From Halisarca cf. caerulea (Eukaryota > Porifera > Demospongiae > Chondrillida > Halisarcidae): 64,000 nt of DNA. The translations under genes and the position numbers were made by a program. Position 1 is the stretch's first letter, and each line of letters begins with the position of its first letter. The notes below the pieces were generated by a model that had not been told where the DNA came from, did no database searches, and saw only the letters and a list, made by a program, of their open reading frames with translations. The stretch spans positions 103,501 to 167,500 of the forward strand of contig CAUJGJ010000030.1 of NCBI GenBank assembly GCA_963170055.1. Reading direction: 5' to 3'. Shown here piece after piece: positions 1 to 64,000 of this stretch.

Positions 1-95
1 TCAAGCAATTATGTGCTTATGAATTGCTCCTTCTGTACTCATTACTTACATTTACTGTATGATAGCCAGCAACCTGTAAGACCCTTTTGTTGCAG

Positions 96-3000
96 CTCAT
101 GCTATTCAAGAAAACCCTATTCCACTGACCGAGACACATTGCAAAGTGCTAGAAGAACAAAAGTTTCTTGTACTGTATCTTGCTTTCTGGGAAACTCATA
201 GCTTCACTGATTCTACCATTGAAAATATTGAACACGATCTTCAGCCTGCAGGAATGGGTTGAATATATTTTTGCTTGCTTTGCAACATTTGCTGTAAATT
301 TAAATGCTGCCAAAGTTTTGGGAATAACTATTAATTTTGTGGAGAAAAGTTTCATGTCAGTGGTCCTTGAAAAATGGAAGAAAGGATGTAGGGATGAGTT
401 ATTAATTTGTATAATAACATGGGAACAAGGTAGAGTTATTTGTTGCACAGGGCTATGAAGGCGTGGGGATTGCATGCATAGGCCAGACAGGCATAGGGTT
501 AGGCATGCATGGGGCTAGGGAGCTAGACAATGTTTGGCTGAGTTTTGAGCAGGGTGAAAATTGTCTGTTGAATACTATAGAACATTCATTTAATTGAAAG
601 GCAGACAACAATTGAGAAATTCTGTAGATGATTAACCTGTTTCTTTATGTATGCAGATGTTGTGCAAACTTTGGGTGATCGGATTTTGAGTGTTTTGGAG
701 CTAGACAGAGTGACTGACATACCTACAGGCATTGATGTGAGATTGATTAAGGCTGTTCTTAAGACAATAGATGTAATTTGCAAGTCAAAAACATCAGCCT
801 TCAAAATGCTTCTGGTTAGTTATGGACTAGATACATGTATCTTCTGGTGTTGTACACAAAGTAATTGTTTAATATAGTCATCAGTGCTTTATTGTTCACC
901 TGCGTATTTGAATACATATGTTTTACTACATGGGCCACAGATATCCTGTTCTTTTATCCTTAAATGCAAAGGAAAGGCTTTTGAATCACCTACTGCATAT
1001 GTTGAATTTCTTTGCTTGATTTGTTAGCAGCTTTTACAATTGAGTATAACTGAGACCATTGTATAACAGAGTAGCTCTAGTTGCTTGCACAGCAAGATTT
1101 TAAGTTAAGATTTATTTGTACTGTGTATTCTTGTCTTTTGTGAGCTTGGACATCCTTTTAGGTATGTGCTATGTACATAACTATGTTTTACCCCACCCCC
1201 AATTTTACTTTCAACAGGACCTTAAAGTTATTGATGTGTTGGTTGGCTTGGTGTGTGGTGACAAGTTGGCTTTGTCACTGAAACTTGAAGCTGTTAGTGG
1301 TGAGTAAGGTATGCCATGTGTCAAAGTGCTATTCTCAGGAACCCTCATTTGAATTATGATATGTGTGCAGTATAAGTTGAATTCCTGCATGTAATGTGTC
1401 ATAATGCTTGTATGATGTTGCTTACTGTTCTATTCACTGAGCATCCACGCATGCTTGGCATAGAGTGTTTGAATGAACATGTGCTTTGAATTTTGCGCTC
1501 CAGCTGCTGAATTTTCATATTTTACTGTATTTTATATTGTGAGTAGTTTTCTCTCATGAATCCAGTATTTTTACTGTATGTCAATACTGTAGCATGCATG
1601 AAAGTTTAGTGATACAGAACAATGCAATGCCAATGTCTATGGCCAATATTTGTTAATTTGTTTTCCATTTGCAGTATTAGGAGTCATGCTACAGTACATT
1701 CAGGGAGTGGAATATTTTCTTGGTTGGAATGTACCTGTGAGTTATGTACAATGGGTAAAGCACCCTCTTACAAGTAGATTTTGCATTGTACACTTAATTG
1801 AACATGACTGTACCATTTTATCATTGGTGGTCACAGGATGTCTTTTTTTGGACTGTAGGATGAAATGAGAGGAAGTCCTGCCATTAGTCTATACCAGCAA
1901 GTGCTAAAGCTGTGTATGACCTGCAAGGTGCAGTACAGAAATGCTCAATGAATCAGTTTGTTATGACCCTTGCATGGTATATGCTTTCTACGCATGTACG
2001 TACATACTGTACGTATGTACTGTATATTCTGGATGGGTCTGAATAAGATGTCACTAAATGTATTTATTCCACCCATAAAAAAACTTAGTGAGGTAGATCA
2101 CTAAATCTCTCCTATTATTGTTGGGGAATGGGTCACTAAATGGCACACTAAACCTCTAGCTCTCCTATATAGAGGGAAGATTTAGTGATAAGGGTCACTA
2201 AATCTTCCCTCTATTACAGGGGATGATTTAGTGATGTTTTGACCACAAGGTTGTAATATCCAATAAGTGTCCAGTGGTCTTATGATAGCAATTACTTATT
2301 GTCTATTTAATTAAGTCAATTCGTTTGCCAACTAACCAAGATATACAGGTGGATAAAATACATACTTATAGTGACATTTTGTATGGAACCATTCTGGATT
2401 ATTTCCTTGGCTATTGAGCTGCAGTACATACATATGTGCATATTTCCTGAATGCATACATACTGTAGATAGATGCTGTCTTGGACTTCCCTGTAAATTGG
2501 ATTTTCAAATTGGCCCTCCTATTTTCCTGAATTACTCCATTTCTGAATGTGCTGAATTGGGCAACTTTTGTCTTGCCTCTAAAACACAATATTTGTTACT
2601 TCAATTGTCCTTTACCTCTGCCTTATATATTTGTGCTAAGTAGTGACTTGTATGTTTAGAAGCACTTGCTGAAAAGCATGCTTCTGAGACCATCATGCAC
2701 TTTTAAAGTACAATGGTTAGTGAAATTATATCTTAAACAGTGTTTTTGCATGTGCTGTAAATGTAATGGAGACCTCATTGTGTTTATTGTATATCATTTC
2801 TAGTCTGCTCAGCTTGTAGCATCTCTCAAATCACTATTGAAGAAGGTTCATGTTTATGAAGTTATAGTATCATTTGAGAACAGTGTGGAAAAGTATGTGT
2901 GTGAATGTCTTTTGATTGTATTATTCATTGTGCACTGTACACTTCTTTTGTCTACTACATCATATGCAATAGCTTGTATTTACTGTATGTACCATATTAG

Positions 3001-6000
3001 ATATTATTAAAGTGGAAGTTTTGTATTTCAACACTTTGTCAACACTTGGTGGGCAACCAATAAGGTGTCACATTGTGAAGGTTGTTAGATTATCAAGTGG
3101 CTTTTAGTACACTGTAGACTTGTGATGGTCAATTAGATTGGACAGAATGGTGGGCTATTGAGGTGTTGGATTCCGAATTTTCCACTGTACTACAAATGTC
3201 TTGTATCACTGTAGAATAAAATGCACTTTACATGTGTACCCATTGTGCACTTTTCACTCAGACAAATAGCACACAATGTGCACTTGATGGAAGAGACCAA
3301 TGATGCAGTGAAGGATTTTCCAGAGTTTGATGCTATCGAAAACACAGTTTGTGATCATCTCAATTGGTGTTTGAAAGAAATCAGAGACTTTATTGGGGAA
3401 AGGGTACTACCTTTTGTAGTATATTATATACAGACATATGTACTGTACGTATGTACATACAGTAAAGTTTATGCATATACATATACATATGTATGTATTA
3501 GATAGTTTCCTTCCACACGTGGGTTTGTAGCTCTTGTCTTTTGACATGTCATTGAGGGCATCAGTCCAAGGTGATTATTCAAAGTGTATTTGCCCATCTT
3601 TCGCCCTGTTAGGCAGATGATTATGAACCTAAATATGTACATCCATACACACTGTATGTACGGTACATTGAAATGCATACCCCCACTTTTATGAGGTGCA
3701 TTTTAGCTTCTATTGTGAGCAGTTTGCACTTAGCTTGAATGTATGGTTAGTGGCTTATCATAGTTACACTCATCTTCCCACATACAGTGTATGCACAATG
3801 TTGGATGCATGTGTGATGGTACGTACATACTGTACTATATAACGTTTGATGTTGCCTTGATTTTATAGGAAGACACCCATCTACCAGTGTTAACTGTGTC
3901 ATCATTGGATGAAACCTTGCCAGGGGATAATCTTAACTTCTCATTCATCAATCCTTGGCTAACATCAAGGTTGTGTGTATAAAATGGCATCCACTGTAAT
4001 TTTGACATTGCTGTATTTAGGTCATTACACTGATTGTGTGTAGCATATTGCTTTGAGATTCTTAGTGCAGTTTTAGGGTATTTGCATGGTTTGCATTCCA
4101 GTATTTGTACCCTGTGTTTGCTTGCTGCTGGTGTGGACTTCATATGCTTACCGTATGTTTTTGCTTTGCTGATCTGTAGAGCTTTTCTGGAATGTCTTTT
4201 AGTATTGCTAGCATCACCATCAACTATGATGCTAATGTTTGCCCCTACAAAGGACATTTTGCTTATATTGTTAACCTTCCCAGCTGGTATGTACAGTACA
4301 TTCACGTTTACATATGTGCATACTTGTATGGTGAAGTATAATAGCCATATTGTTCTTCTGTATTTAGGCTTACAATATTTGCAGGATAATCTTACTGTTG
4401 TTGGAGCATTGGTTTCTCATTTGTACCAGGAAGCAGTATGTTAATGATTTTTCTGTTATCATTTTCACCATGGTCAGTTTTGAAATCTCTATCTACTGTA
4501 TATACAGAAGGAAGAAGACATTCCATACAATACTGTTCCACCTTTGAATGTATGTTAACAGCATTTTGCTCTGTTGCTGAGTTTCATGGGTGACTTGTTC
4601 CATTCAGGATCTTCTGAAGAATGCGGATTCTGTAGTTTGCTGTCCTCACTATGTAGGAATACTAATTGTGTACTACATGAAGGTATGTTCTTGCACATAT
4701 CCGAGTAGTCCTTTAGGATATCTGATCAATTGTTTGTTTGCCACAATACACAGGTCCTTGGACTTATGCTAAATGTAAAACAACTATTGAAAGCTGGAGT
4801 GGAACTGGATGATTCTCGGTGTCTTTCAGCACTACATACCCTGTATTCTATTACACTTTCACAAGCTGGTATGTGTGCTTGTCATCGTTTTGTATGTTAG
4901 CTGTGCAGTTACTGTGTTAATCTTTTTTTTTGCTGTTACTTCATAGGGAGGCACTGTGTAGCCTCTGTGATGTCTATAGAAGGATACTCTTCCATTTTGA
5001 TGCCTTTCATAGAACCAACAGGTACACAATGGCTTCTGCTGTCTCTGGATCTACTGTACTAACCTTCCTTATGTTAAACCCATACACATACGAACGTAGC
5101 TAGTACTTTATGCTGGCTATACCTTGGTTTTTGTGTTTGTAGATTTGTACAGTATAGGCAGAAGGGTTTTGTATATGCATGGATGTTTTGTTTGTATTAT
5201 ATGCTTTCACGTTTGTACACATTGCACGTTATGCCTATTATGTTTATACAGTAGATGTACAGTACATGTAGTTATGTTTTTATACATTTGATATGCTATT
5301 TTTGTTAGGTGAAGCTGGTCATGACTTAAAGTTGCAAAAGCAGTTTCTGTCGACTCGCTATGTCTTACTGCTGCTTCTTCAACTTGTGCAAGGTACATCT
5401 CAATACCAGTGTTTCCCTCAGTGTTTTATCATGACCTTTTCTTATTTTCCTTGGTTAAATTTTCCAGTTCAGTTAAATTACTTTAGTGCGTGTCAGGCTC
5501 TGATGGAATTGAAATCAAATACATACCACCACCAATTCTTTTATATGACTACCACCTTATAAGGGCAAATCTGTGATCTATATAGGTTTATTGTTTGAGT
5601 GTTTCCTATATGTGCTTATGTATGTCTTAGTCTATGTTTTTCCTTTGCATATCTATTCTCTATATTGCAGAAAGTAATATTCCACCTTTCTTCATCAAGC
5701 ACACCAATGAAATCATCACAGTGGGACAGTTTTTTAAGGGTTTGTGTGATTTACATGTACTGTACATTAATATCAGTGTTAAAAAGATAAGGAACCATTG
5801 GTGGAATGGCAAATGTCCTAGAACTAACTTTTGGGTCAGACAATTTCAAGCTTGCTGACATTTTTTGGAAAAGTGTATAAGTGATGGACAGATGACACAG
5901 CAATGCATTAGTTTTATGAAAACATTTTTCATATAGTTATTGTTGCTAGGTAATTATAGCAAATTTTATGTAGAAAACCGGTCAATTGTAATCCCCAGGG

Positions 6001-9000
6001 AATTAATGAAATGCTTCCATTATTTTTTCATTGTCTTGAATAAAGTTTGATTAGGCACTATACAATTCTTGATTGTTGGGTCTCTGCCAAATGTCCAACC
6101 TGAATATTTTTGGGTTGGGCAGAATTGTCAGGCAATGGTTGATTGCCGCATTACTTCTAACACTGCTTTGAATGTAATTCAAACACCCTCCACCTCAGAC
6201 AACCCAAGCTCATCTCTGTCAAGTATACATAAGTGGACAGTACCACTCAATTTTCTGGTTCAGCATCACAGCAACCCACAGCTGGCTATTACACCTCTAA
6301 TGGAATTCATAATGGAGTAAGCACATACAGTGCATCGATTGTATTGTTAATTGCATGTGATCCTTCTGTATATACAGTACTGACTGAAGGTAATAACACC
6401 GTCCACTCGCGAGTATGTCGCGTGTGCTTACTGTCACCCTTGTGGTCATCGCGAGGCCTGGCGAGGCCTCGCGGTATTATAAACACATTCCATACTGTTC
6501 CCTTCATATGAGTAAAGGTTACGCAACCATAAAATGTCGTCGAGCAGGAAAGCGCTATACTGCTGTGCGAATGGCCCTAGGTTCTTCATGTATACTTCGA
6601 AGCGTATAATATTATGTTCGTATTCGTTGTTTTCGGCTATTCGGGCGTGACATATTCTAAAAGTTAAAGTTCAGCCGAAGAATAAGTGCGGTTTAGCGTA
6701 GGTGTTAATAAGTCGGAATTGCTCCATTCTCGCTGAACGTGTTAGTTTTATTCTTGTCGATCTGAAGTGAAGTTCTCTATCTACTAATTCGAGATGCCCA
6801 AGCGACTGTCAGCTTACAGTAGGAAGCGGATAATCTCTCTCACCAAACAAGGCAAGAGCGCGGTGGAAGTAGTTGCGATCCTGCGAGAAGAAGGCGTAGC
6901 AACGACAGCCAAGACTGTGAGAAAGTGGTCACACCGCTGGAATTCCAGCCTTGGACTTGAAGATCACCATAGAAGTGGAAGAAAGTCGAGGATAACTGGC
7001 GAAATATCTTTTTTTGTAGAGGAGCAGCTGATTAAAGACGACGAGATTTCATCGAGGGAGTTAGCATATCTTGTGCATAAACAATTTGATACAAAGGTTT
7101 CCCCTTCAGCCTTGAGAATTCATATGAGGAATAAACTGCAATGGACTGTTGTGAAAACACGCTTTGGACCGATGATATCTGAAAAGAACAAGGAGAAGAG
7201 AGTGTTATTCGCCCAAGATTGTGTAGCAAAAGGAGACACATTCGATGACGTCATCTGGACTGACGAAAGCACTGTTCAGCTTACTAGACATGCACAGAAC
7301 ATGAGAGTAAAAGTTGGGAAAGAAAGAATTTTGAAGCCAGCTGCCAAGCATGCAGTAAAAGTCAATGTTTGGGCAGGTATCTCCAAAAGAGGGGCTACAA
7401 AGATTTGCATATTTGATACCATAATGGATTCCGACCTATACATTGATATTTTGCGTCACCATCTTGTGCCATTTCTAGAGACGTTTGAAGAAGGATACAG
7501 GTTCATGCAAGATAATGACCCAAAGCATACCTCTCGAAAATCTAGGGAATTCTATGAAAGCGAAGGTATCAATTGGTGGAAGACTCCAGCCAGTAGTGCG
7601 GACTTGAATCCGATTGAAAGAGTGTGGCATGAGATGAAGCACTATTTGGCCAGATATGTGAAACCACTGAATAAATCAGAACTGGTAAAGGGAATACAGC
7701 AGTTTTGGCGTCAACGCATGACAAAATCAAGATGCCAACGTTACATCCAACATGTCCACGTTGTTCTTCCCAAAATAATTGAAAAGAAGGGAGGAATCAC
7801 AGGAGAATAGATATGATATACAGTATAGCTACTCATGCACTGACAATATTTACTGTCTTCTATCATTTTTCATCATCACACCTGAATATAATATTTTATT
7901 CCTTTTTAAATTAATATATATTAGTTAATGGTGCTGTACAATATATAGTAATGTATATAAGTGTCAATAATAAATAGCTGATATAGACTGTAAGCCTGTA
8001 CAGTATAAGAAACATCAAAGTCATTACTGTAATCAATATTTTTTGACATGTCGTTTCAATCTTCGACAGCTTTCATTGATAGCCACTTTGTATCTTTTCC
8101 ATGTGCTTTCATCAGTTTCACCAGGCTTGATGGGATACACAGAATACACACATTCTTTAATGGCCGACATTCTCTTCGGTGATAGCATCCTTTTTCCACA
8201 ATCTCCTGTACAGTTGGACTGGCTCATCTCTGCCTTTGTGTAGCACTTTCGCACTAGCAACACTGCAAAATTGACCTCCGAGGAAGCTTTTCTGTAACAT
8301 TCATCTTTTACAGATTGCTTAATGCGTTTCGGACTATCTGGGCCTCCACTTTCCAGAATGTTTTCCAAATTAAGTTCTTCCTCCATAACTTCATGGTCAC
8401 TTGACTGTGGAACTGCCAAACTGTATCTGTTGGGGGTACTGTGTTGTGTGCAGATGTTAGAGGGACAGTGTGGGCTGCTATGATCACGAGGGACAGGTGA
8501 CATAATATGGTGATTGTGAGGAAAAGGCCTGTCATAAGCATAAAGTATGGGTGAAAAAGGAGGTCTATCATATGAATGTGCATGACATACATGGGTATAA
8601 GGAGACCCATCCCAGGGATAAGAATGAATGTAAGGATAAGGAGCTAGTGGACCACCGTAAGGACGAGCATAATGTGGATGAGGGTATGGAGACCATTCAC
8701 AGTGATATGGATGGCTTGTTTGTTCTGGTGATCTGGTCCATTGGCAGTATGATGGTCTGATTGGCTGGCGATATGGCGATCTCATCTGTTGCCGATATGG
8801 TGATCTCATCTGTTGCCGATATGGTGATCTCATCTGTTGCCGATATGGTGATCTCATCTGTTGTCGATTTGGTAATCCGCTCTGTTCACGATATGGTGAT
8901 CTCATCTGTTGTCGATTTGGTAATCCGCTCTGTTCACGATATGGACTCGCTTCGATTTGCTCAGGGTTATGCACAAAGCTGTCTTCATTCCTCAATCCCA

Positions 9001-9267
9001 CAATGGTGCCTTCAGACATTTGTGATACCTCGCAGATGTTCTGCGAGGTTTCAAATCTGGCCACTGGTAGGTTTTCCCCTTCTTGGTAAGGGATTTCCTC
9101 AGAGACCATTACATCATCTGGTGCTTGATTCTCAGCATCAACATTGCTTTCTTCACAGCTACTGACATTGGGTGAACCCGAAGCTAACCATGCAGTCCCT
9201 CCCTCAGTTGCTTTCCGTTTCTAACAAAGATCAGAAAAAAAATTAATAAAGAAATTGTATGACTGTG

Positions 9268-9339
<72 letters not shown>

Positions 9340-9381
9340 GTGTATGCAGATATGTATGTATGTATGTATGCATGCATGCAT

Positions 9382-9438
<57 letters not shown>

Positions 9439-12400
9439 CATATCCGGTATTTTTTTTACTTTTCATGGTAATACTGTAGAACCTAGCTTATCCAACCCTC
9501 AAAGTAATGGCACCTCAATTAACCAGGCAATGTTTCATGAATGCATCTATAATCAGTGCTAATGTGAAGTACATTATTGGTCTATAGCTGCATCTTGTGA
9601 TGTATATGTGTGTAAAATCAGGTAAAACAACTGGTAGAAAGCATCCACTCAATCTTGTCATTTCTTAAAGGAAATTGAAGAATAACAAGGAAATGCAATG
9701 TGGAATGTTTCAGTCTACAGAGTACTGCAGGATTCATACTTAGGGGCACTCCTTGGTCCCAAACTGCCTGATAATCAAGGTTCTACTGTGATTGTATTAG
9801 TAACAATATTTGTAGTGTGTATAGTCACATTATGATAACATTATGCTAACTATTAACCAAATTTATACATGAATTTTTTATCAGCAAAATGGCCGTCTGT
9901 ACAATGACATCGGTTTTGTTTAGAAAGTAATAATTACCCTATTCTGATTTGCGAGCACTTAATGGGTTAAGTCTTAACATGAGTATGAAAAGGTATTCGG
10001 ATATATCTACACGTGAAAACATGTTCAATTGAAACCATTGCATGCATACGCAGAAAAAAAACAACTAAACAGCTTCGTACCGTTTGTTTCTGCTTCTTCG
10101 TACAATCCTTTTTCTGCTTCTTCGTACTATCCTTTTTCTGCTTCTTTGTATCTTTTCTTTTTCGTACCTTCTTCGCGGGTGGTTTCCAATCCAGTAAATC
10201 TTTCACAATCCCACGGAAAAGTCTTCCACGATGTCTCATTCGGACAACTGCACCGACAGAGATGTCCTGCGGGTCCTCTATAGCGAGGTGCTTCACGTTG
10301 ACCCTGTTCTCGTCCGAATCGCCTTTCTCCTTATCTATCCATTCAATCAGAACGTAATTCTTCCCCATCGTGCAATCGCAGTTACTTCCAATGGCACCTA
10401 AGTGGAACTTTTTAAATTTAATATACGCTATTCGAGCACAATATTCTAGTCGAATTGTGGAATTCTTCGCCATGGGTGCTAACGGTGATAATCGTCGCCA
10501 CCAAAGGTGATAACAAGTGCGAGGCCTTGCGAGCACCTTCGAGGTGCGTACAGCCCTCACGGATCGCTCGCTGTTCCCACGCGAGAATAGGTACCATTAC
10601 CTTCAGTCAGTACTGTACAGTATAGTTGCTTCACTTCGCCTGTTTGGTTGTTTGAGTGTTAACTGTTACTTTACTGCATTCTTAATTCAGAGAATCATCG
10701 CAGCAAGGAAGTTTCAAATCATCGAAAAGCATGCAGCCTCTACTCATGGCTCTTAAGCTCACTTGGTTTCTTGTCTCTTCTGCACAGCACAAACAAAAAC
10801 AAGGTCCTTGTTAATTGGATTGCATCTGTTGTAAACAGTGCTGTTTTGAGTTGGAATTCTCTTTTTCATTGTAATCAGATCCAAGTGGAATAAGGGCATT
10901 GCAGTCAGTTTTAGAATTAGTATCTTGCGATGGTTTAGAGCGACTAGTGACTCTTTTGCAGGTGTGTGCATTGGAAGTAGCCAGTATATTTTATATTGTT
11001 GAATGGATGGATGTAGAGGCATACATTGTGTACAATAGAACCTCTTATAGTGGACTTCACTAAGACAATGACACACTACATTAAGCCGCTCTACACTGCA
11101 CGTGATAAGGGTCTGAAAGTATGTCCTCCATGTAGTTCTGGTGCATTTTCCACCTTCAAAACTAGACAACCTGCTTACAAGAGATGAAGCAGCTGAATGT
11201 TTGATGTAACAAAGTGCTCCATATCTGGCTGGAATTTCACTGTATGTACAGTACTTTAATGTAATACTAATGTGATCTCAAAATTAATTACGTAATACTG
11301 ACATATACAATCATGCAACATGATAGAAAGAGAGTGAGGACTGAAATTGAATGAATAAATGATCAGTATATTAGCAACTCATTGTTCTGTTTGTAGTTTT
11401 TTTTCACTTTTTTACTCTATATCTTCGATAGAAAGCTGTTGATACGTGGATGCCATTTTGGAGACACCATCTAGTGCCTACAGTATCCAGCCAGCGTTGC
11501 TTGGTAGCTACTGTGACTCTTAATCTTAGCTTGCTCAAGGCCATTTATTTGGAATTTACCAAAGATAGTACTTTTCAGGTACTGTTGGCATGTGTGCAGA
11601 GTCAAACCATAATACACACTTATCATTTTGCATTCTGTGTACTAAATATACAACATATAGTATATATATATAGTATGTACCTTCTGCAAACACTACATGT
11701 GTTCATGGAGGTACAGTCGCACCTGGTTTTCTGACTCTAGGTTTTCTGAAAACCTCTCTTATCTGACTCTTTGTGGTGAATCCTCATCGCTAAGTCCTGT
11801 ACAATTTTGCCTGATTCATCCAACACCTGGCATATCAGACACATTTTACAAGGGAGAAACATGGTCGTATAAACCAGTTCCCACTGTATATACTTATATG
11901 TATGCATGCTTTTATGTACAGGGTTTTAGCTAAAGCAGGGTAGCAGAGTGGTACCACCCTGCTTTCATTTTCCCACCCTGTAAGGAATTGACTGCCCATT
12001 TTACTGTGATATTGTTTAATATTGTTAGCCACCTGCTTGAAATCATGGGGATTATGAGTACAAGGGCAGAAATTAGTTAATTTTGCTTTACACTGACTTG
12101 GATAAAAATATTGTGGCAGATTGTAATAAGAATTCAGTGTACTACAATCACTGACTGATGCTATACCCCCTGTTATCCTGACTAGAACACTGATGTATGT
12201 ACAGTACATGTGGAATTCATATGCTGAAAATAATCTATTCTATTTATTGGTTTACAGCTTTTGAACTCCAACTTGTTGAAAACTCTATTTTCTTTGCATA
12301 TGGTGTTTTGTATCTCGCCTGTTGCTCGAGTATTCTCTCAAGTTTCTGATGAAATTGAGGTATTGGTAGTGGATATTTTGTCGCTGTATTCATGCAGTGT

Positions 12401-15400
12401 GCAGGAAACTACATCTGAGGATAAAGGCATGTATTTTGTGTATTCTGTGAAGCTATACAATAAGTTAGCACAACAGTACATATATTTCTCTTTTCTAGAA
12501 TATGCACAAGACTCTTGGAATATGCTATTGAGAGAGCTTATTTGCATTCACATGCCATCCTCTCCTCAGAGTACCCTCAATGGACTAAGTCTTCTATCAC
12601 AACTTCTGCCACTGCCACTCCCAATTGAAATGCCCAAGGTAAGAATTGGTGTCATTTCCTATCACGCTATGCTCTTGGCAAACTGGTATTTACGGAAAAT
12701 ATTTGCTTCTTGGACTACAGGGTGTTTTTGCAGGTGAAATCTGTGAATTACACGCCAGCAGACACAAATGGGAAGTTCATCTGAAACCATTCCTTGATGA
12801 CTTATTCACTATTTTGAAGTACTATATGGGTAAGCCATGTCATTACAGTAACTACTATAACTATGGTCTTCAGATGTGTACACATTCACTCCCACCTACT
12901 GTACTTTACAGGATCATGTTCTCCAGAACTTCATTTCATTGTTAGAGAGGTAATGGTGAAGTTGGCTGATTTGTCATCTGCTTTGGCTTTATCAATGAGC
13001 AAGTACGTACGTAATTACTGTTTGATGGTGCACATACTTTGTATACAATAAGTAGAGCTGATGTGACACTCCTTCATTGTGATCCTTTGAAGTTGTATCT
13101 TGGGAGTCCTGTCTGAATCTCTTGCTGACACCCAATCAAATAGTGAAAATGCCTTGTAAGTTGGTTGTTTATATTTTTCAGTACATTATGTTCAAGTATC
13201 ACATAAATTGAGACTATTTTTTAGTGATTTCAGTGGATCTGACCTATGATCTGAAACAATAACCATTCAACACATGTGCATATGCATGTATCTGCATATG
13301 CCTCAAATATACTTGTGTGTGCACTCTAGCAGAGTACAGCACTTGTTAACCAAAAGATCTGATTTTATCTGTATCCATAGTTGTTTTAGTGTGAAATACT
13401 TTCTAGTCAGAAGTTACTAATTCTGCTTTGCTATATCGGCACATTTTATAGTAAATGCGTTCTTTGCTTTCCATAATTCATGCTTTTCTACTGCTGTGCA
13501 CTTCAGGTCAAAGCAGACTACAATCCAGGTATTGTCAACCCTAACAGTTGTTGTTCAACAACCTAGTATGAAGCAGGCACTGTGTGAGGCATTGTACTTC
13601 AAGTAAGCCAATGTGTCAAGGAACTTGTGTTTTGTCTGTAATGAGCATGTTTAGTAATAGACAATGTATTGTCTGGATTTGCTGGAAAGTCCTGCACATG
13701 TACACATGTACGTATGTTGTAATTATTATGAAATTTGAAAAATAATATTGTCTTTGTAATATATTTTTTGTGTATATTGAGTTATATACTTATAGCTATT
13801 TATATTGCTAATCAGTATACTGTTATTATAATAAACGTCTGATAATAGTTACGCCAACCCAAGAGCTAAAAACGTTTTCTCTCCAAACCTTTGACACCCC
13901 TAACTTTTGACAGGCTTAATTCTCTGATTTATTTATTTTCTATCTATGTCAAATTTCCATCCATTCTTACCGCCACACAACCCTACTTATCATCAGGTAC
14001 CAGAAGAAATCTAATTATTGGTCATCTTCCCGCATCTTTCTGAATTTGCTCACAATGATCACCTACAACAGGTCAATTTTGTTCGTGTAGACATCGAGCA
14101 AACAATTTTGGTAAATCCTCAACAGTGGAACCTATGCCGTAGGACACTCCATGGGTAGTAAAGCGTGTGTCAGAGTACAGAGGTTGTTGGATTATCAAGT
14201 TGCTTTTATTACGGTCTACTACGGTATATGGCCGTGACTCAGAAGACATATTCGGATTACAAAGAATGTTGGATTATGGAGCCGTTGGATTACAGAAGTT
14301 CCATTGTACTATTCTAATAGGAATACAAATTTTAGTGCACTATTGGTGTTGAGTTGTTAGAGAGAATACAATGGTCACAAGTTTGTTGTATGCAGTATAT
14401 ATGTACGCACATACTACACTGTATGGTGAGTAGGTATACCTGTAACATTGTCATTTCTCTTGTGTAGGCAGTCAAAGTTTGGACACATCCTTGCCTCTCT
14501 TCTTAAATTTTTGAAATTTAATGATCTTCCCAATGCGGAAAATGTGAAGATTTACATAATTGTTCGTAAATTGCACATTTGCTATTATTCTGTTTCTATT
14601 GTCCTGTCATTTGTTTGTTTTTTGTATTTTGTAGAGTTTCCTTAACACCCTTTGTGACATGAATGTGGCATTTCAACTGGACTCAGCTGCTTTGTCTGCT
14701 CAAACTGTTGCCAACAATGTACCTCCTCAGAATTGGCTGTTTCTTATTGTAGAAAGTGCATGGTCGCTTATGAGTGACTTGCATCAACCCTTTACTGTTA
14801 CCGTATGTGCCCTTAAACTCCTTACCAGTACCGCAGAATATGACCAAGGCATTGCTACTTTGGAAAGGTATGTAATTTGCAATGTAATTGGTTGTACTCT
14901 TGCTCAGCATTTTGTTCTTTTTTGATTAGTGTTCTAAAGGATGACTGTTTAAAATTCCAGCTATTTGTGGAGCATTTAATATCTAATTTACAGTAAGTTA
15001 TCAGAAACTCTAACTTTGACAGTTTAGTGTCATTTAGGATAATGGTTCTACAATGTGTTCAGTGTATTGTACTGCTGATGCTTTTCTCTGTACCCTGTAG
15101 AGCTGGAGGTGATACTATCAAAGATGTCTATCAATGTACATCATTTTTCCTGCAATTTCTACTTTCTTTGCTATTTGACATTGATTCTAAACGTACTCAG
15201 CTGCATAATGCTAGCCTTTCATCAAATGTGCCATCTACAAAATTGGATGGTGATACTCATGCAGATACCAATGGTTCTTTTTCAGAAGATATTACAAGTC
15301 GTGAGCTTCAGGAGCAGTATGTTAAACTTGAAGAGCTGAAACAAATTCGAAGTCTTACTATTTCAGCTGCTTGGATACGTGATGCTCTAATGCCTTCAGA

Positions 15401-18400
15401 TGATAAAAATTTCCTCCAGGATTTAAGTGTTAGCGTAAAGGTAATGCTATTGATCCTCATTCCCATTTTCTTGCTTGTTGGCTGTACAAGCCCACTGTAT
15501 GCGTGTTCCACTATGTTGTCATTTTTTGTGCTACTAATAGTATCTAATGGAAGTTCATTCTTCTTTCTAACACCTATTTACTTGTCTTTTGATTAAGGTA
15601 GTGTTTGGTAACACTCCCTTGTTGATCATTCACAGGAGCACTGCGAGGATAAGCAGGAATTGTCTGAGTTTGTGCAAAGTGTTGAAGAGTTTGTAAAGTC
15701 TTTGTCAGCTACAATAGAGGAACGTGCCAGTAAGAGATGTTACTTTAAGACTTATAGTATAAGTGTGAGATGTGAGATGGATTTCCTAAGTTAGTGAAAA
15801 GTATGTACACACCTTGAAATGGTGTCACATGATGAGTTATGGTGAGATTAATATGGAATCATGAAGTGTGGTGTACATACCTACAGTATTTCTCATCTCT
15901 TCCTTGCAAGTTTCAGAACATAACAACCATTTACTTTGCTGAGACAATATAATACAGTCAATCGTATGGTGATTGCACAATCATAGGAAATGTAGTGTTC
16001 GAGTGACCAGTTGGTTCGTATCAGACCAAGAAAATGTGATAAACATTGTGTAGCTACTGATTTTTCAGGTGTACCTGACAAGATAAAGGCAAAATCGATC
16101 CTTTAGAGCCTCAATCCTAATTTAAGGATGGTTTACCATACTACAGTATACATACATGCATTTATTACGTGAAGCATGATAGATTGCCCAATGCTTAAAT
16201 ATCAAACCTTGGCTCTATATCAACCAATGTGATTTTTGGTTTTTTTCACCGTTTGCTTGTGTGTGTGTGTGTGTGTGTGTGTGTGCAAGAAAGATCTTTT
16301 TGTGTGAAAGTAGTATGACTTTGCCTTGATTGTATAGCCCCACCAACTGCAGGCATGGTACTGTAGTGTCCCTTATTCTCTGGAGTCTAAATGTTCCGGA
16401 ATCGAGTTCTGGGATGTCAGTTGGTGGTTATGTGATAGTTTAAGAACATCTTGAGTTATTTTGCAGTTTGACTACCTTATGGCGGGTACTTTTCGATGGG
16501 TAAATAATTTATGGTTTTCATAGTTGGGAAGGGGACCAGGAAATATTTTTTTATGATACTGCAAGTATACTGAGTTATAAGTTACTAAGTTACTAAGTTG
16601 CGAAGTTATACTGCAAGTATGCGGTATATACAAAGACCATGTCCACACATGTGGCTCTTTGTGCTGCATATGGTACGGATCTACAAAGGAATTGACAATT
16701 TCTCGACCTTAGTATAACCTTATTGAAGAACTTTAAGAAGGGCAATGGCAGTAATTTGCCTGATCCCAGTGGACCTTTAGCACAGTCAGTACTATCACCG
16801 TTGATTGTGAATGCCAACAAGGAAGTTGGCCTTATGTATTTCTGTGTAAATGTCATAAGGATTACCCGTTTGCCTTTGACATTGAAGTTTATTGCTGACT
16901 TCCACTTCCCAAACGTATGCCTTGTATCATGGCTTCAGTTTCCAAGAAACTGCATAGCCATTTTCTTGAACCATGTGGAAACAAGGAGTGTGGTTTCCTA
17001 AGTTATAATTTGTTTCCGGTGTGGACCACAAATTTTTGACCACAAATGAATATAAATTTCACCCCTTGAAAACTACTTGCTGTGTGGTATTTATTACACA
17101 CGTTTGTAATTCAATTCTATTTGATATTCCCTGCTTCTCTGATCAATTATTACAGTTTTGCCATGATTACATTTTGTATTAATGAAATGTTCATAGTTAA
17201 AGATTCCATATAACTTCCTGGAATTGTTGATTGATGTACTGTAATACCCCTGTTTCCATTTAGATACTGATATTGAACGTGTGGATCAAGACATGTCAAG
17301 TACTTTTCCTGGCAGAGCTGCAATTGAAGAACAGTTTAAGGAGCGGGCTTTTGTAGTAGAATCATCTGCTGGCATATCTAGGTACAAACCATTGCTTCTA
17401 ATATGCATGTACATAATTGACTTGTTTTCAAAATAACAGCTTTTTACTGCTCTGTTACCCAGTCTGGATCTGTGGCTGACAGGGCCTCCAGTGGATGAGA
17501 TATCTTTTTTTGATCAGTGCAAAGTAAGCTCATATCTATGGTGTTTAAAGTAGTTCCTGTGTTTGATAACACTTCTCACCTTGTTTCTATTACTCAGGTT
17601 GCAGTTGATCTAAATCAACTGGCTCAAGACTGCTGCCCCAATCTCAATGTAGAGGAAGAAATGAAGAAGCAGATGTTGGCATCACCACCTCACTCTCCAA
17701 AACACAGATTCAGGTCAGTTGGTTGTCATTCTGGAAGGTGAACCTTAAAATTATAATTGAGGTACTGTACCTGTGACTCAGGAATGACATCGATTGTCCA
17801 CCATTAAGTTAAAATATTCAGTGTTATTATAGGATTGGTGAATGATGCCTATGTTAGACTATTATTATTATTATTGTTATTATTGGATGTTGAATGAATT
17901 TTGGTCTGTCATATGCAATCCCCCCCCCCTGTTTCATTGGTTGGTTGACTAAAAAACAGACCTACGTAGGGCTAGCGTTATTTTCACCCATACTTACAAT
18001 GGCTTTAACATCCACAAAGCATGAATTTGTGTATGTGAAAGTCGTTGCAAGTAGGGGGTCACAATTTCACCGAGCAGCGTGTTGTATCCTTCCCTAATTA
18101 TGCAGATTTTGGACCGGGGGTGCATTTTTTACTAGGGGTCCATTTTCTGTGTTACAGATAGCTGATTTATTTATTGGCATTCCTATGGCAGCTTATGATA
18201 TTCACTTACAATCTATCACAGGAAACCAAAGTCCAACATGCTTGCTGAAAGGCAAAGGCTTCGAAAAGAAGGTTTGTAATTTTATACAATGTTAGTACTG
18301 TATGTAATATCTCAAATGCTTGGTTTCAATCCATAAATCCATCCGTTGATGTATGTGTGTGTAGCTTTGCTCCGCCAAGGACCCATTTCTGGTCGTGGTA

Positions 18401-18745
18401 AAGATGTATTTCGCAGTCGAAAAAGTACAACAAGTCGGGCACCATCGATGCATGTTGATGATTTTGTAAAGCTAGGGCAACAGGTGAGAGATACTTTGAA
18501 TGTGCCATCGTTGTGCTATTTAGTGCTGGAATGATGTCATTTATCTGCAGAGCCGTGCAGCACCTAGTGTTGGCCCTTATGGATTGCACCCTTACATGCA
18601 TGGAATATCTGGAGGACCTTTTATGCCTTCACACCTTCCAACTGCCAGATCCTGGTCTGGGATTGTGCCAGGTCAATTTCGTACTCAGGAATTTTTCCTC
18701 CGAGTACCCCAGCTCACTGCAGGAATGAGACCAGGACTGAGATAA
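96..18745 (+). CDS. VIRMA: Virilizer-like protein (VIRMA), C-terminal ~1,337 residues, 5' end outside the window
   Basis: VIRMA is the scaffold of the nuclear m6A mRNA methyltransferase complex. I read 36 exons with consistent phases: 96-257, 657-814, 1218-1299, 1675-1730, 1859-1927, 2804-2892, 3262-3403, 3869-3969, 4180-4286, 4368-4435, 4508-4549, 4608-4682, 4754-4868, 4947-5021, 5309-5392, 5671-5739, 6055-6239, 10905-10961, 11432-11578, 12258-12426, 12499-12638, 12721-12829, 12912-13002, 13093-13155, 13507-13602, 14468-14543, 14635-14867, 14930-14992, 15101-15440, 15636-15729, 17264-17381, 17463-17523, 17598-17713, 18222-18271, 18365-18483, 18551-18745. Identity rests on SQLLPLPLP (exon 21 region) and TSRAPSMHVDDFV (penultimate exon), both near-identical to vertebrate VIRMA. 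Most of the protein is helical, Leu-rich and armadillo-like. The tail after the MHVDDFV motif is short and lacks the long RG-rich extension of vertebrates. The first exon uses a weak donor (G|gttgaa) at 257, and intron 12427-12498 is GC-AG. A 4.2-kb transposon lies in intron 6240-10904. Confidence 0.9.
2085..2240. repeat. Foldback repeat with multiple ACTAAATC motifs (VIRMA intron)
   Basis: The motif TCACTAAAT or its complement occurs about six times here. Positions 2171-2188 and 2195-2212 form a perfect 18-bp inverted repeat around a 6-nt loop. It lies wholly inside the intron 1928-2803 and holds no open frame. Confidence 0.75.
6375..6394 (+). repeat. Left terminal inverted repeat of the two-gene transposon
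   Basis: This 20-bp sequence is repeated exactly, inverted, at 10596-10615. It starts with CAGT next to a TA dinucleotide, as Tc1/mariner ends do. Beyond 20 bp the similarity to the other end becomes patchy (shared TCGCG and GCGAGGCCT motifs). Confidence 0.9.
6794..7810 (+). CDS. Tc1-type DD34E transposase, intact
   Basis: 338-aa single-exon protein. Residues about 5-70 form a paired-like helix-turn-helix DNA-binding region ending in a basic hinge (RSGRKSR, near 60-66). The RNase H-like catalytic domain follows. The triad is D157 (in IWTDEST), D240 (in MQDNDPKHTS) and E275 (in SSADLNPIERVW). Exactly 34 residues separate D240 and E275, which is the DD34E spacing of Tc1-like enzymes. Such enzymes cut at the terminal repeats and paste into TA. 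The length (~340) is normal for the family, and there is no frameshift or internal stop. The frame lies about 420 bp inside the left end, and the ATG at 6794 follows a leader with no in-frame coding look. No spliced exon is needed. Confidence 0.95.
   Translation: MPKRLSAYSRKRIISLTKQGKSAVEVVAILREEGVATTAKTVRKWSHRWNSSLGLEDHHRSGRKSRITGEISFFVEEQLIKDDEISSRELAYLVHKQFDTKVSPSALRIHMRNKLQWTVVKTRFGPMISEKNKEKRVLFAQDCVAKGDTFDDVIWTDESTVQLTRHAQNMRVKVGKERILKPAAKHAVKVNVWAGISKRGATKICIFDTIMDSDLYIDILRHHLVPFLETFEEGYRFMQDNDPKHTSRKSREFYESEGINWWKTPASSADLNPIERVWHEMKHYLARYVKPLNKSELVKGIQQFWRQRMTKSRCQRYIQHVHVVLPKIIEKKGGITGE
8033..10473 (-). CDS. BEN-domain protein carried by the transposon (two exons, ~526 aa)
   Basis: Exon 1 is 10473-10081 and exon 2 is 9220-8033, both phase 0. 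The donor is gtacga and the acceptor ttgttag. The start at 10473 has a strong context (ACCCATGG); an upstream in-frame ATG at 10560 is less likely. Residues about 38-95 (from YVLIEWID to GRLFRGIVKDL) look like a small Tudor/SH3-like barrel; this is my inference from pattern only. They are followed by a Lys-rich stretch with three KKQKKD-like repeats, probably a nuclear localisation signal. A Pro/Tyr/Arg/Gln-rich middle has tandem SPYRQQMR octapeptides. The last ~80 residues fit a BEN domain (NFAVLLVRKCYTKAEM..., ending in INESCRRLKR), a DNA-binding and protein-interaction fold of chromatin factors. The 860-bp intron holds a TA/CA microsatellite. It could be a captured host gene, but its placement between the transposon ends argues for an accessory factor. 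Confidence 0.85.
8770..8945 (-). repeat. Coding minisatellite in the BEN gene (24-bp and 48-bp units)
   Basis: About four 24-bp units encode SPYRQQMR. Next to them are two 48-bp units encoding SPYREQSGLPNRQQMR. The units are almost identical at the DNA level, so the array is recent and probably still changes length by slippage. Confidence 0.85.
9271..9438. repeat. TA/TATG/CA compound microsatellite in the BEN gene intron
   Basis: A (TA)n tract of about 55 bp, a TATG-rich middle and a (CA)n tract of about 40 bp follow one another. It lies in the intron of the transposon's BEN gene. ORFs read across it are artefacts of the repeat. Confidence 0.9.
10596..10615 (-). repeat. Right terminal inverted repeat of the two-gene transposon
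   Basis: Exact inverted copy of 6375-6394, followed by TA at 10616-10617. The BEN gene start codon lies only about 140 bp inside this end, so its promoter must be in or next to the terminal repeat region. Confidence 0.9.
11916..12200. repeat. Dispersed ~280-bp repeat, copy 1 (VIRMA intron)
   Basis: It shares order and sequence with 45932-46277: a TTTTAGCTAAA start, a GGTGGTACCACC-like motif, a middle with CATGGAGATTATGA-like text, and an end CTAGAACACTGATG. No coding potential is shared beyond chance. Type (SINE or non-autonomous DNA element) is unknown. Confidence 0.65.
16257..16287. repeat. GT microsatellite in VIRMA intron
   Basis: A run of about 15 TG units lies in intron 15730-17263, which is otherwise AT-rich with no exon or gene that I can see. 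Confidence 0.85.
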
Positions 18746-20876
18746 CTAAATCAATGTACAGTACTATGCATACTTTTAATGTATGCTGCCATAAAGTTGA
18801 AAACTTAGTACAATTGTAACTTCCTAATATGGGTATATTTTCCTTGGTAAATTGTCTTTTGAAGTACTGTATATTATATATATACATTGAGGTGCTACAA
18901 TATAACTAAATAATAATTTGTATCTCTATAATACACACAAACATTATTATAATGGTATTCATGCATTATACTGTACACGCCCACATATCAACTGTTTTTA
19001 TAAGTTTGTACAATCCTATATATAATAAGCAAAATTTTATGCAATATGACAAAGTAGTATAATTAATATATCATACAATTTCAAAATTATATACCATATA
19101 TATACGTATGCATACATCGATCATGAAAATTGCGAGAGGGCTGCCCAATAAGTCCAAATTTATATTATAAGGCTGAGAAGCACCTGCATGAGAGTGTGCG
19201 CATATATGTTGCATGCATGCATTTATATCATGCATCTGTTGGATCCTCTTGATCTGTGCATGCGCATGCATGCATGGCCATTGGATCCATGCAAGAATTT
19301 AATTGTTATAGCAAGATTCTGTCTTGCTATCAATTTAACAATATAATAATACCCTGTTTCATGCATGTAAATTATATAAAGATCAAAGAGATGACTGCAT
19401 GCATGTACGTACTGTATTAATATGCCTGCCTGCATGTCACACAATGATACATGTACATGCATACAGTTATAAAGTCAATAATATTGTACAGATCATGCAA
19501 GACCTTTCTATATAATATGCAGATATTGACATGCATACATGTATAGCTGCATCAGATTGTACAGTATATATTATATTGTATATCTTTGAATACTGAACCA
19601 TATGCATATGTACTGTATACAGCATTCATGTAATCAACTTATAAAAACTATAGTACAAAATTATTCTCATGTCCTATATTGTAAGAGTTTGTTATGCGCA
19701 TGTGCATGGCTGAATTTGGTATATTACGTAGGACAAACAAACTAACCAACAGTAACTAGCAGTATTTGATGTGTATGGGATACCAAGCAGCTAATTAAGT
19801 TTAGGCAAATAGATATTATAAGAAGCATACTCTTCATCCAGCCAGGATATAGGGTATCAGTGGTTGCCGCTATAGCTGCCTTTACTATGCTCAGCAGCAT
19901 ACACACTCCAAAAAGTCATGGCGCCATACAGTGAGACCTAATTATCTGCACCTCAGATATCCAGTTCCCTATAACCTTCCACAGGAGTTTTTATTAGAAC
20001 AAATCTGCAATAATCCTACTGTACACTATATTATTGCTCCCTCTTTTATTTCATCCAGAACAGATGTGTATGGATAAGTGCCGTCTGACTGCAGACCCAG
20101 TTGCAAGCAGCCAGTGCATCTGTGCATTCTAGTTTAAGGAAGTATGTAGATCAAAAAGCATTATACCTTGTTTCACTATAAATAGCTCTAAACTCACCTT
20201 TGCCTTGGTCTTGAATGGATTAGAATCTGCACAGATTACTTAATTCTTGTATATCAGTTTTGTCAAAGATGAAGCACGGTCATGTACACCTGGTTTATCT
20301 GAAAAACTAATTTACTCACTACTACTACTGTGTGCAATCTACCCTAATTTATCTAACACCTGGTGACCAGTGCATTTTATGAGGAACATGCAGATGTGGT
20401 CGGTTAACAAGGGGCCACTGTACTTTCTCCGTATAAATGGATATGCAGTATGCACACTACTATATATTGCAAGGCCTAATTATGCATGTAATTTAATTGT
20501 AATACCTAAAGTTTATACAGTATTATACATTATACACACAATATTATCTATATTATATCAAACTACGCATGTGTTTAGTCATTATTTTGGATGCATATCA
20601 TAAAAGACCATGAAACTGCACTGCAATATATTACCTTGCCAATTGCCATATATATTTGTACAGTGTAGACATACCGGTACTATGTGCCCATAAGCACTAA
20701 TTTAACATCATGCTGAACTTGCTTCCTTTCAGTTATGCCTACATTAGTTAATATACAATATGCGATATAGTCTTCTCCTGAAATTATAGCACTCCGCATG
20801 ATACAAAAGTTGATTAAATGTTCACACGCATTCATTCAAGTATTATACATGTACAGTACATATTTTCAAAACAGCT
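18746..20876. other. Convergent intergenic region, no gene seen
   Basis: This AT-rich region lies between the 3' end of VIRMA (+) and the 3' end of the VWC/TSP1 gene (-). Both 3' UTRs must lie here. It is full of TGCATGCA-type and TACATAC-type words but has no long frame and no recognisable RNA gene. Confidence 0.6.
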
Positions 20877-21616
20877 CTACATGTCCAATACTATTGGACA
20901 AGCCTGAGAATTGCAATCTTCCAATTCAAGTAGAGAGCCTTGACAGTCGATTACTTCATACTCATCCAAATCCTTTGTACCACATTTGCGTGAGCGGCTT
21001 CTTCTACCTGATCCACAGGATCTGCTGCATCTGGTCCATTTTGACCACTGTGTTAATGAAGCTACTTTGTCTCCCGATTGCAACTCTATAAACACGTATA
21101 TCATTTGAAACATGTGAAATCCAATATTACTGTACAAGTCATGGTAATGTTCCATTGTGTTGCTTCTGTCTATATACATTGTGTGTATAAAGAGACATTT
21201 CAAAGGGATGGCAATACTAATTAACCATGATGATGTCCTTTAAGAATGTGTAATCTCAAAAAACTTGAATAAAAATTGAATCCTCTATTAACATATGGAC
21301 TAATAGATAATACACAAATAGGCATGCCTGTGGTTTAATGTAATATGGAAATGTATACATATTACATATCACTCGAGATCTCTATCTAAAACCATTTAAA
21401 AATGGTACAAGGATGTAGGATTGACACAGGATCGTGCAAAAAGCCATTATCAAAAAAGGATTCTCCAAAAACACTTGAAACAAGGTTAAGTTGCAAAACC
21501 GGTACAGGGCTAGGTGGGCAAAGGGCAAGACAGGCATAGGGCTAGACAAGCATAGGGCTAATTGGAGGGAGCACACATTAATCCACTTAACTATACATTG
21601 CGATGTGTGTGTGTGT

Positions 21617-21662
<46 letters not shown>

Positions 21663-23748
21663 GATATGCATGTATAATGCAAATTAGATTTGAAGCCCTG
21701 CTTAGTTTCTGATGGTGGCATAAATGTACATCCTGCATGATAAAAAGAATATTGACCATTAAATGGACCTATCCTGCAGCTGGTGAGTCCACCTATAACT
21801 TGTCATAACGAGGTTTAATTATGTGCACTTTATATACGTACAAAGGCAAAACTAATTACTTTTGTTCAGTCAGGAGTATTATAGAAAGGGCAATCTACCC
21901 ATTGTAAACATGTCCTTGAGTTAATATGTGTGCGTGTACAGCTAGTGGTCTATCCTATGAGAGGAAATGCAGGGAAGCAATGTACCGTATACTGGGAAAG
22001 TTTCGCGGAGATAAAGTTTCGCGAATTTCGTGAAGTCGACAGCATTCGTGAAACTTTATTTCGTGAATTCTAGCTCTGTTCTATCCATCTATATATGAAA
22101 TGCAGCGATTCTCGAAAGTTTTTTCGCGAAAATCGCGAAATCTAGGGATTCACAAAAGTTCTACTCTGTGAACCTTTCCCGGTATACAGTATACGGTGGA
22201 TTAAGAAAATTTGATCAAAATTATATATATAGTCATGACTCTTTAATCTGGCCTTTGATAATCCAGAATCCTTGTTATCCAGCCACTAGAAATATGTACT
22301 CATTGTACACAGTGCATTGTAAAAAGATTTGTTAATCCAGCACCCTCTTTAATCTGGCATCTTTTAGTGCAACAAATGTGGGCCGATTAAAGTGTCACAA
22401 CTGTACTACGAGAGCCAAGAATGTTGATTAGAGCACACGTATTAGCTGTGGGAAATGTAGTCTTGTCCGCTATCACTCCCGTGGTGGCTAGTATCCTTGG
22501 CAGATTACTGTAAATATATTATTGTACTAACTTATTAGGCAGTTAATTCAGGTTTATGTGATGTACATTGCATTGTAAGAAGCCCAAGAAGATGTGTTTA
22601 AATGAACTTTTGTAAATTGAATTTTGAACATTAGGTTTGACGATCCATAACAACATACACTTATTGAAACATCTATAACAACTATGCCTGTGCATTGCAT
22701 GCTTACACAAATAGGCATGCCTGTGGTTTAATGTAATATGGAAATGTATACATATTACATATCACTCGAGATCTCTATCTAAAACCATTTAAAAATGGTA
22801 CAAGGATGTAGGATTGACACAGGATCGTGCAAAAAGCCATTATCAAAAAAGGATTCTCCAAAAACACTTGGAACAAGGTTAAGTTGCAAAACCGGTACAG
22901 GGCTAGGTGGGCAAAGGGCAAGACAGGCATAGGGCTAGACGAGCATAGGGCTACACATGCATGAGGCTAGACGGGCATAGGGCTAGACAGAGTTTAATTG
23001 GACTGAATGTACACTGTGCAAATTCCTACATCCCGCATGTGCAGCACATTATACAGTACATATGTGCTGCGGGATGTAGGAATTTGCACAGTGTACATTC
23101 AGTCCAATTAAACTCTGTCTAGCCCTATGCCCGTCTAGCCTCATGCATGTGTAGCCCTATGCTCGTCTAGCCCTATGCCTGTCTTGCCCTTTGCCCACCT
23201 AGCCCTGTACCGGTTTTGCAACTTAACCTTGTTCCAAGTGTTTTTGGAGAATCCTTTTTTGATAATGGCTTTTTGCACGATCCTGTGTCAATCCTACATC
23301 CTTGTACCATTTTAAAATGGTTTTTATACACCCTTGTTCGTGCGGTTTTTCCTTTTACAGCAAAACGGTTGCTTGAATAGGTTTCCACTGCAGTTGAGAA
23401 GGAATACGATCAAATCTTGTACCGTACTCCATAATATGTATGCGTGAATATATATAATATGCAGTGCTGTGCAGCTTGTACTGTACCTCCCTCTAGCTAT
23501 CACTATAGTTTGATAGTAGTAATTGATACATACTGTGCATCCGACTCACCACATTGCTTGCAACACCTTCCTGGTATGAAAAATGGTGAGAGCCCTTTTG
23601 GGCAGGGAAGAGATTCTGGACATTTCTTGTGAAGCAAAAGTACCTTGCCATGATTGCAGTGATACTGCATGCAGGGCTTCCTTGAATCAGTCCAATTTTC
23701 TCCAGACCAAAACACTCCCTCCTTCACATCACAGTAGGGACAGGTAAC
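20877..23748 (-). CDS. Secreted VWC + TSP1 domain protein, 3' two exons
   Basis: Two exons are clear: 23748-23550 and 21085-20877, phases 0 to 1, with the stop at 20877-20879. The first encodes a von Willebrand factor C (chordin-type) domain with about ten cysteines, starting CPYCDVKEGVFWSGENW and ending GRCCKQC. The second encodes a thrombospondin type-1 repeat (WSKWTRCSRSCGSGRRSRSR..., ending CNSQACP), then a short tail. Both are extracellular modules, so the protein is secreted or cell-surface. VWC followed by TSP1 is the order in CCN-family proteins. The TSP1 here looks more like the spondin/hemicentin type, and no C-terminal cystine knot follows. The 5' exons are not resolved. The intron between the two exons carries a very large palindrome. 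Confidence 0.8.
21311..21560 (+). repeat. Direct repeat copy A (250 bp)
   Basis: Nearly identical to 22704-22953, differing at only a few positions. It ends in the same run of AGACAGGCATAGGGCT-type units and lies in the VWC/TSP1 gene intron. Confidence 0.9.
21604..21658. repeat. TG microsatellite
   Basis: About 25 TG units broken by one TATG. It lies directly after direct repeat copy A, in the VWC/TSP1 gene intron. Confidence 0.9.
21985..22196. mobile_element. Short inverted-repeat element (MITE) with CCGTATAC ends
   Basis: The left end CCGTATACTGGGAAAGTT is matched by the reverse complement of the right end, imperfectly, with a short insertion. The left side is flanked by TA. The interior is made of repeated TTTCGCGAA-like words. 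No coding capacity. Confidence 0.7.
22704..22953 (+). repeat. Direct repeat copy B (250 bp), overlapping the palindrome's left arm
   Basis: Copy of 21311-21560. From 22781 onward it also forms the left arm of the palindrome. The 3' part is a 16-bp tandem array (unit AGACGGGCATAGGGCT, four imperfect copies, about 22921-22990). Confidence 0.9.
22781..23324. repeat. Near-perfect 544-bp palindrome (257-bp arms, 30-bp centre)
   Basis: Left arm 22781-23037 and right arm 23068-23324 are reverse complements with essentially one small difference, near the outer end (CATTTAAAAAT against CATTTTAAAAT). The centre 23038-23067 itself has a short inverted repeat (GCAGCACAT and ATGTGCTGC). The left arm is also present as an unpaired direct copy at 21311-21560. 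Transcription of the host gene through this intron would give a ~257-bp double-stranded RNA hairpin. Confidence 0.95.
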
Positions 23749-23835
23749 CTAAGAGAGTAGTATGTACACGGAAGTATGTATATGGGTGTTTGGCCTGCAT
23801 GTGTCTACTTGTGAGTGTGGTCATGGTGTACGTGT

Positions 23836-23899
<64 letters not shown>

Positions 23900-23900
23900 A
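23836..23900. repeat. TG microsatellite
   Basis: An uninterrupted (TG)n run of about 60 bp, just upstream (on -) of the VWC exon. Open frames across it are artefacts. Confidence 0.9.
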
Positions 23901-25172
23901 TGTGTGCATGCATCTGAATGTGCATATTTGATCATGAATTTATTCAGTATGAGTATGACTCAACTGTATACATATGCAATCATTTTTCATATGTATCCTG
24001 TATATTTTACAAGCACTATCACAGGTCCATAGTATAGGTAAGTAATGGTGGGGATGGGATGGATTGAAGAAAGGAAATGAAGTACTAATCTAGATTTATA
24101 CTTGTAGGTCGGTCACCAACAGCTGGTGGTATAGCCTATACCAAAGTAAGAAGTATGGTGACAGAAGAAACTGTACGTATAAAACGGTGCATTGTATAGG
24201 TCGCAGACTCATCCAGTGTATATATATTAAAATGACATTGTAATGTTTGGTATAGAAAAAGGAATATTGAGTTGAAGGTTGATGGTTTGATTGTATTGGC
24301 AATAGAAATGTACATTATATGTGGAGTATATGAAAAGTGTATATATTTACATGTTGTATAATTTGAATTAGGTCTATAGTATGATCTAGCTTGTGCCACA
24401 AAAATTCATACCAATATAAAGTATCATTAATTAATGACATCTATGTGAAAGTCAAAATTCTGAAAGTTATCATAGTCTAGTACATTGCTGATGGCTAATA
24501 GAGTGTCTAGGTGTAGGTTCTAATACATGACAAGTATATATACGGAACTTATGTCTAATGCTTTGTTAAAAGTAATGTTGGGCAATCCTCTGTACCTATA
24601 CTGTGACATGTAGTAGTTAAAACTCACAGCATTCACACTTAGTGTCAGCATAAGATCGATATTGTACGTATATTGTATGTATTCTCTCACATTCAATCAA
24701 GTACACATGCATCACAGTATCACTCAAACTCACATTGTAGGAGCATGCTATTTCTTATAAGCATTTATCTCGCATTTTAATTCATTTACTCTACATAAAA
24801 TTCATGTAGTACTACAGGCCTAATTACATCCAACATTCCATATACATGATATGACACAGCAGGCAAGGCCAATGTGTATTAATATTTGATGCCTATAACA
24901 CTTGATTAAATTGTGTAGTGTGTGAAAGCAGACTTGTGTCATGACGTACAAACTTCATGTTTCTTAATCCATTTTTGACTTACATGAAGGGTTTCTAAAC
25001 CATTTTCTTGACCTTGAATATCTGTAACATCTACAGCACATAATTATAGAAATGACAGTATAATTTATTATTGGAGCTACAGAATGTTCAGTCATTGAAT
25101 GATCACAGCACAGATGTGAAACCCATTGGCTAATATTATTGTTACATCGTAATTACTTAAATTGCTATTGAC

Positions 25173-26400
25173 TTGCTACTCTTTGAACAGGAAGCAAAGA
25201 AGTTTGGTCTCAGTTTGAACCATAAGAAGAGAGAGCTCATCACTCTCACCAAGCTTGTACTTCCCAAGGATGTAGTTCTCCCTGGCTCACCCATAGGTGA
25301 TGTATATATGTACCATTGGTGGTGTTCTCAAAGAGAAGTAGGAGGCCCTCCGCGTGCAAACAACAGGTCAAATTAAGGCTTCTTTCCTTTGGCAAGCATG
25401 ATACATTGCTCCTTCTGAAGCATGTTTTTACTCTGCCAATGAGTTTGTTCATGTTAAGAACATTGCCCTGTTTCCTTTCTTCCCTCCTCCGGGAGTTTGC
25501 TCGGCATCCTGTCATCAATTCTCAAATATTTATGTTGATCTTCCTAGTAATGCCACATGGCTTCAAACCCTATACCTGTCTGATCTGGGTGAGATGGTGT
25601 TAGATCCACAAAAGTTTAAGCTTTACTTACGCCTTCTTGCTTTTTATTATCCACTGCAGATGGCAATATCAAGTGAGGTTGCTGGTACGCACATGCCTCC
25701 CATCTCAAGTCAACCTGGCTATACAAGATTGGTCACAAGGGCAGAACTATTCCCCTCCATCTGGCTTGGATGCTAAGTGGCATAAAGCGTGAGCCTAGGA
25801 AGCAGGAAGTTATGTAGACAGAAGTTGCTGAATTCTACTACTGTCGTTGCCGTGCCCAACCTTTGGTAGTCTTCTCCAAAGAGTTGGGTTATTGGCTTGA
25901 TGATTCTCACATCATCTATGGATCTTTGCACACATGACTCAGTTGGATTGCAGCTGGAATTCACCTTGGTATACCACTGTGCTAACCTCACTTACAGTAT
26001 GTCAGTACTGTTCTGAGCCTGTGGATACATGAACTGGCTATACATGGCTAAAGATGCTGGAAAAGCCAATGTCACCATCGCAATATGCCTGGTGATGTGA
26101 ATGCCCTCATTCACAGCGTCCTTTCATGTACTGACATCCAATCGCATCTTGAGCCTGGGGTGTTTGCATTTCCAACAATTGCAGGCCTGACTATAGGATA
26201 ATCTTAGTCCCTTACAAGCATGCATGGTTGTCCTCTCTTTTGAGACTTCACATGCCCAGACTTTTGCTGGCAGTCATGTAGCACAACAGCTTGCTAGTGT
26301 GGAACAGTTGCAGCTGATGCAGAGGATATAGAAAGCCATCCAACTATAAACACTCAAACCACTCTATTCATGGCTTGTTACTGTGGAAATGGCTGCCCCA
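25173..26400 (+). pseudogene. Decayed reverse-transcriptase retroelement
   Basis: Fragments in shifting + frames resemble a retroelement polymerase and its C-terminal region: FGLSLNHKKRELIT followed by a GSPIG motif near 25290, then KHVFTLPMSLFMLRTLPCF near 25410. Weaker matches run past 26100. Stops and frameshifts occur every 100-300 bp, so it is dead. The pattern fits the non-LTR type elements common in marine invertebrates, but I cannot name the clade. Confidence 0.7.
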
Positions 26401-27572
26401 TATATACATGACTATATACATACATATAATATTATTACATGACATAGGTAGGAAAATGAGACTGAAAGCTGATGATCTCACGTCCAAATTGTCATCTCCT
26501 TTAATGTGTTTCAGTCGCAATTTAAAGAGACAATACAGATTCAGTTTTGGAAACAAAATAAATTGTAAAACGAAATACGTTACACCGGCATAACTGCTAT
26601 GCCAAACTTTGAAATAGTCTGGTGTAGCTAAGACCCAAACTCACTTGGCCATTTTCGGGGACTGATGTCACTGGGCAAGTGAGTATGGTCTGGCTACGTC
26701 AGACTCATTTTGAACTTATTTGATTAATGTTGTAGTCTATTTGTGACAGGATGTACTAGAGTAGGGTAGGGTATCACGGGACGGAGGCTATTTTTAGCCA
26801 TTACGCGATAGTTTGAACAGCGGCATCAGGAAGTGTGCACAAAATTCCAAGATTGCTGTGTAGGTTTGTTTGCCATCTGTTGACCACACCATCCAATTGC
26901 AAACAACTTGGTGGCTGTGACAGTGTAAACGCACACAAGTTACCAACTACTGTATTCCTACCTTAAAAATGTCTTGAAGAAGCTAAGAAATCAGTGCTCA
27001 ATTTCAAAGTAGTGATGATAGCACAAAATATAACAAAAAACATAAATAAAAAATACATCATCAAAAAGCTAAAAACATGCTGTTTTCCATGCTAGGAAAA
27101 AAATAAATGAAATTTATTGATGACATGAGACAGAGCCCTGTGTGTGAAGAGCGGCCATTATTAGGCTTCGCGACCAATAATGGCCTACCCAAGTGTCCCT
27201 GAAGAACTCTTTGTATCTTCGCTTATATGCAATGAGAGTCATTGGATTCTATGTTCAATTATAGATAATATGTGGCCCTAACTGGAATGCTAGTAAATTA
27301 TTCAACTTCATCTGTTGCTTCTCTACAATGAAAGACCCTTAGGTGTTCCATAACTCCCCACATTACTCTACATAAATATAATTATTACTAAAGATTTTTT
27401 TAAAAAATCACTGCACAATAAAGACCCTGCGGCTACTGTATCATGTGATTTAATATCAATTCCCCATGATAAAAAAATATGCCACTATAAAATCATGCAG
27501 GTGAAATGGCAAAGTAGTGAACAGAAGTTTTTATATTGTTTTCATTTGGACTTCCGGTGTGTAACGCTCGTC

Positions 27573-27616
<44 letters not shown>

Positions 27617-27645
27617 TATATTTATATATATATTATATTTATTTA

Positions 27646-27679
<34 letters not shown>

Positions 27680-27841
27680 TGGATTTGAAGAAAAGTCTTA
27701 TAATAGAGAATTTATATAATAGTAATAAAGAAGTATGAATTTATACAGGAATGAGTTATAGGAATTCAAAAAAATCGTCCAGTTACAATAAACAGTATGT
27801 TCAATGAATGTTCAGCTGTGCACTTACACTCCAATGCTTTG

Positions 27842-27899
27842 CAAGTGATTCGAGTGCGTGGGGCGGCAGCCCCCACGAGTTTTTAACTCGAATTACTTG
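27842..27899. repeat. Stand-alone hairpin module, copy 1
   Basis: Outer stem CAAGTGATTCGAGT (27842-27855) pairs with ACTCGAATTACTTG (27886-27899). An inner GC-rich stem CGTGGGG/CCCCACG lies inside it. The same layout occurs at 37601-37658 (inverted) and 52385-52445. Flanks are not shared between copies. Confidence 0.8.
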
Positions 27900-28451
27900 T
27901 TATCTATTATGTGCAATTGTAGTATGATTCTGTAATAATGCGCAAATCCCTGCTCCGCCATTTTAATAGTTTAGTTTTTGCGTGACGACGCGGGTGGTCT
28001 TGACCGTCTTTGGATCCACGATCGAGATATCGTAACGTGCGGTGAGCAACTGTCCGCGAGCGAGGATTCCACGCTTCTAGTAGTAGTATTATGTGGTGTT
28101 ATTACACAGTAGCGGGTGCTAACAAGGTATACGCACAGCTATTAGTCTAGCTACCTACAAAGTAGCCTTCCGGCTAAGTGGATCTCCAGGATAATGCTGA
28201 TTGTAAACCGAATTAAATATGGCACGCGTCGCAGCCTGCAAACATACATGATCGATGCTACTGTAAGATCCCCGTGGAACGAGTAATAGTACATGTACAG
28301 AAAGTATCAATAGTTATGAAAGCAACACGAATTATAACCGGGAGCTACAGGCATGCGTGGATACGTACACCGCGGTTATATACCATGCAGGAATGCCATG
28401 TCTACGTGCAACTAGAATAGTACAAACAGCGATGTGGATCTGATCACAGAC

Positions 28452-28593
28452 CCTCCGCGCCCGGGCGGGGATGATGCATGGTGGAACTGTGTCGAAAGTT
28501 TGAGGTCATCAACTTACCACACGAGACGATAATCTCCATAGCCAAGAACGCACACAGAAGAACCAAAAATTTGCTCGAATGGCACAACTTCAT
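28452..28593 (-). CDS. Possible signal-peptide first exon of the VWC/TSP1 gene
   Basis: From the ATG at 28593 the frame reads MKLCHSSKFLVLLCAFLAME and on. This has a basic start, a hydrophobic core and a Ser-Cys-Gly near residue 25, like a signal peptide. A donor (G|gtctgt) ends it at 28452 in phase 1. The VWC exon needs phase 0 in, so at least one intermediate exon is missing from my model. The link to the gene at 20877-23748 is an inference from strand and logic only. It may instead be an unrelated gene. Confidence 0.35.
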
Positions 28594-28839
28594 GTTTCTT
28601 GATCCACGCGAGCGATCGACCAGGGTGTCAAGTAACAGCACTACTGTCTATAGTGGATCGTGGAATATCTATCAAGGGACAATGTAATCTGGTGGTTGTC
28701 AACAAGTTACAGCTAGTCATGATAAATTGCCAAACGATATACGTCACGTCGGCATAACTGCCATACCACTGTATTACAATGTGTCTAGGAAGGCATATCG
28801 TGCGTTCCAGCTCGCATTCCAGAGGTACGATAGGCAATA

Positions 28840-34544
<5,705 letters not shown>

Positions 34545-34561
34545 CCAATGTGGACCTCGAG

Positions 34562-34605
34562 CGTTCCCAGACCCACACGCGCCGCGAAAGGTGGGTCTGG
34601 GAACG
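34562..34605. repeat. Hairpin just upstream of the SCFD2 start
   Basis: CGTTCCCAGACCCAC and GTGGGTCTGGGAACG form a 15-bp stem around a CG-rich loop. It lies 18-61 bp upstream of the SCFD2 ATG, so it is in the 5' UTR or core promoter. Confidence 0.75.
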
Positions 34606-34656
34606 ACACCATTATATACACCCTTTTCTTGAGCCTCTCGTCCTCAACCTCACATC

Positions 34657-36743
34657 GGGATGTTGTAAAACACGGACCACGGATCACGGATCACGGACCA
34701 CGGATCACCCCAAATCACGTGCTGGCCACATGACAGTCTTGTAAACGTGAGATCTGGTGGAGGATGGAAGCGAGTCGTCCTCTTTTGTTGCTGCAGCCCT
34801 GTTGTAGCGAATAGAGAAAAGTATCGGCAAAGCGGAGATTTCTATGGCGAGTCGACGTTTGCAACAATTCCACAGTAGCCGAAGACAGCAAAGTTAGTCT
34901 ATGGTCTGACAAGTGGGCCGTACATGGTCTTTCACGAGGGTGGTCTGTATTCGTCCCCTTTTTGTCTATGCCTATACAGTCAGGATATGGGGTAACTGTT
35001 AAGTAGGGTACAGTGGGGTGATTTGGAACACTGGGGTAATTCGGAACAGGGCCTTTACTTCTGCTTTACTTCTGCTATGGTAAGTTGTCTAGCCATACTT
35101 GCTGCTGCTGAACTTCCAATTCATGGAGACATCGCTGACAAGAAATAATGTGTGTACCTTGTAGTTGACGCTAGCTGCTTTTGACCCACTGTCTCAAATC
35201 ACCCATGTCCCAAGTTACATTGTTTTACCCTATATTATTATGTAATGGATGTATACTGGGTGCCATATGCTATGTCACGGATGTTGTACAATACATTGTG
35301 TGCCAGCCATATGTTTCTCTAATGTGTTGTGTCAACCCCCTAGTCTGGCTTAGCCGACCCATTCCCACTTGGCCAATTTCAGGGGCTGATGATTCGCCTT
35401 CCACTGACGGCAGTCCCTGATAAAGAAAGAGAGAATGTGGCCTGGGCTACACAAGACTACCAACTCCCTGCTTTGTGTTCGGGGACGTAGAGGTTGGTAT
35501 GTATGTTGGGGGAGTATTGCTACAGTAACATGTAGTCTGTTTTGTACGCCACAACTGTGTTTGAGCTAGACTAAGTGGTGAGATGGCATTGTCCTAGTGT
35601 ACTCTTTCACATGTGTAGTGGCCTTGTCATGTGATAAAGCCATCACCAGTTTGCTATCCTATGTATTATGTATGCCAGGGTGGTGTCAGGTATAGCTGGC
35701 AGCTGGATACTTTTGAACCCCAGGCCCAATAGGCATAACAATATAGAACCTTGTCCCCTTCTTGACCCTTGATTACTGTGTAGCAACTTGTTGACCCTTA
35801 CATTGCTCCAGCGATATAAGTAGTCACTTCCCCGCTCATTATCTACCTGTCCAGTGAGTATACTGCCATAAATGATAGGAATCCAATGCATTGTACCCTT
35901 AGACGTAGCCTAGTGGTCACTCTTAAATGTTGCGGCATTTCAAAGTTGTTCTTGAGATGATGAAGACCATTGCATAATGATTACCTTTTGTTTTGCTTTC
36001 CTGTTTTCTACAGTCCTACATTGAAAATTGAACAGGACGGTGTAATGTTTAAATGATACAGACATCACCACATCTTCTACAGCATGAAGCATTGCTTTTT
36101 TAATATTGATAACTACAGTATCAGTACTCAGTATAATTATTTCAAGTTACTTTTTAATGGTCCTCATTCAGCTCCAGTTGAAGTCATTTATTTCTGTATA
36201 ATATTATTATAATAATTGTTTTTACCACAATAAAACACTGTTCTGCACACACTACATGTACCTTCATTCGAGCTCGCTTAATTGCTGTTCATCAGTGCAC
36301 TGAAGGGCTTGACCACCCTCACAGCTTCCCTGGTGCTGGGTAAAGACAGCACTTCACTTGTGTCTCCATTAGCTGCCAAGGGGTCCTCTCAACCTCGAAG
36401 ATACCCAGGGCTCACCACAAAATTTGGGCCCAGTGCTACTCAACATTTACTATTTCAGCAAGATGATGTACTACTCAGCTAGCACTAAAAGCGTATTAAA
36501 TCTCGCCAAGAGTGATCAAAGAAAAGCGATATGTAATAACAGTAAGTCGTTTTATAATTGCTTCAGTGTTGTTTGCGATCAGTAACGGCCGCTCGACAAC
36601 TAGAGCGTTTCTGCTGTGAACGTTACGGATTTTTAGTAACTACCGACGAAGATCGAGTGTGTATTGTCATGTGGTAGGCACGTGATTGAGGGTGATCCGT
36701 GGTCCGTGATCCGTGATCCGTGATCCGTGTTTTACAACATCCC
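34657..36743. mobile_element. 2.1-kb non-autonomous Mutator-like element with 9-bp target duplication
   Basis: Left end 34657-34734 and right end 36666-36743 are ~78-bp inverted repeats starting GGGATGTTGTAAAACACGGA. Each contains five heptamers of the form CACGGAY. The flanks are a perfect 9-bp direct repeat CCTCACATC (34648-34656 and 36744-36752). Long inverted repeats with a 9-bp duplication are typical of Mutator-like elements. I see no transposase frame inside, so it depends on one elsewhere. It lies between SCFD2 and AMFR, 113 bp from the SCFD2 ATG. Confidence 0.85.
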
Positions 36744-36752
36744 CCTCACATC

Positions 36753-38755
36753 CGCCTAGTCTGGCGTGGCCAGACCGAATTCCTCCATTTGCAAGCACTG
36801 GAGAAATTCGGTGTGGCCTGGCACACGCCAGCTACTTCTGCCCATCATTGTTACAATGTGCGGGCAAGATCAGATATACTAGAGGCCGGGGGGATGACAT
36901 GCAAGATTATACGCATATATACTTACATACCGTATACATACATATTCTTTGACTCAGTACTCGAGCCCTGCTCTCATGTATGACACATTCACTACTTCAA
37001 TGCATGTATATTGAAGCATACTTCACCTGTGGAGTATTCCTAGGGTGAGTACTAGGCAGCTGTTGTACATGTATAATATATACAGTATTAATGTAATAAT
37101 ACTTCATAATAAGCAATTGTGCCAGTGCACCTAACAGATCCAGGAAAACCTGATCGATGATCTGGTCAGACCACAGACCATGCATGCAGGCATAACTAAA
37201 TGGCGATCTGGAGATACAGGTAGGCAGGCCTCGCTGGACAGCCTGGAAGATTTACACTGACAATTACTGCACTCACACTCAATTCACCTAGCTCTTCAGC
37301 ACTTGTGAATATAGCATTATTAGGATTATAACTATGTAACAATTACTCTAATATCATGCCTGCATCTGTAAGAGCTACAATGCTATATAATATGCAGCCT
37401 ATAGATAGAGAGAACAGTGGACTCCACTAATAAAGAACCCTGTTATAAAGAACAACTTGCTACGTCCAAGTTCGTGTGCATACATTATTCCTCTGTTACA
37501 ACAAACTCCTGTTATAAAGAACTTGTCACTGCTGCCAGATTTGAAGTGTATGGACCATACATTCTTAAAGACATGAAAGTGCATGCACAGGCTAGTCAAA
37601 CAAGTAATTTGAGTTAAAACCTTGTGGGGGCTGCCTCCCCACACACTCAAATCACTTGCAAAAATTAAAGGGTAATGCTACAGCTGAAAATGCTGCCTTT
37701 TGGCAGCCCCTAAAAACATACCAGAAACTAAATTTTGAGTGATTATGGTATATTTCTTCCATAAATACATAACAATAATGTAATATTCATATACTCTGTA
37801 ATACATACACTTCCTTTAGAAAGAACTCTGGCATGTTATAAAGAATAAATCCTTGTGGATTTCATGGTTCTATATGTCAGGAGTTCATGACTATAATAAG
37901 TGCATGGATTTTATACACCCTAAAAATAGACTATAATAATGATATATAGCAATGCCATATATTGGCATAATGCATGAGAAGGAAAAATGATTGAGGAGTT
38001 GTTGCCAAATTCTTAACAGTAGAAATATAAGCAAATAAAGCATAGTGCAGATCGAGAATTACTAGTAGAATTAAAGTGAAGTATATACCATAAATGCTAT
38101 ATACTTCTGCATGGTTGCATAGTATAATATACTAAGGTACAACTACTTCCAGTGATCAATCTATGTATGCGTAGGTTTGACGTTGCATGTGTCTTTCGCC
38201 AGACACTTCTCAAGGACTACATCATTGTAGTATAGACTCCAAAATGCAGCCAGTATACTATTCGAAAAGGTAAGTCCCCTATTGATTCCAAATTAACTGC
38301 AGCCACTATTATAGGAGAGGGCAGAGAACCACAACACACTTTGACTTGTCTGATCCAAACAAGAATGACTGGTCTCAGCAATCTTCTATCCAGACCTTTG
38401 TCCAATGTCCAACCAATATAATGGGCCTGCACCAGGCAGTTCTCTGGTGCAGTATCATCCTATAGGCCTTTAATGGTATGTATCTAACCAAATATTCACA
38501 ATAATTATTGAATGTTCGCAAATTAATGCATGCACATTTCCGATATTTACAAAAATAAAGTCCCATGAAAATTTTTTCATGGGACTTGATCACCTGCACA
38601 GTAGCCACACACATTCAACTTTCTAAATTATAAAAAATAGGAATAGGCTATGCATTCATTCCATAATATAAAAAGCAAAAAAATCAGTATCCAATAGCAT
38701 GTGCACACATACGAAGAACAAGTCACAAAAAAAGAATATCCAACCCATGGTTACT
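36753..38755. other. Intergenic region, 3' side of AMFR, no gene seen
   Basis: It contains a short foldback (about 36758-36832, with GTGGCCAGACCGAATT and an inverted partner) and hairpin module copy 2. Otherwise it is AT-rich text without a convincing exon. The AMFR 3' UTR lies at its right end. Confidence 0.6.
37601..37658 (-). repeat. Stand-alone hairpin module, copy 2 (inverted orientation)
   Basis: Read on the - strand the outer stem is CAAGTGATTTGAGT with ACTCAAATTACTTG. Compared with copy 1 a C-G pair has become T-A on both sides. The inner GTGTGGGGAGGCAGCCCCCAC stem is kept. Confidence 0.8.
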
Positions 38756-41700
38756 TCAGAGTTTTGAACTGCCTTCTTCAACTTCAGGAACAGTGTCAGC
38801 ACTGTCTTGTGTCATCCTTCCATCTTGCGTTGACTGATCACTGGTTGTCCCCTACATACAGATATGAATGCAAGTAATATTTCTTTCCATTGCAAGTACG
38901 ATGTGCACATACGGTAGAAGATGGAGTGTAAAGTGTTTGATTTATAATATTCTCTATGGTCTGATTGACAGACTTAGTTCTGGTTAGATCAATGATGATG
39001 AGGGCAAGGGGAACCCTTGGGAATACATGTTGGATTCTCTCTGCCTGTAAATGAAGAGCAATGGAACACAGTGAAAAGAAGAACAAGAATCCTTCTTAGC
39101 GCATAATCTCACTGATCTATGAAGATTGTCAGCTTCTTGCATCCATGCATCATCATCATTGTGCAAGTCCACAGAGAAGGTTGGAAGCCAACTTGCAAGT
39201 GTAGAGCCTGAAGTGAGAGTGCTAATAATACACTGACAAGGGACAAATGTTTGTACAACACCAATTACTTACCATTGAAGTGAAGAAGTCTCCTCCTAAT
39301 ACAAAGTAAAGCATTTAATAGTTTATAGGCAATAACAAAAGGAATGAAAATAAATTTCTCATGAACATCATAGGTGGATCCAGAAAAAAAAGGGTGGTGC
39401 CACTTGGAATATATACAGGGTGGATAAGAGAACAGCAACTGCATGGTTCCATACTTGCAGTATAAACCAGTATCAGGGTGGAATAAAATGTCTACCACTC
39501 ATCTGACTTCTCAAGCTACAGATCGAGGTCATTAGCACATTTAGGTGATGAACACATTATTTACACAGCACTATGCTATATTAGCATGAGTAAAAATGCT
39601 ACTGAATATCCGGAAATATTGGTGACATTTTTATTTTGGCAGTTTGGCAGTCAGGATCAAAATCGCCAAATTTATATAAACCTACTTACTATACTTTGTC
39701 CTTGCTGTGCAACCTCCAAATTTAGTTTCCGCCAACATTTTATTACAGCCTGATCTTGCGCAAATCGCCAAATTTAATGATCGCCAATATTTCCGGATAT
39801 ATGGTATAAAGTATAGTCTACATATGCCTACAACAATGTACTCTTTGTGTGTTGTGATGCAAGATGACATCATATAAAATGGTGGTTGCCAGTGTTGTGA
39901 TTTTTTTTCAGCTTGTTACTCTGAAAGGGGTAGTATAAGCTGGTCTAGCTGAATATATACCACTTAAATCTGCTACTGACTTGGAATCTCAGAGTGAAAA
40001 CATGAAAATTGTAACCTGTTACAGGGGAGAATATGGCCAGTAAGACTACCCTTCCAACATGGCTGATCTACGTAAGTTCTCCAGCTATACCTTTGAAAGG
40101 AATTCAAGTACAGCTACTTAAGTTGCAACGAAGGAAGCTTAGGATTAGTACCCTTCAAAAGTAGGGCTGTAATCAATTTTATCAAAGTAGTTTTTGAATG
40201 CGTCCCAAAAATGTCTATTTTTGCCTCGCCTTGCCCTGGGCACTTAGCAGGCTTCTGCAATCATGACGTCATAGGTCTGTGGTGTTCAGTCTGAGGCTTG
40301 CAGGTAAACATTCAATCTCACAGTTATTACCGAGCGGTTTAGCGAGGTTAATTGTTTCCGTCGTATAGGGGAGTCTGATCGAGAAGCCCACGCACTTAAT
40401 CGTATATTTTGGCCAATATGTCGTTTCTTTGTGCGCAAGTTGCAAGTCGGTGATAAAGTAAAGTGGCAGTGAAGTGGCAATAACAGAAGCGGGCAAACGT
40501 GTTCTATGTGATAAGGTAAACTTTATGTGCATTTCCCCATTGGGTATTAGACAAAACGCGCCCAAAGTCACTTACGTTTGGGTCCGTGACAGTCCCATCT
40601 TGACCGATACGAAAAAATTAACAATCTTCATTATTATTGCACAATAATGTCTAAAACTTCTATACAGCGATTTTCAAGTTTCTTCCGCTAAACAGTAGGA
40701 TTCACAATTTTGTTGTTCGGGTGATCGAATTGAGTAGCCATTGTGTCAGCCATTGTGTCGGACATCTTTAGGGGCATCTTTTTTGCAACTGCGCATGCGC
40801 AAGGACACGTGTAGATTATATGGCGCTATCTCCAAGACTGCTCTGTTTGCTTTCTTTGTTGTTTCGGCGAAGTCTATAGGACGTCTTCTTTCTCTGACAA
40901 CTTTGTTCGAGTACAAGCTATAAAAATGAAAAAATAAAGGAATTACGAACTGCTGTCAACTTTTACCAATAAACTGGCGGCCTGTTTTGGTTGGAGTCGA
41001 ATATGTCAGTTTTATCTATGGTTTCGAAACAAGTGATTTAGCGAAAAGAAGTAAGAAAATTGAAATGTGAAGTGTCATAAAAAGGTATTGATTGACAAAT
41101 TACAGTTCAATATCGTTCGTGTGTTGCGCACTTTTGTTATTGTTTTCCACTGTACTTGGAACACTTGATTTGACTAACTACGGTTCATGTGCACCACTTT
41201 GCACCATCTTGTGATAAAATTATACATATTTGATTGACATAATCTGCAATGTGTGATTATATCTGATATGATAGAGACTAATTGCATGCTACGTTGACTT
41301 ATGATAATATAACTTTCAAACAAATTCTATAACGTAACAGATCATTTGTACAAAATCAATGCACAAAATGTTCTGGCCATGTAGGCCTTCATCAGCTGCA
41401 TAAAATGTTTTATACAGCTGATGAAGGCCTACGTGGCCGAAACGTTGTGTGCATTGATTTTGTACAAATAATCTGTTACGTTCCTGATCGAATGTAAACT
41501 GACACTTCACATTTCATTTAACATCCTGATATATACATGGAGCTCATTTTCACTGGTATTGTTGGTATGCCGTTTTCTAAAATTATACATGCAATACAGC
41601 AAAGAAAACATGTAATTGAGCACATGATGTATTCCCCTTGACTATTGTTTGTCGAAGTCTAAGTCTGAGAGATGTATGTAGTACATGTATGGAACATGCA

Positions 41701-44700
41701 CCGCTATGCCAAATATTATTATAATGTGACATCAGTGGACTTTCAAACTGATATAGCAAATGATTATGTACCGTATATGCTCTAATTTTTCTTCATTCCA
41801 AATATTCGTCATGGGCTCCAAAAGGGATGAAAAGCATTCTAATTGATGACGAAATAACATGTGTTTTAATCCTACGTATGTCAGAGACCCTAATTATTCG
41901 TCACGCAGGCTGGCCGCCTTCATTCTGCCATTTGTTGTGCCATTGATATACCGTACTGGAGAAACCGCTTTTCCTTCGTTTATATTTGTCATTTTTATTT
42001 CGTTTGAGTAATCGTCAAATCATGGAAGATTTTCATTTTTCATTCGAAATTCCTTGTATATGTGCATGGTATCCTCGAACGGGCGCAACAGTTCTCAAGC
42101 TAGAAACGTCTATTTTTTGATGGTTCTAATTCGCCGTCATTGATTCTAAATATTTGTCCCCCCATTCCAATTATTCACCACCTTTCAGAAACCTTGCAAT
42201 TCCATTCCAAATGACGTTTTTTCGTGACAATTGCTCTGACGAAAAATTAGAACATAAACGGTATATGCACATTTATGTATATTTGTTAAATTCTGATTTT
42301 AATTGGATTATACCATGTGAAATGTGTCTGAAGACAGCCTCTGCAGAAACCATGGATTTCATCGCAATCAAACAAATCTAATGTAACCCAAAATTTGAAC
42401 CTATTTTATACACAGCAGCCTGTGTCGCAACTGTACTCCAAGCACCTGAATATGTCAAATCCACAAATTTAAATGCACTTACATACAAATCATCTAAAAC
42501 ACAATGTCATGCAGATTGGCTACACATCACAGAAACAAATTTCATGTACGTATGAGCAGCAAGTTATAAATGACATTGTGTGATGTATGTTCAATCAATA
42601 TGAAGTTCATGGATTCAAAAGAAATTTTAAAGTCAGACTTAATTCTTGAAAAAAAAAACAGACTGTTTGTTCAAATAGAACCAAATAATAAACCAAAAAT
42701 GTTTGCAACTTTGTTTCTATCACTCGATCATGCAGTTGTGTGGTGGTACATGAATTACAATATTATTGATTCAGAATTAATCAAGGTCTACGAATGCATA
42801 TGTTCAGGTAAATTGACAATAGCATTATGTTGAGGAAGCATAATTATAATACTAACTTCTAGCACCATGAACTGCAAATTGGTTTCTTGTGCAGATTATG
42901 TGCAGTGGTACATGTCACATGCATTGCTCAGTGCTAGTGTCAATTTGAATGTTCAAGCAGGCCAAATTGAACCAAGCATTGCAATTCAATTGAATCATAT
43001 ACAATGAAAAGTGACCATTTATTTTGGCAATGCAAATTTAACGCAGTGTCACCAGAAGAAATAAAAACTCAACAGATTTGTGTCAATCACTGATGCATGA
43101 CTCAATCAAATTGAATGTCAAATGTCACAAATTGCAAATGTTACACTGTCGTACAGCCTTGCTTCACGAGTACTGATACTGTAGTCTACACACTGTGTCT
43201 TGCAAGCATGTGTCAAGTGAGTAAACAACAAGACTGCTAACTTTGCATCTGCATGGCCATTGTAATATACCATTGCACTGGCAATCTAGCCTTATAACTC
43301 AAAGCATGAGCACACACATCAGTTTTGAATTCATAAGCAGCAGTCAAAATGGAATTGAACACAATTCAATTTCTATTTCAAAATTCAATTTTTGTTTTAG
43401 CAATCGCGAGGTTCTGAACTTGGTTCACAACTAGTTTTTAGAAAGAAGACAACTGTGGTTTCTTTTATGGGGGGCAAGGGGGAGGGTTAAAGAGGGTATT
43501 TAGCTACACACACACACACACACACACACACCTGACCCAGTTGCCAAAACTTCCCCCCTCATGCACTTGAATTCCTGTAACACACATGCACAATTGCAAC
43601 AGACTAATCTATGTATGTACTGTATTCGGAACCTGCTTGAGTGGCACAAAGGAGCCTCAAGAAAACTAGCTGTTTAAGGCCCCACCTGCTACCTCACTAT
43701 ACCTTGCTATTGCCCCTCTCCTTTTTGTGCCTTGCCTACATTCATTTATAGGCAAAGCACAAAAATTGTAGGAAAATAAGGGAAGGGTGCATGGTAAGAG
43801 TATCCAGATAGAGTGAGTGTTTTGTGAGTATTGGGGTGATACTGTATGATATTGAAGACTCAAAGAACATGGTCTCAGCAAACATCCCAAATGAGCCTGA
43901 CAGTCTAGATCTGTCCTGAAATCTTGTACTACGTATTTTTCTGAATAAACCTGATGGTTATCTTAGATCCCCTTTACAGACATCACACCATGCAATAGAC
44001 CCTAGTGGACATGAATACCATAGATGCTGATTTTTTTTTGGCTAGGATGATATTTTTGCTAATTAGCAGGTTTAGGCTGTGATTGCAAAAATTTAGGAAT
44101 TTTGCTGCCATTGTCTGTGTAGGTATTGTATGTGTACAGTGTCAACTGCAAAAATTAGATTGCAAATGTTCTTCAATATGCAATATTAGCAAAATTTTTA
44201 GCCCATAGAAAAATCCACGTCTACGGTACATTAGTTGCAAGTGAGTACTAAAGTAGTATAATAATGACTATATCAACTGGGCTAGTAAATGAATACTTGG
44301 GCTGGTATCTTTTAGGTGTCACTAGCCCAGTTGGCTAGTGAAGGAAAAAGTTAGTTTACAGCCCTGCTGTTACTTTCTGTTATAGGTAGTCTAGTAATGT
44401 AGTACTTCCCATCTGCACAAATTTGGGTATCTGGCTTCAAGGTGGTGCCTGGGCACCACAAGCACCACCCCTGGATCCACCCTTGACAACAGTAGATATA
44501 TATGTATGTATGTATGTACGTACATACGTACATACCTTAAGGGAATCCTGTTGGGTACTTCCTGAGTGCCTGTATACTCTCTGGATTCCAAATCTGCCTG
44601 CGCCATTCCGAGAGCTTCATTCAGTGGTTGTCGGCAAACAGGACAACTTAGATCATATTGTAACCAAGATCGAAGACATCCCCTATAAGTCAGTACAAAC

Positions 44701-47700
44701 AATACACATTCAACTAAAATCACATTACAGTCATAGAATCCTTATATTCAACATTTTCCAACAAACATGTGAAATATGTGTTCGCAGGGTAATTTTCTGG
44801 CATGTGTCATTTCTTCCCAGCAAATTGAACACTGGTTCTGTTCGCTGAGTTCATCAGAAGACGCAGATGGAAACCTATGTAGTACAAAATAAGAAACTCA
44901 GTCATTTAGGCCTTATAATTCAGCTCAACATGTATCTACAGAATGTAAGTGGGAAGGCATAGCATGTATACACAGGAAAGCAGAGAAATCCACACGTACC
45001 GAGTATCCATGTTAGTGCTAACTTGGAGATAGGTATAATGTTTTCTCAACCTGAGCTGTATCTCTTGATACAGAAAACGGAGTCTCATCATCAAAACTAG
45101 ACTGGCCATGCTTGGAAACCAATATCCCCACATCTGCAAGACCAGTTGTCACATTATAATCACACTGCAAAAACTGGTGGACAAAATTCACTTACAATCA
45201 TATGTAAGTGGTGTATAAAATCTACTCCCAGAGCTCCAAGTTCTAGGATGACTTCCACATAGTGAAGGTATGCTCCCTTATTCTCCCACGGAGTACTGTG
45301 GTGCATGTCCCATAAGTAAACCATATACCTATAATATAACAATGGAATAATGTGTCAATCCAGCATATACGCACATGTACCACTATCAGATGAAAAATAC
45401 TTACCTAATCAAAGTATGGACAGTTCTTGATGAAAGAATGAATACCTAACAGGTGAGGACAGGATAGGGTTTGATCTTGCATACAAGCAATATTACATGT
45501 ACATACCTCAGAGCACAAAAAGGCAAAATGGCTGAACCCAAACTGCCAGCCAACAACAGCGCAGACCATGAGGAGTCCACCGCAGGAAAGTACAATGCCG
45601 CCCAACAAGGCTACTACTTTAACGTGTGCAGATGTTGCAACACGGGGTGAGAATGAAAGCTGCAATACGATGCAAAATACAAATTCAAACAACATAAAGG
45701 CATTTTCAGGAAACACAAACTTACATATTCAAATCGGTCCTTACATAGTTCACTTATAAGTGAGAAGAAACCTAAGGCTACAAACCACATGCACCATCCA
45801 GAAATATCATGGAGATCTTGAACATCCATGACGCCAAACAAAAAGATGAATTTGTAAAATACGAAGTTCCAGAATTTGTCTCGTAAATGCTAAAAGGATA
45901 TAAAATGATTATAACAAACATGAAAATGTGCAGGATTTTAGCTAAAACAGGATAGCAGGGTGGTACCACCGTGCTTTCATCCTCCCCATCCTGTAATGAA
46001 TCAATTGCTCCCCTTTTACGACAGTATCCCCTGCTTACAAATGATCCCAAGCCCCATGAATTCCTGCTATAATAATAATATTGTAGCCATTTGTTGAGAT
46101 CATGGAGATTATGACTACAGGGGCACAAATCCACCACTTTAGTGCATGGATTAGTAATTTTACTTTACATTGACTAGGATAAAAAAATGTGGTGGATAAT
46201 GACAAGAATTCACTGTGCCACAATCACAGACCCCCCCTCCTCCCATGCTATAGAGAAATTCTGGCTAGAACACTGATGTGATATTAACCCTTACCATGGT
46301 TATTTCCATTTGTTATTCACTGGGTACCCCAAGATTCAATGTGATATTAATTGGAGTAGTGTGATATAAATTGGAGTAGTGTGATATGGGTTAAAACAAT
46401 GTGATAAATGTAACCTTAAGAGGATAGTAGTTAAGTGACAAACAATAATCAAGAGACCAACTGGCAGTGTATACAATAGCAGCTTCCAGGACTGGTGAAG
46501 AGGAAAGACAATGCACCCTGTATGCAGCCCCTCAATCATAGAATGCTTTCTTTGTATGTGTTCAATACTCCAGTGCAACTTCATACACCTAGCTGGAAAG
46601 TGGTCTTTCACATTACAAAGCTTGGCGAAATCACTACAGTATCTGTCTAGTTTTCATTACCTAAAAACATACATGCATGTTTCGCACAGTCTCTTGCCTC
46701 ATAAAAGCACACAACTTTGGTGAGAATGCTGTAGTCAGGAGAGCAAACCTGCCATGCAGGTATACGATTGACAGGTCTCGCAGTAACCAAAAGATTCAGC
46801 CAGCTTTCCATCGCAAAGCAATATCCGCTAAAATTTACTGCTGCCAAACGCGGATTTTACAATCGTTAGGGCAATATGACAGCTGAACGAATTGAGAAAT
46901 TGACTGATCGAAACTACTGCTCTTCATTTGGCCTCGACGTCTCACTGTTTCCAACTCCTTTACGATCGTTTCTATAGACAACAAGTCGCTCTCCTCTCAG
47001 GAATGCCTACTCCGTATTAGGTGCTCCCAGGGCTAGGAAAGAGACGTATGATCATTTACCTGGTAGAATTTTCCATAAAAAGCTACTGAGCTACATTTGT
47101 CCACCTCTAGGATTAAATATTCACTCAGTATACACACCTCACGTGCCAATCCGTGGGAAAACATAAGCTACTGCAAGTCAGCTAAACCATGGCACACTGT
47201 GGTGGATGTGTTCATTGAATATGAAGCAATCCTCTTCTGGTACTGAAGACCGGAGCAACTGTCTATTATTAGGTACATGTGAAACTACAACATTATAATG
47301 ATATTGCATGTCAACTGGCTCCAATAAACACATTAGTATGACAATCATAAATTTGGATAGCAATAAGCAATTTTGCACAAGGATGCCCTAAGCAGTACTT
47401 TCACCCGCTAAAATGACGACAATGCAGTACTAACAGGTCCATCCAAGACACAATAGCAAAAATGGATTGTGGATAAATGATTCTTTCCTGCCAAATAGAC
47501 ATTCTGTTAAGTTCCCCGGGACAACCAGATGACAAAATTTGTGAGACAACCATTCTCTTAAGTGTTAAAATATATCCTTGTATTTTGAAAGAGAAGGAAT
47601 GAAAAGCGGAGGACCAACCAAAAAAAACCCAGTAAACTAACAGACAAGTAGATAGATGGTGTGTGTGTGTGTGTGCGTGTGTGTGTCTAGGTCTATGTAT

Positions 47701-48828
47701 GTGTGCATACCATAAAATGCAATTAATTCAATCCAAACCAATGGGCAATATGGAAATATCTCATGTATTCATTTATTGTTAAATTCTCCCAAATAATACA
47801 GTATACTTTACCACAGTTTTCACTAAATGCAGACATGTTCATGGACTGTATACAAGTGAATCTTACGGCACAAAAATAATTTAACACTTCAAACTAAAAA
47901 AATATATATCTGGACTTGGATAGTATGTATCATGTACTAATCTTACAAATTTTGTGAGTGGCTTCCTTCACAAAATTTTGAACAATATACAAATAATCAT
48001 GTGCAAGTAGTAAGTCTTCTATAGGAGTAAGATAACAACCATCATGAAATTTTAATTCCCGAATAATCTATGTTCTAGTCCCATTTAGCCAGCTCCATGC
48101 TTGGTGTGACTGACATCAGTCCCTGCAAACAGCCAATCAAAATTGGGTCTGAGCTATGTCAGATCATCAAATTCTATGTACCTCTCCTAAAATGAAGCAA
48201 GTCATGAAATTTCAGGGTTGAAAAATGGGAAAGAGAGAGGGCTACAGAGAGGGCTGGTATGAGAAACTGAAAGGTCACACAGGTGGTAGAATTACTACGT
48301 AACTATTGATCAGCATACATTCATTATAATTATTAGTCTCACCTGTGTTTCACTGACTCGAACTGATCCGAACACATAGCTGACTAAAAACTTGCCAAGC
48401 AAAAACAAACAGCAGCAAGCCATGTTGAGCAGTGCCTGGGCAGAAACACAAACTTGACAATAATTACCAAAGACGAATATGTTTGTGTCGAATTGCTACT
48501 GTTTACTAGAATTACGATAAGGCAGAAACGCTACACCTCCTCATCATCACCACAGATAATTGTACCTCCTAATACCTCATTCAAGTATCTATGACCATAG
48601 ATAATAATATAGTACTATCTATGCTATGACCCTCGGCTATGACACACCCGCGGACGCACCCATCAATCACAAACAACTCACCCAGGTGCACCACACTTCG
48701 CCCTGAAGTGACCCATAGAATCCTTTTTCTGAGCTTAACGCATAACCAATCGACACAGCAAAGCTTAAAGCACTTATAGCGGAATAGGAGGCTAGATTAG
48801 GCAAAGGTAGGTGATCAACGGTAGACAT
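38756..48828 (-). CDS. AMFR: AMFR/gp78-like ER membrane E3 ubiquitin ligase (complete, 488 aa)
   Basis: AMFR is a polytopic ER ubiquitin ligase of ER-associated degradation. Thirteen phase-consistent exons on -: 48828-48682, 48435-48343, 45889-45725, 45659-45507, 45445-45405, 45328-45196, 45133-45000, 44874-44767, 44682-44536, 39295-39273, 39207-39113, 39044-38913, 38851-38756. Several membrane segments fill residues ~1-250 (HLRDKFWNFVFYKFIFLFGV and following match the vertebrate protein closely). The RING finger spans ~304-345 (CSICWEEM, PCEHIFH, CLRSWL, CPVC). The ASWLPTFSV motif follows, then a CUE ubiquitin-binding domain at ~414-450 (IQHVFPRVPLALIIIDL). The protein stops ~40 residues after CUE, so the Ube2g2-binding and p97-binding C-terminal parts of the vertebrate protein are missing. 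Intron 39296-44535 is TE-rich. Confidence 0.93.
39609..39797. mobile_element. MITE with TCCGGAAATATTGG ends, copy 1 (AMFR intron)
   Basis: Ends TCCGGAAATATTGG and CCAATATTTCCGGA with TA on both sides. The interior has repeated GGCAGTTTGGCAG/CGCCAAAT words. A related, nested copy is at 54240-54734. Confidence 0.8.
39798..41330. other. AMFR intron stretch, partly CG-richer, no gene resolved
   Basis: The stretch 40200-40980 has more CG, plus a palindromic TGCGCATGCGCA site (about 40791) like an NRF1 site. This suggests an old promoter or a TE body. No frame above 100 aa looks coding. Confidence 0.4.
41331..41482. repeat. Palindrome with hammerhead-like ribozyme core
   Basis: Arms 41331-41398 and 41415-41482 are inverted repeats with few mismatches. 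On + the right arm has CTGATGA (41418-41424), a GGCC/GGCC stem with loop TACGT, then GAAAC (41439-41443): the order of conserved hammerhead boxes. The left arm read on - has CTGATGA and the same stem but AGAAC instead of GAAAC. An unpaired A and unclear stems I and III leave activity uncertain. Confidence 0.6.
41771..42261. mobile_element. 491-bp MITE with CCGTATATGCTCTAATTTTTC-type ends
   Basis: The left end CCGTATATGCTCTAATTTTT is mirrored by the right end (CCGTTTATGTTCTAATTTTT read on -), with TA on both sides. The interior has repeated ATTC(CA)AAATATTCGTC-like words. It lies in the AMFR intron. Confidence 0.8.
42262..44017. other. AMFR intron stretch without a gene
   Basis: AT-rich, with a CA microsatellite near 43506-43530 and many short repeats of CAATTTGAATT type. 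No convincing exon or RNA gene. Confidence 0.5.
44018..44226. mobile_element. 209-bp MITE with CCATAGATG/CATCTACGG-like ends
   Basis: Imperfect ~40-bp inverted ends (CCATAGATGCTGATTTTT against CCGTAGACGTGGATTTTT on -) with TA on both sides. It lies in the AMFR intron. Confidence 0.7.
45890..48342. other. AMFR intron 2 (2.45 kb)
   Basis: It contains the dispersed repeat at 45932-46277 and GT-rich microsatellite sequence near 47660. A stretch around 46500-46860 reads in fairly long - frames but was not recognised. The sequence around 48060-48180 matches a short dispersed repeat also seen near 26640 and 35340 (GGGGACTGATGTCA-like). Confidence 0.5.
45932..46277. repeat. Dispersed ~280-bp repeat, copy 2 (AMFR intron)
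   Basis: Second copy of the family at 11916-12200, in the same orientation relative to +. It is longer by insertions in its middle. It lies just upstream of AMFR exon 3 on the gene's own strand, inside the 45890-48342 intron. Confidence 0.65.
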
Positions 48829-49014
48829 TTATTTCAGTCGCGACCTGTGAATAAGGTGACGTCATGAAGAATTTCCTGTCACAATTAGTCTGGCACGCTA
48901 GACTATGTCTACCTACTTGGCGGGAAACTCGACCAGTGTGACTGCTTGAGCACGAGACCACCTACTACTGTAAAGTACTGTAGGCATAGATACTGTGTGC
49001 ACTTATAAGATGCG
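48829..49014. promoter_or_regulatory. Shared bidirectional promoter region of AMFR and BLM
   Basis: Only 186 bp separate the AMFR ATG (-, 48828) from the BLM ATG (+, 49015), so both promoters and 5' UTRs overlap here. A small palindrome TAGTCTGGCACGCTAGACTA lies at about 48889. No clear TATA box serves either side. Confidence 0.7.
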
Positions 49015-57554
<8,540 letters not shown>

Positions 57555-58146
57555 ATTTTCTATTCCCCAATTCAATTTTTAATTCGTTAATTATTTTATG
57601 GGCATTCCTTCTGTAATATTCTAAATACTATTACAGTCAATCTAATAGCATTATTCAGTTACTGTACTCTTATGATACCTGTGATATTCTTAAACATTAT
57701 AAGATTTTTGTATACTATATGTACATGTATCTACAGAATTTGAAATATACTGACTTATATGCATGTTATGCATGGAATCATATTCAGAATGGCAATAGAC
57801 ATATCCATAACACAATATACGTATACACTACATAATATTTTTCTGTGGTCAATCTGCATGATCATGAGTTACATGTACTGTACGTGTGGAAGCACCAGGC
57901 TCAGTAGATGGGACACAGATTGTCTGCGCTAGTTACAAGCCCATGCATACCAGGAACTAGTCCTACATGTGACCATGCAAGGGATCATGCATGGTTAGAC
58001 AATCAGATCTCAAGATGTGTGGTTTCCAGTCTTAACGGCACCTGCATGAACAGATAGAATTAATTATTAGAGGATTGGCATACGGAAAAAGTCTTTGACC
58101 ACATGTTATGCACCTGTCTATATAGTGATCACTGTAGCCTGGTCTA

Positions 58147-58333
58147 CCGTATTTGCTGGAGTATAAGTCGCACTTTTAAACTCAATCCTAGGTAGTATTT
58201 TGTAGACTACGACTTATACAATGAATGCTATATGTATTATACACAGTGTGTTATGCATGCACTTATGTGTTGGTCAGTTTTATTATATTATGCGACTTAA
58301 ACTTGGGTGCGACCTATACTCCAGCAAATACGG
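58147..58333. mobile_element. 187-bp MITE with CCGTATTTGCTGGAGTATA ends
   Basis: Left end CCGTATTTGCTGGAGTATAA and right end TATACTCCAGCAAATACGG are inverted repeats. Perfect TA duplications lie at 58145-58146 and 58334-58335. Interior repeats of GCGACTTA/TAAGTCGC type. No coding. Confidence 0.88.
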
Positions 58334-59662
58334 TATATATGGGCCACCTCATATACCTTTAAAATTTATTATTTTGTACCGATCAAGATTTGTGTGTTGG
58401 TTGGTTCATGGGCCTCCTTGTACCTTCACAGAGACCTGTATGCTGGCCCATGGGCCACCTCATACCCTTGTACAGAGACCTGCATGAATGCTGGTCCATA
58501 TGTATGGGTCACCGGTGATGTACTCAAGCATCTCTGAACATATAAGGACCACCTGCGTGCAAGGACCGCCATCACATGGTCCTTTGAGTGGACATTATAT
58601 AGACAGGTTTTACTATAGAGAATATATGTGTGCCACATGCAATGCACTTCTTAAGGAACGAGGCCCAATGAGGCACAATAAAGGTATGACGCAAAACTTC
58701 AGGATTGAAGGAATATGTATAATACTATATAATAATACTATGTATTGTAAGTGTTGAATGAGCCACCAAATCTGGCCTCATATATTTATTCATATAATTA
58801 TATAAATCTTGTAAATAGAGGTTAATTCTTGCAGCCCAAGTTAAGTTCAACGAAATCCCAGCTCTCTTGCAATGAACATGCACAATATGCGAATACTCTA
58901 CATGACATGCCTCTCCAGGTAGCTAGCAATTATTGTTTATGTCTCTTAGCATGACCCAACATTTCTGCATGTGAAGTCTGCATAATTAGTACATCTGTTA
59001 TTTAACCCACTTCCTGTAGGTATTGCATGCTTTAAGCTGTCCACCCATGAACAGGTGCATCTGTGGTTGCTTCCACAGCAGTCTTTTTCACTATTCTGCT
59101 GATAGCTAGACTGATACTCTTAAGATCTGGATGCATTATATGTTTCTGCAGCTAGTGAAGGTCACAGTCTTAAGCTTTGCAGGGATATGCACAGTAGACT
59201 ATTTCCTTTGTCTGCATTCATAATATCTGCTTTAAACTCTGCATGGTGAGTACAGAGTAGTGCAAAGGTAGACATATAAGAATGTACAGGAATCATCTAC
59301 TATAAACTCCTACAAGAACTGCGACTATTTCTACATTTTTGGGGAGACATAATATTGCTGACCATTTATAGTGAGGATAAAGCATCAATGGGTGGTACGT
59401 ACGTGAAGAATGAACTTGAGGATACAGAGAATGCTCATATACTGTGTATTTACAACCAAATAAAGCGACCATAGAATGAACTGGGACATATGCTGTGCCA
59501 GAATTCTATGGATTGAGAACAGAATTGTAAGAGGAGTGTAATATTGCAGGGGGGGTGTGGGTCAACAAATTTAAATCAGGAATAACTACAACTTTGACTC
59601 AGGTATCATGAGTCACATATTTATGGGATATCCCCCCGATTGGGTGAGCATGATATATTATA

Positions 59663-60316
59663 CAGTGTAGTCCACTTAATTCAAATTTCTGGGGGAGCAG
59701 CAAAAGTTTGAATTAACTATCCTATGTTGTATAGCTAATGTTGGATTCCTATCTACTAGATGTCACCTTAACCAAATGGATGATAAATGTCAGCTGGATA
59801 ATTAATGCCTGAATATGGAGGTTTGAAATACAAAGCAAATTATACAAAAGTACTACATGAGAACGCCTCAGAAGAATGTTACTGTACTTCAAAGTGATCA
59901 CCAACGTAGGGTAGTTGGAAGGGGATCATTCTGGAAGACTAAACTGAAAAGTCTCCTATTTTTTCATTCTTTTACATGTTCATCCTCTTTAATTTTAAAA
60001 TACAGTGAAACCTCTATTAAAGGACACCTCCAAAATCCAGAAACCTCCCTAAATAGGACACCATTGCTCTGTCCCATTTGAGCTCCCTCACATTGACATG
60101 TGTACAGTTTATTCCTCTGAAATAAGGACACTTCCATAAACAGGATAGCTTACTGTGGTCCCAATGGTGCCCATATTACAGAGGTTTCACTGTATATTGA
60201 ATTTCCTTACAAATTCTATGTATTGCAAGTATATAGGAACTGAAGTTGTATAGTTGAATTATTATAAGCAAATTAAACTTTGAATTAAGCGGATTTGAAT
60301 TATACGGACAACACTG
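59663..60316. mobile_element. Inverted-repeat element with CAGTGTAGTCC ends, host of a nested MITE
   Basis: Left end CAGTGTAGTCCACTTAATTC matches the reversed right end CAGTGTTGTCCGTATAATTC. TA flanks the left end. The right flank has decayed. The younger MITE 60003-60192 lies inside. Confidence 0.7.
60003..60192 (+). mobile_element. 190-bp MITE, CAGTGAAACCTCT family, copy 2
   Basis: Full-length relative of 32636-32823 with TA on both sides (60001-60002 and 60193-60194). It sits inside another inverted-repeat element (59663-60316), so it inserted later. Ends resemble pogo/Tigger-type elements. Confidence 0.85.
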
Positions 60317-60881
60317 CATGTCTTTTGATCCCTTTGTAGATCTTTTGACCCATGCACCTTTTATACTTAGTGACCATGATCTTTTTGTTACTAACCAGTT
60401 TTGTAGCATTGTACTCAAAGAAGCCTCAGTGCATGCATGGGAAATTGATCGCAATAATTAATAAAAGTGATGATTGTTGATTTAACTTGTGGTATGCCTG
60501 TAATCAGCGCAAAAGAAAATTATGAACATCTTTTATGTATAAATCTGAAATCTCAGATCACTCTCATGTCATGCAGTCTTAATCATTTCAATGAATTCTA
60601 TGACATTATAGGATATAGCTATAAACTAATAAAATATAAATTCAGACAGTAGCACATATAGTCCATGGCTTTAATACAATTTACATTATTATATAGGGAA
60701 TAATATTACATGCATGGACTCACTAACTTGGTTAACTAGTGATATAGGATATAGGGTTCAATATAGACACTGAAATTATTACACGTTTAATTCAAAAAAT
60801 AAAAATATTACAATCAGAATATATACAATAAAATCAACAGGGGGTACAGTCCAAAACAATAATAAAGGGGGGTGGCTAAAA

Positions 60882-61895
60882 CTATCTCCTACTATTGAAA
60901 AAAGGCCTATAAAACTGTTTGTGTGGATGATTGCCTTGTACCTCCAAATTAAAGTATCTCTTTGAAGCTTGTATGCTGGGAATACTAGGGTTTGAGGGGT
61001 TGATTGTTATAGTCCCAAAAGCTCCATGAGGTCTGTGGTTGTGAGTAGGAGTCAGAGCCTTCTCTGGCTGTGTAAAGTACAGTTTATTGCTGGAAGCTGA
61101 CAATTCATATTTGGAACTGTGACATGCATTGAAAGTGGATAATTGATTTACTTCGAGTTCCTTCAAATCACAAGCTAGTTTCTGAATATCTGGAAGGGAT
61201 GTTCCAATTCTAGATTTTCTGATAGACTTCATATGCCCTTTGGAACTCGAGGGTCCTTTTTTATGACTCAGCCTCTTTCTAGAAGGAAGTGTTAACAAGT
61301 CAAGGACACTCATTCGTGTTGAAGCCTTTTCGGCATTATAAGGAGATTCCAGTATGTAAACACCTGTTCCAGAAGCATTCTTCAGTGTTGAATTGCAATC
61401 ACTTGTCATATCTTTATCAGATGTGGATGGCAAATCACGAGGCACTAAGGAGACAAATTCCCCATCGCTCCAATAAAACGCCGAATCAGTGGGTGTAGAC
61501 CCAGGATTCGATCTAGCTGGCAAACCCTTAGGATTATTGTAATAATAATTGTAATCGTCATCCACGTGTCCTGCTAAAACGCACGAAGTAGATAAACCTC
61601 TTCTAGGTCCAACATAGAGTCTGTCGACAACCCCCCTAACTGGTGTAGCACATTCTTGCTTCATCTTCTTCTTTCTTCTAGAACTACCACGATCAGGTGT
61701 CGAGCAAACATGATAAGTTGGCTGCGCAAAGACAGAAGGCCAACCACACGAAGCTTCTTCTACCATGCCTTGCGATAACCGCCAAATACGGGTAGGTGCA
61801 TCGGTCGATTTACAGCTGAGGGACTGGAGAACGTTGTGTGGGAGGCGATTATCTTGTCCATGCGTACGACGCTTGCTGCGAGACTCCATTTTCAA
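60882..61895 (-). CDS. Unrecognised 337-aa basic, mostly disordered protein (single exon)
   Basis: A 1-kb uninterrupted frame on -, starting at 61895 (or the second ATG at 61889). It is head-to-head with the claudin-like gene. The composition is Ser/Pro/Lys/Arg-rich with basic clusters (SKRRTHGQ, SSRRKKKMK, LPSRKRLSHKK), possible nuclear localisation signals. An SVLDLLTLPSRKR stretch (~200) and SLPDIQKLACDLKELEVNQL (~240), a likely short helix, are the only ordered-looking parts. No Cys pattern, membrane segment or catalytic motif is seen. I do not recognise the family. Length, an upstream shared promoter and lack of repeats support a real gene. Confidence 0.65.
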   Translation of the reverse strand: MKMESRSKRRTHGQDNRLPHNVLQSLSCKSTDAPTRIWRLSQGMVEEASCGWPSVFAQPTYHVCSTPDRGSSRRKKKMKQECATPVRGVVDRLYVGPRRGLSTSCVLAGHVDDDYNYYYNNPKGLPARSNPGSTPTDSAFYWSDGEFVSLVPRDLPSTSDKDMTSDCNSTLKNASGTGVYILESPYNAEKASTRMSVLDLLTLPSRKRLSHKKGPSSSKGHMKSIRKSRIGTSLPDIQKLACDLKELEVNQLSTFNACHSSKYELSASSNKLYFTQPEKALTPTHNHRPHGAFGTITINPSNPSIPSIQASKRYFNLEVQGNHPHKQFYRPFFNSRR

Positions 61896-61978
61896 GTCAC
61901 ACAGTTGGGGCGTGGCGACTCGAATGTTTGTGGTCGAGAGGAAGGAGTAGAACAGATCATTCTTCGGAGAACCTCCTA
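61896..61978. promoter_or_regulatory. Shared bidirectional promoter of the 337-aa gene and the claudin-like gene
   Basis: Start codons on opposite strands are only 83 bp apart, and the sequence is CG-richer than its surroundings. No TATA box is evident. Confidence 0.55.
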
Positions 61979-64000
61979 ATGGGCTCTAAGTCAGACAAGA
62001 CGAAGTTTCACTTCAATCCAACAGCGGTAAGTGGTGCAAACACTTGCACCATGCCGTTGATGATCTGAAGAAGCCATATAGTTCCATGTAGATAAGTGCT
62101 TGTAATAAGATCAAGGATTGCCATAGGCATGGCGGCGTACTGAAGCCATAACTTTTATCTATGCTTGTATCCTTCTGATTGCATGAGGTCGTCCAGGGTT
62201 AAAATAATTTGATCTTCTATTCTACTGATTTTGCTCAAGTTTTGTCTTTATTCCATCATAGATACTCTACTATCTATGATTCCATCCATGCGTGATTTTA
62301 ATGTCATATCATTTTAATTCTTTGTGTTATTAGATTGAATGATATGTGGTTTTAGTTGAGTAATACTGTAATGAGCTAGTGCCCCCACTGTCGTTTTCTG
62401 ACTTGTAACTCATGCAGAGATGTCGGCTGTGACCATTAATTGTTATGTTTTTTGTGTGCGTACTATCTTTCTCAGCCTATAGCATGCTTCACCTTCGTTG
62501 TGTCACTGCTACTCATTCTGGTGTCTGTTGGGATGCAAAGCTGGGCAAGTCTGAGTATCAGTAGAGGTAGTTCTGCCAATGGAAGTGATACATCATATAC
62601 CTATAAGACTCAAGGACCAATTCAAAGATGTGTGTCTTATGTATTGAGATCTAATCGTTTCAGATATCAAGATGATTCACTCAAGCCAAAAAATAGTTGT
62701 GTGTATATAACTGAACTGGACTGTGCTCAGACATCGGTAGCCCTAGCCAGTGCTCACGTTATTCCAACTACTAACGAGCTATTCAATATTCAAAGTGAAC
62801 CCGGATGTTTTGAAAGTAAGATTATTATTTTGAATGATAGTATTCCATTATTATGAGCATAATAATATGAGATAGACAACCTTTAATACACATGTGCACA
62901 CCTACACATACACACATACACCCACCCACCCACCCATACAAACACACACACGAGCATTCATGCACACACACACATTTACATACTTTCATGTAGAGTCACT
63001 CATATGTATGTACATGCTGCATATACAGTTTTAATCATCTCATTATACAGTAGAACCTCACAAATACAACCACCCTTGGGACCAGTGCAAGTGGTCTTAT
63101 ATTTCTAAAAGTACTGTCCAGAATAGCATGGCACATCCGCAAGTCATTCCATAGACACAGGATGCACATAAGGCAATAAAACTGTAGAAAAACTGTACCA
63201 TCACACATCTTTTATTGATACTCCATTAGGATGATAGAAATGTGACCCCAAATTTACCATCTCTTTCTACTGATGGGGTCATTTCAGAGCCTAATGTCCA
63301 CAGAATACAGCAGTATCCACAAATAAGTGGTCTTAATTGTGAGGTTTTGACATCCAGAGGAAAAATTTGGTCTTTATTCTGAAACTACTTTCCATGTAAA
63401 AGTATAGGAGAAATTCCAGACTGCAACAAAGTGGTCCTAAATTTGAGGTGGTCCTATTTTTGGGGTGGTCTTATTGCACGGTTCTACTGTAATTAGGAAA
63501 GAATAGATGCTAGCTTGTCCAGTATGTTAACCCCTGTATTGCTTTATTTTATTATTACATTTCTGTTTGTATTAATTTTAGCATATGTACACTATTGTTA
63601 TGAAAGGACATGCACTCAAGGGTTAACTATTTTCCCACTTATGTATTTTGATCCAAACAGCAAGGAGAACTTTATGCAAAGTTTTTATGCACAATTATTA
63701 TAATATGACATTGGAGTTATAATATGACATTGGAGTGAATGTGATACAATAATTTGTAATGAGGTATAAAAATCTTTGTAGGCATAGTATAGATCATCTC
63801 ATATATTAATTTTGGTAACTCAAACAGTTACAATTAATAGGAGTCCCTTTGGACTCGCATTGTTTTTTAGTATTATTTCCTTCCTGTCCTAGTGAAAGCC
63901 CGTCTCAATGCATCCTTTGCGTTTGTCATTATCGGCATAATCGGAACTGTAGTGTGCATAGTATTGACAATACCAGTTTATCCGGATGTGGTATACATGG
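61979..64000 (+). CDS. Claudin/PMP22-like four-transmembrane protein, 5' part
   Basis: Exons: 61979-62026 (MGSKSDKTKFHFNPTA), 62476-62815 and 63893-64000, where the window ends. Phases 0 then 1 are consistent. After a short basic cytoplasmic start, a membrane segment runs CFTFVVSLLLILVSVGMQSW. A ~95-residue extracellular loop with at least four Cys follows, then a second membrane segment FVIIGIIGTVVCIVLTIPVY. This topology fits the claudin/PMP22/LHFPL tetraspan superfamily of junction or channel-accessory proteins. The W-GLW-C-C claudin signature is not obvious, so the exact family stays open. Confidence 0.75.
63048..63489. mobile_element. 442-bp MITE with CAGTAGAACC ends (claudin-like gene intron)
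   Basis: CAGTAGAACC at the left and GGTTCTACTG at the right are perfect inverted repeats, imperfect out to ~27 bp. TA duplications lie at 63046-63047 and 63490-63491. The interior has repeated GTGGTCTTAT/GTGGTCCTAA words. The ends are pogo/Tigger-like. Confidence 0.88.

Follow-up and report, generated by a model that had tools for sequence, protein, structure and literature searches.

Tc1/mariner elements are the textbook transposase-only transposons, a property said to account for their easy spread between species. They need only their transposase (PMC5704228). An element in the genome of the sponge Halisarca cf. caerulea, within a 64,000-nucleotide stretch of DNA analysed as a whole (the window), carries a transposase gene of this type and a gene for a BEN-domain protein between a single pair of ends. 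This raises the question of whether the second gene is a constituent of the transposon and, if so, what its protein contributes.

Two genes within one set of ends

The element spans positions 6375..10615 of the window (4,241 bp) and is intact, its limits being defined by four complete and near-identical copies that have the same ends at four sites. It is bounded by 20-bp terminal inverted repeats, CAGTACTGACTGAAGGTAAT, which match each other perfectly (6375..6394, forward strand, and 10596..10615, reverse strand) and carry a TA target-site duplication on their outer sides (6373..6374 and 10616..10617). Across the 194-Mb genome the 20-mer is matched 12 times and its reversed-letter control 0 times, which rules out ends arising by chance.

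The transposase (6794..7810, forward strand) has 338 aa and matches Pfam DDE_3 (1.1e-18) and HTH_32 (3.9e-10) as well as the Sleeping Beauty transposase in the PDB (1.2e-21). The triad is formed by D157, D240 and E275, with 34 residues between the latter two, i.e. DD34E spacing. Relatives of the transposase occur at 54–65% and at 40–45% identity, a coral protein named Tcb2 transposase is 43% identical to the window protein, and no transposase relatives were confirmed in viral and prokaryote contigs. The catalytic triad, the helix-turn-helix N-terminus, the TA target, the terminal inverted repeats and their CAGT start are shared with Tc1-like DD34E elements; the second gene sets the window element apart from these, in which a single gene is usual although not strictly defining.

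This second gene runs convergently on the reverse strand, its stop separated from that of the transposase by 222 bp. In the predicted splice model it consists of exon 1 (10081..10368, 96 aa), a putative 860-bp GT-AG intron holding a TA/CA microsatellite (9221..10080) and exon 2 (8033..9220), which contributes a linker and the BEN domain (Pfam PF10523, 8060..8269), for a predicted protein of 491 aa. The model is supported because three relatives encode the same protein as one open reading frame of 541, 582 or 611 aa. A first-pass annotation, made from the letters of the window, had described the main features: an intact transposase with the same triad, a spliced BEN gene wholly between the ends, stops 222 bp apart and perfect 20-bp repeats with a TA duplication. 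Each point was recovered here, the distance between the stops being identical on re-checking, and the repeats and TA duplication are seen in all four complete copies.

The four complete copies differ from one another by 0–2 bases plus microsatellite length. The annotation had asked for further insertions that share these ends, carry the transposase and the BEN gene and are flanked by TA duplications, and such copies were found. As the four are near-identical and occupy different sites, the two genes share a single pair of ends and move as one unit. TA flanks both sides of all four, and also of a 990-bp derivative whose flanks, when joined with one TA, restore a tandem array. A search for the empty site of the window insertion matched only its two flanks and returned no empty allele. 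The near-identity of the copies suggests recent activity, and experiments should therefore be feasible.

The gene pair across the genome

A BEN-type gene is found within 3.5 kb of 79 of the 107 detected transposase loci, against 0.4 expected by chance, in a count that took in very diverged BEN-type genes and Pfam matches at that distance limit. A figure of 57 unpaired transposase loci out of 107 was discarded when the inclusion of these genes and matches reduced it to 28. The pair is present across transposases down to about 31–40% identity, and the two proteins diverge in step (Mantel r 0.93 for 16 pairs and 0.76 for the 12 that belong to lineages A and B, with 0 of 20,000 permutations reaching the observed r). 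Elements with both ends found measure 3–4.2 kb, deletion derivatives aside, a further difference from Tc1-like DD34E elements. The two-gene element is a lineage rather than a one-off, widespread in this genome, as the annotation had proposed when it suggested a new Tc1/mariner lineage; matched trees for the two proteins were among the support it asked for. Its description of the layout as convergent holds for the window element and for 57 of the paired loci, and fails for a related group that is divergent; in all, 21 pairs are divergent and one has both genes on the same strand.

The annotation had also named transposase-only copies, and BEN homologues outside such ends, as observations that would count against it, and two counts qualify its reading. 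No partner was detected within 3.5 kb for 28 of the 107 transposase loci. Most second-gene matches lie near a transposase, but 24 of 103 have none detected within the same distance, which shows that the genome also has BEN genes lacking a detected partner. Locus inspection covered four of the 28 unpaired transposases. One is followed only by N on its 3' side (C369:5648804), one has no BEN gene in 2.5 kb upstream plus 1.5 kb downstream (C40:2802721), one retains its two ends and BEN exon 1, with exon 2 missing (C118:915626), and one is a partial copy with no BEN match in L006 (C40:1053911).

Architecture and relatives of the BEN protein

The window protein matches Pfam BEN at 3.8e-7 (30.6 bits; cut-off 23.2), and the relatives L079, L036 and L053 also score above the cut-off. 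L032 (18.9 bits) and L084 (12.9 bits) fall below it; L084 was placed by profile comparison only, as were L082, L085 and L086, which have no listed Pfam BEN match. Across the family the second proteins have a common architecture, consisting of a weakly Tudor/SH3-like N-terminus, a variable linker and a C-terminal BEN domain. In the window the N-terminal domain (10189..10359, reverse strand) appears, from a fold model and profile comparison, to be a five-element, mainly beta structure. The single-sequence model has a pLDDT of 62.8 and its best match is the KDM4A double Tudor at E 0.21; the fold models are of low confidence and none gave a match at E ≤ 0.001.

When the family BEN profile, A4, was compared with solved structures, it matched BEND3 (best 3e-13) and BANP (2.6e-8); chains of NACC1 and BEND6 were absent from its matches up to E 10. 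The BEN domains of the window protein and of L028 each have a last helix that aligns with the one in BEND3 BEN4, and the C29 BEN domain on its own matched no BEN structure. BEND3 and BANP contain the nearest BEN domains among solved structures, but they are host proteins that no transposon encodes. In public sequences no relative of the BEN protein was found except the window's own, also with a 12-row alignment query, an absence that weighs little because the linker is repetitive, many genes in that set may be unspliced and only candidates sharing exact words were scored. Among the open-licence papers that our searches listed, we found no BEN-carrying Tc1/mariner element and no BEN gene in any eukaryotic transposon.

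CpG-rich regions inside the ends

Just inside the inverted repeats lie two CpG-rich subterminal regions, 6401..6530 and 10460..10589, with CpG observed/expected ratios of 1.16 and 1.27. In all nine subfamilies, the ends measured being those of BEN-carrying elements, bases 26–156 give ratios of 1.22–2.11. For comparison, the window averages 0.43, 500 random pairs of window stretches have their 95% quantile at 0.99, and the middles of the elements give 0.30–0.67; two of eight flanks are also high (1.22 and 1.17). The enrichment extends to about 200 bp inside the repeats and, at the window's left end, continues through the 5' leader (1.79). Promoter CpG islands were rejected as the whole cause, since in three divergent elements from two subfamilies the ends are rich (1.45–2.1) although they are not promoters, whereas the shared promoter gap gives 0.59–1.21.

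The left region includes a palindrome, ACTCGCGAGT (6405..6414); within it is CTCGCGAG, which forms the core of the motif TCTCGCGAGA of BANP (PMC10206803). Summed over the ends there are 27 palindromes and 86 repeats, against 12.5 and 9.2 in dinucleotide shuffles (0/500 as high in either case). Measured against random pairs of window stretches, the excess of palindromes is modest (3.0 versus 2.28 per element), and repeats number 9.6 per element versus a mean of 4.57 (median 1). For repeats, four of the nine subfamilies taken alone show no significant excess. The motifs themselves vary from subfamily to subfamily.

A proposed role for the BEN protein and its rivals

The BEN protein is probably a transposon-encoded binder of subterminal CpG motifs and a TnpA-like partner of the transposase, i.e. 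an end-binding and chromatin cofactor that would serve as an accessory factor of transposition. DNA binding, partnership with the transposase and methylation sensing are all predicted properties. By homology with other Tc1 elements, the transposase would bind and cut the 20-bp ends at TA sites, and the C-terminal BEN domain would bind motifs with CpG that lie immediately internal to these ends. The variable linker, or a coiled coil, could allow the BEN protein to multimerise or bridge the ends, with the Tudor/SH3-like N-terminus contacting chromatin or the transposase. The protein would then work like TNPA beside the catalytic TNPD of En/Spm, marking the ends and helping to bring them together, and it would probably make transposition or expression responsive to methylation of the ends.

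Several known systems offer partial parallels. BEND3 and BANP bind or select CpG motifs (PMC11472053, PMC10206803), and in one study the isolated BANP domain was insensitive to methylation (PMC10206803). A BEN-like fold, DBD1 of the Tn3-family TnpA, reads transposon ends by binding the inverted repeat (PMC9579193), but as part of the bacterial transposase itself rather than as a separate protein. TNPA of En/Spm (CACTA) is a second protein that binds DNA and has repeated sites in the subterminal regions (PMC2613891); the likeness is one of analogy to a predicted binding, and En/Spm differs in its unrelated transposase, its different ends and its alternative splicing of one gene. The ciliate TBE/Tec elements are also multi-gene Tc1/mariner transposons, in which a DD34E transposase is accompanied by extra open reading frames, one of them in reverse orientation (PMC4724952, PMC7325037). 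They have three open reading frames, however, and their extra proteins are a 22kD protein, a zinc-finger/kinase protein of 57kD or a site-specific recombinase, whereas the window element has two genes, the second encoding a BEN protein.

A bolder form of this proposal, which we put forward tentatively and with some doubt, is that a Tudor-BEN protein encoded by the element licenses its transposition on recognising unmethylated CpG motifs at the element's own ends; in this way the element would read its methylation state, perhaps along with histone marks, ahead of moving. The lineage would thereby have given up single-protein autonomy, with binder and sites coevolving across several sublineages and the gene pair turning between convergent and divergent layouts. 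If a lineage has retained a probable DNA- and chromatin-binding partner over deep divergence, two-protein systems can evolve within Tc1/mariner, and a connection of CpG methylation with transposition becomes open to testing; the second protein may be needed for movement of the element, or may control it.

In convergent elements both CpG-rich ends lie at the 5' ends of the genes. Together with the weakly Tudor-like N-terminus and the identity of BANP and BEND3 as CpG-island chromatin proteins (PMC11472053), this would suit a protein standing outside the transposition reaction, which acts against silencing to keep the element transcribed or its chromatin permissive and is perhaps only a transcription factor at the CpG-rich ends. 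We regard this as rather unlikely, given that divergent elements are CpG-rich at their ends rather than in the shared promoter gap and that transposase and BEN protein diverge in step. A self-encoded repressor, which would cap the number of copies either by covering the ends or through silencing of the transposase, is less likely again. A DNA-binding protein that the element itself encodes, and that has sites at each end, could act so, and TNPA of En/Spm has been reported as a negative as well as a positive regulator (PMC2613891), but BEN genes are intact in near-identical recent copies and some active copies should have lost a pure repressor, an argument that is not decisive. A passenger status of the BEN gene, as a host gene that one element picked up and that does nothing for it, would be compatible with the 24 second-gene matches lacking a nearby transposase and with a dN/dS of 1.55 in one recent pair (few changes), but is largely refuted by the extent of pairing, its reach across deeply diverged transposases, the common architecture and the matched divergence, and is very improbable. 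The preferred reading, an end-binding partner, is supported by BEN domains whose dN between subfamilies is 0.22–0.39 where dS is saturated or about 2.

Structure of the two-gene element

The element that the first-pass annotation had placed at 6375–10615 of the window (4,241 bp) proved real in its stated detail. Its 20-bp terminal inverted repeats are perfect, with TA on both flanks; the transposase is intact, retains D157, D240 and E275, and matches the Pfam families DDE_3 and HTH_32; the second gene is convergent with it, the two stops lying 222 bp apart, and the C-terminus of the second protein scores over Pfam's cut-off for the BEN domain, as had been proposed. In our inferred splice model the BEN gene, on the minus strand, comprises exon 1 (10368–10081) and exon 2 (9220–8033) separated by an 860-bp GT–AG intron, giving a spliced product of 491 residues. 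The linker of this protein (8726–8941) contains in-frame tandem repeats, with a 24-bp unit in the window, which vary among copies and lineages and are also present in four relatives (L060, L065, L085 and L086).

By transposase, ends and target the element is Tc1-like DD34E, from which its second gene sets it apart. Ciliates have Tc1/mariner elements that likewise carry additional genes, for proteins of other kinds (PMC4724952, PMC7325037); in the open-licence literature searched, we found no eukaryotic transposon described with a BEN gene. Elsewhere in the window (50573–57554, plus strand) lie the exons of a BLM-like RecQ-type helicase matching DEAD, Helicase_C, RecQ_Zn_bind, RQC and HRDC. Together with the low CpG content of the window, this gene points to a host that is probably an animal.

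Both genes move as one unit

Further copies with the same ends, both genes and a TA site, proposed as a check on the element, are present in the 194-Mb genome: four complete copies of 4,241–4,259 bp (the window copy on contig C30, and others on C176, C369 and C373) differ by 0–2 substitutions and microsatellite length, each at its own TA site. Both genes of the window element thus move as one unit. Two more copies are broken by assembly gaps, one with a whole transposase and partial BEN gene (C241), the other retaining part of the BEN gene and one end (C448). A 990-bp internal-deletion derivative at C29:184199–185188, differing from the complete element by about 2.6%, keeps both ends and the TA duplication; it has inserted into a tandem array, which becomes continuous again when the flanking sequences are joined through a single TA. 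A partial copy, 95% alike, at C40:1053521–1055592 has part of its left region inverted and duplicated.

A lineage of paired genes

The two-gene element is a lineage, within which we distinguish groups A–E. At the 27 convergent loci of A and B, the BEN gene is found downstream of the transposase, on the opposite strand; full-length transposases there are 56–61% alike to that of the window, and fragments 46–73%. Both ends could be located (TA CAGTRSTGATNA and variants) for eight B elements, including one deletion derivative, and they enclose the gene or genes. Lineage C transposases are 31–48% alike, and there the BEN gene lies upstream on the opposite strand as a divergent pair (21 loci), both genes being inside the ends in the three elements checked, from two subfamilies. 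Lineage D, found on C29, has a convergent layout, lacks introns and is bounded by ends of its own. In lineage E, first seen on C303, the second gene is again convergent, and the BEN-type C-terminus that it encodes is strongly diverged: sequence comparison alone gave a weak match (9.5 bits, E 0.14), and four members had no Pfam BEN match over cut-off. A four-member profile matched that of the other BEN domains with a probability of 96.7; the 50 column-shuffled controls reached 3.1 at most. This second gene adjoins 28 transposase loci and is convergent in all 28. Many lineage E transposase matches (C3:1818992–1820082, C79:3583235–3584325, and on C24, C301, C5 and others) are broken at about residues 176–184, as if by an intron within the catalytic domain.

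Among the matches listed, a second gene lies within 3.5 kb of 79 of the 107 detected transposase loci (chance expectation 0.4): 57 convergent, 21 divergent and one same-strand. Pairing holds for 48/60 loci having at least 230 matched residues. For the other 28 of the 107 loci, four of which were inspected, no second gene was detected, and 24 of 103 second-gene hits are without a detected transposase; further transposase fragments exist outside the 107-locus count. The genome search's top Pfam BEN hit (C412:6754823–6755029) lies in a 403-aa open frame. No transposase was found within 3.5 kb of it; it may be a gene of the host, a domesticated one, or part of an element whose transposase escaped detection. 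Upstream of a transposase at 2.80 Mb on C40, an ORF (L078:221–985) looks by eye like a Harbinger-type (DDE_4-like) transposase.

CpG-rich ends and a candidate role for the BEN protein

The inverted repeats are CpG-poor: six convergent elements lack CpG altogether in their first 26 bp. Directly inside them are CpG-rich stretches with short subfamily-specific motifs (ACTCGCGAGT, GTGTACAC, ACACGCGTGT, TCCGCGGA and others). CpG observed/expected over bases 26–156 is 1.22–2.11 across nine subfamilies, compared with 0.43 for the whole window and for the mean of 500 random window-stretch pairs (95% quantile 0.99); the enrichment extends to about 200 bp. Element middles give 0.30–0.67, and flanks 0.23–0.49 in six of eight elements (1.22 and 1.17 in the other two). 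In divergent elements the ends do not serve as promoters and still give 1.45–2.1, against 0.59–1.21 for the shared promoter gap. The ends also exceed their shuffled versions in repeated 9-mers (86 vs 9.2) and 8-bp palindromes (27 vs 12.5), neither total being reached in 500 shuffles. Per element, however, there are 3.0 palindromes, compared with a mean of 2.28 in random window stretches, and 9.6 repeats, compared with 4.57 (median 1), and the repeat excess is significant on its own in only five of nine subfamilies; CpG is therefore the firm signal, and palindromes a weak one.

In a PDB search with the BEN profile, BEND3 (3e-13) and BANP (2.6e-8) were the only BEN proteins matched up to E 10. 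The BEN domains of the window and of a relative (L028) each have a last helix that aligns with the one in BEND3 BEN4; the lineage D domain on C29 alone found no BEN structure. BEND3 and BANP select CpG motifs, full-length BANP unmethylated ones (PMC11472053); BANP binds at TCTCGCGAGA, its isolated domain being insensitive to methylation (PMC10206803); the Tn3 transposase reads its inverted repeat through a BEN-like fold (PMC9579193); and En/Spm requires both TNPD and TNPA, the latter a binder of subterminal repeats (PMC2613891). By analogy with TNPA, we favour a role in which the element's own BEN protein would bind the CpG motifs inside the inverted repeats and, once bound, would assist, and probably gate, transposition. 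A purely anti-silencing protein seems unlikely, and a repressor more unlikely still.

Joint divergence of the two proteins

In A–D the second proteins are built alike: all have an N-terminal domain, an LGSxxP-like motif that is loosely conserved, a linker that is either coiled-coil or repetitive and rich in proline, and a C-terminal BEN domain; the same N-terminal domain occurs in the two lineage E members whose N-terminus is in hand, and three relatives encode the whole protein as a single ORF. The matched divergence that had been suggested as a check is evident: BEN-domain distances track those of their partner transposases, with Mantel r 0.93 for 16 pairs, four of them from partial sequences, and 0.76 for the 12 A and B pairs (0/20,000 permutations as high). 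Between subfamilies, BEN domains have dN 0.22–0.39 with dS saturated or about 2; among recent copies, dN/dS is 0.47–0.53 for whole BEN ORFs (one pair 1.55, on few changes) and 0.55–0.89 for transposases. That the BEN gene is a mere passenger is very improbable.

In a 43-row tree, rooted at the midpoint only, A/B and C occupy one side, D and E the opposite one, and public relatives lie between the two. The divergent rows form one clade (100/100), with three of the 21 divergent loci represented in this tree and five in another. The gene pair either was already present in the group's ancestor or was acquired on more than one occasion, and we favour the first because one architecture is common to the second proteins. 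Several public relatives are near-identical to copies in this genome and may derive from this species or one very close to it; among the 120 public relatives listed, one carries a species name, that of a coral.
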